Source: Melioribacteraceae bacterium | Lineage (GTDB): Bacteria > Bacteroidota > Ignavibacteria > Ignavibacteriales > Melioribacteraceae | Direction: 5' to 3' | DNA: 53,574 bases | Assembly: GCA_016342755.1 (NCBI GenBank) | Contig: JAEINS010000029.1 | Location: 1 to 53,574 of the forward strand | Shown here: positions 1 to 53,574 of the stretch, one piece after another | Layout of the letters: every line of letters begins with the position of its first letter | Position numbering within the stretch: the first letter of the stretch is position 1 | Program-made: the position numbers and the translations under genes | The notes under the pieces: model-generated | Told to the model about the DNA's origin: nothing | The model's database searches: none | Seen by the model: only the letters and a program-made list of their open reading frames with translations

Positions 1-38
1 TCTGAAGCTACGCTGCGTAAACTCCGCTCCGATTCAGA
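1..38. repeat. GC-rich imperfect inverted repeat at the window edge
   Basis: The first 38 bases are much richer in GC than the AT-rich flank that follows. They are bounded by TCTGAA (1-6) and its complement TTCAGA (33-38). No coding frame is convincing in 1-146. The block could be the end of a dispersed intergenic repeat or a hairpin belonging to the neighbouring gene outside the window. The left boundary cannot be seen. Confidence 0.25.
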
Positions 39-146
39 TAAATTATTCCATTTACACAAAACTTTTTACACTACCTTAAAATAAGCTAATCACATTTATA
101 CAAAAAAGCTGGTGTTTTTAATGGAACTGTTTCTAGCCTAATAAAA

Positions 147-1175
147 TCAATTTAACGTACGCGATGATTTCCTAATTACAAGTTCAGCTTCAAAAATAAA
201 ACGTTCAGCTTCAATTTTTTCATCAGATTCAATGTTTTTTATTAGGATTTCAGCGGCTCTTCTGCCAATCTCGTGCTGCGGAGCTTTTATAGTTGTTAAA
301 GGCACAGGATAATACTTAGCAAAATCAATATCATCATTTCCTATCAATGAAATATCTTCAGGAACCTTTATATTCAATTCTGCTAAAGCCTGCATCACAG
401 CAAACGCCTGCTGGTCATTAAAACAAAAAATTGCTGTTGGATAATCGGCCGGACTTCTACCCTTAAAATATTCTTTTGTTTTACTAAAGCTTTCATCATA
501 ATACGAACCAACATGAAAGATCATTTCTTTTTTAAAAGCTACATCCCGTTCACTAAAAGCATCCCTAAAAGCTTCAATTCTTTCATGTGTATGAGTTGAA
601 CTTATTGGACCGGCAAAATGAATTATTTTTGCATGTCCGCCATCTATCAAATATTTAACCGCTTTTTTTATAGCTCTTGCATTATCAATTGCAACAACAT
701 TTGCATTTATACCCTGAACATCTTCTAATAAAACAAAAGGATAATTAAGAAGTTTTAATTTGAATAAATGTTCAATTTCGGAAGCCCCTTCTACAATTGG
801 GGCAATAATAGTTCCCTTAACATCTTTAGATGAAAAAATATTCGACATCCTTTGTTCGTTTTCATGCGAATTTTCTGAACTTGCCATCAGTACAGCGTAT
901 CCTTTGCTATTGGCGTATTCTTTTACTCCCGTAGCAATGGCAGTGTAAAACGTATAGTTTAAATCTTTTATTATTATACCAATTGTTTTGTTATCGTAAT
1001 CTTTTTTAAGATATCTCGCCATCCCTTTGGGGCGATAATTATATTCCTTCATAATTTTTAAGATACGTTCTCTTGTAGCCGGTTTTATTGAAGGTTTAGC
1101 ATTAATTACACCCGATACAGTCCCTTTCGATACTCCTGCCATTTGTGCTATATCTTCTATGTTAACTTTTTTCAT
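147..1175 (-). CDS. LacI-family transcriptional repressor of the pentose operon
   Basis: This is a LacI/GalR repressor of about 342 residues. The N-terminal helix-turn-helix reads VNIEDIAQMAGVSKGTVSG, followed by a hinge helix (RPKGMARYLKK). The periplasmic-binding-protein-like effector domain runs to the end, including the usual FCFNDQQAFAVMQAL and DISLIGNDD segments. I chose the ATG at 1175 (MKKVNIEDIA) over the TTG at 1199 because the family begins there. The gene lies directly downstream, on the same strand, of galM and xylB, which suggests xylose or a related pentose as inducer. An operator-like site sits 34-48 bp before its start, so autoregulation is likely. The recognition helix has Gly where LacI proteins usually have Arg (VSGVIN instead of VSRVLN). 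The effector is inferred only from the neighbours. Confidence 0.9.
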   Translation of the reverse strand: MKKVNIEDIAQMAGVSKGTVSGVINAKPSIKPATRERILKIMKEYNYRPKGMARYLKKDYDNKTIGIIIKDLNYTFYTAIATGVKEYANSKGYAVLMASSENSHENEQRMSNIFSSKDVKGTIIAPIVEGASEIEHLFKLKLLNYPFVLLEDVQGINANVVAIDNARAIKKAVKYLIDGGHAKIIHFAGPISSTHTHERIEAFRDAFSERDVAFKKEMIFHVGSYYDESFSKTKEYFKGRSPADYPTAIFCFNDQQAFAVMQALAELNIKVPEDISLIGNDDIDFAKYYPVPLTTIKAPQHEIGRRAAEILIKNIESDEKIEAERFIFEAELVIRKSSRTLN

Positions 1176-1208
1176 TTTATTACTCTGGTTAGAAAACAAT
1201 CAATTATA

Positions 1209-1223
1209 TTAAATCGGTTCAAA
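1209..1223. promoter_or_regulatory. LacI-family operator, repressor-gene copy
   Basis: Read on the minus strand this is TTTGAACCGATTTAA, a near-palindrome with the central CG typical of LacI-family operators. It differs at one base from the 15-bp site at 4118-4132. It lies 34-48 bp upstream of the repressor start codon, in the intergenic region after xylB. This is a position for negative autoregulation. The match between the two sites is seen in the sequence. Repressor binding is inferred. Confidence 0.7.
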
Positions 1224-1291
1224 TTACTGGAAATATATCTAAATTAAAATAACAACATCAAAACAATTAATAGCTTTTCTTATAATTCAAT

Positions 1292-2785
1292 TTAAAGTAA
1301 AAAATTTAACTTCTCTTTCCAGGCCAAGTACGCTTCAGCATATTGTTCAACTTTTTCACTTACAGGCTCTTCATGTTCAAGTTTTTTAAGTCCGTCAAAT
1401 GCTTCATCAGCTGAGTTATAAATACCCGCACCAATACCGGCTCCTCTGGCAGCACCTTCAGAACCATCAGTATTATAAAGCTCTAATGTTGCTTCGGAAG
1501 TGTTTACAAAAGCTTCTCTAAATAATGGACTTAAGAACATATTCGCTTTTCCTGCTCTTACTATATCCATCTTTAACCCCATTGCCTCCATTATTTCCAT
1601 TCCATATTTGAAAGCAAATACAATTCCTTCTTGTGCCGATCTTAACATATGCGCTTTAGAATGACGATTAAAATTCAATCCGAAAATGTTTGCCTGCACT
1701 TCTTTATTCGATAAACTTCTCTCCGCGCCATTTCCAAACGGAAGTGTAATTAAGTTTTCAGAACCAATTGGAGCTTCTGACGCAATTTTATTCATATCAT
1801 TATAAGATATACCGCCGTTTAACATTTCATTTCTAATCCAGCTGTTAAGAATTCCGGTACCATTTATACAAAGCAGTACACCTTTATTTCTTTTTTCATC
1901 ACTGTAATTAACATGGGCAAAAGAGTTAACTCTGGATTCCGAGTCATAATTATCTAATTCAGTTACACCATACACAACACCCGATGTACCGGCAGTTGTA
2001 GCAACTTCACCAGGATTTAGAACATTTAAAGAGAATGCATTATTTGGCTGATCACCGGCGCGATAAGCTATTTTAATTCCGGCTTTAAGCCCAAGTTCAT
2101 CTGCGGTACTTTGTAATAGAGTTCCCTGATCACCAAATGTTGGAACAATTTTAGGGATAAGATTATTACTCAATCCATAATGATTTAATAAATCATTAGC
2201 TGTTGTATTTTTTTTAAAATCCCACAGAACACCTTCACTTAACCCGGAAACTGTAGTACAAATTTCACCGGTCAGTTTCATTGCTATATAATCGCCCGGA
2301 AGCATAAATTTATATATCTGTTCAAATACTTCAGGCTTATTTTCCTTAACCCATTTTAATTTTGAGGCTGTAAAATTACCAGGCGAATTCAAATAATTTT
2401 CCAAACAAAATTCAGCACCCATTTCATTAAAAGCATTATTCCCTATTTCCACGGCACGACTGTCACACCAGATAATAGAAGGATGCAGTACTTTCTGGTC
2501 TTTATCAACAACCACTAATCCATGCATCTGGTAAGAAATACCAATTGCTTCAATGTTTTTCGGATCTATTTTATTTGAATCTATTATTTTTTTTGTAGCG
2601 ATTGATAAATGTTTCCACCACAATTCCGGGTTCTGTTCAGCCCATCCCATTTTTGGCGCATCAATTTTCATTTCAGTTTCCGGTGAACCGGCAGATGCAA
2701 CCATTATGCCGGTTTCTGCATCAATTACAGAAGCCTTTACTGATGAACTGCCTATATCATAACCTAATAATAATTTACTGCTCAT
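1292..2785 (-). CDS. xylB: Xylulokinase (FGGY carbohydrate kinase)
   Basis: The product is a 497-residue FGGY-family kinase predicted to phosphorylate D-xylulose with ATP in the cytoplasm. The N-terminal domain opens with the ATPase-fold loop LLGYDIGSSSVK (6-17) and contains QMHGLVVVD (86-94) and IIWCDSRA, a pattern typical of Bacteroidota xylulokinases. The likely catalytic Asp is D245 in YRAGDQPNNAF. The C-terminal domain has TTAGTSGVVYGV and the NTDGSEGAARGAGIGAG nucleotide-binding stretch. Length is normal. The ATG at 2785 follows AGAGGAAAG at good spacing and lies 11 bp after galM, so the two are co-transcribed. No xylose isomerase is present in the window. Related FGGY kinases (ribulokinase, gluconokinase) are less likely. 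Confidence 0.88.
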   Translation of the reverse strand: MSSKLLLGYDIGSSSVKASVIDAETGIMVASAGSPETEMKIDAPKMGWAEQNPELWWKHLSIATKKIIDSNKIDPKNIEAIGISYQMHGLVVVDKDQKVLHPSIIWCDSRAVEIGNNAFNEMGAEFCLENYLNSPGNFTASKLKWVKENKPEVFEQIYKFMLPGDYIAMKLTGEICTTVSGLSEGVLWDFKKNTTANDLLNHYGLSNNLIPKIVPTFGDQGTLLQSTADELGLKAGIKIAYRAGDQPNNAFSLNVLNPGEVATTAGTSGVVYGVTELDNYDSESRVNSFAHVNYSDEKRNKGVLLCINGTGILNSWIRNEMLNGGISYNDMNKIASEAPIGSENLITLPFGNGAERSLSNKEVQANIFGLNFNRHSKAHMLRSAQEGIVFAFKYGMEIMEAMGLKMDIVRAGKANMFLSPLFREAFVNTSEATLELYNTDGSEGAARGAGIGAGIYNSADEAFDGLKKLEHEEPVSEKVEQYAEAYLAWKEKLNFLL

Positions 2786-2796
2786 AACTTTCCTCT

Positions 2797-3834
2797 TTAT
2801 AAAACTTTTTTATTATCATTTGAAAAACAAAAATGTATCGATTCCTCAAAGTTGGAATCAGGACTGCAATACTCAAATTCAAAATTTTCTTTATTTGGTG
2901 AATCTGGAAAATATTGAGGCTCTAAACATAAAGCAGATCGGCACTTGAAACAACCTTCAAGGAAATTACCCGAATAAAACTGTATTCCCGGCTGTGTACA
3001 ATATAAGTCCATTCTGATGCCAGATTTATTACTAAAAACTGATGCTGCCTTTTTTAACATAATGTCAGACTTATCTAACACAAAGTTGTGATCATAACCA
3101 CCGGTTATTTTTAGCTGTTCATCGGATGAAGTAATATCTTTCCCAACAGCTTTACTCTTCTTGAAATCAAATACAGTGTCTGAAACATTTTTAAATTCGC
3201 CGGTAGGAATTAAATTACTATTTACCGGAGTAATAAAAGTTGCGTTTATCTCTAATTTGTGTTCTAGATTTGAATCGGAACCATCTAAATTAAAATATGA
3301 ATGATTAGTAATATTTACTGGTGTTTTAGCATCGGATTCTGCATTATAATCAATTTCCAGGCGGTTATTAAATAATTTGTAATTAACAGAAATTTTAAGA
3401 TTTCCCGGATAATTCCCTTCACCGTCTTTACTAAAATGCTTTAACTTTACGCCTACATATTCATCACTTTTAATAGTTTCTGAACTCCAGACAGCATTAT
3501 GAAATCCTAAGCTTCCGCCATGCAGATGATTTGGATCATTGTTAATTTCTAATTGATATTCGGTTCCATCGATGTCAATTTTTCCGTCCGCAATTCTATT
3601 AGCATATCTGCCAATTGTAGCGCCAATAAAAAAAGTATCATTTACAAATCCGTCTAAATCATTATATCCTAAAACAATATTTTGTTTAATCCCATCTTTA
3701 TCCGGAATTTCTATGGCAGCTATTGTTGCGCCATATTCTATTACCTTAACTCTTATATCACCGTTTTCAAGCCAGTACGACTTTACATCAGTACCATCCT
3801 TTAATTTACCAAACACACTTTCAATTATATTCAA
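2797..3834 (-). CDS. galM: Aldose 1-epimerase (mutarotase)
   Basis: This 345-residue galactose-mutarotase-family enzyme interconverts alpha and beta anomers of aldoses. Key residues are present: H105 in HLHGGSLGFH, H178 in ITNHSYFNL, the GYDHNFVL stretch and the catalytic Glu E305 in CLEPQYFP. No signal peptide is seen. The start is a TTG at 3834, supported by AGGGA six bases upstream and by alignment of the N-terminus. It is followed 11 bp later by xylB and regulated by the nearby LacI repressor, so its substrate is probably a pentose such as xylose rather than galactose. Fifteen bases upstream lies the stop codon of a decayed reading frame. Confidence 0.9.
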   Translation of the reverse strand: MNIIESVFGKLKDGTDVKSYWLENGDIRVKVIEYGATIAAIEIPDKDGIKQNIVLGYNDLDGFVNDTFFIGATIGRYANRIADGKIDIDGTEYQLEINNDPNHLHGGSLGFHNAVWSSETIKSDEYVGVKLKHFSKDGEGNYPGNLKISVNYKLFNNRLEIDYNAESDAKTPVNITNHSYFNLDGSDSNLEHKLEINATFITPVNSNLIPTGEFKNVSDTVFDFKKSKAVGKDITSSDEQLKITGGYDHNFVLDKSDIMLKKAASVFSNKSGIRMDLYCTQPGIQFYSGNFLEGCFKCRSALCLEPQYFPDSPNKENFEFEYCSPDSNFEESIHFCFSNDNKKVL

Positions 3835-3849
3835 TTTTAATCCCTAAAA

Positions 3850-4079
3850 TTACTTTAACTTAAATCTGATTTTTTCGAAGATAATATCTTCTTTATTTAG
3901 GTACATTTTATCTTTAATTTTAACAGCCAACCGATTCGTTAACCTGACCCGCAAGACAAGAACACCATTTTAAGTAGGCTCAAATTTTGCTAAATCAACA
4001 GACTTCTTAACATTTTTTCTGATGTACATACAACTACCGCGCAAATAATAAGCAGAAATATTATAAAAATATTTTTCAC
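3850..4079 (-). pseudogene. Remnant of the first gene of the pentose operon
   Basis: A GTG at 4079 opens a 29-codon frame encoding a signal-peptide-like stretch (MKNIFIIFLLIICAVVVCTS) that stops at 3990. A second frame covering the rest, from about 4070 to the stop at 3850, reads like the end of a protein (SVDLAKFEPT, stop, NGVLVLRVRLTN...EDIIFEKIRFKLK) with one in-frame TAA. The pieces look like an exported protein that suffered internal deletion, a frameshift and a nonsense mutation. It starts about 40 bp after the operator at 4118-4132 and ends 15 bp before galM, so it was probably the first gene of the operon. I cannot name the original product, though a sugar-releasing exported enzyme would fit the context. 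Chance frames in an AT-rich leader are the alternative. Confidence 0.45.
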
Positions 4080-4103
4080 TACTATTATTTTAAAAATTTT
4101 TCC

Positions 4104-4132
4104 CAAAAATATTTTTTTTTGAACCGGTTTAA
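4104..4132 (-). promoter_or_regulatory. Pentose-operon promoter element and LacI-family operator
   Basis: On the minus strand 4132-4118 reads TTAAACCGGTTCAAA, and its complement TTTGAACCGGTTTAA matches the site at 1209-1223 at 14 of 15 positions. Just downstream, 4111-4104 reads TATTTTTG, which fits the Bacteroidota -7 consensus TAnnTTTG. The operator therefore sits where it would block polymerase. No clear -33 TTTG is visible at the expected distance. Repression by the adjacent LacI protein is inferred. Confidence 0.65.
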
Positions 4133-4185
4133 TATAACTGATTATGGAACAAAATGTCAATAGTAATTTGGCAGGAGTTAACTTA

Positions 4186-4210
4186 AAACCTATTTATAAA
4201 AAACAGGCTT
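4186..4210 (-). terminator. Weak hairpin after the ThuA-like gene
   Basis: Reading leftwards from the stop at 4237, AAGCCT can pair with AGGTTT across an AT-rich loop. There is a single G-U pair and no clean U-tract. This is a weak candidate for the end of the transcript. Confidence 0.25.
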
Positions 4211-4236
4211 TAAATTATGTTTTATAATATAAGCTC

Positions 4237-5277
4237 TTATTTTACTTCAATAAGTTCTTCCATTCGGGCAGCCCAGATAATTCCACCGGCTAAATGGCTA
4301 ATATATAATGAATCCGAATAACACGCTTCAGAATGCCCTAGAGATGTATACCAGGATCTGCTTCCTTCAAATTCCTGACACCAGGCAACAGGATGAAATT
4401 CTTTATGTTTTCCCCCTTTGTAAGTTGATTCATCAACAGTTAATAGAACTTCAGCCTTTTTATCTAATTCAGTTTTCCAGTTGTACCATTCATCGCTCCA
4501 TATCCATTTTTGCGGTAAATGTTTTGTTGAAGGATGTTCTTTATTAATAACATTTATTGTTGCTTCCTGAATAACCGGATGATCGTCAAAATGAGCACCA
4601 ATCAGTTTTCCATACCATTCCCAGTCATCCTCTGTAGCACTTGCCCCGTGAATACCTACAAATCCGCCCCCTTTTTTAATATAATTTTCCAAGGCGTTTT
4701 TTTCCTTTTCATCTAAAATATTTCCACTGGTATTTAGAAACAGCACTACATCAAAAGAAGAAAGATTCTCATCATTTATTTCATCTGAATTATCAGTCTG
4801 ATAAATTGAAAAACAATACTTATCAGCAATTTCATCTAAACAGTCTAACCCTGCATCAATTGATTCATGCTTATATTCCCCGGTCTTATGGAAAACCAGT
4901 ACATTAAATCTACCCATTCCTCCGTTTACTCCTCTTCCGTTATTTGCTCTAAACCCGACTTCCCATCTTATCCAGCATTGTTCAAGCGGATTTTTAAATC
5001 TTAGCGGATTGAATTGTAATTTATATCCATAATTTACAGCTGACTTATCAAGTGCCTCATAGCCGGAACTTTTTTGTACTTCAACATTATTAACATTTCC
5101 GTCTTTATCAACCAGCAGTAAAAGCCCGACATTTCCTTCTTCTTTTTTATCAATTGATTCTTGCGGATAAACCGGTTCTATTGCTTTTTTGAGTGAGACT
5201 TGCGATGAAAAAGGTGCCTGACAACTATTAAATAATAGTACAATTACTATAAACACATATTTCTGTAAACTTTTCAT
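4237..5277 (-). CDS. Lipoprotein with a TonB C-terminal-like domain fused to a ThuA domain
   Basis: The 346-residue product starts with a lipoprotein signal (lipobox-like FNSC, Cys19). Residues about 28-106 resemble the TonB C-terminal/energy-transducer fold (PVYPQESI, GNVGLLLLVDKDGNV, VQKSSGYEALDKSAV, FNPLRF). Residues about 122-340 are a ThuA/trehalose-utilisation-like, class-I-glutaminase-fold domain (FNVLVFHKTGEYKHESID, GGGFVGIHGASATEDDWEWY). ThuA-like domains occur in many Bacteroidota exported carbohydrate proteins, and their chemistry is poorly defined. The fusion order is unusual and no TonB transmembrane segment precedes it, so the first domain probably serves as a periplasmic interaction module. 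The ATG follows GGAG at suitable spacing. The gene is monocistronic between the pentose locus and the phosphoesterase gene. Confidence 0.8.
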   Translation of the reverse strand: MKSLQKYVFIVIVLLFNSCQAPFSSQVSLKKAIEPVYPQESIDKKEEGNVGLLLLVDKDGNVNNVEVQKSSGYEALDKSAVNYGYKLQFNPLRFKNPLEQCWIRWEVGFRANNGRGVNGGMGRFNVLVFHKTGEYKHESIDAGLDCLDEIADKYCFSIYQTDNSDEINDENLSSFDVVLFLNTSGNILDEKEKNALENYIKKGGGFVGIHGASATEDDWEWYGKLIGAHFDDHPVIQEATINVINKEHPSTKHLPQKWIWSDEWYNWKTELDKKAEVLLTVDESTYKGGKHKEFHPVAWCQEFEGSRSWYTSLGHSEACYSDSLYISHLAGGIIWAARMEELIEVK

Positions 5278-5374
5278 AAATACTCCATTAATTAAATAAA
5301 GGAATGTATTTTTTATTAACAGCTAAAAAGTATCTGTGATATTAGTTGAAACTTTACATAGATAAAAGATTAAT

Positions 5375-6640
5375 CTAGGATTTCTTTAATTCAAAAACCG
5401 CAATTTCCGGCGGCATTCCAACTCTGCCAGGAAAGCCAATAAATCCGATTCCAGTACTTACAAATAGTTTTTGATCAGCCTCCGAATATAATCCGCCCCA
5501 GCGTTTGTATCTTATCGTAACCGGACTCCATCTAACTCCCGGAATCTCAATGCCAAATTGCGCACCGTGTGTGTGCCCCGATAAAGTGAAATCTATATCT
5601 GTTTTTTCAAGAACCTGTGCATCCCAATGAGTTGGATCGTGTGATAATAATACTTTGAACGAATCTTTTTTTACCGTCGATAATGCTTTGTTTAAATCGC
5701 CATATTGCGGAAATGGCGGTAAACCCCAATTTTCAATTCCAACCAACTCAAGTTCGCCATCATTTATCTTAATAGTTCTAGATTCGTTCATTAAAACGTT
5801 GAAACCAATTTTTCTTTGTAAATCAATTATTCTATTAATGTTGTTCTGCTTATCTTCTAAAGAATTCCACGGAACATATTCGCCGTAATCATGATTACCT
5901 AAAACAGAATACATTCCATACTTTGCTTTCATCATGCTAAGAACATCAACAAATTCATCTATTTCTGAAGCAACATTATTAACAAAATCACCAGTAAAAA
6001 GAATAATATCCGGGTTCTGTTTATTTATCAGTTCTACAGCATCTTTAATGTGTTCTTTGTTGTCTACAAAACTTCCAATATGCAGATCGGAAATTTGCAC
6101 AATCTTTAATCCGTTAAGCGCGGCGGGCAGATTCTTAAATTTCAAGGATTGGTTTCTAATAGTAAAATTAAATCGTCCCCACTTAATTCCATAAGCAATT
6201 GATAAAAACGGGATTGCTGCCAGTATCATTCCGGTTCTATTTATAAATTGACCGCGGCTAATTGGCTTGCCCGAAATTTCTGTATCAGAATAGTTTGTGC
6301 CTTTATTTCTAAATACTTTTTTAACAAGCAAAACTAGATCATCCAGCATATTAAAGAATATAAAAAGTAATTTAGGAACGTAAAAAAGTATGAAGGTTCC
6401 ACTAATAAAGTGAAAATAAATTATATAATTTGCCGGATCAATATGAGTGTAGAAAATACTAAAAAGTAATAATTCAACAATAAGTATTAAGGGAACAATC
6501 CAGAATAAATAACGGATTATCTTTTGAGTTTTTTCTTTATAGTTAATTTTAAGTTTTTTTATTCCGCGATAAGCATATATATCAATCAATAAAAAAAAAG
6601 CTGTGAAAATAAATAAAACTAAGAAGGGATTGTTTCTCAT
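5375..6640 (-). CDS. Membrane-anchored metallophosphoesterase (YaeI/YkuE-like)
   Basis: This is a 421-residue membrane protein with about four N-terminal hydrophobic segments (around residues 5-24, 44-64, 72-98 and 137-151), followed by a calcineurin-like phosphoesterase domain. The dinuclear metal ligands are visible: QISDLHIG (D185, H187), LFTGDFVNN (D218), VLGNHDYGEY (N249, H250), LLSHDPTHWD, and SGHTHGAQFG. In this subfamily the substrates are often phospholipid headgroups or UDP-diacylglucosamine-type compounds, but none can be assigned here. AGGAAAG lies just before the ATG. It is divergently oriented to the TPR gene at 6777. Confidence 0.85.
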   Translation of the reverse strand: MRNNPFLVLFIFTAFFLLIDIYAYRGIKKLKINYKEKTQKIIRYLFWIVPLILIVELLLFSIFYTHIDPANYIIYFHFISGTFILFYVPKLLFIFFNMLDDLVLLVKKVFRNKGTNYSDTEISGKPISRGQFINRTGMILAAIPFLSIAYGIKWGRFNFTIRNQSLKFKNLPAALNGLKIVQISDLHIGSFVDNKEHIKDAVELINKQNPDIILFTGDFVNNVASEIDEFVDVLSMMKAKYGMYSVLGNHDYGEYVPWNSLEDKQNNINRIIDLQRKIGFNVLMNESRTIKINDGELELVGIENWGLPPFPQYGDLNKALSTVKKDSFKVLLSHDPTHWDAQVLEKTDIDFTLSGHTHGAQFGIEIPGVRWSPVTIRYKRWGGLYSEADQKLFVSTGIGFIGFPGRVGMPPEIAVFELKKS

Positions 6641-6776
6641 AACTTTCCTAACATAATAATTTAGTGGTTGAACTAATACAGAATTTATACAAATTTAATT
6701 TATATCTTTTCAATAATTTATTTAGCTTCTTATAAAATAATAAAATATTTGTTTTCTAATAATGATTTGGAACACT

Positions 6777-8207
6777 ATGAGAAAAATTATTGCATTAATT
6801 CTACTATTGAACTGTATCACTTTTTCTAAAACCTTTAATGAAACTAAACAGATAGATGAAAAAATTGTTTATTTAACTTTTAATACAGAATTTGAAAAGG
6901 CTGAAAAACTTATTAATCAAGAGCTAAAAGAAGATCCCAAAAGTTTAAAATATTATTTTCATAAAATTAATACCAGACTGATGAGGAGCGTTTTTATTCC
7001 CGATTCACTAATGATTAAAAATAGAAGATCTTACAGAGATTCACTTTATGGAATCTGGACAAAAGAAGTTGAGGAATATTTAGATAAATATGAAGATACT
7101 TTTGAACCAACTTTAGAAAACAGATTCTATATTGGAGGTTTATACGGATTTCTTGGACGCATGTATGGTGAAAGAAGTGAATGGTACAGCGCGTTTACAA
7201 ATGGTAAAACAGCCAAAAATATGTATGAGGATATAATTGAAGAACAGCCGGAGTTTTACGATGCCTATACCGCTTTGGGTATGTTATATTACTACTCTGA
7301 TAGATTAGGCGGTGTAATGGGTTTGGTTACAAGTATTTTGGGGCTTTCTGGCGATAGAGAAAAAGGGCTCGAATATTTACATCTTGCTTATGATAAAGGT
7401 AAAATTTTAAATGATCAGGCTTCAATACTTTTAATGGAAATTTATAACCGCTTAGAAAGTAATGAAGAAGCTGCACTTCCCTTTTACGAAAAATTTCTGA
7501 TTAAATATCCTAAAAATAAATATGTTTATATGTGGTACAGCTGGGCATTGATAAATGCAAATGAATATAAAAAGCTGGACAAACTGATAGCTGAAAAGGA
7601 AGATATAATTGAACCATTTGTAAAGATGCTTCACTTTCATCAGATTGGGAAATATGAAAGATCAAATAATTACAGAAGTGAGGTTGAAGCTAATAAACAA
7701 AGGATGTGGCGAAGACTCTACAATCATACACAATATATAGGTGCTGTTAATAATTTAATGCTGGAGCAAACAGAAATATCCGATTCACTTAATAATGAGC
7801 AGAAAAAAAATTATGAATCGGTTAAGGAAAATTTAGAAGAGAGCATATATTTATTTAGGTTTCAAAACTTAGTTGCACTGATGAATAATAATGAATTAGC
7901 TGAAAGACTTATTGCTGATTCAAAAGAATTCAGCCATAAGCCGTACAATGCTTTGTTTGCTTTCAATTGCGGAATATATTTTTATAAACTTAATAAATAT
8001 TTAAAGGCAGACGAATATTTTCTAAAAGCTAAATCTCTTGAATCTTCAGGCGTAAAGTATGACTGCATAAAATACTTGATAAGTATTTATTCTAAACACA
8101 AAGTTGAAAAAGCAATAGTTGAGAAACTGATTGATGAAGTTGACGATATGGATAACGACAGACTTACATTCAGGATCCGTGATCTTGAAAACATGTATGA
8201 TTTATAG
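6777..8207 (+). CDS. Exported tetratricopeptide-repeat protein, function unknown
   Basis: The product is about 476 residues with a Sec signal peptide (MRKIIALILLLNCITFSKT). It is built largely of helical TPR-like repeats, for example EKAEKLINQELKEDPKSLKYY, YEDIIEEQPEFYDAYTALGM and a C-terminal NKYLKADEYFLKAKSL unit. I prefer the ATG at 6777, which follows GGA and begins at the signal peptide, over the ATG at 6762. A conserved-looking YYYSDRLGGVMGLVTSILG segment lies in the middle. It is probably a periplasmic or outer-membrane scaffold. The MBL-fold gene follows 23 bp downstream, suggesting one transcript. Confidence 0.75.
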   Translation: MRKIIALILLLNCITFSKTFNETKQIDEKIVYLTFNTEFEKAEKLINQELKEDPKSLKYYFHKINTRLMRSVFIPDSLMIKNRRSYRDSLYGIWTKEVEEYLDKYEDTFEPTLENRFYIGGLYGFLGRMYGERSEWYSAFTNGKTAKNMYEDIIEEQPEFYDAYTALGMLYYYSDRLGGVMGLVTSILGLSGDREKGLEYLHLAYDKGKILNDQASILLMEIYNRLESNEEAALPFYEKFLIKYPKNKYVYMWYSWALINANEYKKLDKLIAEKEDIIEPFVKMLHFHQIGKYERSNNYRSEVEANKQRMWRRLYNHTQYIGAVNNLMLEQTEISDSLNNEQKKNYESVKENLEESIYLFRFQNLVALMNNNELAERLIADSKEFSHKPYNALFAFNCGIYFYKLNKYLKADEYFLKAKSLESSGVKYDCIKYLISIYSKHKVEKAIVEKLIDEVDDMDNDRLTFRIRDLENMYDL

Positions 8208-8230
8208 ATATTTTAATTGAGGAGTTGTAA

Positions 8231-8965
8231 ATGAAAAGTAAAATAATTTTGGTTTTGTTATCAGTAGTTTTAACAATAACATTAACAGCGCAAACCAAAT
8301 ATGAATCAGATATAATTAAGACTTCTAAAGGTGATCTTCAAATGACTTTTATTGGTCATGGAACTTTAATGTTTGAAATTAATAAATATGTAATTCATAT
8401 TGATCCGGTTAGCATGTATGCTGATTATGAAAAAATGCCTAAGGCTGATCTGATTCTAGTTACTCATCATCATTCCGACCACTTTGATATTAAAGTATTA
8501 AACGGGATAAAAAAAGAAACAGCTAAAATAATCTTCACAAAAGCCTGTTCGGATATGTATCCCGCCGGAATAGTAATGAACAATGGTGAAAGTAAGTCTA
8601 TAGATGATTTTAAAATTGAAGCTGTTCCGGCATATAATATTGTTAATACAAGAAGCGACGGAAATCCTTATCATCCAAAGGGTTTTGGGAATGGTTATAT
8701 CTTAACTGTGGGAGATAAACGGATTTATATAGGCGGCGATACTGAAAACTTTCCTGAGATGAACAAAATTAAAAATATTGATGTCGCATTTTTACCGATG
8801 AATCTGCCTTACACAATGACTCCGCAAATGGTTGCTGAAGCCGCCAAAGTTATAAAACCAAAAATTCTTTATCCTTATCATTTTGGCGATACCGATACAA
8901 AAGAACTTGTTGATCTGATGAAAGATGAAAAATACTGTGAAGTCAGAATTAGAAATTTAAAATGA
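8231..8965 (+). CDS. Exported metallo-beta-lactamase-fold hydrolase (UlaG/UPF0173-like)
   Basis: This 244-residue protein has a signal peptide ending near LTAQ and a zinc-dependent MBL-fold domain. The first ligand motif VTHHHSDHF (H79, H81, D83, H84) is complete. IYIGGDTENF supplies the bridging Asp and the final His is in YPYHFGDTD. The compact size and the FIGHGTLMFEI start match the UlaG/UPF0173 branch rather than true beta-lactamases. The substrate is unknown. GGAG precedes the start, and the gene probably shares a transcript with the upstream TPR gene. Confidence 0.85.
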   Translation: MKSKIILVLLSVVLTITLTAQTKYESDIIKTSKGDLQMTFIGHGTLMFEINKYVIHIDPVSMYADYEKMPKADLILVTHHHSDHFDIKVLNGIKKETAKIIFTKACSDMYPAGIVMNNGESKSIDDFKIEAVPAYNIVNTRSDGNPYHPKGFGNGYILTVGDKRIYIGGDTENFPEMNKIKNIDVAFLPMNLPYTMTPQMVAEAAKVIKPKILYPYHFGDTDTKELVDLMKDEKYCEVRIRNLK

Positions 8966-8984
8966 AAATTTACTGGAAAAAACA

Positions 8985-9013
8985 GGATGTCAGGCTGAGC
9001 GGAATAAAAGCAT
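8985..9013 (+). repeat. Degenerate copy of a TGTCAnnCTGAGCGgA-type intergenic repeat
   Basis: The stretch TGTCAGGCTGAGCGGAA, followed by an A-rich tail and GCAT, resembles the short 'GTCATnCTGAGCGGAG...' intergenic repeats familiar from Bacteroidota, Chlorobi and related genomes. It lies between two genes and directly in front of the DUF2141 gene. Only one copy is evident here, so the assignment rests on memory of the family. Confidence 0.4.
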
Positions 9014-9032
9014 AATGAATTATTGGAGAATG

Positions 9033-9473
9033 ATGAACATAATCAAAACTCTTTTTATTTTAGCCATAACAACTTCTAACATTTTTGGACAAACAGATTC
9101 AACTAATTCTGTTAATATTATAATAGAAAATATTGATACTGAAGTTGAAGGATCTTTTATAATTAAACTTTTTAATAATGAAGAAAACTGGCTTGAGAAG
9201 GGCTTAGAAACAGAAATAAAAAATTTAAAAGTATTCTCAGATTCTATTATTGTAAAGTTTAATAATCTTAAAATTGGAAATGAATATGCTATATCGGTAC
9301 TTCATGATGAAGACAACGATGAAGAACTTGATATGAGCTTTTTCCCGCCGGGACCATCAGAAGGAGTTGGAGTTTCAAATAATAAATTCAGACTTGGCCC
9401 GCCTTCCTGGGAAGACGCAAAGTTCCTGATTACTAAAGATACTTTGAACCTTATAATTGAAATGAATTATTAA
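9033..9473 (+). CDS. DUF2141 family exported protein
   Basis: The product is about 146 residues with a signal peptide (IIKTLFILAITTSNIFGQ) and a DUF2141 domain. The hallmarks are visible: HDEDNDEELDMSFF, then FPPGPSEGVGVSNN, then GPPSWEDAKF, and a C-terminal beta strand ending in NY. The ATG at 9033 (or 9030) follows GGAG at 9025-9028. The in-frame ATG at 9015 is upstream of that ribosome-binding site and less likely. Function of the family is unknown. It is presumed periplasmic or surface-bound. Confidence 0.8.
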   Translation: MNIIKTLFILAITTSNIFGQTDSTNSVNIIIENIDTEVEGSFIIKLFNNEENWLEKGLETEIKNLKVFSDSIIVKFNNLKIGNEYAISVLHDEDNDEELDMSFFPPGPSEGVGVSNNKFRLGPPSWEDAKFLITKDTLNLIIEMNY

Positions 9474-9603
9474 TATCAATCAAACTATTTATCCATAGTC
9501 CCTAAGAAAACTATACTCAGATAAGTCTGTTATATTTACCTTATTTAAATTTAAGTATTTTTTATATTTGAATATTCATTACAACAAATTAACATGGCAT
9601 AAA

Positions 9604-10198
9604 ATGGAAAAAACAACTTGTAATCTAATTTTGATTTCCTTTTTTTTAATTCATGTGAATATCTTAACGGCACAAACATTTGAGATGCAAACCATTCCAT
9701 CTGATAAAATTAAAATTGGACTTGAGTATTCTCATGTATTTTATTCAAACGACGAATATTCATAATCAAATACTTATAGACTAAGTTTTAATTTACCAGT
9801 TAGTTCTAAAATAAATTTAATGGCTAAAATTCCTTTTATAAATGAAAACAGACGATATTATATCTATTATGATTACAATTCTTTTGTAAGTAATGAAAAA
9901 AAAAGAAACAGGAATTGCTAATATATTTTTAGGTTTCCAAAGTAAAACTGGTGCAAATAAACATTCTACATTTACATTCGGAGCTTTTCTTCCAACAATT
10001 AGCGAAGATATTTCATTTTGGAATTCTTTAGTCAACGATTATTATAACTTTCCGCAGTATATGCCAAATACAGTTACCATATATACAAACTTCGCTAAAC
10101 GCATTTTTATTACTGAAACTTTTAAATTTAGTTATGAAGTTGGTCCAAATTTCATGGTCTCTTTTGGGAATTATAATAATACAATTGTTTTATTATAA
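9604..10198 (+). pseudogene. Broken outer-membrane beta-barrel-like gene
   Basis: Three pieces of one protein are visible. The first has a signal peptide (LILISFFLIHVNILTAQ) and ends at an in-frame TAA at 9763-9765. The same frame resumes with SNTYRLSFNLPVSSKINLMA and runs to a tract of nine A at about 9896-9904. There an extra base shifts the frame, and the sense sequence continues in the next frame as ETGIANIFLGFQSKTG... to 10198. The alternating hydrophobic pattern suggests a beta-barrel outer-membrane protein. The C-terminus also looks truncated. Deleting one A and reverting the stop restores about 198 codons. Polymerase slippage on the A9 tract could rescue the frameshift but not the nonsense codon. 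Confidence 0.7.
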
Positions 10199-10300
10199 TC
10201 TAATTAGTAAGTTTATTCACAATCCTAACAAATTATAAATAGGAATTGAAATTATTCCGATGAGGTATTAAAATTTCAGTAATTAAAATATTCTTATTTC

Positions 10301-10364
10301 AATCTTTATTTAAAGATTTCACTTTCCCAAATTCATTCTTAATGACATTCAAAGGTCATTTAAG
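10301..10364 (+). other. Two inverted repeats in the leader of the giant secreted-protein gene
   Basis: AATCTTTA (10301-10308) is repeated inverted as TAAAGATT after two bases. A second pair, CTTAATGAC and GTCATTTAAG (about 10338-10364), flanks an 8-nt spacer with one bulge. Both lie between the broken barrel gene and the ATG at 10399. They may form leader hairpins or end the upstream transcript. No U-tract is seen. Confidence 0.35.
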
Positions 10365-10398
10365 GATCCATTCTAAAATTATTATTTTCGGAGAAATT

Positions 10399-13300
10399 AT
10401 GTTAAAATCCAAGTCCGTAATGCTGGGAAGTATTTATTTATTGTTTACATTTTTCACAATATTATTTGCCCAAGAAAATGGTGACCCATACACGACAGAT
10501 GCTAACACAATTCTATTAATGCACTTTGATGGTAATCTGGAAAATGAATCAACCCAAAGTAGTAATGGTGTAGAGCATGGGAACGGGATTACATATAGTT
10601 CGAATACACTAGCCAATTTGGGACAATGCCTTAAACTAGACAATAGTAATACTTCAGTTAAAAACTACATTTCGATACCGCATAATGATAATTTAAATTT
10701 ATCTGAAAGTTGGACAATTGAAGCTTGGTTTTATTTATCAAGTAAAGGAATAAATAGTGGGGTTAATCCAACAATAGTATCAAAAGCAAATGAAGGCCGT
10801 GCAAATTATGCACTCTGGTATCATGACAGTTGGGGAAGTCTGAAAGGACAGTTTACAAATACCGATGATAAAACAACATATGTTACAATTGGCGATAATA
10901 CTATTAAAACTGGGCAATGGTTTCATTCAGCATATATAAGAGATAGTGAAAACAAAAAACATAAACTTATTATAAGAAATGAAAACCTAGAAATTATAGC
11001 TCAAAATGAATACCAATATGATGAATCACAATCTATTGCAGAAATTAATGCGAATGATCTTTTGATTGGCAGTCTTTCTAATTTAGATAATTTTTATTTT
11101 GACGGCTATATTGATGAGTTAAGAATTAGTAATGTTGTACGAGACTTTAGTTTTAAATTAAACAAAACAGAAATTACATCTGAAAATTTCATTATTTATT
11201 ATGACGAAGAGAATAATGGTTCAGCTAATGTAATATTAAATCAGCTTCAGAATAAAACTGATTTTTATAAAAAGTATTTTAAATATAATTTTACCGACCA
11301 CTCTAAAGTATTTTCAATTAATATTTGTAAAAACATAACTGAGTTTAACCAGTTAAAACCTGCAGATTTGCCTGACTTTGAAACCTCCTATATACACAAT
11401 GAAATTTTATATATTATCGTTCCTACAACTCAAACCCAACTAGGATATTTTGATAGTTTTGAGCAAGCTGCTATGCATGCTTTTACTAAGATGTTTGTTG
11501 ATTCTGAGTATAATAATAATGCTTCGGAATGGATGAAATATGGTTTTGCCCGACATCAGGCAGGAATGAAATCCACAGCAGAACAAATCAGTACCGAGAT
11601 AAGTAGTTTAGGTAGAAAACCTACAATTCAGGAAATGAACAACTGGGATCAAATTACATCATTTGATAAATACGCGTTTGCATATACTCTTTTTCAATAT
11701 ATAGCTGATGTACATTCATTCAACACTATTTTTAATCAAATACAATTTGGTAATAATTCTACATCATATGGTTTTAGGCAATTTAATACAGAAGCTCAAT
11801 TTGAGAAAGCCTGGCATTATAACCTTGATCTATTTTATTTAAGGGATTCCTACAGAATGGAATTTCAAAGAGAAACAGATCATTATTATTTGTACTTGGT
11901 AGATGAAGATTTAAAAGAACTTGATCAATTAGCATCTGAGCTTGAAGAGTTTTATATAAGATTTACCAATAATATGCAAATGACTTTAGATCACAAAATT
12001 CATGTTTTCTTTTATCCGGAGTTATGCGACTTTCATTATATTCAGGGAAATTCAGACTGCCCTGTTGGTTCAGTTGGGGAAGCTTTAAGTATCGATTTGG
12101 CAAAGTTCACCAAAATGAATTTAGACGATCCATTAATGAATTCATCAAGCTTAGCAAAACATGAGCTAACTCATGTAATTCATATTGCTCTAGGCTTTAA
12201 TCATAATCCAAAGTGGCTGCTTGAAGGATTAGCCAGTTTAATGCCGGATGATTTATTTACTGACGAGATTATAAATGGTTCGGAAGGTGTCTTAAAAGAA
12301 CAAATAAATGTTGGATTTAGCGAAGTAGTATCTGCCTCCGGAAGGTATCCGACCATTGACGATTTTCAATCGTACGAATTTGTCGAAACTTATGGAAATC
12401 AGAGCCTTATGTATTATCTCCTTGGTTCGGTTATGGTAGATTATTTAATAAAATCAAGTGGATATTTAGAATTAAAACAATTTATCTTATCTGATGCTGC
12501 AGATTATACTACTCTTGGTTTTGCTGACAAAGTTGAATTTATGAATTCCTTTTATAATTTCTACGAACAAAACTGGAAAATTTCATCTCAAAAAACCACA
12601 GCTAAAAACATTCAAAATAAATTAACAATAGATGGAGACTTATCTGAAGTTGATTGGTCTCTTGATAAAGATATAACTGGAATTTATCCATTCTATCAGA
12701 ATTGGTCCAATAATACTGCAAAGTTTGGGGCATTATGGGATAATAATTTTTTGTACGTTGCTGTTAAGGTTTTGGATAATAATCTTATAAATAATTCCAT
12801 TGATGATTGGAATGACGGAGTTGAAATTTTTATAGATGGCGATTTTAATAAAGCAACCCAATACGATTTGTTTGATAGGCAGTTTAAGAAGGAATGGAAT
12901 AGTTCCTTATTAGATGAAAAAAACAATAAAACAAATGGAGTAATACATTCGGTAAAAAATATAAGTGGAGGTTACGCAGTTGAAATAGCAATTCCATGGA
13001 GCAATATTGGAATTACTCCTGCTGCTGATTTATCAATTGGTTTTGATGTCTCTAACATAGATAATGATGGTTCAAAATATCAATTAATTTGGAGTGGAAA
13101 TAATTTAAACAATGGAACTACAATTAATTTTGGGGAATTAAAACTCCTATATAATAATGCTCCTATAGTCTCAAATATTCCAAACCAAATAATAATTGAA
13201 GGAAGTACTTTTGCCCAAATTATTTTAGATGATTTTGTTGTTGATACTGATAATGCGGACAGTGAAATAAATTGGACTTATACGGGGAATACTGATCTAG

Positions 13301-14340
13301 AAGTGACAATAGATGGAAATAGAATTGCAACTGTTTACTCTCCGTATGCGGACTGGAATGGCGAAGAAACTATCACTTTTATTGCTACTGACCCAAGCGG
13401 GGCAACAAATAGTGTTGCAGTCTCTTTCACATTAACATCTGTAAATGACGGACCTGTTGTGAGTAATTTTGTGGATCAGACAATTATGGAAGGAAGTAAT
13501 TTTTCAAATATTATTTTAGATGATTTTGTTTCAGATCCCGACAATATTGATTCGGAGATAATATGGTCTTATATAGGGAATGAACACATTTCTGTAAATA
13601 TTAGTGACAACAGAATTGCAACAATTTCAACTCCGGGAGAAAATTGGTATGGAGAAGAAATAATTACCTTTTCAGCAAAAGATCCTGAGAATGAATCGAG
13701 TAGTAAAAATATAAAATTCTCAGTACTTCCAGTCAACGATTTACCAATAATAACATCAACTATTGATTTTATTGAATTCAAATCGGATACAAATTTCAGT
13801 CTGAATATTTGGAATTTAGTTTCTGATATTGAATCAGCTTCAAATTCATTGAAGTACAGTTTTACAGTTGCTTCAGATTCAATATTATTTTCATATCAAG
13901 ATAGTAGCGGAGTGTTATTATTAAGTGCAATTCCAAACTATGGCGGACAAAGTAAATTATTTTGGAGAGTTGATGACAATGAACTAAGCGTTGAAGATAC
14001 AATAACTATTATTGTAGAAAAAGCTGTTTTAGTATCAACTGAAAAAGAGATAAATACTCCAGAAGATTTTGTTCTTAATCAAAATTATCCGAATCCCTTC
14101 AATCCTTCAACTTCAATAAGTTTCTCACTAAAAGTAAGTTCAGATGTAACTCTTTCAATCTTTAATATGGTTGGACAGAAAATAGCAACAATTGTAAATG
14201 ATAGATTAAATGCAGGCAATTATAACACAGCTTTTAATGCTGGAAATTATTCATCAGGAATTTATTTATATAGAATTACAGCTGTTGGAATTGATGGTTC
14301 TAAGTTTAGGTTATCAAAAAAAATGATATTATTGCAATAA
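10399..14340 (+). CDS. Giant secreted protein: LamG, peptidase-MA, CBM9-like, cadherin-like repeats, T9SS sorting domain
   Basis: The 1313-residue product starts at the ATG preceded by CGGAGAAATT, at a signal peptide (LGSIYLLFTFFTILFAQ). Domains in order: a LamG/concanavalin-like domain (about 35-255); a peptidase-MA-like region whose first half has lost its metal motif (AMHAFTKMF) and whose second half keeps a complete gluzincin site (HELTH at 588-592, Glu609 in LLEGLAS); a CBM9/DOMON-like domain (about 735-920, LTIDGDLSEVDW); two tandem cadherin-like repeats of about 95 residues with a shared ILDDFV motif; and a C-terminal NYPNPFNPSTSISF type A sorting domain (about 1226-1313). It is predicted to be exported by type IX secretion and to act outside the cell on protein or glycoprotein. 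No partner genes are nearby. Confidence 0.85.
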   Translation: MLKSKSVMLGSIYLLFTFFTILFAQENGDPYTTDANTILLMHFDGNLENESTQSSNGVEHGNGITYSSNTLANLGQCLKLDNSNTSVKNYISIPHNDNLNLSESWTIEAWFYLSSKGINSGVNPTIVSKANEGRANYALWYHDSWGSLKGQFTNTDDKTTYVTIGDNTIKTGQWFHSAYIRDSENKKHKLIIRNENLEIIAQNEYQYDESQSIAEINANDLLIGSLSNLDNFYFDGYIDELRISNVVRDFSFKLNKTEITSENFIIYYDEENNGSANVILNQLQNKTDFYKKYFKYNFTDHSKVFSINICKNITEFNQLKPADLPDFETSYIHNEILYIIVPTTQTQLGYFDSFEQAAMHAFTKMFVDSEYNNNASEWMKYGFARHQAGMKSTAEQISTEISSLGRKPTIQEMNNWDQITSFDKYAFAYTLFQYIADVHSFNTIFNQIQFGNNSTSYGFRQFNTEAQFEKAWHYNLDLFYLRDSYRMEFQRETDHYYLYLVDEDLKELDQLASELEEFYIRFTNNMQMTLDHKIHVFFYPELCDFHYIQGNSDCPVGSVGEALSIDLAKFTKMNLDDPLMNSSSLAKHELTHVIHIALGFNHNPKWLLEGLASLMPDDLFTDEIINGSEGVLKEQINVGFSEVVSASGRYPTIDDFQSYEFVETYGNQSLMYYLLGSVMVDYLIKSSGYLELKQFILSDAADYTTLGFADKVEFMNSFYNFYEQNWKISSQKTTAKNIQNKLTIDGDLSEVDWSLDKDITGIYPFYQNWSNNTAKFGALWDNNFLYVAVKVLDNNLINNSIDDWNDGVEIFIDGDFNKATQYDLFDRQFKKEWNSSLLDEKNNKTNGVIHSVKNISGGYAVEIAIPWSNIGITPAADLSIGFDVSNIDNDGSKYQLIWSGNNLNNGTTINFGELKLLYNNAPIVSNIPNQIIIEGSTFAQIILDDFVVDTDNADSEINWTYTGNTDLEVTIDGNRIATVYSPYADWNGEETITFIATDPSGATNSVAVSFTLTSVNDGPVVSNFVDQTIMEGSNFSNIILDDFVSDPDNIDSEIIWSYIGNEHISVNISDNRIATISTPGENWYGEEIITFSAKDPENESSSKNIKFSVLPVNDLPIITSTIDFIEFKSDTNFSLNIWNLVSDIESASNSLKYSFTVASDSILFSYQDSSGVLLLSAIPNYGGQSKLFWRVDDNELSVEDTITIIVEKAVLVSTEKEINTPEDFVLNQNYPNPFNPSTSISFSLKVSSDVTLSIFNMVGQKIATIVNDRLNAGNYNTAFNAGNYSSGIYLYRITAVGIDGSKFRLSKKMILLQ

Positions 14341-14401
14341 AAAAATATTTGGTCAGAATTAAGGCCCAAAGAAATTGAGCATTTTTAAACTTTTAGAAAA
14401 T

Positions 14402-14432
14402 AAAAAACCCAACATTATTTGTTGGATTTTTT
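14402..14432. terminator. Bidirectional intrinsic terminator between convergent genes
   Basis: CCAACA (14409-14414) and TGTTGG (14420-14425) form a six-base stem with a five-base loop. An A6 run lies on the left and a T6 run on the right, so either strand gives a hairpin followed by U residues. It lies between the stops of the giant secreted-protein gene and acs. Confidence 0.85.
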
Positions 14433-14441
14433 ATTAAAACT

Positions 14442-16334
14442 CTAATCTTCCAGTGTAGATAAATTACCAGGATCAAGTCCAAGAGCTTTTGCTTTTAAGA
14501 CTCTTCGCATAATTTTTCCGCTTCTTGTTTTGGGCAATGAATCTACAAATTCAATTCTTTCCGGTTTTGCAATTGGACCAACTTCATGGGCAATATGTTT
14601 TACAAGTTCGTCTGCTAACTCTTTTGATCCGTTAACTCCTGATCTTAATATAACATAAGTATAAATGGCGTTTCCTTTCACTTCATGCGGTAAACCAATT
14701 GCAGCAGCTTCGGCAACATCACGATGACTCACTAACGCGCTCTCAATTTCGGCCGTACCAAGCCGGTATCCGGAAACTTTTATCACATCATCTACCCGGC
14801 CAATAATCCAGTAATAACCGTCTTTATCACGTCTGGCACTGTCTCCGGTTAGATATACATCAGGATATTTACTCCAATACTGCTCAACGTATTTATCAGG
14901 GTCTTTGTAAATGGTTCTTATCATTGCCGGCCATGGAGTTTTAATTACCAGATATCCTTCTTCATTATCTTTTACCGGTTTTCCCTCTTCATCTAAAATA
15001 TCCATTTGGATTCCGGGGAATGGTCTTGTTCCTGAGCCGGGTTTAAGCGGAACACATGGCATAGGTGTTATCATAAACATTCCTGTTTCGGTCTGCCACC
15101 AAGTATCCATAATTGGACATTTTTCGCTGCCAATTACTTTATGATACCATTTCCAGGCTTCAGGATTTATAGGTTCCCCAACTGAGCCTAACAGCCTTAG
15201 GGATGAAAGATCATGTCGGCCAGGCCATGCATCACCAAATCTCATTAATCCTCTTATAGCGGTTGGAGCAGTGTACAGTATGGAAATACCATACTTCTCT
15301 ATCATTTGCCACCATCTATTTGGATAAGGAAAATTTGGTGCTCCTTCATACATAAATGATGTAGCACCGTTTAACAAAGGTCCATACACAATATAACTGT
15401 GACCGGTAATCCAGCCCGGATCAGCTGCACACCAGTATCTGTCAGAATCATTTATATCAAATACATATTTTAAGGTTGCGTAAGTTCCAACCATGTACCC
15501 GCCATGAGTATGTAAAATGGCTTTTGGTTTTCCTGTTGTACCGGAAGTATATAACATAAATAAAGGATCTTCAGCATCCATTTCTTCCGCATCACACTTG
15601 TTTTTTGCAAATGGCATATTCATTAATTCGTGATACCACATATCACGGCCGAATTCCATATTTATATCCTGACCGGTTCTGCGAACAACTAGTACATGTT
15701 CAACCGTAGCAGCTCTTTGCAAAGCTTCATCCGCAATTTCTTTAAGAGGAACAATTTTACCCCGCTGATAAGCTCCGTCAGCTACAATCAATACTTTAGA
15801 CTGGCTGTCTTCCAATCTTTCATGAAGAGCTTCAACAGAGAATCCGCCATATACAACCGAATGAATTGCACCAATCCTTGCACATGCCAGCATGGATATT
15901 ACAATTTCTGGAATTCTTCCCATGTAAATTGTAACTCTATCCCCTTTTGAAACACCCATACTTTTTAATACGTTGGCAAATTTATTTGTTTCTCTATACA
16001 ATGCAAAATAAGATAAGGACTGAAACTCCCCATTCTCACCTTCCCATATATATGCAAGTTTATTTTTTCTATTATCACTTAAATGACGGTCGATACAATT
16101 GTAGACTATGTTTGTTTTAGCTCCGGTGAACCACTTGTAGAAAGGTTTCTCAGAATCATCAATAACTTTATCCCAACTTTTAAACCAGTCAAGTTCATTT
16201 GCAATATCCCCCCAAAACTCCTCGTAATTATCATTTGCTTTTTCACTTAACTCATTCCAATCCTTTATGTGGGCTTGTTTAATTACGGATTCGGATGGAT
16301 AATAAAATTCTTCATTGTTTTTTATCTCTTGCAT
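14442..16334 (-). CDS. acs: Acetyl-CoA synthetase (AMP-forming)
   Basis: The enzyme activates acetate with ATP and CoA to acetyl-CoA and AMP. The roughly 630-residue protein has the ACAS N-terminal region (ANDNYEEFWGDIANELDWF), the AMP-binding P-loop YTSGTTGKPKAILHTHGG, DTWWQTETGMF, YLTGDSARRDKDGYYWIIGR with VSGYRLGTAEIES, and the C-terminal TRSGKIMRRVLK whose lysine is the usual acetylation site. I chose the ATG at 16334 because GGAGGAACA lies directly before it. An upstream GTG at 16364 lacks such support. It is convergent with the preceding gene across a shared terminator. Confidence 0.95.
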   Translation of the reverse strand: MQEIKNNEEFYYPSESVIKQAHIKDWNELSEKANDNYEEFWGDIANELDWFKSWDKVIDDSEKPFYKWFTGAKTNIVYNCIDRHLSDNRKNKLAYIWEGENGEFQSLSYFALYRETNKFANVLKSMGVSKGDRVTIYMGRIPEIVISMLACARIGAIHSVVYGGFSVEALHERLEDSQSKVLIVADGAYQRGKIVPLKEIADEALQRAATVEHVLVVRRTGQDINMEFGRDMWYHELMNMPFAKNKCDAEEMDAEDPLFMLYTSGTTGKPKAILHTHGGYMVGTYATLKYVFDINDSDRYWCAADPGWITGHSYIVYGPLLNGATSFMYEGAPNFPYPNRWWQMIEKYGISILYTAPTAIRGLMRFGDAWPGRHDLSSLRLLGSVGEPINPEAWKWYHKVIGSEKCPIMDTWWQTETGMFMITPMPCVPLKPGSGTRPFPGIQMDILDEEGKPVKDNEEGYLVIKTPWPAMIRTIYKDPDKYVEQYWSKYPDVYLTGDSARRDKDGYYWIIGRVDDVIKVSGYRLGTAEIESALVSHRDVAEAAAIGLPHEVKGNAIYTYVILRSGVNGSKELADELVKHIAHEVGPIAKPERIEFVDSLPKTRSGKIMRRVLKAKALGLDPGNLSTLED

Positions 16335-16463
16335 TGTTCCTCCAAATGGATGTAAGTTTTTCACCTCGGAAATAAGATAGTTTATCCATTTAGAAAAATC
16401 AATAAAATAAATCTCTGCAATTTTATTTTAATTCTAAAAATATCTGATGTTATTTTTAATCAA

Positions 16464-17246
16464 TTATAACAGCTCACAATCTAAAACTGTTACAGCTTCA
16501 CCTCTAATTTTAACTCTGTCGCCAACAAGTTCTACCCCAAGTTCACCGCCTCTTGCCGAAATCTGGCAGGCATTAAACTCAGTTTTACCTAACTCATTTT
16601 TCCAGTAGACAACCAGGGCACAATGCGCTGAACCAGTTACCGGATCTTCATTTATTCCAATTGTCGGTGCAAAGAACCTTGAAACAAAGTCATACTTCTC
16701 ATTATCCGACTTTGCAGTTACAATCACGCCTCTGTCACTTACTCTTGCCAGATAATCAAAATTAGGATTTAAGTCTTCAAGAATTTTCTGATTTTCAACT
16801 CTGAGCAGTAAATCGAATTGAGTTTTATAAGTACTAATAATATTTGTTCCCAGCGCGTCTTCCATATTTTTAATTGGTTCAGATTCTTCAATTTCACTTG
16901 CAGGAAAATCCATTTCTATTTTACCATTCTTTAGAACGGTTGTAAGTAAACCGCTTTTGGTATAAAAATTAATTTGCGAGTTTTTAGGAACAAATTCCCG
17001 TTCCCACAAAATATGCGCGCTGGCAAGAGTTGCATGTCCGCATAAATCAACTTCTGAAACTGGTGTAAACCATCTTAAACTATAACCATCATCCTGCGGA
17101 AAAAGAAATGCTGTCTCTGATAAGTTCATTTCTTTAGCTACGTTTTTCATCCATTGTTCTGATGGTGCTTTTGTTAAAACACATACGCCAGCCGGATTTC
17201 CCTTAAATGGTTCGTTAGTAAATGAATCAACTTGATAAATTTTCAT
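16464..17246 (-). CDS. PhzF-family isomerase
   Basis: This 260-residue protein has the diaminopimelate-epimerase-like PhzF fold: QVDSFTNEPFKGNPAGVCVL at the start, MNLSETAFLF with the conserved catalytic Glu, FTPVSEVDLCGHATLASAHI, and the C-terminal half GINEDPVTGSAHCALVVYW. Most members outside phenazine clusters have no known substrate, and there are no phenazine genes here. GAGG precedes the ATG. The gene lies between the DEAD-box gene and acs on the same strand, each separated by over 110 bp, so it is probably transcribed alone. Confidence 0.88.
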   Translation of the reverse strand: MKIYQVDSFTNEPFKGNPAGVCVLTKAPSEQWMKNVAKEMNLSETAFLFPQDDGYSLRWFTPVSEVDLCGHATLASAHILWEREFVPKNSQINFYTKSGLLTTVLKNGKIEMDFPASEIEESEPIKNMEDALGTNIISTYKTQFDLLLRVENQKILEDLNPNFDYLARVSDRGVIVTAKSDNEKYDFVSRFFAPTIGINEDPVTGSAHCALVVYWKNELGKTEFNACQISARGGELGVELVGDRVKIRGEAVTVLDCELL

Positions 17247-17311
17247 ATTGCCTCACATTTGTTTTTGTAAAGCTAGAAAATATTTTGGATGGGAACAAAT
17301 ATTTGGAGAGT

Positions 17312-17341
17312 ATTAACCAATGGATTATTCCATTGGTTAAT
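17312..17341. terminator. Long perfect hairpin after the DEAD-box gene
   Basis: ATTAACCAATGGA (17312-17324) and TCCATTGGTTAAT (17329-17341) are perfect inverted repeats with a four-base loop, giving a 13-bp stem. It begins about 20 bp after the helicase stop. There is no strong U-tract, so it may act as a weak terminator or 3' stabiliser, or as a protein site before the PhzF-like gene. Confidence 0.55.
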
Positions 17342-17359
17342 TAATTATGATGATAATTT

Positions 17360-18964
17360 CTATCCTTCTTTATTCTCATCTTTCGATTGTTTAGGATGAG
17401 GTTTATGAGGGTTTTTTGTATGTCCGGCTTTATTATCAACAGGTCTTCTACTAGAACTATATCTTCTAGGTTTACCTGATTTATCATTTCTATTATAATT
17501 TTTCTGCTGTGGCTTAGCCTGAGGCTCCATTCTTCTGGCTGGTCTCGGAGCTTTTTTCATTAAGTCTTCAGAAGGATGTGAACACTCTAGTTTTTCTCCA
17601 ATAAATTCTTCTATAGCAGGAATATTAAATGAATCAATCTCTGATGCTAAGTTAACAAAAGTACCATCGGCACCTGCTCTCCCGGTTCTTCCAATTCTAT
17701 GTACATAATCGCCCGGATCATCTGGCAGTGTCCAATTTATAACATGACTAACAGCATCAATGTGAATTCCGCGGCTCGCAACATCAGTTGCAATTAACGC
17801 GTGGATCTTTCCTTCTCTAAATCCTTCAAGTGTTCTTACGCGCTTCTTTTGATCAACATCGCTTGAAAGTACACCGCACTCAATACCGTTATTATACAAT
17901 TTTCTGTGTACATATCTGGTTTCATCTTTACGGTTACAAAAAATTATTACCTTATTTAAATTTTCCGATTTTATAATATTATAAAGCAGGTTATATTTTT
18001 CATCATCGGGAATTGTATAAGTTAATTTATTAATGGTCTGTGTAGCAATTATTTCCGGTTCAATTTCAACCTTAACCGCTTCATTAGTCCATGAATAAGA
18101 AAGATTCTCAACATCAATATTTATAGTAGCACTAAAGAAAAGAGTTTGTCTTTTATCTTTATGCGGCGTTGCGCGAACAATTTTTTTAACATCAGGAATA
18201 AATCCCATATCAAGCATTGCATCAGCTTCATCAATTACAAGAATTTCTACTTCACTTAAATCAATTTCTTTATTCTGCATAAAATCCAGTAAACGTCCGG
18301 ATGTTGCAACAACAATATCAACAACCTGGGTTTTTAGCATTTCCTTCTGCTTTTTATAATCCATACCGCCATAAACAGCCATAGTCTTAAATTTATTATG
18401 TTTCCCCAATGCTTCAGAATCTTTTGCGATTTGTATAACCAGCTCTCTGGTAGGAGCTAAAATTAAAGCTCTCGGAGTTCCGGGTTTTCTTTCTTTTTGT
18501 GTTTTACTTCTTATCAATTTTGCATAAATAGCAATTAAAAATGCGGCAGTTTTACCCGTTCCGGTCTGTGCTTTTCCAATTGCATCGCTTCCTTTTAAAG
18601 TATCGTTAAGAATACCCGCTTGTATTGGTGTGCAGTATTTGAATCCCAGATCATAAATTGCATGCATTATTGAACGGGGAATACTGAAATCATGAAATCT
18701 TTTTTTCCCTTCAACTTTATCAACTTTGAATTCAGCTATTGTCCATTGAGCTTTGTTATATTGTTTTTTTGGCTTAAAATTTTTATTTCTTGGCTGCGGT
18801 TTATTAATATTTTTCTTTTCAATGTTTTTCTTTTCAGCAAAATCTTTTTTCTTTTTATCCAAAGGTTTTCTCTGTTTTGGCGGAGCTGAAACTTCCTGAA
18901 CAGTTTTCTTTTCTCTGTTCCCTAAACCTAATTTTTCTTTAATTGTTTTAAATAATTTTAACAC
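17360..18964 (-). CDS. DEAD-box ATP-dependent RNA helicase (RhlE/RhlB type)
   Basis: The 534-residue protein contains all helicase motifs: Q motif (FKYCTPIQ, about 109-115), motif I AQTGTGKT (132-139), Ia APTRELV, DEAD at 245-248, SAT at 278-280, IIFCNRKDET, ATDVASRGIHID and HRIGRTGRAG. Motif Ib reads ATSGRLLD, with Ser for the usual Pro. Lys/Arg/Gln-rich tails of about 75 residues precede and about 60 follow the core, typical of cold-shock or ribosome-biogenesis helicases. Translation starts at GTG 18964, with AGGAAG upstream. The 248 bp between it and the next gene hold no recognisable feature. Confidence 0.92.
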   Translation of the reverse strand: MLKLFKTIKEKLGLGNREKKTVQEVSAPPKQRKPLDKKKKDFAEKKNIEKKNINKPQPRNKNFKPKKQYNKAQWTIAEFKVDKVEGKKRFHDFSIPRSIMHAIYDLGFKYCTPIQAGILNDTLKGSDAIGKAQTGTGKTAAFLIAIYAKLIRSKTQKERKPGTPRALILAPTRELVIQIAKDSEALGKHNKFKTMAVYGGMDYKKQKEMLKTQVVDIVVATSGRLLDFMQNKEIDLSEVEILVIDEADAMLDMGFIPDVKKIVRATPHKDKRQTLFFSATINIDVENLSYSWTNEAVKVEIEPEIIATQTINKLTYTIPDDEKYNLLYNIIKSENLNKVIIFCNRKDETRYVHRKLYNNGIECGVLSSDVDQKKRVRTLEGFREGKIHALIATDVASRGIHIDAVSHVINWTLPDDPGDYVHRIGRTGRAGADGTFVNLASEIDSFNIPAIEEFIGEKLECSHPSEDLMKKAPRPARRMEPQAKPQQKNYNRNDKSGKPRRYSSSRRPVDNKAGHTKNPHKPHPKQSKDENKEG

Positions 18965-19212
18965 AGAACTTCCTAACTTGTTATTAAATGGAATTGGGTT
19001 AAATAAAATTGGAAGGTAAATTTGCCTTATCTTACTCTAAACATTCTTGTTCTAGTCTAACCCAAGCGTATCAATGTAAATACATAAAATTCAAGTTTAA
19101 ATATACACATTTTTTATTTGATAAATGATTAAAAGATTCAAATCCATTAGCTCAATTGTTATCAATATATTAAATTTCAATTTATTCATTTTAATCTTAT
19201 AAATTATTTTTT

Positions 19213-19866
19213 ATGAAATACATAGTATTCATATTTCTTGCTGTTGCCACAATTAATATTCACGGGCAAAATACTCCTCATTTAAATGACGGAATAATTT
19301 TCATAACTGAATTTATAGGCGGGGATGATTTTTTGTCCTTAAAAGATACTACAAATGATATTGATCTGGCTGATTCAATTTTTGTAACAGCATTAAAATA
19401 TTATAGCGGAAATATTTCAGAAGCACTTTTGGCATTAACTTTTGCAACCCTTCCATACAAAAAACTTCCTATAAATATATTGGGAATTGATATCCCGATT
19501 CCGCTGCCACATGTTGGCGGAGAAATTTACAAACGGAAGAATGCAAATCTTCCAAAATATTTTTTCTTCAATTCCCCTGCTACTAAATTTGGAGATAAAG
19601 ATAAACTAGCTCATTTTTTTGGAAATGCCTTTATAGCATATAATTTTGAATCATCAGATATTTCAAGTTTTCTTGGTGCTTTTGTAGAGCTTTTTGAAAG
19701 TTTGTTTTATTCAGGCGGTAATGTTGATAACAGAGATATAATGGTTAATAGTCTGGGAAAGAACTTTGGAATACTTCTTAAGCATAATGAACATGTTCTT
19801 CCATCTGGTTCTCTTAAACTCTATAATTTGTATTTTATGAAATTTAATTTTAGTTTTATTCATTAA
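19213..19866 (+). CDS. Exported protein with a DKxxH motif (YfiM/DUF2279-like)
   Basis: The 217-residue product has a signal peptide (YIVFIFLAVATINIHGQ) and no clear transmembrane span elsewhere. Residues about 128-141 read GDKDKLAHFFGNAFIAY, which recalls the DKxxHf signature of the YfiM/DUF2279 group. A Pro-rich IDIPIPLPHVGGE stretch precedes it. I do not recognise a function. It lies 37 bp upstream of the NtrC-type regulator on the same strand and may be co-transcribed. Confidence 0.6.
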   Translation: MKYIVFIFLAVATINIHGQNTPHLNDGIIFITEFIGGDDFLSLKDTTNDIDLADSIFVTALKYYSGNISEALLALTFATLPYKKLPINILGIDIPIPLPHVGGEIYKRKNANLPKYFFFNSPATKFGDKDKLAHFFGNAFIAYNFESSDISSFLGAFVELFESLFYSGGNVDNRDIMVNSLGKNFGILLKHNEHVLPSGSLKLYNLYFMKFNFSFIH

Positions 19867-19903
19867 ACTCTTTATATAATTTTGAACATTTCGGGTATAA
19901 GTT

Positions 19904-21262
19904 ATGAAATCCATTCTAATTGTTGATGATGAAAAGGAAATTTGCGAAAGTATAAAAATGATACTTGAGTATGAAGGTTATCATGTTGAATATACAACTG
20001 ATTCTCACGAGGGACTTGAAAAGTTAAGAGGTTCAAGCTTCGATTCAATGCTGCTCGATATTCAAATGCCGGGTTTAACCGGATTTGAAGTTCTAGACTG
20101 GATTATGGAAAACGGTATTGACATAAATGTAGTAATGATCTCTGCATTTAACAGTTTAGAGAATGCTGTAAAAGCTACAAAACTTGGAGCTTTCGATTTT
20201 ATAGAAAAGCCTATTGATAGAGATAAGTTACTTATATCTATACGAAATGCCTCTAATCTCTCAAATCTTAAAAAACAGAACAAACAGTTAAAAGAAAATT
20301 TATCTCAGGAAAATGAGATACTGGGAGAAAGTACCGGAATTAAACTGATTCTGGATACTATTACCAGAGTTGCTAAAACTGAAGCACGTGTATTAGTAAC
20401 GGGTGAAAATGGAACCGGAAAAGAATTAGTCGCAAGAGAAATACATAAACAAAGCAATAGAAGTGAAAATGAGATTGTAGAAGTCAATTGTGCAGCTATA
20501 CCAAACGAATTAATAGAATCAGAATTATTTGGGCACGAAAAAGGATCGTTCACTGGCGCTCATCAAAAAAGAATTGGAAAGTTTGAACAAGCTCACCGGG
20601 GAACATTATTTCTGGATGAAATTGGTGATATGAGTTTACAGGCTCAGGCAAAAGTTTTAAGAGCTATTGAGGATGGGAAAATTCAGCGGGTTGGCGGGTT
20701 GCAGAAAATTGAAGTCGATGTTAGAATTGTTGCTGCCACAAATAAGAATCTGACCGAAGAAATTAAAAATGAAAGATTTCGTGAGGATCTATATCACAGG
20801 CTAAATGTTATTCCAATAAACGTTCCGCCTTTAAGAGAAAGGAGGAGTGATATACCAATTCTTGCCGAACACTTTATGCAGGGTTATTCAAATAAAAACA
20901 AACTGCCGGCTAAAAAATTTAGAAATGAGGCATTGGAAGCATTAAAGAAATCGGACTGGACCGGAAATGTTCGTGAATTAAGAAACATGATTGAACGTTT
21001 ATTAATAATGATTCCGGGAAATGAGATTACTGCGGCTGATATTAACTCTTTTCTTCCGGGAACTAAATCATCAACAGATAATCTGCTTAGTGTTTCTAAT
21101 AATTTTCAAGAGTTTAAAGAAGCGGCCGAAAGTGCTTTTATACAAAAACAATTGAATGAGAATGACTGGAATATAAGTAAAACTGCCGAGTTACTGGATA
21201 TACAGCGAAGTCATTTATATAGCAAAATAAAAAAATACAATTTAGAAAAAGGACATGAATAA
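19904..21262 (+). CDS. NtrC-family sigma-54-dependent response regulator
   Basis: This 452-residue transcription activator has a receiver domain (acidic pair 8-9, phospho-acceptor D52 in LLDIQMPG, K102), an AAA+ domain with Walker A GENGTGKE (167-174), the sigma-54 contact loop GSFTGA (214-219, a tolerated variant of GAFTGA), Walker B LFLDEIGD and NVRELRN, and a C-terminal Fis-type helix-turn-helix ([20 protein letters not shown]). It activates RNA polymerase carrying sigma-54. No histidine kinase is next to it, so its partner is elsewhere. Its stop overlaps the start of the HIT gene by one base. Confidence 0.92.
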
Positions 21263-21612
21263 TGAGTGAAGAAACTATATTTTCCAAAATTATTCGGAAA
21301 GAGATACCTGCTGATATTGTTTATGAAAGTGACAATATTTTGGCATTTAGAGATATTAATCCGCAAGCTCCGGTTCATATATTAATTATCCCAAAGATTG
21401 TTCTGCCAACTGTGCGGGAAGTAAAAGGTTCGGAACATGCGTTATTACTTGGTGAAATGTACGATGTCGCAAATAAGATAGCTGTGCAGGAAGATATTGC
21501 AGCCGATGGATTTAGGCTTGTTGTAAACTGTGATAAAAATGGCGGTCAGGATGTATACCATCTTCATATGCACCTTTTAGGCGGCCGACAAATGAAATGG
21601 CCTCCGGGATAA
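21262..21612 (+). CDS. HIT-family nucleotide hydrolase (HINT type)
   Basis: The 116-residue protein begins [19 protein letters not shown] and ends with the histidine-triad [11 protein letters not shown] (H100, H102, H104), as in HINT purine nucleoside phosphoramidases. Length matches the family. It is translationally coupled to the NtrC-type gene (TAATG overlap), although the two have no obvious functional link. Confidence 0.93.
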
Positions 21613-21666
21613 TAGAATATGGAGGAAGACTTCTACTAAATTATACAAAACAGTTAAAAAGAGAAA

Positions 21667-22053
21667 ATGAGTTTAAGAAAAAATATTTCGACCGGAACTG
21701 AGTGGGAAGAAAAAGCAGGCTATTCCAGAGCCGTTGTAATTGGAAACATGATTGAAGTTTCTGGTACTGTCGCCGCAGATGAAAATGGGAAAGTTGTTTC
21801 CAAAAATAATCCTTACGAACAGACAAAGTTTATCCTTTCCAAAATTGAAACCACTTTGATTAAAGCAGGCGCATCAATTAAAGATGTTGTTAGAACTAGA
21901 ATGTTTGTAACCGACATTAACAACTGGCAAGAAGTTTCTAATGCACATGGTGAAGTATTTAGAAATATAAAACCAGCCTCTTCTCTGCTTGAAGTCAGCA
22001 GGCTGATTGATAAAGATTTTTTGGTCGAAATTGAAGTCACAGCCGTTAAATAA
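21667..22053 (+). CDS. Rid/YjgF-family protein lacking the catalytic arginine
   Basis: The 128-residue protein has the Rid fold: VVIGNMIEVSGTVA, VRTRMFVTDINNWQEV and the terminal VEIEVTAV. In active RidA enamine/imine deaminases the motif before the last strands is PARS, whose Arg is required for activity. Here it is PASS (103-106). The protein therefore probably belongs to a Rid subgroup without classical deaminase activity. The ATG at 21667 follows AAAGAGAAA. It lies 54 bp after the HIT gene. Confidence 0.85.
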   Translation: MSLRKNISTGTEWEEKAGYSRAVVIGNMIEVSGTVAADENGKVVSKNNPYEQTKFILSKIETTLIKAGASIKDVVRTRMFVTDINNWQEVSNAHGEVFRNIKPASSLLEVSRLIDKDFLVEIEVTAVK

Positions 22054-22157
22054 TCCATTCTATACCAATATTATTCAATAAAAATGGGCATGCTACTTGA
22101 TATAGTGAAAATAATTTATTTATTGAGTTAAGATATTATTCTTATAAGTGAATTATT

Positions 22158-24374
22158 ATGAACCGTTGTTTATACTTTGTTATATCAATTATTATTTTCA
22201 CTCTGGCCGCTAAAACTACTTCTGCATATAACGCAGATTCCCTTTCTGTTAAAAGTATTGATTCCTCAAAAGTAAAGATCATTAAAAAAAACGGATTGTC
22301 TGATCAGACATCAATCCCGGAAAATTATTATCAAACTGCCAGTTACAAATTAGATAATTCTTTTTGTGTAATTGTTAAACAGGATAGTATTTCAATTCCA
22401 AATTGGCCTGTTGAATTTAAAATTATTTCTACGCCAAACAGTTCTAAAGGTACTAAGTTAACTGATACTCTGGTTTATACTAATAAAAACGGGATAGCAG
22501 AAGTATATGCTACTTTAGGCTCAGTTGAAGGTGTGTATGAATTTTCAGCCAGAATTTATAATAGTACCGGAGAAAATGATATTGTATACTTTAAATCATT
22601 TGCAAGAAAAGGCAACTGGGTATTCTACTTATTAAGCGGAATATTTGGCGGTTTGGGTATTTTCCTTTTCGGCATGGATATGATGAGTAAAGCTCTGCGT
22701 AAAGCCACCGGAAATAAATTACGATCAATACTTAGTACTATTACTAATAATAGAATTATGGCTGTTGGTGTCGGGACTATTGTAACAATGGTTATTCAAA
22801 GTAGCAGTGCAACTACTGTATTGTTAGTAAGTTTTGTTCAGGCACAATTAATGACTTTTGCGCAATCTTTGGGAATTATTCTTGGTGCGGGAATCGGATC
22901 AACTATTACAGCACAGTTAATTGCTTTTAAAATAACAGATTATGCCCTTTTAGTTATCGGGTTTGGATTTCTAATTTATTTCTTCTCTAAATCAAAGAAA
23001 GTAAAAAATATAGGTTCATCAATTCTTGGATTTGGATTATTGTTTTTTGGTATGTGGATTATGTCAAGTTCAATGCAGCCTTTAAGAACATACGAACCAT
23101 TTATTCATCTGCTCCGGCAACTTGAAAATCCAATTTTAGGAATTCTTATTGGTACTATTTTTACTGCTTTAATCCAAAGCAGCGGTGCTTTTGCCGGTAT
23201 TATTATTGTGCTTGGCAGTCAGGGTTTTATTACGCTTGAAGCGGCAATACCATTAATATTTGGAGCAAATATAGGAACATGTGTAACAGCGCTTTTAGCC
23301 GGTATAAATGCAAATCGTGAAGCAAAAAGAGTTGCTATTGCTCATACTTTATTCAAAGTTTTTGGCGTATTAATATTTATTTTATGGATTCCTCAACTTG
23401 CTGATTTTGTAAGATCCATTTCGCCTTTAGGTGATAATACACTTACCGGGAAAGAATATCTGGGACAGGTTGTGCCAAGACAAATTGCAAATGCGCATAC
23501 AATTTTTAATATAACTCTTACTCTCATAATTCTTCCATTCATAAATTATATTGCTGACTGGATTGTGAAAATTTTCCCCGATATAGATGAAGCTGATAAA
23601 GAGCAAAAGTTTCAGACACAGTTTTTAGAAGAAAGTTTAATTTCGACTCCTGCGCTGGCGTTAAGCTTATCTAAAGCCGAAATTATTCAGATGGCAAAAA
23701 AAGTTCAGAATATTGTAGACAAGGTTTCCTCTCTATTCTTCAATTATAATGACGATTTAGTTGATGAAATTAAAGATCAGGAGACTGAGATAAACTATCT
23801 CAACGTACATATTAGTAAATACCTTATGAAAATAAGTCAGGAAAGTCTTGCTGAAGAACGTACTGATGAGATTTTCCAAATGGTACATTGTGTTACCGAA
23901 TTGGAACAGATTGGTGATATTGTTTCGAAGAGATTAATTCCCCTTTCAAAAAAGAAAAATAAACTTAATGTAGGCTTTTCAGAAGTGGGTGAAACTGAGA
24001 TAAAAGATTTTCATTTAAGAACTATGAAACAAATAAGCAGAGCAATAATTGTCTTTAAAGATGTTAATCTTAAAAGTGCAAAGCGAATGGAGAAAAAGTA
24101 TAATAAATACAGACTGATAGAATTGGATTCCCGCAGAACTCATTTTGACAGATTGCGTGATGATGTTCCTGAGACTATTGCTACAAATCAAATACACCTG
24201 GAGTTGATGGAATTATTAAAAAGAATTAGCAGTCATGCTACAAATATAGCCAGAATATTTTTAGAGGTAGGCACTGATAATGAGGAAGAAGTAGTGCTAA
24301 AAGCAAGACTATCCAGAATTAGAAAGAACAAAAATGAAAGCGAAGTGGAAATTTCTGATGAAGAAAACATTTAG
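22158..24374 (+). CDS. Na+/phosphate cotransporter (NptA/PhoU fusion) with an N-terminal exported Ig-like domain
   Basis: The 738-residue protein has a signal peptide (ending about TSA) and an extracytoplasmic domain of about 120 residues that resembles a bacterial Ig-like/invasin module (WPVEFKIIS, YTNKNGIAEVYATLGSVEGVYEFSA). The PNaS membrane domain follows, with the duplicated QSSSATT (about 214) and QSSGAFAG repeats, and then a cytoplasmic PhoU-like helical domain (about 520-715). It imports inorganic phosphate with sodium. The Ig-like extension is uncommon for bacterial NptA proteins but, as far as I recall, occurs in related lineages. No pst/pho genes are nearby. Confidence 0.88.
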   Translation: MNRCLYFVISIIIFTLAAKTTSAYNADSLSVKSIDSSKVKIIKKNGLSDQTSIPENYYQTASYKLDNSFCVIVKQDSISIPNWPVEFKIISTPNSSKGTKLTDTLVYTNKNGIAEVYATLGSVEGVYEFSARIYNSTGENDIVYFKSFARKGNWVFYLLSGIFGGLGIFLFGMDMMSKALRKATGNKLRSILSTITNNRIMAVGVGTIVTMVIQSSSATTVLLVSFVQAQLMTFAQSLGIILGAGIGSTITAQLIAFKITDYALLVIGFGFLIYFFSKSKKVKNIGSSILGFGLLFFGMWIMSSSMQPLRTYEPFIHLLRQLENPILGILIGTIFTALIQSSGAFAGIIIVLGSQGFITLEAAIPLIFGANIGTCVTALLAGINANREAKRVAIAHTLFKVFGVLIFILWIPQLADFVRSISPLGDNTLTGKEYLGQVVPRQIANAHTIFNITLTLIILPFINYIADWIVKIFPDIDEADKEQKFQTQFLEESLISTPALALSLSKAEIIQMAKKVQNIVDKVSSLFFNYNDDLVDEIKDQETEINYLNVHISKYLMKISQESLAEERTDEIFQMVHCVTELEQIGDIVSKRLIPLSKKKNKLNVGFSEVGETEIKDFHLRTMKQISRAIIVFKDVNLKSAKRMEKKYNKYRLIELDSRRTHFDRLRDDVPETIATNQIHLELMELLKRISSHATNIARIFLEVGTDNEEEVVLKARLSRIRKNKNESEVEISDEENI

Positions 24375-24510
24375 GATTCCAAATAGTTCTATGAATTTAT
24401 GTGTAGAATTTTGGGGGAAGTTTTTATAAACTTAGTAATAATTTATTTGTATACTATCATTATTAAAAATTCATTTTAAGATAGGTGATTTAGATAAAAA
24501 AGGGATCAAC

Positions 24511-24888
24511 ATGGATTATCATATTGTTATATCAGAGAATAACGATCATCTTTTGTTAAAAATATTAAAACCAATGACATTGGAAATTGTTATAGCTGCA
24601 TACGAAGAACTGATTAAAATCGGGAAGGGAAATAATATTTTCAAAATGTTAGCCGATCTAAGAAATCTGGAAATTAAAACCAATAACATAGATAGATACG
24701 AATTTGCATATACTATGTCAGAAAAGTTAGGTCTTGATCGTAATTGGAAACTCGCAATTTTAAAAGATAAAAATTCTACTGCCCCGGATTTTTTTGAAAC
24801 GGTTATGACCAATGTAGGCTACGACTGTAAAGCATTTACTAAGCTTGAAGATGCAGAAGACTGGCTTGAAAATAAAAAGCTGCCCTGA
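24511..24888 (+). CDS. STAS/SpoIIAA-like small protein
   Basis: This 125-residue cytoplasmic protein has the alternating beta/alpha pattern of the SpoIIAA-like STAS fold (HLLLKILKPMTLEIVIAAYE, FKMLADLRNLEIKTNNIDRYEF, WKLAILKDKNSTAPDFFETV, AFTKLEDAEDWL). A role in protein interaction or small-ligand sensing is typical. Partners are unknown. GGGATCAAC precedes the ATG. Its 3' end overlaps the start region of the next gene. Confidence 0.65.
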   Translation: MDYHIVISENNDHLLLKILKPMTLEIVIAAYEELIKIGKGNNIFKMLADLRNLEIKTNNIDRYEFAYTMSEKLGLDRNWKLAILKDKNSTAPDFFETVMTNVGYDCKAFTKLEDAEDWLENKKLP

Positions 24889-26131
24889 TTTGTCAATTGA
24901 AAAAATCCCTCCTAAACTTGCCCAATTAATAATAGTTAACTCTCAACTATTAAATAAAAGTTATAGTGAAAAAAATGAGAATCTAAATATCATAGATCAT
25001 CTTGGATATATTCAGATAGATACAATCTCAGTAATTAATAGATCTCATAATCATACTCTTTGGACACGAAACGAAAATTATAAAGAAGCGGATCTTCATG
25101 AGCTTCAATCAGTTGATAAAAAGATTTTTGAATATTGGGCACATGCAATGGCCTATTTGCCGATGGACGATTATAGATTTTATTTATCGAGAATGGAAAA
25201 TTTTCATAATCCCAAAAGTACTTGGACAAAAAACCACAATGATAACTGCAAAAAACTATTTAAGCCGATTCTAGAACGAATTAAATCAGAAGGATCTTTA
25301 TCATCTAAAGATTTTTCTGATTCAAGAGAAAAAGGCGGAACCTGGTGGGATTGGAAACCTGCAAAAGTTGCATTAGAACTACTTTTCTGGCGTGGCGATT
25401 TAATGATATCTGAGCGAAAGAAGTTTCAAAAATTTTACAATTTAACTGAAAGAGTTTTGCCCAATAATATTAGTCTTAAAAAGCCTTCGGATTATGAAAC
25501 AGCTGAATTCATAGTATTACGGGCTATTAAAGCCCTTGGAATCGCTGAAAGAAAAGAAATACAGAAATTTCTTCAGCCGGAATCATCCAGAGATTCTGAG
25601 TTGCGAGCAGTTTCAAAAAAACATATTGATAAGGCAATAAATAATTTATTGGATGATGAAAAAATATTGGCAGTTGAAATTGAAGGGATTGAAAAAACCG
25701 AGTATTTTTTATTTCCAGAAACGCTGAGGATATCTGACAATAACAATTCCGCTATTCATTTCCTTTCTCCTTTTGATAATCTTATAATTCAGAGACAGAG
25801 AATAAATAAGATATTTAATTTTGATTATTCTCTTGAGTGTTACATCCCGACCGCTAAAAGAAAGTTTGGATACTTTGTTCTTCCTATTTTATGGGAAAAT
25901 AAGTTTATAGCAAGAGCAGATTTAAAAGCGGATAGAAGAAATAAAGTATTTCTTATTAATAATCTTCACTTTGAAGATAATACAAAAATCGATGATCAGT
26001 TTTTATCAGCATTTTCACAGAAAATAATAAAACTTTCAGAGTTTAATAATTGTAATAAAATTCAATTACTTCATTCTAACAACAAGATATTACTCTCAGA
26101 ACTTTCCAAAAAAGTTGCTAGCTTTATTTAA
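24851..26131 (+). CDS. YcaQ/AlkX-like DNA glycosylase (winged-helix HTH_42 family)
   Basis: The roughly 426-residue protein belongs to the HTH_42/YcaQ family, whose characterised members excise bulky alkylated bases and unhook interstrand crosslinks. The catalytic-type Q-x-D motif is in GYIQIDTISVINRSHNHTLW (about residue 57). The central EYWAHAMAYLPMDDY and the C-terminal LLSPFDNL-like FLSPFDNLIIQRQR segments also match. The exact start is uncertain. ATG 24851 overlaps the STAS-like gene by 38 bp and lacks a ribosome-binding site, and TTG codons slightly downstream are possible. The family assignment does not depend on the start. Confidence 0.82.
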   Translation: MQKTGLKIKSCPDLSIEKIPPKLAQLIIVNSQLLNKSYSEKNENLNIIDHLGYIQIDTISVINRSHNHTLWTRNENYKEADLHELQSVDKKIFEYWAHAMAYLPMDDYRFYLSRMENFHNPKSTWTKNHNDNCKKLFKPILERIKSEGSLSSKDFSDSREKGGTWWDWKPAKVALELLFWRGDLMISERKKFQKFYNLTERVLPNNISLKKPSDYETAEFIVLRAIKALGIAERKEIQKFLQPESSRDSELRAVSKKHIDKAINNLLDDEKILAVEIEGIEKTEYFLFPETLRISDNNNSAIHFLSPFDNLIIQRQRINKIFNFDYSLECYIPTAKRKFGYFVLPILWENKFIARADLKADRRNKVFLINNLHFEDNTKIDDQFLSAFSQKIIKLSEFNNCNKIQLLHSNNKILLSELSKKVASFI

Positions 26132-26216
26132 TAATTATTTAATCTCACTCCCTATTATATTTTGAAATTTTATTTCTTATTTTAAGTTTATATAACCATA
26201 TAAACTTAGGTGATTT

Positions 26217-27173
26217 ATGCCTTCTACAAACGATTTTCTTACAGTTGGTCTTGCCCAGATAGCTCCAATTATGCTTAACCGGGAAAAAACTACAGATAAA
26301 ATTATTGATTATATAAAACTTGCAAAACAGCGTGACTGCCATATAGTTGGGTTTGGCGAATCTTTATTGCCAGGATATCCATTTTGGCTGGATAAAACAG
26401 ACGGAGCCAGATTCGATTCGCCTTTTCAAAAAAAAATATTCTCTCATTATCTCGATCAGTCAATTGAAATTGAACTTGGTCATCTTAATTCTATTTGTGA
26501 AGTTTCCCGAAATGAAAAAATAAATGTAGTATTGGGAATTGTTGAAAGAGCCGGTAATAGAGGGAGCCACAGCTTGTATTGTTCTCTTGTTTATATAGAC
26601 AAAGGCGAAATTAAATCTGTTCACAGAAAACTGATGCCTACTTATGAAGAAAGGCTGGTCTGGTCGCCAGGCGATGGAAACGGTTTAAGAGTTCATCCTC
26701 TAAAAAAGTTTACAGTGGGCGGGTTAAATTGCTGGGAAAACTGGATGCCGCTTGTCCGGTCTTCTCTTTACGCTCAGGGAGAAGATCTCCACTTTGCAAT
26801 TTGGCCGGGCGGAAATAGTTTAACAGAAAATATTACAAGGTTTGTTGCAAAGGAAGCTAGGTCATTTGTAATATCTGTTTCCGGTTTGTTGCGCAAAGAG
26901 GATATTCCTGATGATATTCCGTTTGCCGATTCTATTAAGGAAAAGTGTTCCGATTTAATTTTTAACGGTGGATCATGTATAGCTGGTCCGGATGGAGAAT
27001 GGATAATTAAACCTACCATTGGAAAGGAAGAATTATTAGTTGCAACAATTGACCATAATAGAGTTAGAGAAGAACGCCAAAACTTTGATCCTTCGGGACA
27101 TTATTCCCGCGCTGATATAACTGAGTTAAAACTAAATAGAGAACGCCAAAGTGTTATAAAGATTATAGATTGA
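26217..27173 (+). CDS. Nitrilase-superfamily hydrolase, branch-1 nitrilase-like
   Basis: This 318-residue carbon-nitrogen hydrolase has the full catalytic triad: Glu48 (GFGESLLPGYPFW), Lys138 (HRKLMPTYEE) and Cys172 (GGLNCWENWMPLVRSSLYAQ). The wording around the Cys and the LHFAIWPGG stretch are those of true nitrilases (nitrile to carboxylate plus ammonia) rather than amidases or carbamoylases. The natural substrate is unknown. The sulfatase gene follows after 7 bp, so the two are probably transcribed together. Confidence 0.88.
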   Translation: MPSTNDFLTVGLAQIAPIMLNREKTTDKIIDYIKLAKQRDCHIVGFGESLLPGYPFWLDKTDGARFDSPFQKKIFSHYLDQSIEIELGHLNSICEVSRNEKINVVLGIVERAGNRGSHSLYCSLVYIDKGEIKSVHRKLMPTYEERLVWSPGDGNGLRVHPLKKFTVGGLNCWENWMPLVRSSLYAQGEDLHFAIWPGGNSLTENITRFVAKEARSFVISVSGLLRKEDIPDDIPFADSIKEKCSDLIFNGGSCIAGPDGEWIIKPTIGKEELLVATIDHNRVREERQNFDPSGHYSRADITELKLNRERQSVIKIID

Positions 27174-27180
27174 GGTTCTA

Positions 27181-28749
27181 ATGTTTAAGAATTTATGTAA
27201 TACTTTTCTGCCATTATTTTTAATTTCAATAATATTTGCCGGGTGTTCTGTTAAAAAAGAAATCCCGCCAAATATTTTATTTATTATGAGTGATGATCAT
27301 GCCGAACAAGCTATAAGCTGCTACGGAAGCAAGCTTATAAATACACCCAATATTGATAGGATTGCAAACGAAGGAATTCGTTTCACAAATAGTTTTGTAA
27401 CTAATTCTATCTGCGGACCGAGCCGTGCAGTATTATTAACGGGTAAATATAGTCATTTAAACGGATTTAGAGATAACAGGGATTTATTTGACAGTTCACA
27501 GACTACCTTTCCAAAGCTATTGCAAAAAGCTGGCTACGAAACTCATGTAATTGGGAAATGGCATTTAAGGTCAACTCCGACAGGTTTTGATAACTGGAAA
27601 ATCCTTAAAGGTCAGGGGCAGTATTACAACCCGTTGTTTTTAGAAAACGGGAAAGAAAATATTAGAACCGGATATACTACAGATATAATTACGGATTTAA
27701 CAATTGAAGCACTTGAAAACCGTAGTAAAGAAAAACCTTTCTGCATGTTAATTCATCACAAAGCACCACACAGAAACTGGATGCCAAACGCCAAATATTT
27801 TGAAGAATTTGAAAATATTGAATTCCCTCTGCCAGAAACTTTTTATGATGAATACAAAACCCGTGAAAAAACAGCCGGACATGCAGATATGCGAATTGAT
27901 GATATGTACTTATCATTTGATTTGAAACTGCATAAAAATTATTACGATAAAGAAACCGGGACCGGAGGTAATGCTAAATTTGCTTCTAAAGTTGAATTAA
28001 ACTGGTTAGCAATTTATAACAGAATGAATGCGGAACAGAAAAAACTCTGGGATGGACATTACAATAAAATTAATGAGGAGTTCAAAAAAGCTAATCTCAA
28101 AGGGAATAAATTACTCGAATGGAAATATCAGCAATATATGAAAGACTATTTGAGATGTATACTTTCTGTTGATGAAAGTATTGGCCGTATTCTAAATTAT
28201 CTTGATGAAAATGGATTAGCTAAAAATACAATTGTAGTCTACACTTCTGACCAGGGATTTTATTTAGGTGAGCATGGATGGTACGATAAAAGATTCATGT
28301 ATGAAGAATCGCACAGTATGCCTTTGGTTATCCGATATCCAAAACAAATTCCAAGTGGACAGGTTTCAGATTTAATGGCATTGAATTTAGACTTTGCTCC
28401 TACATTTTTAGATTTTGCAAATGTAACAATCCCCAATGATGTTCAGGGAAATTCACTTAGAAATATTTTGGAAAATAATAAAACCGATAACTGGCGTAAA
28501 TCAGTTTATTACCATTATTACGAATATCCGCACGGATGGCATAAAGTAAAAAAACATTGTGGTGTTAGAACTGAAGATCACAAACTTATTCATTTTTATG
28601 ATGATGATATTTGGGAATTATATGATCTTAAAAAAGATCCGAATGAATTGAAGAATATTTATACCGATCCGTCATATGCAGATATAAATAATGACTTAAA
28701 AAATGAGCTGAGTAGATTGCAGAAAGAATATAAAGATTCAAGTTTTTAA
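27181..28749 (+). CDS. Sulfatase lipoprotein (formylglycine-dependent)
   Basis: The 522-residue exported protein carries a lipoprotein signal (IIFAGCSV, Cys22) and a type I sulfatase domain. Metal ligands are in FIMSDDHAEQ (Asp38-39). The modification motif is C78-GPSR, so Cys78 should be converted to formylglycine. HHKAPHRNW and TSDQGFYLGEHGWYDKR supply later ligands. It resembles Bacteroidota sulfatases acting on sulfated glycans or simple sulfate esters. No sulfatase-maturing enzyme is in the window. GAGG precedes the ATG, directly after the nitrilase stop. The 214 bp downstream hold only a weak hairpin (TTGTGC/GCACAA). Confidence 0.9.
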   Translation: MFKNLCNTFLPLFLISIIFAGCSVKKEIPPNILFIMSDDHAEQAISCYGSKLINTPNIDRIANEGIRFTNSFVTNSICGPSRAVLLTGKYSHLNGFRDNRDLFDSSQTTFPKLLQKAGYETHVIGKWHLRSTPTGFDNWKILKGQGQYYNPLFLENGKENIRTGYTTDIITDLTIEALENRSKEKPFCMLIHHKAPHRNWMPNAKYFEEFENIEFPLPETFYDEYKTREKTAGHADMRIDDMYLSFDLKLHKNYYDKETGTGGNAKFASKVELNWLAIYNRMNAEQKKLWDGHYNKINEEFKKANLKGNKLLEWKYQQYMKDYLRCILSVDESIGRILNYLDENGLAKNTIVVYTSDQGFYLGEHGWYDKRFMYEESHSMPLVIRYPKQIPSGQVSDLMALNLDFAPTFLDFANVTIPNDVQGNSLRNILENNKTDNWRKSVYYHYYEYPHGWHKVKKHCGVRTEDHKLIHFYDDDIWELYDLKKDPNELKNIYTDPSYADINNDLKNELSRLQKEYKDSSF

Positions 28750-28963
28750 AATAAATCGGTTGTGCAAAACCAGTGAAAAGCCTGATGCCGCACAAGGTTA
28801 TTTACTCTGAAATTGAAAAATTCACACAATCATAATATCAATATTATCATTTATACTTTGTATATTTGGACTTTCCGATTCTAAGTTTGGAATCTTGGTA
28901 AATATATTTATTCTTTCTTTGATTATAATCAGAGAAAAGTTCAACTTATTTTAACGGTATCCG

Positions 28964-29707
28964 ATGCAAACGATCTATTCTGAACAATACACAATTCACT
29001 CCTACGAAGCTGATTATAAAGGGAAAGCTTCATTCCTTTCGTTATGTAACTTTCTTCAGGAAGTTGCCTGGAAACATGCTGAGATTATGGGTTTAGGTTA
29101 TTCTCATTTAATTAAGAAAGACTTGATCTGGATAATGCTTCGACAATCAATTTCGGTTAAACAATATCCAGACTGGGGCGATAAAATTATTGTTAAAACC
29201 TGGCCTAGCGGATTTGATAAACTTTTTTGTTATAGAAAATTTGAGATTTTTGATTCTGAAAATAACGTTCTTGCTGAAGCAATTTTTACATGGATGGTTA
29301 TTGATCTTAAATCAAAGAGACCACAAAGAACTGAAAGTTATTTTTTCGCGGAATTACCAGATGAATTTATGATGATACCCAAAACACTTCCGCCTAAGTT
29401 GGATAAAGATATAAATGGGAAATTAACAAGCACCATAGATGTAACCGTTACAGATCTGGATGTAAACAATCACGTTAATAATGTAACATATATCAAGTGG
29501 ATTATTGATAGCCTGACTCTCGAATTTCATAATGAAAATGAGTTAATTCAATTACACACAAATTTTTTGGCTGAAGCTACCTATGGTGATAAAGTTGATA
29601 TATATCTTAACGAAGGCAGTGATTCTAAGCATAATATAGTATTACAAAGGCAGTCTGATTGTAAACCTCTTTATCTTGCAGAATTAAAATGGGGAAAAGT
29701 AAAATAA
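28964..29707 (+). CDS. Acyl-ACP thioesterase (FatA/FatB family)
   Basis: The 247-residue protein is a double-hotdog acyl-ACP thioesterase that releases free fatty acids from acyl carrier protein. Visible family features are SFLSLCNFLQEVAWKHAE and IWIMLRQSISV with WPSGFDKLFCYRKFEI in the first hotdog, and the catalytic VTDLDVNNHVNNVTYIKW segment in the second. Length is normal for bacterial members. It ends just before a hairpin at 29710. Confidence 0.88.
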   Translation: MQTIYSEQYTIHSYEADYKGKASFLSLCNFLQEVAWKHAEIMGLGYSHLIKKDLIWIMLRQSISVKQYPDWGDKIIVKTWPSGFDKLFCYRKFEIFDSENNVLAEAIFTWMVIDLKSKRPQRTESYFFAELPDEFMMIPKTLPPKLDKDINGKLTSTIDVTVTDLDVNNHVNNVTYIKWIIDSLTLEFHNENELIQLHTNFLAEATYGDKVDIYLNEGSDSKHNIVLQRQSDCKPLYLAELKWGKVK

Positions 29708-29709
29708 AC

Positions 29710-29734
29710 CGGCATCCTTTAAAGGATATTGCCG
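29710..29734 (+). terminator. Hairpin after the thioesterase gene
   Basis: CGGCATCC (29710-29717) pairs with GGA...TGCCG in 29724-29734 with a small internal bulge and a TTTAAA loop. It starts within 4 bp of the thioesterase stop. The following bases are AT-rich but lack a clean U-tract. Confidence 0.5.
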
Positions 29735-29799
29735 TTATATAAATTAAATTATATGTTTAGCTTTTAAAATATTATACATCCTAAATATCAGGAATAAAT

Positions 29800-30612
29800 A
29801 TGATAAATTGGTTTATTGAATTAGATCATGTAACACAGGCACTATTAGCAACTTTATTCACATGGCTTTTAACTGCACTTGGTGCGGCACTTGTATTTTT
29901 TGTTAAGACAATTAACCAAAAAATTCTAAATGCAATGCTTGGTTTTGCCGCAGGTGTTATGATAGCTGCAAGTTTTTGGTCATTACTTGCGCCAGCAATA
30001 GAGATGTCAGAAGATGGACCTTTACCTTCATGGCTTCCAGCGGTTATAGGTTTTTTATCTGGTGGAATATTTCTACGTATTGTTGATAAAATTCTCCCTC
30101 ACCTTCATCTTGGTCTTCCAATTGAAGAAGCAGAAGGTATAAAAACTTCATGGAAACGAAGTGTTTTATTAGTTCTTGCTATAACATTACATAATATACC
30201 AGAAGGATTAGCTGTTGGAGTTGCATTTGGAGCAGTTGCAGCCGGGCTTCCATCTGCAACAATTGCTGGTGCTATTGCGCTTGCTATTGGCATTGGCATC
30301 CAAAATTTCCCAGAAGGTGCAGCTGTCTCAATGCCGCTAAGACGTGAAGGATTTTCCAGAACTAAAGCTTTCATGTATGGTCAACTTTCAGGAATAGTTG
30401 AACCGATGGCAGGCGTAGCAGGTGCGGCGGCTGTTATAATTATGCGTCCAATTTTACCTTATGCACTTGCATTTGCAGCCGGTGCAATGATTTTTGTAGT
30501 AATAGAAGAACTTATCCCAGAATCTCAGATGGATAAAGATACTGATATTGGAACAATAGGTGCAATGTTAGGATTTGCTGTTATGATGACTTTGGATGTT
30601 GCATTAGGATAA
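29800..30612 (+). CDS. ZIP-family metal transporter (GufA-like)
   Basis: This 270-residue membrane protein has about eight hydrophobic segments and the ZIP signatures [14 protein letters not shown] and [16 protein letters not shown], which carry the intramembrane metal ligands. ZIP proteins import zinc or other divalent metals into the cytoplasm. AGGAATAA precedes the ATG. The cmoM-like gene follows after 8 bp and is probably on the same transcript. Confidence 0.9.
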
Positions 30613-30620
30613 AATAGTTT

Positions 30621-31409
30621 ATGAGTAATGTTGAAAAAGTTTGTGATAAAAATTTTGATTCACTAATAGAAAGGTTTGAAAAAAAAGTATACGGATCAGC
30701 TAAAGGCGATTTAAGATTAGAGCTTATAAAAAAAGATTATGAAGATTTTCTCCCTGATGTTCTAAAAAACAGCGGGCAACATATTCTTGATGCAGGAGCA
30801 GGTTTCGGGCAGATAAGTCATGAATTATCTAAGTATAATCATAAAATTATTCTGTGCGATGTTTCAAAAAAAATGCTTAAGAAATCGGCTGATATAATTG
30901 GTTCAAGTTCAGACAACAGCAATATTGAGTATATTCATTCAGCATTCCAAGACCTTCCTTCTTCTTATTATAATCAATTTGATCTGGTAATTTCACATGC
31001 CGTTTTAGAATGGCTTGCTGAACCAAAAAAATCTCTACAAAAATTATTAAAGTTTATTAAGCCGGGCGGTTATCTTTCATTAATGTTCTATAATAAAAAT
31101 TCACTTATTTATTATAATTCTATCAGGGGAAATCTTAAGAAAATTCTTAAGAAAGATTTTGAAGGTTATCCTAACAGTTTAACACCTTTACATCCTTTAA
31201 TTCCTAAAGATGTTGAGCAGTGGTTAAATGATGTTGAACTTAAAATTATTAATAAAACCGGTATTAGATGTTTTTACGATTATATACATTGGGAAGTTCA
31301 AAAACAAAGACCTTATGAAGATATCTTAAAACTTGAGAAAACTTATAACCGCACAGAACCCTTTGCATCGATGGGTCGTTATATTCATCTCATTTGTAAA
31401 TCTACTTAA
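30621..31409 (+). CDS. cmoM: CmoM-like tRNA 5-carboxymethoxyuridine methyltransferase
   Basis: The 262-residue SAM methyltransferase resembles E. coli CmoM (formerly SmtA) along its length. It has the NFDSLIERFEKKVYGSAKGDLR start, the SAM site ILDAGAGFGQIS, HAVLEWLAEPKKSL, PGGYLSLMFYNKNSL, the KTGIRCFYDYIH segment and the EPFASMGRYIHL end. CmoM methylates the cmo5U wobble base of tRNA to mcmo5U. It is convergent with, and overlaps by 8 bp, the tRNA methyltransferase trmB. cmoA/cmoB, which make the substrate, are not in the window. A different methyl acceptor is possible. Confidence 0.8.
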   Translation: MSNVEKVCDKNFDSLIERFEKKVYGSAKGDLRLELIKKDYEDFLPDVLKNSGQHILDAGAGFGQISHELSKYNHKIILCDVSKKMLKKSADIIGSSSDNSNIEYIHSAFQDLPSSYYNQFDLVISHAVLEWLAEPKKSLQKLLKFIKPGGYLSLMFYNKNSLIYYNSIRGNLKKILKKDFEGYPNSLTPLHPLIPKDVEQWLNDVELKIINKTGIRCFYDYIHWEVQKQRPYEDILKLEKTYNRTEPFASMGRYIHLICKST

Positions 31410-32046
31410 ACTTAAACCCTACTAAGTTTATCTTTTTACCTTCAGCAATATATCGCATTTCATATTTAGTCTTAATTGTTTCCTCAAATAGCAACTCTGA
31501 TTTACTATAGAGATCATCTGTATGTTTAATTATATCAAGGTTAAACTCATTTAGAGTTTCTAAAGCATAATTGTAGAGCATTCTTTCGTCAGTCTTTAAA
31601 TTTATTACTCCGCCGGTATTCAATATCTCTCTATAAATGCTTAAATATTTGGGAGCCACTAATCTTCTATTAATATCTCTTGGTTTTAAATGAGGATCCG
31701 GGAAAGGTATCCAAATTTCACTAATTTTCAGCTTTGAAAAAAGCTCGGGTAATTGATCCGCAAAGGCTACAAGAAAACCAACATTTTTAAGATTACGTTC
31801 TGTGGCACTTTCAGAGCCATTCCAAATTCTATCACCGCGTAAATCCAATCCGATAAAGTTTCTTTCCGGAAAATTCCCAGCCAAAGCGATTGAATAATCT
31901 CCCCTTCCGCAACCAATTTCAAGAGTTATAGGATTATTATTCCCAAAAAATCTGAGGATAGATTCTTCTAAATCTTTATCTTCTCCCATAAAAACATTTT
32001 CAAACTTACCTACATCTCTTATTTTTATATGCTTGCGTCTAGCCAT
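31402..32046 (-). CDS. trmB: tRNA (guanine-N7-)-methyltransferase
   Basis: The 214-residue enzyme methylates N7 of G46 in tRNA. Family motifs are LEIGCGRGDYSIAL (SAM site), FIGLDLRGDRIWNG, EIWIPFPDPHLKPRDINRRL with the catalytic-region PDP, and GGVINLKTDE. A basic N-terminus (MARRKHIKIRD) is usual. It is tail-to-tail with the CmoM-like gene. The 184 bp between its start and the CBS gene is AT-rich and carries the divergent promoters. Confidence 0.93.
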   Translation of the reverse strand: MARRKHIKIRDVGKFENVFMGEDKDLEESILRFFGNNNPITLEIGCGRGDYSIALAGNFPERNFIGLDLRGDRIWNGSESATERNLKNVGFLVAFADQLPELFSKLKISEIWIPFPDPHLKPRDINRRLVAPKYLSIYREILNTGGVINLKTDERMLYNYALETLNEFNLDIIKHTDDLYSKSELLFEETIKTKYEMRYIAEGKKINLVGFKFK

Positions 32047-32230
32047 TTATATTCTATCTATTTTCAAAAATTTAAGTCGTAAAGATATAAAAAAAATTTG
32101 TTTAACTAAGGTAATTTCAAACTAGAATACTTTTTATAATGATAAAGCAATTAATTAAATAATAATATTAAGATATTGCATCTTATTCGAAAATCTTTAT
32201 CTTGCTCACAAACAATTTATAGGAGAAACC

Positions 32231-32698
32231 ATGAAATTAACTGCTGAAGATATACTAAAGGAAAAAGGTAACGAGATAGTAAGTGTTACTCCTGATACAA
32301 CTATTGCAGACGCTATAAAAAAAATGAACTCCAATAAAATTGGAGCTGTTCTGGTTGTTGATGTAAATGGATATATTGGGATATGGACTGAAAGAGATCT
32401 TCTAAAAAATCTCTTAATCGAAAGTTTTGATGTAAAAACTTCTCTTGTTAAAGATTACATGACAACTAATCTTGTTTATGCAAAGTATGATGATTCTCTT
32501 TATCAGTTATTAGATAAATTTTTAGGACGCAGAATCCGGCATCTTTTAGTTGAAAAAGAAGGTGAGTATATTGGTTTTTTATCTACCGGTGATGTAATGA
32601 GATCCGGGTTGGTATTAAAATCGAAAGAACTTGAAGAAATGAACGCTATACTAAGTTGGGAATATTACGAAAATTGGAATTTTGAACCAAAAAAATAA
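32231..32698 (+). CDS. Tandem CBS-domain protein
   Basis: The 155-residue protein consists of two CBS domains (about 10-65 and 76-130): VTPDTTIADAIKKMNSNKIGAVLVVD with WTERDLLKNL, and VKDYMTTNLVYAKYDD with LLVEKEGEYIGFLSTGDVM. Such stand-alone pairs bind adenine nucleotides and act as energy or redox sensors. The partner is unknown. TAGGAGAAACC precedes the ATG. A strong hairpin follows. Confidence 0.88.
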   Translation: MKLTAEDILKEKGNEIVSVTPDTTIADAIKKMNSNKIGAVLVVDVNGYIGIWTERDLLKNLLIESFDVKTSLVKDYMTTNLVYAKYDDSLYQLLDKFLGRRIRHLLVEKEGEYIGFLSTGDVMRSGLVLKSKELEEMNAILSWEYYENWNFEPKK

Positions 32699-32708
32699 AA
32701 AATTTTAT

Positions 32709-32737
32709 AGATGGCATCTTTCCAAAAGATGTCATCT
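32709..32737. terminator. Strong hairpin between convergent genes
   Basis: AGATGGCATCTTT (32709-32721) pairs with AAAGATGTCATCT (32725-32737), a 13-bp stem with one G-U pair and a three-base loop. It is followed by GTTATTTTGT. It lies between the CBS gene and the convergent membrane-protein gene and probably serves both. Confidence 0.75.
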
Positions 32738-32749
32738 GTTATTTTGTAC

Positions 32750-33241
32750 TTACCTTGTTTTCACCAAATCAAACAGAGAAACTCCCGCCATAATAAAATA
32801 ACTTGCATAAAGTATAACTGCCGATATTATTGTGAGCATATAAAAATTGGGATTTACAAATTTAATTAGCCAAAAAGAACCGAAGGTTAAAATAATAGAA
32901 ATGAAAGGTTCAAGGAGAAGGAATTTTTTAAATTTTCCTTTAATAACTGTGTTATAATTAAAGATGAGAGTGATACTTAAAAATATAAACGCAAAACCAA
33001 GAATATGATTATGTGTCGTCATCAATAAAGAGTTAACAGTTTTGCCAGTATCAATATTTTCAGTAAACTCATCTTTAAACTGTTCATCCCCTTTAATGTT
33101 GTTTACAATTCCTTTAGAACTTGACTCTGTAAGATTTGACACATATAACAATCCTAAAATTACTCCAATTGACAGAACCAGAATATACATTATCAAAATC
33201 TTTTTTAAGTCTTCATCTAGGTCTCTTAAATTAGTCTGCAT
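32750..33241 (-). CDS. Four-helix membrane protein of the FMN-protein cassette, unknown function
   Basis: The 163-residue protein has about four transmembrane helices (around 13-33, 80-97, 108-128 and 134-155). A hydrophilic loop of about 45 residues lies after the first. Two histidines (H77, H79 in TTHNHILGFAF) lie at the start of helix 2 and could bind haem or metal, which is speculation. The start at 33241 overlaps the end of the FMN-binding gene by 11 bp, showing tight coupling. I do not recognise the family. Its position points to a membrane partner of the FMN-binding protein. Confidence 0.7.
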   Translation of the reverse strand: MQTNLRDLDEDLKKILIMYILVLSIGVILGLLYVSNLTESSSKGIVNNIKGDEQFKDEFTENIDTGKTVNSLLMTTHNHILGFAFIFLSITLIFNYNTVIKGKFKKFLLLEPFISIILTFGSFWLIKFVNPNFYMLTIISAVILYASYFIMAGVSLFDLVKTR

Positions 33242-33767
33242 ATTTCATCTTTATTAAATTAAATAAAAGTGCTACTTTTTTAATTCCTTTTGTAACTGAG
33301 TTTGATGAAATTGTTGCACCCGATATTGCCTCAATATTAGCTCCTATTGAAATTTCATCATTTCCATTTAGACCCCGGAATTGTTTTTGCCACCAGTTCT
33401 GTTTTACAGCACCGCCATGTTCCTCTCTGTACTTAACAATTGTAGAATATTTTATAGTTCCGTCTAAATCAAAAATCACAAGAAATGTAATTGGAAGATT
33501 TTTCCCTTTTACATTATCAAGAATCGCAATAGCTTCAATCCCATATTCAGATTTTATTTCCCAAAGATAAACTTCACTTCTGAAAAACATTTGTTTGCAA
33601 TTCATCTCAATTTCTTTTTTTAAAATAGGATTGATCTGAAATTTTTCAAATGACAAATCAACATCTTTCTTAAAAAATTGCTTTATCATCGTTTCAGATT
33701 TATCCTTGATTTCACTTGCAATAATATTTGAAATTAGGATTAGCGATATAATTATTATTTTTTTCAT
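33231..33767 (-). CDS. Exported FMN-binding-domain protein
   Basis: This 178-residue protein has a signal peptide (IIIISLILISNIIAS) and a C-terminal FMN-binding domain like those of RnfG/NqrC. IEAISGATISS (145-155) carries the flavinylation motif, with Thr152 as likely covalent FMN site. The residue three before the SGAT is Glu, whereas the ApbE target consensus has Asp. The protein should sit in the periplasm and carry electrons. It is translationally coupled to the membrane protein and preceded by a terminator-like hairpin after the barrel gene. No ribosome-binding site is visible. Confidence 0.82.
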   Translation of the reverse strand: MKKIIIISLILISNIIASEIKDKSETMIKQFFKKDVDLSFEKFQINPILKKEIEMNCKQMFFRSEVYLWEIKSEYGIEAIAILDNVKGKNLPITFLVIFDLDGTIKYSTIVKYREEHGGAVKQNWWQKQFRGLNGNDEISIGANIEAISGATISSNSVTKGIKKVALLFNLIKMKYAD

Positions 33768-33779
33768 ATTATTTTTAGA

Positions 33780-33816
33780 AAAATCTCCGAGGCAATTAAA
33801 TTCCCCCGAAGATTTT
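33780..33816 (-). terminator. Intercistronic terminator between the barrel gene and the FMN-protein gene
   Basis: On the minus strand AAAATCTTCGGGG (33816-33804) pairs with CCTCGGAGATTTT (33792-33780) over 13 bp, including two G-U pairs, and is followed by a T-rich stretch. It starts 11 bp after the barrel stop and ends 13 bp before the next start codon. It probably reduces expression of the two downstream genes relative to the barrel gene. Confidence 0.7.
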
Positions 33817-33826
33817 AGATTAAAAC

Positions 33827-34897
33827 TTAGAACATGTATCCTACACCAAGATTAAATAAATCAGTTTTTTCATCACCGAGTTCGATTTTGTACTGACTAT
33901 AATCGGCTTTGAAAACAATATTATCAATTGGTTTAATGTTTACCCCGACAGTTACAATAGTTCGGTGATATTGTTTTTCTAAATCACCGCCAAAAACGGT
34001 TGAAGCCGCAGTGTTATAATCTGTATACCTAACAAATGGAATAATTTCCCCTTTGCAGTTTAATAAAGAGCCAATGTTGTAACCAAAATCTACATAATAA
34101 CCATTCGAAGTTTCAACCTCTCCTTTATCATAAGAAATATTTCCAAATTCAAAATCGGCATAAATATTATTTGCACGATATTGTGCATGAACTTCTAACA
34201 AACCAATTGCGTTGTTAGTTGAATCTGCTGTTGCATTATTATATGTATATGAAAAACCAGCTTTCAACCCTTTAATTCCGTGATAATCAATTCTTCCGTT
34301 ATATAATAAATCTTCAGCATTAGATTTATAACCTTTTTGCCTTCCATCTCTGATACCAGATTTTGCCGAAAAATTCTCAGCATTTAATCCTTCCATTACT
34401 GTTAATTTGTAATCAAAACCTTTATATTTTCCATAAACTGCAACACCATTTCCAAACCATGTTGTTGGAATTATATATTTATTGTACTCTGGTCTTTCAA
34501 CTCCTAAAAATGTAGGTGGTTCATGATATTCATTTATTAGACCAACTGAAGGTAAAATTACACCAGCCTGGAAACCAAATACATCTGAATGATGATAATT
34601 AATATATGCCTGTTCTAATTCTAACTCCCCTTTTTCTTCACCCTTTACAAAATTATGTTCAAGTTCAATTTCTGAATTGAATGACCATTTTTCGCTAAAA
34701 GTATGTGAATAAAACATTACGAATCTATGAAAATCCAAAGTTTTCTTTGAATCACCATCTTCTGGTTTGGAATAGTTGTAATGAAGTTCTCCATATCCGC
34801 CAACTGTAGTAGTAGGTTCAAAAAATTCATCTTGAGCATTAATTGATACAACTACAAAAATCATAATTACGAGTAAAAGTGTAAGTTTGTTAAACAT
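33827..34897 (-). CDS. Outer-membrane beta-barrel protein (porin-like)
   Basis: The 356-residue protein has a signal peptide (LLLVIMIFVVVSINAQ) and then amphipathic strands throughout: TVGGYGELHYNYSK, LDFHRFVMFYSHTFSEKWSF, NEYHEPPTFLGVERPEYNKY, and a final strand ending GVGYMF with the terminal aromatic typical of outer-membrane proteins. It resembles the phosphate-selective porin/Opr-like group common in Bacteroidota and Chlorobi. It is the first gene of a three-gene cassette with the FMN-binding and membrane proteins. The cargo is unknown. AAGGAT precedes the ATG. Confidence 0.82.
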   Translation of the reverse strand: MFNKLTLLLVIMIFVVVSINAQDEFFEPTTTVGGYGELHYNYSKPEDGDSKKTLDFHRFVMFYSHTFSEKWSFNSEIELEHNFVKGEEKGELELEQAYINYHHSDVFGFQAGVILPSVGLINEYHEPPTFLGVERPEYNKYIIPTTWFGNGVAVYGKYKGFDYKLTVMEGLNAENFSAKSGIRDGRQKGYKSNAEDLLYNGRIDYHGIKGLKAGFSYTYNNATADSTNNAIGLLEVHAQYRANNIYADFEFGNISYDKGEVETSNGYYVDFGYNIGSLLNCKGEIIPFVRYTDYNTAASTVFGGDLEKQYHRTIVTVGVNIKPIDNIVFKADYSQYKIELGDEKTDLFNLGVGYMF

Positions 34898-35025
34898 GTT
34901 GATTCATATCCTTATTTTTATTTAGCATAAACGTTGTTTTTATTTAGACATAATATAAATACTATTTAGATTCTTTCCAAATAAGTCTCGGAAATAATTT
35001 ATTTTTAATTCACTCAATTTATTTC

Positions 35026-35057
35026 TTGACAATCCAATCTTGAATTGCTTATCTTTG
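35026..35057 (+). promoter_or_regulatory. Bacteroidota-type promoter of the trp operon
   Basis: TTG (35026-35028, in CTTGACA) is followed after 21 bp by TATCTTTG (35050-35057), matching the -33 TTTG and -7 TAnnTTTG elements of the Bacteroidota primary sigma factor. The leader-peptide ATG is only 7 bp beyond, so transcription should start at or within a few bases of it. The rest of 34898-35025 shows nothing recognisable apart from AT-rich sequence. Confidence 0.75.
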
Positions 35058-35064
35058 TGTTACT

Positions 35065-35142
35065 ATGTATAAGAACACCGGAAGAAATATCGAAATCAGA
35101 AAAACTACTTGGTGGTGGCATACAACTATAGATAAAGTGTAG
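35065..35142 (+). CDS. trpL: Trp operon leader peptide (three consecutive Trp codons)
   Basis: A 25-codon frame begins at ATG 35065 and ends at TAG 35140-35142. Its C-terminal half reads KTTWWWHTTIDKV, with TGG TGG TGG at 35110-35118. Tandem Trp codons in a short frame directly ahead of trpE, followed by alternative hairpins and a U-tract, are the hallmark of ribosome-mediated attenuation. Ribosomes starved of charged tRNA-Trp would stall here. No ribosome-binding site is possible if transcription starts where the promoter suggests, so translation is probably leaderless. Confidence 0.93.
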   Translation: MYKNTGRNIEIRKTTWWWHTTIDKV

Positions 35143-35180
35143 AATTGTGAAATAACTAAGTTTTTGATGCCCTTCTTAGT
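35107..35180 (+). promoter_or_regulatory. Trp attenuator: protector and antiterminator segments
   Basis: Segment 1, ACTTGGT (35107-35113), covers the first Trp codons. It pairs with segment 2, ACTAAGT (35155-35161), over seven bases with one G-U. Segment 2 alternatively pairs perfectly with segment 3, CTTAGT (35175-35180). The 2:3 helix uses bases needed by the terminator at 35170-35196. A ribosome stalled on the TGG codons would mask segment 1 and free segment 2 to form the antiterminator. Rapid translation to the TAG would favour termination. Confidence 0.8.
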
Positions 35181-35202
35181 GAAATACTTTGAAGGGTTTT
35201 TT
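35170..35202 (+). terminator. Trp attenuator terminator
   Basis: CCCTTC (35170-35175) pairs with GAAGGG (35191-35196). An inner AGT/ACT stem closes a five-base loop across a symmetric TT/TT bulge. Six T (35197-35202) follow immediately. It lies 28 bp after the leader stop and 17 bp before the trpE ATG. Confidence 0.92.
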
Positions 35203-35219
35203 ATTAAATAGGAATAACA

Positions 35220-36701
35220 ATGAATTTTGAAACATTTAAAGAGCTCTCTAAAGATTACAATGTAATACCAGTTTTTGAAAAAATTACTGCCGATATGTTA
35301 ACTCCGGTACTTGTATATCTTAAAATTAGAGAAAAAGATAAAAACTGTTTTCTTCTTGAATCAGTTGAAGGAATTGGCCGTCTCGCGCGTTATTCATTTA
35401 TTGGCAAAAATCCTTATAAACTATTTTATAATTATCAGGATAAACTTCACATTAAATCTGCGGAGAAAGAAGAATCCATTGATATAAATATTTTTGATTT
35501 TTTAAGTAATGAAATTGAAAACAGTTCTCATCCGGCATTAGAAGATCTCCCCTATTTTACCGGCGGGATTGTTGGTTATCTTGGTTACGAAAATGTTTCA
35601 GCAATTGAGGATGTAATTAAATTCAACCAATCTGATAGTTTAGAAAACCCTGATTCCATTTTTGGCGTATATAAAACAATTCTGGCTTTCGATCATTATA
35701 AACATCAGCTAATTATAATTTCTAATGTATTTGTTGATGAAAATACAGAACTGGAAAAATCTTATAACGAAGCAAAAGAAACAATAAAACAGCTAAAATC
35801 TGAATTAAAATCGCAAGTAGAATTTATTTCGGATTTCAAATTAGAGGCTCAAATAGATGATCCCTATATTGATAAGGATAAGTTCTTTGAGTTAGTTAAA
35901 AAATGCAAACAGAATATTTTTGACGGAGATGTATTTCAAATTGTACTTTCAAAAAGGTTTGATACTGAATACACAGGCGATTTGCTTAATGTTTATCGTG
36001 CTTTAAGAATGATTAATCCTTCGCCATATATGTATTTTCTGGAGTATGAAAATGATTTTACAATTATAGGAACTTCACCTGAAGATCTTTTAAAAGTGAA
36101 AGATAAAAATGCTACAATTTTACCAATTGCCGGAACACGCAGACGGGGAAAAACAGATGAAGAAGATAAAGAACTTGAGCTTGATTTAATAAATGATCCT
36201 AAAGAATTGGCTGAACATAATATGCTGATAGATTTAGCAAGAAACGATTTAGGACGCGTTTGTGAATATGATTCTGTTCATCTATCGGAAAACATGAATA
36301 TAACACGCTTTTCACATGTTATGCATATTGTATCAAGAGTTGAAGGTAAGCTGGAAGATTCTAAAAATTGTATTGATGCTTTAAAAGCCAGTTATCCGGC
36401 TGGAACTGTTACCGGAGCACCTAAAATTAGAGCTATACAGCTACTAAATGAATATGAAGATGAAAAACGCAATGTTTATGCCGGTGCCGTGGGTTACATA
36501 GATTTCAGTGGTAATCTTGATATGTGTATAGCAATAAGAACAATGTTTGCTAAGGACAAAAAAATATACTGGCAGGCCGGAGCCGGTATTGTAGCTGATA
36601 GTAAACCTAAACTTGAATTAAAAGAGATTAAAAATAAATCAGCCGCTCTAAGAAGCGCGTTAAAATATGCTGAGGTAATTGATGAAAATATTGATGATTG
36701 A
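35220..36701 (+). CDS. trpE: Anthranilate synthase component I
   Basis: This 493-residue enzyme converts chorismate and ammonia to anthranilate. The N-terminal part has the tryptophan feedback site LLESVEGIGRLARYSFIG. The chorismate-binding domain has FQIVLSKRF, TSPEDLLKV, PIAGTRRRGKT, HNMLIDLARNDLGRV, RFSHVMHIVSRVEG, YPAGTVTGAPKIRAI and WQAGAGIVADSKP. Length and motifs are canonical, so allosteric inhibition by Trp is expected. AGGAATAACA precedes the ATG. It overlaps trpG by 20 bp. Confidence 0.97.
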   Translation: MNFETFKELSKDYNVIPVFEKITADMLTPVLVYLKIREKDKNCFLLESVEGIGRLARYSFIGKNPYKLFYNYQDKLHIKSAEKEESIDINIFDFLSNEIENSSHPALEDLPYFTGGIVGYLGYENVSAIEDVIKFNQSDSLENPDSIFGVYKTILAFDHYKHQLIIISNVFVDENTELEKSYNEAKETIKQLKSELKSQVEFISDFKLEAQIDDPYIDKDKFFELVKKCKQNIFDGDVFQIVLSKRFDTEYTGDLLNVYRALRMINPSPYMYFLEYENDFTIIGTSPEDLLKVKDKNATILPIAGTRRRGKTDEEDKELELDLINDPKELAEHNMLIDLARNDLGRVCEYDSVHLSENMNITRFSHVMHIVSRVEGKLEDSKNCIDALKASYPAGTVTGAPKIRAIQLLNEYEDEKRNVYAGAVGYIDFSGNLDMCIAIRTMFAKDKKIYWQAGAGIVADSKPKLELKEIKNKSAALRSALKYAEVIDENIDD

Positions 36702-37248
36702 TAATTATGATTCCTTTACTTTCAATCTGGTACAGTTGATTGGAAAGTTTACTGAGGATATAATTGTTAAACGCAACGACAGGATAACTTTAGAAGAGAT
36801 TAAAAAAATTGCTCCCGATAAAATTGTAATTTCTCCGGGGCCCGGGAAACCGGAGGGCTCTAATATTTCGCTTGATGTAATTAAAACACTTGGAGAAAAA
36901 ACTCCAATATTAGGAGTGTGCCTGGGACATCAGGGAATTGGAATTACTTTTGGAGGAAAAATTGTTAGTGCTCCGACTCTTATGCATGGAAAGATTTCAA
37001 ATATTGTACACGACAATAAAACCATCTATAAAGATATTCCTCAAAAATTTGAAGGAGCAAGATACCATTCATTAGTTATAGACAGAGAAACTCTTCCGCA
37101 GGTATTCCAAATAAGCTCGGAAACTGAGGATGGTGTAATAATGGGTATCAGACATAAAGAATTACCAATTGAAGGAATTCAGTTTCACCCGGAATCAATA
37201 TTAACAAAAGTTGGCGATAAACTAATAGAGAACTGGTTAAAATTATGA
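36682..37248 (+). CDS. trpG: Anthranilate synthase component II (glutamine amidotransferase)
   Basis: The 188-residue class I amidotransferase supplies ammonia to TrpE. It begins MKILMIDNYDSFTFNLVQ, has the oxyanion-loop SPGPGKPEGS, the nucleophile Cys in GVCLGHQGIG, and the His-Glu pair in GIQFHPESILT. The ATG at 36682 follows GAGG at 36672-36675 inside the 3' end of trpE, giving translational coupling. It overlaps trpD by 4 bp. It could also serve folate synthesis if no separate PabA exists. Confidence 0.96.
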   Translation: MKILMIDNYDSFTFNLVQLIGKFTEDIIVKRNDRITLEEIKKIAPDKIVISPGPGKPEGSNISLDVIKTLGEKTPILGVCLGHQGIGITFGGKIVSAPTLMHGKISNIVHDNKTIYKDIPQKFEGARYHSLVIDRETLPQVFQISSETEDGVIMGIRHKELPIEGIQFHPESILTKVGDKLIENWLKL

Positions 37249-38255
37249 TCAAAAAAGAAATTGAAAAAGTTCTAAATAGAGATAACTTATCTATAGAAGA
37301 ATCATATGAAGTTATGCAAAAAATTATGGGCGGTGAAATTAATGATTCGCAAATAGCGGCTTTATTAATTGCTCTTAAAGGCAAAGGAGAATCATCCCAA
37401 GAAATAGCCGGTTTTGCAAAAGCAATGCGCGATAGAAGTATTAAAATTGAATCAGACTCAGAAACTACAATTGATGTTTGTGGAACCGGTGGCGACAATT
37501 CCGGAACATTTAATATATCAACCGCTGCTTCATTTGTTGTTGCCGGAGCCGGTGTAAAGGTTGCGAAGCATGGGAACAGGTCTATATCAAGCTTAAGCGG
37601 CAGTGCCGATGTTTTAACAGAGCTTGGTATAAGTATAAACCTTTCTCCTGAAGTTTCGGAAAAAGCAATTGACGAAATTGGAATTGCCTTTTTATTCGCG
37701 CCAAATTATCATCCTGCCATGAAGCATGTAGCAAAAGTTCGTAAAGAATTAGGTATGAAAACTATTTTTAATATGCTTGGACCTTTAACAAATCCCGCAA
37801 ACACAAAAAAACAGTTAATTGGAACTTTTAATGAAACGGCTTCTCAAAAAATGTCAAAAGCCGTAGAATATCTGAATATGAAAAAAGTTTGTTTTGTATG
37901 TACAGACAATAAATACGATGAAATCTTACTTTCCGGCACTACAAAAGTTTTTGAATTTGGAAATGATAAGGTTGATCAATACAATTTAACCTCAGAGAAT
38001 TTTGGATTAGGAGACATTGAAATTTCAAATTTAAGAGGAAATACATCATCGGAAAATGCGGAAATAATTTTGAACATACTAAAAGAAAAAGAAAAAAGTG
38101 AGCGTTCAAGAGTTGTTATAGCTAACGCTGCTATGGGATTATACTGTTCTGGAATTTCAAATGATTTAAAAGAATGTTACTATTTAGCTGAAGAATCAAT
38201 TGAATCCGGGAAAGCCTATGAAAAACTGGCAAAACTTTCTGAAGTTGGCGAATAA
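37245..38255 (+). CDS. trpD: Anthranilate phosphoribosyltransferase
   Basis: The 336-residue enzyme joins anthranilate to PRPP. The diagnostic VCGTGGDNSGTFNISTAASF loop binds pyrophosphate, followed by KHGNRSISSLSGSADVLTELG and GPLTNPANTKKQLIGTF. Length is normal and it is not fused to TrpG as in some bacteria. Start and stop overlap the neighbouring genes by 4 bp (ATGA) and 1 bp (TAATG). Confidence 0.97.
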   Translation: MIKKEIEKVLNRDNLSIEESYEVMQKIMGGEINDSQIAALLIALKGKGESSQEIAGFAKAMRDRSIKIESDSETTIDVCGTGGDNSGTFNISTAASFVVAGAGVKVAKHGNRSISSLSGSADVLTELGISINLSPEVSEKAIDEIGIAFLFAPNYHPAMKHVAKVRKELGMKTIFNMLGPLTNPANTKKQLIGTFNETASQKMSKAVEYLNMKKVCFVCTDNKYDEILLSGTTKVFEFGNDKVDQYNLTSENFGLGDIEISNLRGNTSSENAEIILNILKEKEKSERSRVVIANAAMGLYCSGISNDLKECYYLAEESIESGKAYEKLAKLSEVGE

Positions 38256-39049
38256 TGAATATACTTGAAGAAATTGTTGAAGTAAAGAAACAGGAAGTTG
38301 CGGCACTAAAAAGGGATTTTACTCTTTCAAGATTTGAAGATAGTCAGTTTTTTGATCAGAAAAATTTGGGATTTAAAAAATCTCTATCATCCAATAATGT
38401 AATCTCAATTATTGCAGAAATAAAAAAAGCGAGTCCTTCTAAAGGTATTATTAAATCGGACTTTAATCATATAGATATTGCTGAACTATATATGGAATTT
38501 GGAGCAAACGCTGTTTCCGTTTTAACTGATCAGAATTTCTTTAAAGGAAATATCACTTACTTAAATGATATTGCAAAAATCAAATCGGTTCCTCTTCTTA
38601 GAAAAGATTTTATAATAAATGAATTTCAGGTGTTTGAGGCAAAATCGAATGGTGCTGACGCGGTTTTATTAATTTCAGAAATACTCTCAGAATCTCAAAT
38701 TAAAGAGCTTAGTTTTTGTGCCAAAGAATTAGGATTATTTGCATTGCTCGAACTTCACTCCGTAAAACAAATTTCAAAAATTGATTTTGGCTTGAATGAC
38801 ATAATTGGAATTAACAATAGAAATCTAGAAAACTTTAAGACAGATTTAAATACAACATTAGAAATAGAAAAATTGCTGCCGGAAGATATTGTTGTTGTCG
38901 CGGAAAGTGGAATTTCAAACCGGGAGGATTTTGATTTATTGAAAACTGGCAAAACTGATGCTGTTCTGGTAGGCGAACATTTAATGAGATCAAATAGTAT
39001 TGGTGATTCACTAAAGCAAATGAAAGAATGGTGCAGACGTGAAAATTAA
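38255..39049 (+). CDS. trpC: Indole-3-glycerol phosphate synthase
   Basis: This 264-residue TIM-barrel enzyme closes the indole ring. Motifs are IIAEIKKASPSKGII, AVSVLTDQNFFKG, PLLRKDFIINEFQVFEAKSNGADAVLLI, IGINNRNLENFKTDL and VVAESGISNREDF. It is a stand-alone TrpC, not the TrpC-TrpF fusion of enterobacteria. Its end overlaps the next gene by 11 bp. Confidence 0.97.
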   Translation: MNILEEIVEVKKQEVAALKRDFTLSRFEDSQFFDQKNLGFKKSLSSNNVISIIAEIKKASPSKGIIKSDFNHIDIAELYMEFGANAVSVLTDQNFFKGNITYLNDIAKIKSVPLLRKDFIINEFQVFEAKSNGADAVLLISEILSESQIKELSFCAKELGLFALLELHSVKQISKIDFGLNDIIGINNRNLENFKTDLNTTLEIEKLLPEDIVVVAESGISNREDFDLLKTGKTDAVLVGEHLMRSNSIGDSLKQMKEWCRREN

Positions 39050-40664
39050 AATTTGCGGTATCACAAATATTGAAGATGCTCTTTTTAGCTCTAATGCTGG
39101 TGCTGATGCTTTAGGATTTATATTTTATAAAAAGAGCAAACGGTTTGTTGAATATGAAAAGGCAAAAGAAATAATTGCTTTATTACCAGAACGTATAATT
39201 AAAATTGGTGTTTTTGTAAATGAAGATAATGATTTTATAAATAAAATTTCTGCCGAAATTGGATTAAATGAAATACAATTACACGGTGACGAATCACAAG
39301 CCGATGCATCAAAAATTAAACTGCCGGTTATAAAAGCTTTTCGTGTTGATGACGAATTTGATTATTCTGTACTAGATGAATTTAAAGACTATTCAATCCT
39401 TTTGGATTCGAAATCGAATGCTGAATATGGAGGAACCGGATTGACTTTTAATTGGGAACTTATTCCGAAGGTGTTGAAAAAAAATATTATCTTAGCAGGT
39501 GGAATCTCTATAAATAATATTGAAAAGGTATATAAAAACATTACTCCTTACATGGTTGATCTGTCTTCTTCGTTAGAATCAGAACCAGGTAAAAAAGATC
39601 ATTATAAAATTGAACAGTTTTTCACTAAAGTAAATGGATTGGCTAATATGTTAATTTTAATGAAACATGAATCATCTAGAGAAGCTATAGAATTTGTAAA
39701 AGCCAGGATTATTGATCATGGCTGTATACCGCATGAAATTCTGGGAGAATTGAATATAGCAATTGGTATTACCGGACCAACAAATGTTTTACGCGAAGAA
39801 GATTTTATTTTCCTTGAAGAAGTTAATGATGTAATCAGACTTACGAAAAAATACAAGCTTGTAAGCCGCCAAATGAAATCTGAAGATACAGTAATCTTTG
39901 TAGACGGGAAATTGGTTGGAACCCGTGAATTAACAATTATAGCCGGACCATGCTCAGTTGAATCGAAAGATAAAGTTTTTGAAATTGCAGAATTGCTTGC
40001 GGAATCCGGGATACAGTTTTTTAGAGCCGGTGCTTATAAACCAAGATCAAGCCCATATTATTTTCAAGGATTAAAAGATGAAGGATTACAATATCTGGAT
40101 GATGTAAAAAAACAATTTGGTTTAAAGATAGTAACCGAGGTTCTTAATCAGAAAACAATTGGTTCCGTGGCAGAAGTTGCCGATATATTACAGATAGGCG
40201 CAAGAAATATGCAGAATTTTTCTCTTTTAGAAGACGTTGGTAAAACAGGAAAACCAGTTTTATTAAAGCGCGGGATTTCTGCTTCTGTTGAAGATTTATT
40301 GTTGAGTGCTGAATATATTGCTGCCCAACAAAACATGAATATTATTTTATGCGAACGCGGAATTCGGACTTTTGAAACTTCTTCGCGCAATACACTAGAT
40401 CTTAATTCAGTTCCTGTGATAAAGAAAAATACACATCTGCCAATTATTGTTGATCCTTCGCATGGATGCGGGATTTCTGAAAATGTTCCTAATATGGCAC
40501 TTGCATCAATTGCTGCCGGTGCTCACGGACTTTTAGTAGAAGTTCATCAAAATCCAAATGAAGCATATTCTGATGGACAACAATCTCTTTCAATGGAATC
40601 GTTTAAAGAATTACTAAAAAAAATAAAACAATTAGCTCCAATTGTTGATAAGGAGTTTTCCTGA
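39039..40664 (+). CDS. trpF: Fusion of phosphoribosylanthranilate isomerase and type I-beta DAHP synthase
   Basis: The 541-residue protein starts at GTG inside trpC. Residues 1-200 are TrpF ([13 protein letters not shown] with catalytic Cys6, [30 protein letters not shown]). Residues 204-275 match the ferredoxin-like regulatory domain of Thermotoga-type DAHP synthase ([25 protein letters not shown]). Residues about 280-541 are the DAHP synthase barrel ([77 protein letters not shown]). No stop separates the halves. One polypeptide should thus catalyse the first shikimate step and the third step after chorismate. An internal ATG at 39648 could also yield a separate synthase. Confidence 0.95.
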
Positions 40665-41857
40665 TGACAACAAAGTATAATGCCCCGGATATTAAAGGGA
40701 AATATGGAATATACGGCGGTAAATTTGTTCCAGAAACACTTATTGCGGCACTTAATGAACTTGAAAATATTTACAATGAATCTATTAAATCGTCTGAGTT
40801 TTTAACAGAACTTGAAGAATTACAAGTTGAGTATAATGGACGCCCTACTCCGTTAAGTTTTGCCAATAGATTAACTGAGTATTACGGGAAAGCAAAAATT
40901 TATTTAAAGCGTGAAGATTTATGTCATACCGGCGCACACAAGATAAATAACACACTTGGACAAATTCTTTTAGCTAAACGACTAGGTAAAACCCGCATTA
41001 TAGCTGAAACCGGTGCTGGTCAGCATGGAGTTGCAACAGCAACTGTTTGTGCTAAGTTCGGATTAAAATGTATTGTATACATGGGTGAATTGGATGTTGA
41101 AAGACAATCGTTAAATGTATTTAGAATGAAGATGCTTGGAGCTGAAGTAATACCGGTTACTTCGGGTAATAAAACTCTAAAAGACGCTACCAATGAAGCC
41201 ATTAGAGACTGGGTTTCCAATGTAACTGATACTTATTATATAATCGGCTCTGTTGTGGGACCACATCCATATCCTATGATTGTAAGAGACTTTCAGGCTG
41301 TTATAGGAAATGAAACCAAAGAACAAATTTTAAAGAAAGAAAATAAATACCCGGATTATATTTTAGCATGTGTTGGTGGCGGCTCAAATGCAATGGGCAT
41401 TTTTTATCCATTTATTGATTTACCTACAAGGCTAATTGGAATTGAAGCTGCCGGACACGGATTGGATACTGAAGACCATTGTGCAAGTATAACTTTAGGT
41501 GATAATGGAATTTTCCAGGGTATGATGACCAAATTACTGCAAGATGAAAACGGTCAGGTAAATGAAGTTTACTCAATTTCAGCCGGACTTGATTATCCGG
41601 GAGTTGGTCCGGAACATTGTTACCTTAATGAAATAAAGAATGCTGAATATAGCTCTATAACTGACAAAGAAGCTTTGGAAGCTGTTAAACTACTTTCAAA
41701 ATATGAAGGAATTTTACCGGCTCTTGAAACAGCGCATGCAGTTGCATATCTCGAGAAGCTAATGCCCGCAACCAATAAAGATGAAATAGTTGTTGTAAAC
41801 CTTAGCGGCAGAGGCGATAAAGATTTAAATACAATTATAAAAGAAATCAACCTTTAG
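40664..41857 (+). CDS. trpB: Tryptophan synthase beta subunit
   Basis: The 397-residue PLP enzyme condenses indole with serine. It has the PLP lysine in [29 protein letters not shown], the glycine-rich phosphate loop [10 protein letters not shown] and the GPEHCYLNE stretch, all of the TrpB1 type that pairs with TrpA. Its start overlaps the preceding stop by 1 bp (TGATG context), and trpA follows after 8 bp. Confidence 0.97.
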
Positions 41858-41865
41858 GAATTATT

Positions 41866-42657
41866 ATGTCTTTTATTTCTGATAATATTAAAAAAATAAA
41901 TGCTGAAAATAAAAAATGTTTAACAGTGTTTTTAACAGCAGGTTTTCCGGCAAAAGATAAATTTGTTGATTTAGCTTTAAATGTTTTTGATGCCGGAGCT
42001 GATATAATTGAAATCGGTGTCCCCTTTAGTGATCCCTTAGCAGACGGACCGGTTATACAGCATTCTTCGCAAACTGCCTTGGATAATGGTGTTACACCGG
42101 AACTAGTCTTTGATTATGTTTTGCAAATAAGAAACAAAACTGATAAACCGATAGTTCTTATGGGTTATTCAAATCCAATATTAAAGTACGGAATTAAAAA
42201 ATACGCGCAAAGAGCTGTTGAGACCGGAGTTAACGGTTTAATTATTCCGGATATACCGCTTGAAGAATATGATGATTTCATTACTGATGATTTCAAAAAT
42301 CTTGATGTTATACTTTTAACTACTCCGACTTCATCTGATGAACGTATTAAAACAATAGATAATAAAAGTAACGGTTTTTTGTATTGTGTTAGTATTGCGG
42401 GAACAACCGGAACAAATAATCAGTTTGGAGAAAAAACATTATCCAATCTTAAAAGAACTTATAACCTTGTCTCAAAAAATAAAATGCAGATAGGCTTTGG
42501 TATATCTACACCTGATGATGTAAAAATGTTTTCACCCTTTTGTGATGGTGTAATTGTCGGCAGTGCTGTTATTAAATCATTATGGAATGAAAAAGATTCA
42601 AAAGATTTCCCAAATACTATAAGTTTAATTAAAAATTTGAGTGCTGCCTGTAAATAA
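41866..42657 (+). CDS. trpA: Tryptophan synthase alpha subunit
   Basis: The 263-residue TIM-barrel subunit cleaves indole-glycerol phosphate to indole. The catalytic region reads IEIGVPFSDPLADGPVIQ. Further motifs are LIIPDIPLEEYDDF, LLTTPTSSDERI and IGFGISTPDDVK. It is the last gene of the operon. A promoter for the next gene lies inside its 3' end. Confidence 0.97.
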   Translation: MSFISDNIKKINAENKKCLTVFLTAGFPAKDKFVDLALNVFDAGADIIEIGVPFSDPLADGPVIQHSSQTALDNGVTPELVFDYVLQIRNKTDKPIVLMGYSNPILKYGIKKYAQRAVETGVNGLIIPDIPLEEYDDFITDDFKNLDVILLTTPTSSDERIKTIDNKSNGFLYCVSIAGTTGTNNQFGEKTLSNLKRTYNLVSKNKMQIGFGISTPDDVKMFSPFCDGVIVGSAVIKSLWNEKDSKDFPNTISLIKNLSAACK

Positions 42658-42666
42658 TTATATTTG
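42636..42666 (+). promoter_or_regulatory. Bacteroidota-type promoter for the DUF1684 gene
   Basis: TTTG (42636-42639), inside the last codons of trpA, is followed after 19 bp by TATATTTG (42659-42666), matching TAnnTTTG. Transcription would start about 20 bp before the ATG at 42694, so this gene need not depend on trp attenuation. Confidence 0.6.
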
Positions 42667-42693
42667 TAGATTCTCAAACAAATATTAAGCATC

Positions 42694-43602
42694 ATGAAAA
42701 ATTACAAACCAATTATCTATCTATTAAGTTTTATAACTGTAGTTTTTAGCGGTTGTCAAAAAAGGGAGAACGCTGATCCTAAATATATAGCTGAGCTAAA
42801 TGAGTGGCATACTCAAAGAGTATCCAGATTAAAAGCTAAAACCGGCTGGTTAAACCTGGCGGGACTCTATTGGTTAAAGCAAGGTGAAAACACTTTTGGA
42901 TCAGGGCAGGATAATGACATTATCTTCCCACAAGGTAAATCCCCAGAAAAAATGGGAAGTTTTCTTTTAACCGATACTCTTGTAACTATAAAAGTTATTG
43001 ATGAGGTTGAAGTTAAATCGAACGGTGAAAAAATAACCGAAATGGAATTACGCTCAGATATAACTGACTCCCCTACTATTCTTGCTCATAATTCCCTTAG
43101 CTGGTTTATTGTTCAGCGTGATGAAAAAATTGGTATCCGTTTAAGAGATTATGAAGCTGATCTTGTTAAATCATTTACTGGAATAGATAGATTCCCTGTT
43201 GATTCAAATTGGCAGATAAAGGCTAAATTTATTCCATTCGAAGAAGATTCTTTTATAGAAATTCCAAATGTACTTGGACAAATAACAAAAGTTAAAGCTC
43301 CGGGAAAAGTTGTTTTTAATATTGATGGTAAAGAATATTCACTGATCCCTTCGGGTGGAACGGAAAGTTTATTTTTTGTTTTTGCTGATGGAACAAGTGG
43401 GAAAGAAACTTACGGAGCAGGAAGATTTTTATACATTCCGGGACCGGATGAAAATAACAATGTAATTTTAGATTTCAACAAATCTTATAATCCACCTTGT
43501 GCATTTACAAAATTTGCAACATGTCCTTTACCACCAAAAGAGAATTATCTTAAAGTTGATATCACCGCAGGTGAAAAAAAGTTTGGTGACGGGCATCATT
43601 AA
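42694..43602 (+). CDS. DUF1684 family lipoprotein
   Basis: The 302-residue product has a lipoprotein signal (FSGCQK, Cys21) and a DUF1684 domain. The signatures are WLNLAGLYWLKQGENTFGS near the start and YNPPCAFTKFATCPLPPKENYL near the end. Function is unknown. Despite following trpA by 36 bp it has its own promoter-like element. The 264 bp downstream hold no recognisable gene. Confidence 0.87.
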   Translation: MKNYKPIIYLLSFITVVFSGCQKRENADPKYIAELNEWHTQRVSRLKAKTGWLNLAGLYWLKQGENTFGSGQDNDIIFPQGKSPEKMGSFLLTDTLVTIKVIDEVEVKSNGEKITEMELRSDITDSPTILAHNSLSWFIVQRDEKIGIRLRDYEADLVKSFTGIDRFPVDSNWQIKAKFIPFEEDSFIEIPNVLGQITKVKAPGKVVFNIDGKEYSLIPSGGTESLFFVFADGTSGKETYGAGRFLYIPGPDENNNVILDFNKSYNPPCAFTKFATCPLPPKENYLKVDITAGEKKFGDGHH

Positions 43603-43866
43603 AGATTGTATAGCGTAGGAACCGAACTTTAAGTTTTCAGCTTTAGCAGTCAGAAGGAAATAGTTTTGTAAATAGAAAATTTTTGGGAGATAACCGCCTT
43701 AAATGTTTACGATGCATTACTAATTTTGGGAGAGTTCTTATTCCTTTGCTTCCGGCAATCGCTGATTGGAGTGATTCTGTGATGTAAAAACAGAATTGAG
43801 TCTAGTTAAGTTTAAGCATAAAGACTTCTTTAACTCCGACTAATAAAAACTAGAAATACTTCTCCT
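43603..43866. other. Non-coding gap between convergent genes, nothing recognised
   Basis: Neither strand shows a convincing reading frame, RNA fold or strong terminator between the DUF1684 and DUF2200 genes. Base composition is slightly less AT-rich than the flanks. It may hold a decayed gene, but I could not piece one together. Confidence 0.4.
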
Positions 43867-44217
43867 CTAAATTCTTAAAATCTTTTCCATCTTCTTTCCT
43901 TTTGCCAATTCATCAATCAGCTTATCCATATACCGAATCTTCTGCATAAGTTTGTCTTCAATTTCTTCCACTCTATATCCGCATATTACACCTTTAATTT
44001 TCTCTACATTTGGATTTAATTGCGGCGCCTCTGCAAAAAAGGTTTCAAAATCATTTTTTTTATTAATTTGCTGCTGCAATAATTTTTGATCGTAGCCGGT
44101 TAGCCAACAAATGATGGTGTCTACTTCTTCCTTTGTGCGCCCCTTCTTCTCAGCTTTAGTAATATAATGGGGATAGACACTTGCAAACGACATTTTAAAT
44201 ACTCTTGAATTATCCAT
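43867..44217 (-). CDS. DUF2200 family protein
   Basis: The 116-residue protein matches DUF2200 almost throughout: [57 protein letters not shown] and [20 protein letters not shown]. It is a soluble, widely spread small protein of unknown function, often located near mobile or stress genes. No partner is evident here. Confidence 0.9.
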
Positions 44218-44318
44218 ATCTCTAATATTCTTTCATAATTATTGATTACTGGTTTTAATATATAATGCTGTACGAATTACAAGGGAAATAACTCTCTAAA
44301 TCTTCAAATTCAAAGAAC

Positions 44319-45155
44319 TCATAATAACCCCATTATTGAAAGCATTTTCACTGCATATCGTCTTCCCAGTTTCCTTACTCCCTCAGAATTAAAATGCACA
44401 TTATCTGATCTGACTGGACACTCTTTAGAAGAAATAACATGTGCGGTTGGAATGGTTTCTGGTAATTTGTTTATTATTGGATTCATATCTTTACAAACAC
44501 CGTTCTGATCATCACCAACTACTTCTCCGGCTAGCAATGGAACTGAATCAGCATCTAATGAAAGATCGTTAAGTATATTGTTATAAACTGTTTTAACATA
44601 GGATGGCCATTGTTCATCACCATTGTTAGTTTCTCCTTGATGTAAAAGAATACCTTTGATTACACCGTCGTGTTGAGCTTCTGTTGCGAGTTCAATAAGT
44701 CGTGTATAAGGATTTCCCCCGTAAGCTTTTACTTTATCTACAAACCAGGCTTCCGGATATGTATCATCGTAACCCAGATAAATATCTTTATCAAATAATC
44801 TAATATCACATCCACCTATGGCAATATGAATAACACCTACTTTAATGCTATCGGGAAGGTTAGCAACCATAGTTCTGCCAAAATAATCAGCAGGCGAAAG
44901 ACCAGTATGGCAATGACATAACGGAGGAATTGCTGGATACCATGCAGCTTTTTTTCTGCCAAGATTTGAACAATCATATGACTGTAAAAGCTGAAAACGA
45001 CTATCAACCGTTGTGTCCTGTGCTTCAATTTCCGCTGAACCTTCCATGTTCGACTGTCCAAAACAGAGATAGATATGAAAATTAGGATCTTGCGAAAAAC
45101 TATTTGTTGTTAACATAATTAATCCTATTAATAGAAATACTAATTTTAATCTCAT
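44319..45155 (-). CDS. Exported SGNH esterase (sialate O-acetylesterase/CE6 acetylxylan esterase-like)
   Basis: The roughly 279-residue protein has a signal peptide (LKLVFLLIGLIMLTTNSFSQ) and the SGNH fold: nucleophile Ser in CFGQSNMEG, IAIGGCDIRLF, LLHQGETNNGDEQWPSY and the Asp/His block VRSDNVHFNSEG. It should remove acetyl groups from polysaccharides or sialic acids outside the cytoplasm. The ATG at 45155 is set by GGAG seven bases upstream and by the signal peptide. Upstream in-frame starts lie beyond the leader. A xylan role would fit the pentose locus but is only inference. Confidence 0.85.
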   Translation of the reverse strand: MRLKLVFLLIGLIMLTTNSFSQDPNFHIYLCFGQSNMEGSAEIEAQDTTVDSRFQLLQSYDCSNLGRKKAAWYPAIPPLCHCHTGLSPADYFGRTMVANLPDSIKVGVIHIAIGGCDIRLFDKDIYLGYDDTYPEAWFVDKVKAYGGNPYTRLIELATEAQHDGVIKGILLHQGETNNGDEQWPSYVKTVYNNILNDLSLDADSVPLLAGEVVGDDQNGVCKDMNPIINKLPETIPTAHVISSKECPVRSDNVHFNSEGVRKLGRRYAVKMLSIMGLL

Positions 45156-45240
45156 TTTAATTCTCCGGAAAATTGAAATATAACAATTTGACTTTTCAAT
45201 AGTTCTGCCAAACAACAAACTTAAACTAAAATACTAATAT

Positions 45241-45279
45241 CAAATTTATAAAAAAATTATTCTATGGCAATTCCATAGA
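45241..45279 (-). promoter_or_regulatory. Promoter and palindrome upstream of the SGNH esterase gene
   Basis: On the minus strand TTG (45270-45268) is followed after 19 bp by TAAATTTG (45248-45241), fitting TAnnTTTG. A palindrome of TCTATGG and CCATAGA separated by five bases (45261-45279) overlaps the -33 element and could be a repressor site. Confidence 0.5.
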
Positions 45280-45382
45280 TCACTTCCAAACAAACCATTC
45301 TGCCAAAAGACATACGAAGTTTGTGTGAAAGATCTAATTGAAAAAAAATCACCAGGGTAAGCCAGGCAAAAGTCCAATGTAA

Positions 45383-45414
45383 TTTGAAACAACTCATTAT
45401 TTAAGTTATCTTTG
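45383..45414 (+). promoter_or_regulatory. Bacteroidota-type promoter of the glycosyltransferase gene
   Basis: TTTG (45383-45386) and TATCTTTG (45407-45414) are separated by 20 bp. The element runs through the first in-frame TTG of the coding frame, which supports the ATG at 45439 as the real start. Confidence 0.7.
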
Positions 45415-45438
45415 TCTCAATCTAAATTTGGGAATAAA

Positions 45439-46494
45439 ATGTTTTTAACTGCGCTAATAATCTTCTTAATATTCAACTTGCTCATATTTTTCAGTCTTAG
45501 AAAAAAGAACATTTATAAAACCACTTCTGCACTAAATAAAATTAGTGTAGTTATAGCCGCAAAAAATGAAGCAGATAATATTCCTAATCTTATTAAAGCG
45601 TTAAAGTCTCAGAACTATGACAAAAACTTTTTTGAAGTAATTATAGTTGATGATAACTCAACCGATGAGACATACAAGGTTGTTGAACAACTCATAACTA
45701 ACCATAGAAATTTCCATTTACTAAAAGCAGTAAATAAAAAATTTGGAGCAAAAAAAGGAGCTTTGGATATTGGTATTTCTCATACCAATCATGATTACAT
45801 TCTAATAACTGACGCGGATAGCAAACCCGAATATAACTGGATTGAATCATATAACAGAGCATTTCAAAATGATTATGATTTTGTTTTTGGAAAGGTTATT
45901 AAAACAGCCGAAGCCAATTTTATTAATAAAGTTTCAAGATTTGAAAACCTTAGGAATTCTATTTTAATATTCGCGGCTTCAAATCTGAAAACCCCTTATT
46001 GTGCCTACGGAAGCAACTTTGGATTTAATAAAAAATCATTCTTAAATCTTGGCGGTTACAGTAGCACAAATGATAAACTTAGCGGAGATGACGATTTACT
46101 TATTAGAGAAGCTGTAAAAAACAATATGAAAATTGGAACTGTGGATTCAAAAGTCTGGAGTAGTTCCAAATCAACATTAAAAGATTACATTTCTCAAAGA
46201 TCAAGACATACTTCAACCTCTCATAATTATATTCTTAAACATCAGTTATTATTGGGTATCTGGCATTTACTAAACTTAATTCTTCTATTTGCTCCAATTA
46301 TAACATTTCAGTTTGAGCTGATAATACTTTCAATCTCTAAAATAATGATTGATCTTTTATTACTTTCAAAACTCCAAAAAGAATTCACCTATTCATTCAA
46401 TTTTATCGAGATTATTTATTCTCAGATCATCTACGATATCATGATTATAGTTAACTTTTTCTCATCTTTGATCAAAAAAGAGAGCTGGAAATAA
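45439..46494 (+). CDS. Family 2 glycosyltransferase, membrane-bound
   Basis: The roughly 351-residue protein has an N-terminal transmembrane anchor (FLTALIIFLIFNLLIFFSL) and a GT-A domain: SVVIAAKNEADNIPNLIKAL, VDDNSTDET, the nucleotide/metal motif ITDADSKP, the acceptor-site SGDDDLLIREA and QRSRHTSTSHN, a variant of QxxRW. Two or three C-terminal hydrophobic helices follow. It resembles processive or lipid-linked GT2 enzymes. Donor and acceptor are unknown and no polysaccharide cluster surrounds it. Confidence 0.85.
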   Translation: MFLTALIIFLIFNLLIFFSLRKKNIYKTTSALNKISVVIAAKNEADNIPNLIKALKSQNYDKNFFEVIIVDDNSTDETYKVVEQLITNHRNFHLLKAVNKKFGAKKGALDIGISHTNHDYILITDADSKPEYNWIESYNRAFQNDYDFVFGKVIKTAEANFINKVSRFENLRNSILIFAASNLKTPYCAYGSNFGFNKKSFLNLGGYSSTNDKLSGDDDLLIREAVKNNMKIGTVDSKVWSSSKSTLKDYISQRSRHTSTSHNYILKHQLLLGIWHLLNLILLFAPIITFQFELIILSISKIMIDLLLLSKLQKEFTYSFNFIEIIYSQIIYDIMIIVNFFSSLIKKESWK

Positions 46495-46496
46495 TT

Positions 46497-46528
46497 TTTG
46501 AAAACTTAGTTTAATAATAGTATCTTTG
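46497..46528 (+). promoter_or_regulatory. Bacteroidota-type promoter of the nucleoside salvage operon
   Basis: TTTG (46497-46500) is followed after 20 bp by TATCTTTG (46521-46528). Transcription would begin about 20 bp before the cdd ATG at 46555. Confidence 0.7.
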
Positions 46529-46554
46529 GCATAAATAAAACAAAAGATGATAAT

Positions 46555-46950
46555 ATGAAATACGAAGAACTTGCCAAAAAAGCTATTGAAGCTAAAGAAA
46601 AAGCTGTCCCTACATATTCAAAATTTCACGTCGGCGCTGCGTTATTAACTGAAGATGATGAAGTAATAATCGGGGGGAATATTGAATCCGCCTCTTACGG
46701 TTTAACAATCTGTGCTGAAAGAACCGCTGTTTTTACCGCAGTTATTGAAGGCAAAAGAAAGTTTAAAGCCTTAGCTATTGCAAGCGATGCTGAGGGATTT
46801 ACATCACCTTGCGGTGCATGCAGACAAGTTATGCTTGATCAGTGCGGACATGATCTTGATGTAGTTTTAGTAAATAAAAAAAATGAATTGAAGATTTATA
46901 AACTTAAAGAACTGATTCCTCATTCGTTCGATGACTCGGAGTTAAGATAA
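46555..46950 (+). CDS. cdd: Cytidine deaminase
   Basis: The 131-residue tetrameric-type enzyme deaminates cytidine and deoxycytidine. Substrate and zinc motifs are FHVGAALLTEDDEVIIGGNIE, TICAERTAVF (Cys ligand and catalytic Glu) and SPCGACRQVM (two Cys ligands). Length is typical. It heads an operon of nucleoside salvage genes, with tdk 3 bp downstream. Confidence 0.96.
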   Translation: MKYEELAKKAIEAKEKAVPTYSKFHVGAALLTEDDEVIIGGNIESASYGLTICAERTAVFTAVIEGKRKFKALAIASDAEGFTSPCGACRQVMLDQCGHDLDVVLVNKKNELKIYKLKELIPHSFDDSELR

Positions 46951-46953
46951 GTT

Positions 46954-47529
46954 ATGCAATTTACGCCTCACTCTACACCCACGGATACTGGCTGGATAGA
47001 AGTTATTGCCGGTTGTATGTTTAGCGGTAAAACTGAAGAACTTATAAGAAGATTAAGAAGAGCTAAAATAGCTAAGTTTGATGTTAAGATATTCAAACCC
47101 AAAATAGATAACAGATATTCTGATTCAGACATTGTTTCTCATAGCGAACAATCATTGCCTTCAGTTATAGTTGAATCGGCAACAGAAATTCTGGAGCTGG
47201 CAAAAGATGCTCAGGTAGTAGGAATTGACGAAGCACAATTTTTTAACGAAGACCTGGTACAGGTTTGTCATGATTTAGCAAATCGGGGCAAGAGAGTTAT
47301 TGTTGCCGGTCTCGATCAGGATTATAGAGGCGTTCCGTTCGAACCAATTCCAAACCTGCTGGCAACAGCAGAATATATAACCAAAACTTTGGCAATCTGT
47401 GTTGTATGCGGAAATCCGGCTGATAAAACTCAACGAAAAGTTAATTCGGGCGAGCGTGTTTTAGTCGGAGCAACCGATAGCTACGAAGCAAGATGTAGAA
47501 GGTGTCATTACATCCCTGAAAACGAATAA
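46954..47529 (+). CDS. tdk: Thymidine kinase (TK1 type)
   Basis: The 191-residue enzyme phosphorylates thymidine and deoxyuridine with ATP. It has the P-loop [14 protein letters not shown], Walker B GIDEAQFF, and structural zinc cysteines in CVVCGNPA and CRRCH. It lies between cdd and the nucleoside transporter and starts 3 bp after the cdd stop. Confidence 0.96.
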
Positions 47530-47537
47530 GGATTTAT

Positions 47538-48890
47538 ATGGATTTTATTGCAATTGTAAGAGGTATAATTGGTATTGGTCTTCTGGTTGGAATTGCATAC
47601 TTGCTCTCCAACAACAAAAAAAATGTTAATTGGAGATTAGTTGGTAGCGGTCTTATTCTGCAGTTTATTTTTGCAATTTTTATAATAAAAGGAGATAAAC
47701 TTGGTAGCTTCTTCTCTCCTCTTGGCTGGCCAAAACAATTTTTCAATTATATAAGTAAGGGATTTGTAGCTGTACTAGACTTTACAACAGCAGGAGCCCA
47801 GTTTATATTCGGTAATCTTGCGCTTCCTCCCGGCTCCGAAAATAGTATAGGATTTTTCTTTGCATTTCAAATCCTTCCTACAATTATATTTTTTGCCAGT
47901 ATAATGGCCGTTTTATATCACTTAGGAGTGATGCAAAAAATAGTTCAGGCAATGGCATGGATAATGGCAAAAGTAATGGGAACAAGTGGTGCTGAATCCC
48001 TTTCATGTTCAGCTAATATTTTTGTCGGGCAGACCGAAGCACCTTTAATGATTAAACCTTTTATTAAAGGGATGACTAAAAGTGAACTTTTAACTATTAT
48101 GACTGGTGGAATGGCTACTATTGCCGGTGGGGTTATGGCATCATATATTCAGATGCTTGGGCAATCTTTTTCAGAAGCTATGAATATTCCTTTTGATCAA
48201 GCTAGAATTGAGTTTGCTTCACATCTACTTGGTGCAAGTATAATGGCTGCTCCGGCTGCATTGATTATTTCAAAAATCATATTCCCTGAAGTAGAAACTC
48301 CTGAAACAGCCGGAACTGTAAAAATTAAAGTTGAAAAAACCGCGGCTAATGTTGTTGAAGCTGCTGCTGCCGGTGCCGGAGAAGGATTGCAGCTTGCGTT
48401 AAACGTCGGAGCAATGTTATTAGCATTTATAGCATTAATTGCAATGTTCAATGCCGGATTAGAATCCATAGGTGATTTAATCGGTTTAAACACAGTTTTA
48501 ATGGATGCTTACGGTCAGCCGTTAAATATGCAGCTAATTCTTGGATTAGTATTGCAGTTCCTGGCCTATGGAATTGGGGTGCCATGGGATTCCGCATTAG
48601 ATTTTGGAAGTCTTATTGGTGTAAAAGTTGTCTTAAATGAATTTGTAGCTTATACAGAAATGAGCAATTATATAAAAGAAGGCATTTTAACTGATCCTAA
48701 AGCTATTTTAATGGCTACTTATGCTCTGTGCGGATTTGCTAATCTAAGTAGTATAGCAATTCAGATTGGAGGTATATCGCCTCTAGCCCCCGGCAGAAGA
48801 TCTGATTTAGCATCTCTAGGATTTAAAGCAGTAATAGGCGGAACTTTAGCAACAATGATGACAGCAACATTAGCAGGAGTACTATTTTAA
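47538..48890 (+). CDS. Concentrative nucleoside transporter (NupC/CNT family)
   Basis: The 450-residue polytopic protein imports nucleosides with H+ or Na+. CNT hallmarks are LGVMQKIVQAMAWIMAKVMG, SANIFVGQTEAPLMIKPF, TGGMATIAGGVMASYIQML and the C-terminal YALCGFANLSSIAIQIGGI. It is in the same operon as cdd, tdk and punA, which directly explains their substrate supply. AAGGATTTAT precedes the ATG. Confidence 0.93.
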   Translation: MDFIAIVRGIIGIGLLVGIAYLLSNNKKNVNWRLVGSGLILQFIFAIFIIKGDKLGSFFSPLGWPKQFFNYISKGFVAVLDFTTAGAQFIFGNLALPPGSENSIGFFFAFQILPTIIFFASIMAVLYHLGVMQKIVQAMAWIMAKVMGTSGAESLSCSANIFVGQTEAPLMIKPFIKGMTKSELLTIMTGGMATIAGGVMASYIQMLGQSFSEAMNIPFDQARIEFASHLLGASIMAAPAALIISKIIFPEVETPETAGTVKIKVEKTAANVVEAAAAGAGEGLQLALNVGAMLLAFIALIAMFNAGLESIGDLIGLNTVLMDAYGQPLNMQLILGLVLQFLAYGIGVPWDSALDFGSLIGVKVVLNEFVAYTEMSNYIKEGILTDPKAILMATYALCGFANLSSIAIQIGGISPLAPGRRSDLASLGFKAVIGGTLATMMTATLAGVLF

Positions 48891-49720
48891 TGATCGATTT
48901 AAATTTTAAGTATAAAGAAATGTTAGAAGTGCTTAATAACGAGAAGCCGTTTACACCACATATTGCTATTGTTCTAGGAAGCGGTTTAGGTGACTTCGCT
49001 AAAAAAGTAAATATTATAAAATCCATTGAGACAAATATTCTTCCTAATTATCCTTCGTCAACTGTGCAGGGTCACAAAGGATATATTCATTTTGCCGAAT
49101 ATGAAGATAAAAAATTATTATTGTTCCAGGGCAGAATACATTTTTATGAAGGATATAAATTATCGGAATGTATACTTCCTCCTTTTATAGCTGCTGAGTT
49201 AGGCTGCCAGTATTTATTTTTAACAAATGCCGCTGGCGGAATTAATCCTGATTTCCAACCTGGTGATTTAATGTTAACAACATCTTTTAATGCTGTAAAT
49301 TTAAAGAAAGAACTTTCACAGTTATTTGGTGTTACTTCTCTGGATCAAAAAAATGCATTATTGGATTTACCTTCCAAATCATTTAATGAAATCATAAAAA
49401 CTTCATCATTAGAAGAAAACGTATTCCTTAAAGAAGGAGTTTACTTTTTATGCAAAGGACCATCTTATGAAACTCCGGCCGAAGTGCAGATGATAATGAA
49501 GTTTGGAAGTGACGCGGTTGGAATGTCTACTGTTCATGAAGCCATATATGGTGCCTCCAGGAATATGAAAGTCGCTGCTGTTTCCTGTATTACAAACCTG
49601 GCCACTGGAATTTCTCAGGTAAAACTGGATCATTCTGAAGTTATGGAAACTGCTGATTTAGTGAAATCAAAATTTGAACGGCTTGTAAAAAGAATTATTA
49701 CTAACTGTTCAATAGATTAG
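48890..49720 (+). CDS. punA: Purine nucleoside phosphorylase
   Basis: The 276-residue trimeric PNP cleaves purine nucleosides with phosphate. Visible are IVLGSGLGDFAKKV, QGRIHFYEGY, LTNAAGGINPDFQPGDLM, GPSYETPAEVQM and GMSTVHEAIYGA. The Asn in SCITNLATG marks preference for 6-oxopurines. Its start overlaps the transporter stop by 1 bp. Its 3' end overlaps the convergent rsmE gene by 20 bp. Confidence 0.95.
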   Translation: MIDLNFKYKEMLEVLNNEKPFTPHIAIVLGSGLGDFAKKVNIIKSIETNILPNYPSSTVQGHKGYIHFAEYEDKKLLLFQGRIHFYEGYKLSECILPPFIAAELGCQYLFLTNAAGGINPDFQPGDLMLTTSFNAVNLKKELSQLFGVTSLDQKNALLDLPSKSFNEIIKTSSLEENVFLKEGVYFLCKGPSYETPAEVQMIMKFGSDAVGMSTVHEAIYGASRNMKVAAVSCITNLATGISQVKLDHSEVMETADLVKSKFERLVKRIITNCSID

Positions 49721-50441
49721 AAATTACCGAAGCAGTTGTAATAATAGCCGTTTCAGCTCTTAGCCTATTTTTTGTTAGAAAAAGATTTTTTGAATCTTCG
49801 AATAATTTGAATTCGTTTTCACTTAAGCCGCCTTCCGGACCAAATATAAAAACGAGTTCTCCCTTATTAGTTTTCAGGTCATTCAATACAAAGTCAGTTA
49901 AACACATTTCAGCATTCTGATCAAATAGAATTTTAACTTGGTTAGTTTCTTTTAGATCTGATAATCTCTTTGCAAATTTAATATTAGGATTAAAAGCTCT
50001 TAGAGACTGCTTCATTGCCGCCAATGCTATCTTATTCCACCTATCAAGCTTTTCGCCTTTAGAAACGCTTCTATCTGCCTCATAGACAATAAACTCAGTT
50101 ATACCAAGCTCAATGCATTTCTCAAGAGCAAATTCAAAGCGATCCTGATTTCTTAACCGGGGCAGGCAAAATAAAATTTGCGGATATTCTTTTTTATAGA
50201 GAATTGTTTTTTCAATCTTACATGTGACTGTTTTTTTTTCGCAAACAATTATTTCAGTTTCAAAAATAGAACCTTCACCATCTGTTACAAATAGTTTATC
50301 TCCAACAGTATGTCGCATAACTCTTAAAATATGTTTTGCTTCTTCATCGCTAATAATAATACAATTATTCTCTATTTTACTATTAGAATAGTAAAGCTCA
50401 ATGTTAGAAAGAAAATCCTGTTCCAAAAATAATTTCTCCAT
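49701..50441 (-). CDS. rsmE: 16S rRNA (uracil1498-N3)-methyltransferase
   Basis: The roughly 246-residue SPOUT-class enzyme methylates U1498 of 16S rRNA. It has ISDEEAKHILRVMRHTVGD in the N-terminal PUA-like domain, RNQDRFEFALEKCIELGI, MKQSLRAFNP, and the SAM knot FIFGPEGGLSENEF with NRLRAETAIITTASV. The start is uncertain. ATG 50441 gives a 38-bp overlap with the upstream barrel gene, and the family usually starts somewhat later. Overlap on both sides indicates tight packing with its neighbours. Confidence 0.93.
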   Translation of the reverse strand: MEKLFLEQDFLSNIELYYSNSKIENNCIIISDEEAKHILRVMRHTVGDKLFVTDGEGSIFETEIIVCEKKTVTCKIEKTILYKKEYPQILFCLPRLRNQDRFEFALEKCIELGITEFIVYEADRSVSKGEKLDRWNKIALAAMKQSLRAFNPNIKFAKRLSDLKETNQVKILFDQNAEMCLTDFVLNDLKTNKGELVFIFGPEGGLSENEFKLFEDSKNLFLTKNRLRAETAIITTASVISNLLNS

Positions 50442-51732
50442 TCATATATTCATCAAACGCATATTCTAATCTATAAGCATTATGCGGTAAAAACATAACA
50501 GTTAGACCTAATCCCCAGCCTTTGTCAATTTTATTTTGTTCAAACACAGGTTCGTTATTGTTAAATGTTAAGCCGGCATCAAAAAAGCCAGTTAATAATA
50601 CTCTAATTCTTGTTGATGTTAATCTACGAGGCAAAAGAGGTAAATTCAACTTTAAATTCCATTCATCAACAATGGGATAACGAACCTCGAAGGAAGAAAT
50701 CAAATAATTATGACCTTCCCGCTCATCAGTTCTATGACCTCTAATATATTCGTCAAATCCAAAATATGAATTATCATAAAATGGAATAACTTTACCAAAC
50801 ATATGCCGACCGGCTATCCTCCACTTAGTAGAAACTTGATCAGTAAGTTCCCTATATTCCCGATAATCAAGATATAACTTATTATAATTTATCCCATCAA
50901 GATTAAACCCTTTATGAGTAAGGCTTAACATCGCTAAACGCCCATTTCGCGGAGCCTGAATTAAATCGCGGCTGTCATACTGATAAAGAAGAGATAACCG
51001 GGGAACCCTATCTATACTTCTGTCAGAAGCTGTTATCCTCCCTTTAACATATTTGGGAGTTTTTATATAATCAAACCCAAATTCAGTAAACACAGTATTA
51101 TAAAGGTCAAATCGTTTACCAATCATTAATTCAGTAGAGTACATAGTATTGTCATAACTTTCGCCATATTTCTTTTCAGCGAGCTGACTTTTATTTGATG
51201 CGGTTGTATGGATAAACTTATATCTCAAACTTAAATTGGCACTTTCTAAAACTATGGGATTATAGTATGACAAAGATATAAAGGGATCAAAACCGAGTCC
51301 GAACTTTAGATCTATAATTTCATTCCGGCCTCTAAAGTTTTTCCAGAGAAAAATCATCCCATAAGTAGATTTATCAATATCACTATTCTTAATTACTAAA
51401 AATGGTAAAGGATAGAAATACCAGCTTTCTGAAACACTTATAATAACAACATTTTTATCTTCTTTTTTAGAAGCATAAACTGAAACAAAATTAAAAATCC
51501 CCAGACTATATATTCTTTCTTTGTTATAATTAAGGATTTGAGTGTTAATACTATCACCAGGACTAAATGTTAACTCTCTTAATATTATATAATCTTCTGT
51601 AATTTCATTGCCATCAATTTCTATTGAATCAATTTTAACCCACTGATTCTTTTTTAGCGCCAGAGAATCTGCCTTTGAAGCAAATAGAGTTTGTGAAACA
51701 ATGATGAACAGTAGTAATAATAGTTTTTTCAT
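50404..51732 (-). CDS. BamA/TamA-like outer-membrane protein with one POTRA domain
   Basis: The roughly 442-residue protein has a signal peptide (MKKLLLLLFIIVSQTLFASK), a single POTRA-like domain (about 30-105: WVKIDSIEIDGNEITEDYII, YSLGIFNFVSVY) and an Omp85-type barrel with DYIRGHRTDE-like loop-6 motif (EYIRGHRTDER) and a terminal Phe. It is much shorter than BamA (normally five POTRAs). It could aid lipid or protein export as other minimal Omp85 proteins do. I chose the ATG at 51732 because the signal peptide begins there and TATCTTTG lies 4 bp upstream. The gene may be transcribed with rsmE. Confidence 0.85.
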   Translation of the reverse strand: MKKLLLLLFIIVSQTLFASKADSLALKKNQWVKIDSIEIDGNEITEDYIILRELTFSPGDSINTQILNYNKERIYSLGIFNFVSVYASKKEDKNVVIISVSESWYFYPLPFLVIKNSDIDKSTYGMIFLWKNFRGRNEIIDLKFGLGFDPFISLSYYNPIVLESANLSLRYKFIHTTASNKSQLAEKKYGESYDNTMYSTELMIGKRFDLYNTVFTEFGFDYIKTPKYVKGRITASDRSIDRVPRLSLLYQYDSRDLIQAPRNGRLAMLSLTHKGFNLDGINYNKLYLDYREYRELTDQVSTKWRIAGRHMFGKVIPFYDNSYFGFDEYIRGHRTDEREGHNYLISSFEVRYPIVDEWNLKLNLPLLPRRLTSTRIRVLLTGFFDAGLTFNNNEPVFEQNKIDKGWGLGLTVMFLPHNAYRLEYAFDEYMNGEIIFGTGFSF

Positions 51733-51736
51733 GCGG

Positions 51737-51744
51737 CAAAGATA
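51737..51744 (-). promoter_or_regulatory. TATCTTTG element of a probably leaderless mRNA
   Basis: The minus strand reads TATCTTTG then GCCGC and the ATG at 51732. If this is the -7 element, transcription starts at or next to the start codon. No clear TTTG is visible at -33, so confidence is moderate. Confidence 0.5.
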
Positions 51745-51862
51745 AGGAAATACTAATAAAATTGATATCTCATCTATCAATTAGGAATCTAGATATTCTA
51801 AATATTGAGTCTTTAAGACGAACTAATTTCATTTTACGAATTGATTTTAATGCCCCTTCTCA

Positions 51863-51892
51863 AACCTCAAGCTGTATAATACAGTTGAGGTT
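51863..51892. other. Twelve-base-pair hairpin after the repeat-rich sorting-domain gene
   Basis: ACCTCAA-G-CTGTA (51864-51876) pairs with TACAG-TTGAGGT (51880-51891), with one bulged G and a three-base loop. It lies 36 bp beyond the stop of the convergently read gene at 51928 but lacks a U-tract on either strand. It could be a 3'-end processing or stabilising element. Confidence 0.5.
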
Positions 51893-51927
51893 CGGCATAT
51901 AACTTTTATATTCTTACTTAAAAAGTC

Positions 51928-53331
51928 CTATTTAAGCAGCAACATTTTTTTAGTTTTAACCTGATCACCAGCTGTTAATCTGTATAGGTAAAATCCGCTT
52001 GCCAAATTTTCACCGTTTAATTTAACATAATGTTTTCCAGATGGGAGGTTTTGATCAACCAATTCTGTAATTTTATTTCCTAGTAAATCAAAGACTGTTA
52101 AGTTAATATGACTAGAATTTGAAATTTTAAAAGATATATTAGTAACCGGATTAAATGGATTTGGATAATTTTGAGCTAATGTAAAACTTGATATTTCTAA
52201 ATCCTCTTTCTCAGTTTCAGTTATATATGAATTATAGTACGCAGTTACTTCTATACCATCAAACAAATAAGATTGTCCGTGAGTTTCATATTCTGTATAC
52301 CAGCCTTTTGTATCAAAAAAATGAAATTCATCTTCACTGCTTACCCAATTCTCTGAATCCCAAATTTCTGATAATCCATGAAATAAATTGCCATCAGAAG
52401 TAAACTCATATGAAAATCGTTTTGTGTTATCCCAAGCAGTTCCATTCCATACTGAACCCAAGTTCTCAGTCATATAGTTATTAGAATCAAACGTTAAAGA
52501 AATTTTTGAACCATTACTCCAAGAGCTACCATCCCAGAACTTTGTTAACTCTTCTGTTATATTATTATTTGCATCATAACTATACTCAACAGTAAATTCA
52601 TTTTCCCAATCATTATTATCCCCCCAGATATAAGATTGTTCAAAAATCTTATATCTATCTGAGTTATACTCAAAAGCTGTTAAACTAATTTTCTCCCACT
52701 CAATACTATTGTGTTCTTCTATCATTATTGATAATTTATTATCATCAGCATCATACTTAGTTGTTTCTCTAGTTTTGAAAACAAAGCCTTGGAAATTGGA
52801 TTCAGATATTTCAATTTCTGTTGTATTAGCTGAATCATATGTAATACTACTTTCACCGGTTGTAATCCAATTGCTACCATCCCACATATCTTCCTTTGAA
52901 CCAGTTAAAAATTCAGCATTATAAAAATTAGTATATCGTAAAAAATTCACCCAGTCACTTCCATTCCATATCTGACCAATACTATTTTGAAATTTACCTT
53001 CATTATTATAATTATATATCATAAATAAAAAGTTAGTTGCCTCATTTCCATCTATATTCTGTAATAAATATGTAGCCCAATTACCAAAAGATTCACTTGT
53101 ATAAGTGTAACTATGCTTTTCAATAGTTCCATCTTCCTTAGTTACAATAGCACTATCAAGCATAGATTCATTGTTAGATAATAGTGGATTCATCTTTGAG
53201 CTAAAAATCTCTTTTAATTGATTTTGATTATTCTTTATTAATAATGTATTGCAATAATTCTTTACCTGCGCTGAAACAACAACAGCGAGGGCAAATAAAA
53301 GAACTATATTTAGTTTTATAAAAATTTTCAT
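51928..53331 (-). CDS. Secreted protein with W-D/N-G-S-x-W repeats and T9SS sorting domain
   Basis: The 467-residue product has a signal peptide (IKLNIVLLFALAVVVSAQ). From about residue 95 to 350 it carries six or seven degenerate repeats of 35-40 residues with the core W(D/N)GS(x)W (IWNGSDWVN, MWDGSNWIT, FWDGSSWSN, VWNGTAWDN, IWDSENWVS), alternating with YxYDxNxN strands. This resembles the YD-type and DUF-type beta repeats of secreted Bacteroidota proteins. The C-terminus is a type A sorting domain (QNYPNPFNPVTNISF to KTKKMLLLK). It is probably attached to the cell surface or released. GGAG precedes the ATG. The function is unknown. Confidence 0.82.
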   Translation of the reverse strand: MKIFIKLNIVLLFALAVVVSAQVKNYCNTLLIKNNQNQLKEIFSSKMNPLLSNNESMLDSAIVTKEDGTIEKHSYTYTSESFGNWATYLLQNIDGNEATNFLFMIYNYNNEGKFQNSIGQIWNGSDWVNFLRYTNFYNAEFLTGSKEDMWDGSNWITTGESSITYDSANTTEIEISESNFQGFVFKTRETTKYDADDNKLSIMIEEHNSIEWEKISLTAFEYNSDRYKIFEQSYIWGDNNDWENEFTVEYSYDANNNITEELTKFWDGSSWSNGSKISLTFDSNNYMTENLGSVWNGTAWDNTKRFSYEFTSDGNLFHGLSEIWDSENWVSSEDEFHFFDTKGWYTEYETHGQSYLFDGIEVTAYYNSYITETEKEDLEISSFTLAQNYPNPFNPVTNISFKISNSSHINLTVFDLLGNKITELVDQNLPSGKHYVKLNGENLASGFYLYRLTAGDQVKTKKMLLLK

Positions 53332-53531
53332 TGTGACTCCAATAAAATAATTTCAAAATTTCCGATAGCTTTCTAATCATTTTCAATTAATACTATTATA
53401 AACAAATTACTATATAATTTCTATTATTTTTCAGTAGATGAGAATTTAGCTAATCTGAATTATAATCAGGCATCGTTGAGCAAGAATCAAAAAAAAACAT
53501 TTCACTCTTATTTTATCTTTGCCCTAAAACT

Positions 53532-53560
53532 AAAAAAGCTTCCCAAATGGAGAAGCTTTT
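53532..53560 (-). terminator. Intrinsic terminator for a gene entering from the right edge
   Basis: On the minus strand AAAAGCTTC (53560-53552) pairs with GAAGCTTTT (53542-53534), with inner CC/GG pairs, and the T-run continues to 53532. It stops transcription coming from beyond position 53574. A TATCTTTG at 53514-53521 on the plus strand lacks a -33 partner and is probably chance. Confidence 0.7.
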
Positions 53561-53562
53561 AT

Positions 53563-53574
53563 TGTGGGAGTACA
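53563..53574 (-). tRNA. Possible 3' end of a truncated tRNA gene
   Basis: The minus strand at the edge reads TGTA CTCCCAC A, which fits the end of a T stem, a seven-base acceptor strand and a discriminator A. It is followed within 2-3 bases by an intrinsic terminator. The rest of the gene is outside the window, so neither the fold nor the amino acid can be checked. Confidence 0.3.

Follow-up and report, generated by a model that had tools for sequence, protein, structure and literature searches.

A probable ribosome-mediated trp attenuator in Melioribacteraceae, with a candidate 3'-arm antiterminator shared by Ignavibacteriales leaders

The window, by which we mean the whole stretch of 53,574 nucleotides analysed here from a Melioribacteraceae bacterium, harbors a trp operon in the order trpEGDC(F-aroF)BA, with a candidate attenuator located 5' of trpE (Table 1). 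An earlier note on this DNA had described a leader ORF, a protector, an antiterminator and a terminator in front of trpE, and on re-reading the sequence the letters of all these segments were found as given there. Among named TrpE relatives sharing 59-68% identity, the labels are mostly Ignavibacteriales, Ignavibacteria, Melioribacter, Melioribacteraceae, Stygiobacter or 'Bacteroidetes' MAGs, and in a few cases Calditrichia or Chlorobiota, which supports an Ignavibacteriales affiliation; the note had suspected Ignavibacteriota, and NCBI places the Melioribacteraceae in Ignavibacteriota. Further along the operon, a single ORF at 39039-40664 joins TrpF (PRAI) to DAHP synthase and its ferredoxin-like domain, so that an attenuator here would extend its control to the first step of aromatic synthesis. 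Among the 19 other genomes searched for this protein, there is one full-length match, in G010 (it contains one TAA); the two enzymes lie in neighbouring or overlapping stretches in nine, among them G005, where both fall inside a 587-aa open frame and are possibly fused, and in the remaining genomes they are apart or just one of them was seen.

Table 1. Features of the trp leader and operon, in positions of the window.
Feature	Position	Strand	Remarks
Predicted promoter	35026..35057	+	TTGACA (35026-35031), 18 nt, TATCTTTG (35050-35057); 12/12 consensus letters
Leader peptide ORF, 25 codons + TAG	35065..35142	+	MYKNTGRNIEIRKTTWWWHTTIDKV; TAG 35140-35142; predicted leaderless or nearly so
Segment 1, protector 5' strand	35095..35113	+	35095-35101 with 35162-35168 and 35107-35113 with 35155-35161 in the minimum-energy structure
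Three tandem TGG (Trp) codons, proposed sensor	35110..35118	+	WWW read in the sequence
Segment 2 (A), at the leader stop codon, AAAGTGT	35134..35140	+	Complementary to ATACTTT 35184-35190
Protector 3' strand	35155..35168	+	35155-35160 doubles as the proposed antiterminator strand with 35175-35180
Segment 3, terminator 5' arm	35170..35180	+	
Segment 4, inner loop side and 3' arm of the terminator	35184..35196	+	Partner of segment 3 and (order-wide, predicted) of segment 2
Terminator U tract, six T	35197..35202	+	
trpE, first structural gene	35220..36701	+	Pfam Anth_synt_I_N and Chorismate_bind
trpG, trpD, trpC, trpF-DAHP synthase fusion, trpB, trpA	36679..42657	+	

The leader was compared with those of its relatives. 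We searched 58 genomes, of which 44 had an orthologue-level TrpE and 42 were used, G025 and G029 being left out for their matches at contig ends; 43 of 72 further trpE loci were added, the others, from distant organisms, being left aside. This yielded 85 trpE upstream regions, counting that of the window, from the order and organisms close to it; they reduce to 70 distinct ones, with the genus represented by the window's genome alone. A strict terminator pattern removed L077 and L084, leaving 68 leaders, and an incomplete trpE removed L107, leaving 67. Two leaders, L023 and L069, have a segment A that shares bases with the last Trp codon; A was cut short there in the pairing and folding tests and restored for the alignment.

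All 70 distinct regions carry a short ATG-initiated ORF with at least two Trp codons, ending 20-130 nt ahead of the U tract of a terminator whose hairpin has an energy of -12.8 kcal/mol or below. Using regions of up to 330 nt each, we found WWW in short ATG ORFs of 50 of the 70, compared with 0 of 1400 dinucleotide shuffles, and WW in 66 of the 70, compared with 9 of 1400; the four regions lacking WW (L021, L025, L037 and L065) have spaced Trp codons. The Trp-rich ORF and terminator before trpE are not a product of chance. The 25-codon frame with three consecutive TGG just before trpE, as read by the earlier note, is indeed there (ATG at 35065, TGG at 35110-35118, trpE at 35220), and its proposal that the reading would fall if relatives lacked tandem Trp codons or compensatory changes was followed up in their leaders, which did not overturn it: short leader ORFs with tandem end-product codons recur in 66 regions. 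Outside the Trp codons, the leader peptides differ widely except for a [TS]Y pair present in 43 of 68 leaders, although absent from that of the window. Its codons are nearly fixed, ACA TAT or TCA TAT (sharing CATAT) in 43 of 46 occurrences, which points to selection on the RNA letters rather than on the protein, and in many leaders the frequent Thr-Tyr codons, for which a role in sensing Tyr could be imagined, fall in protector strand 1.

An intrinsic terminator separates the leader ORF from the first gene (35170-35202), with a CCCTTC...GAAGGG stem at 35170-35196 followed by the six T. The fold of 35150-35205 has a z of -3.30, with none of 200 shuffles as good, and the terminator cells of the 67 leaders are 95.0% paired, above all shuffles on all five measures, so the terminator with six U of the earlier note stands. 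A rule-based terminator scan of 34500-35500, whose rules want a loop of 3-8 nt, returned 0 terminators. The protector of the note was recovered too: ACTTGGT (35107-35113) is complementary to ACTAAGT (35155-35161), and these strands pair at 0.96-0.99 in ribosome-free RNA in the fold of the window. Protector and terminator together make up the fold of 35100-35200 (-26.6 kcal/mol, z -3.93, matched by none of 200 shuffles), and the whole leader, 35060-35205, gives a z of -2.65 (2 of 200). In the order, segment 1 lies upstream of the Trp codons and its pairing partner includes A or adjoins it, with a mean duplex energy of -16.1 kcal/mol for its own partner vs -11.0 for foreign partners; 361 of 3350 shuffles are as good, ranging from 0 to 38 of 50 in individual leaders. 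The protector duplex of the window is weak (-8.7 kcal/mol, 15 of 50 shuffles) and sits past A, not over it.

The antiterminator is where the order seems to part from the textbook arrangement. In most relatives, segment A at the leader stop codon (CTCAGTGA, CCCGGTGA, CCCAGTGA and variants) is complementary to TCACTGAG, TCACCGGG and variants, which belong to the 3' arm of the terminator and the adjoining side of its loop, rather than to the 5' arm. With A defined as the top-scoring 8-mer no more than 20 nt from the stop, and defined anew in every permuted control, its score against strand 4 in the 67 leaders is 7.63, compared with 3.93 ± 0.35 (maximum 4.75) in 60 column-permuted controls, and the fraction paired is 0.877, compared with 0.718 ± 0.019. 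When sought from -12 to +20 nt of the stop-codon end, A ends between -10 and +18 nt of it in 67 of 67. In contrast, the best 8-mer against the terminator 5' arm, sought from 20 nt upstream of the leader stop up to the terminator, scores no better than its controls (5.05 vs 4.53 ± 0.29, maximum 5.24 of 40). The antiterminator proposed by the earlier note (35155-35160 with 35175-35180) is of this 5'-arm kind; its complementarity is real (ACTAAG with CTTAGT), but such a pairing is not conserved across the 67 leaders.

We also examined a MAFFT alignment of the 67 regions built without structure. The 2:4 pairs are standard in 83.9% of cases, against 28.9-44.9% in six registers slid by one to three columns, and 45 cells have changed on both sides, against 4-14 in the slid registers and 15.2 ± 7.2 in shuffles (0 of 500). 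Three of five measures exceed all 500 shuffles; pairs with both-side change and further pair types do not rise above them (146 and 162 of 500). Counting compensatory events on the TrpE tree with A fixed gave 33, compared with 0-6 in seven rotated registers, for an A that had itself been chosen by complementarity; with A re-chosen, the null yields as many (35.9 ± 4.7, no excess), and this count was therefore dropped as evidence for 2:4 in favor of the complementarity score and the counts made on the alignment. By duplex energy, 52 of the 68 order leaders prefer the 3' arm, two (L038 and L042) the 5' arm and 14 neither, and four further leaders of the same family (L115-L118) all prefer the 3' arm; the same comparison assigns E. 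coli trpL to the 5' arm (-11.1 vs -5.1 kcal/mol). The E. coli-type pairing of segment 2 with the 5' arm does not hold order-wide, and the order appears to use 1:2 / 2:4 / 3:4 where E. coli uses 1:2 / 2:3 / 3:4. The 2:4 pairing is probably the antiterminator of the order.

Each of the 67 leaders was then folded with the footprint of a ribosome removed. In ribosome-free RNA, A is paired with the leader ORF at a mean of 0.70, and at 0.3 or more in 64 of 67 leaders. With a ribosome stalled at the first Trp codon and a transcript ending before the terminator base, A:4 averages 0.72, exceeds 3:4 in 63 of 67 and reaches at least 0.5 in 55 of 67. A ribosome at the stop codon leaves the terminator at 0.6 or above in all 67. 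Once the transcript is complete, the terminator prevails in spite of stalling in 65 of 67 leaders, in the window and in E. coli trpL, implying that antitermination must be kinetic, since the equilibrium favors the terminator. E. coli trpL put through the same computation gives 0.63-0.69 for 2:1, 0.71 for 2:3 and 0.96-0.97 for 3:4; the pattern of states is alike in the order and in E. coli, and what differs is the partner strand of the antiterminator. Protector, antiterminator and terminator thus come out computationally as exclusive states switched by the ribosome, the antiterminator solely in transcripts ending before the terminator is complete. The three exclusive states are a prediction of folding.

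The window is a diverged member of this set of leaders. Its A matches the position of the relatives' segment, although the structure-free alignment does not put it into their columns, and in free RNA it is unpaired with segment 1 (0.00), unlike in most relatives. The window's A:4 duplex is weak, its -5.7 kcal/mol being attained in 29 of 100 shuffles, and this leader is one of the 14 among 68 in which neither terminator arm is preferred (-5.8 vs -5.7 kcal/mol). It could be argued that the wiring is classical in this species, with 35155-35160:35175-35180 as a 2:3 antiterminator and the 2:4 of the relatives lost. Besides the lack of a 3'-arm preference, this reading is favored by the existence of the pairing itself, which reaches 0.45-0.72 in stalled folds of transcripts ending before the terminator is complete and is excluded by the protector in free RNA (0.00 against 0.96-0.99), and by the use of the 5' arm in other Bacteroidota lineages, such as all 13 leaders of family f38. 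Against it stand the absence of conservation across the 67 leaders and the position of the pairing. The strand begins 13 nt after the stop codon of the window, and spans nucleotides 13-18 past it, so a ribosome at the stop codon with a footprint of +9 or +12 would not mask it: the pairing stays at 0.89 and 0.81, respectively, and is lost just with +15, and with the shorter footprints it could not tell stalling from completed translation. A ribosome is stated to cover up to 12 nt past the stop codon (excerpt of PMC4833913). As a switch, the antiterminator of the earlier note is not supported, and by itself the stretch 35150-35190 folds no better than chance (z -1.16, 29 of 200 shuffles). We consider the classical wiring of this leader unlikely.

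In a transcript of the window ending at 35191, A:4 forms at 0.24-0.94 under stalling and at 0.00 with the ribosome at the stop codon, for footprints of +9, +12 and +15; when the transcript runs to 35198, every state has the terminator at 1.0 and neither antiterminator pairing (0.00 for both). Being the only one masked by a ribosome at the stop codon with every footprint tried, A:4 is taken as the likelier antiterminator, with the inner pairing in a helping role. In the minimum-energy fold of 35134-35192, A:4 encloses 35155-35160:35175-35180 (-5.5 kcal/mol, z -0.30), a composite no better than shuffles (61 of 200), and the 2:4 of the window may act in this nested form. That 2:4 is the working antiterminator in the exact sequence of the window is a reading we favor modestly.

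The start of the transcript bears on how the ribosome would enter. The predicted promoter of the window places the RNA start near 35061 and the leader ATG at about +5, with 7 nt from the end of TATCTTTG to the ATG. At least 9 of 12 promoter consensus letters are present in 54 of 68 leaders, with the ATG 2-13 nt behind (22 in one). TAnnTTTG is the -7 element of Bacteroidota promoters (excerpt of PMC7366714), which would put the ATG in those 54 regions about 0-10 nt from the RNA start. From the promoter letters, the leader is predicted to be leaderless or nearly so. For comparison, about 3.7% of the 5' UTRs of B. thetaiotaomicron are shorter than 10 nt (same excerpt), and 5.5% of the mRNAs of F. 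psychrophilum are leaderless (excerpt of PMC9723704). A scan for other promoters with a close ATG gave 10 places in the window's own genome and 6 in the control; it recovers this promoter and is otherwise uninformative.

We propose that regulation would proceed as follows. The RNA would start a few bases before the leader ATG, judging from the promoter, and a ribosome could therefore load at its very 5' end. As long as the leader is free of ribosomes, segment 1 would pair with bases at the leader stop codon or beyond it, and the terminator would form. Under scarcity of Trp-tRNA, a ribosome would stall on the Trp codons and break the protector, the freed A would pair with segment 4 before the terminator base emerges, and, with A:4 formed, RNA polymerase would read into trpE. 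When Trp is plentiful, the ribosome would reach the stop codon and sit on A, allowing the terminator 3:4 to form. By comparison across the order, the Trp-rich ORF and the terminator are conserved, together with 2:4 and 3:4 complementarity in which the partners have changed in pairs; we infer that 2:4 would work in this species, that initiation would be leaderless and that the leader would respond to Trp. Ribosome-mediated trp attenuation, as announced in the earlier note, is very probable, given the Trp-rich ORF and terminator in 70 of 70 regions and the masked folds of the 67 leaders. The proposal as a whole, a ribosome-mediated attenuator of the trp operon with a 2:4 antiterminator, is in our judgement quite likely, and we lean towards the existence of an Ignavibacteriales-wide class of trp attenuators defined by a 2:4 antiterminator, an A masked directly by the ribosome that terminates there, and translation from a 5' end with little or no untranslated sequence.

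Two other explanations dispense with this mechanism. The hairpin could be a plain, weakly regulated early terminator, with a peptide that acts in trans or is itself a small functional protein (compare peTrpL of Sinorhizobium). A trp leader peptide acting in trans has been reported in that genus (excerpt of PMC7298713), but the wide variation of the peptides here, the nearly fixed [TS]Y codons with their sign of RNA-level selection, and the conservation of the RNA pairings (2:4 and the terminator) make this very improbable. Less credible still, to the point of being negligible, is that another Trp sensor (T-box, TRAP or riboswitch) runs the terminator and that the ORF is incidental. Nothing was found in favor of such a sensor, the Trp-rich ORF recurs in all 70 regions, and Rfam release 15 gave 0 matches in the window at the gathering threshold; with E values up to 10, the stretch 34950-35300 contained no trp leader or T-box, and one 12.6-bit match (E 8.5) to an unrelated family.

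Textbooks treat attenuation as a standard circuit, and its structure is known mainly from Proteobacteria and some Actinobacteria, and antiterminators are usually drawn trapping the 5' arm, which is made first. A further 84 trpE upstream regions were surveyed: 42 from class members beyond the order, where 44 genomes had a match, and 42 from other classes of the GTDB phylum, comprising the 13 best loci, all of family f38, and one or two hand-chosen per other family. A Trp-rich short ORF with a terminator is present in 12 of the 42 class regions and in 30 of the 42 from other phylum classes (13 of them from f38). In 26 of these 42 non-order leaders segment 2 pairs better with the 5' arm and in 10 with the 3' arm, and six show no preference. 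In the stretch inspected, there is no Trp-rich ORF before trpE in the examined members of class families f6, f10, f18 and f19, or in two members each of f27, f32 and f45. A pattern search for elements of the same shape matched 16 of 38 genomes, the window's own included, with the listed matches all at trpE and 0 in the reversed-pattern control; as the pattern misses many variants, it shows only that there is no second copy of this exact shape.

The leader shares with E. coli trpL a short tandem-Trp ORF, a 1:2 protector, a 3:4 terminator before trpE and a segment 2 beside the stop codon. The antiterminator of trpL is 2:3, on the 5' arm, whereas in the order the 3' arm and loop are involved in 52 of 68 leaders; the E. 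coli trp leader also has a normal 5' UTR, in contrast to the window, where the ATG is predicted at about +5. The order's leader would work like the E. coli attenuator but does not show the 2:3 pairing order-wide. Family f38 and other Bacteroidota (L134-L146, L186, L201 and others) likewise have a Trp-rich leader and terminator before trpE, mostly with classical wiring (the 26 of 42 above), as opposed to the mostly 3'-arm wiring of the order. Candidate trp attenuators of Corynebacterium and Streptomyces resemble that of the window in their double or triple Trp codons, U-tract terminator and position in the operon, and differ in having complementary gGCC-rGCy-GGCC triples; a 3'-arm antiterminator is not described in the excerpt of that work (PMC1262725).

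Leader peptides were described in 2010 as known from Proteobacteria and Actinobacteria only, ermC apart, before the Firmicutes case of that same article (excerpt of PMC2965389). Clues for leader-peptide attenuation before amino-acid operons have since come from Flavobacterium psychrophilum, a member of the same wider group, the wiring not being given in the excerpt (PMC9723704). With this case and the 30 of 42 regions in other phylum classes, the rarity of trp attenuation outside Proteobacteria and Actinobacteria, on which the earlier note had laid weight, turns out to have been overstated. Among open-access titles and the beginnings of abstracts, there was no trp attenuator in Ignavibacteria and no antiterminator trapping the 3' arm, and the main text of PMC8632094 has no word starting with Bacteroid or trp.

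If the 2:4 arrangement is correct, the same logic of attenuation would be carried order-wide by a different RNA topology, next to several neighbouring lineages that look classical, offering a natural series for tracing the rewiring of a kinetic RNA switch; the 2:3-wired relatives would mean that the shared strand was switched during the evolution of the Bacteroidota group. A trap for the 3' arm would have the last few transcribed bases in which to act, and so would test the speed of strand exchange in nascent RNA, while a leader ORF with next to no 5' UTR would couple the loading of ribosomes to the 5' end.

Some observations concern the surroundings of the leader in relatives. In Stygiobacter electus the place taken by the promoter in relatives, immediately 5' of the trp leader, is occupied by a tRNA-Asn (GTT) gene (L053:2730-2802), with which the leader may be cotranscribed. 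A conserved short ORF, approximately M-T-[ND]-x-E-[LI]-x-[FY]-x-[LI]-[ND]-[AS]-...-W-x-x-D-Y-x-Y-S..., stops just upstream of the trp promoter in L004, L005, L008, L012, L026, L030 and L078. On the other side, an extra 85-130 nt or so separate the terminator from trpE in L009, L017, L054, L061, L062, L073, L080 and L107. The stretch of L062 has no inverted repeat beyond a palindrome at the U tract and that of L061 contains one of 12 nt; these extra stretches may be small repeat elements.
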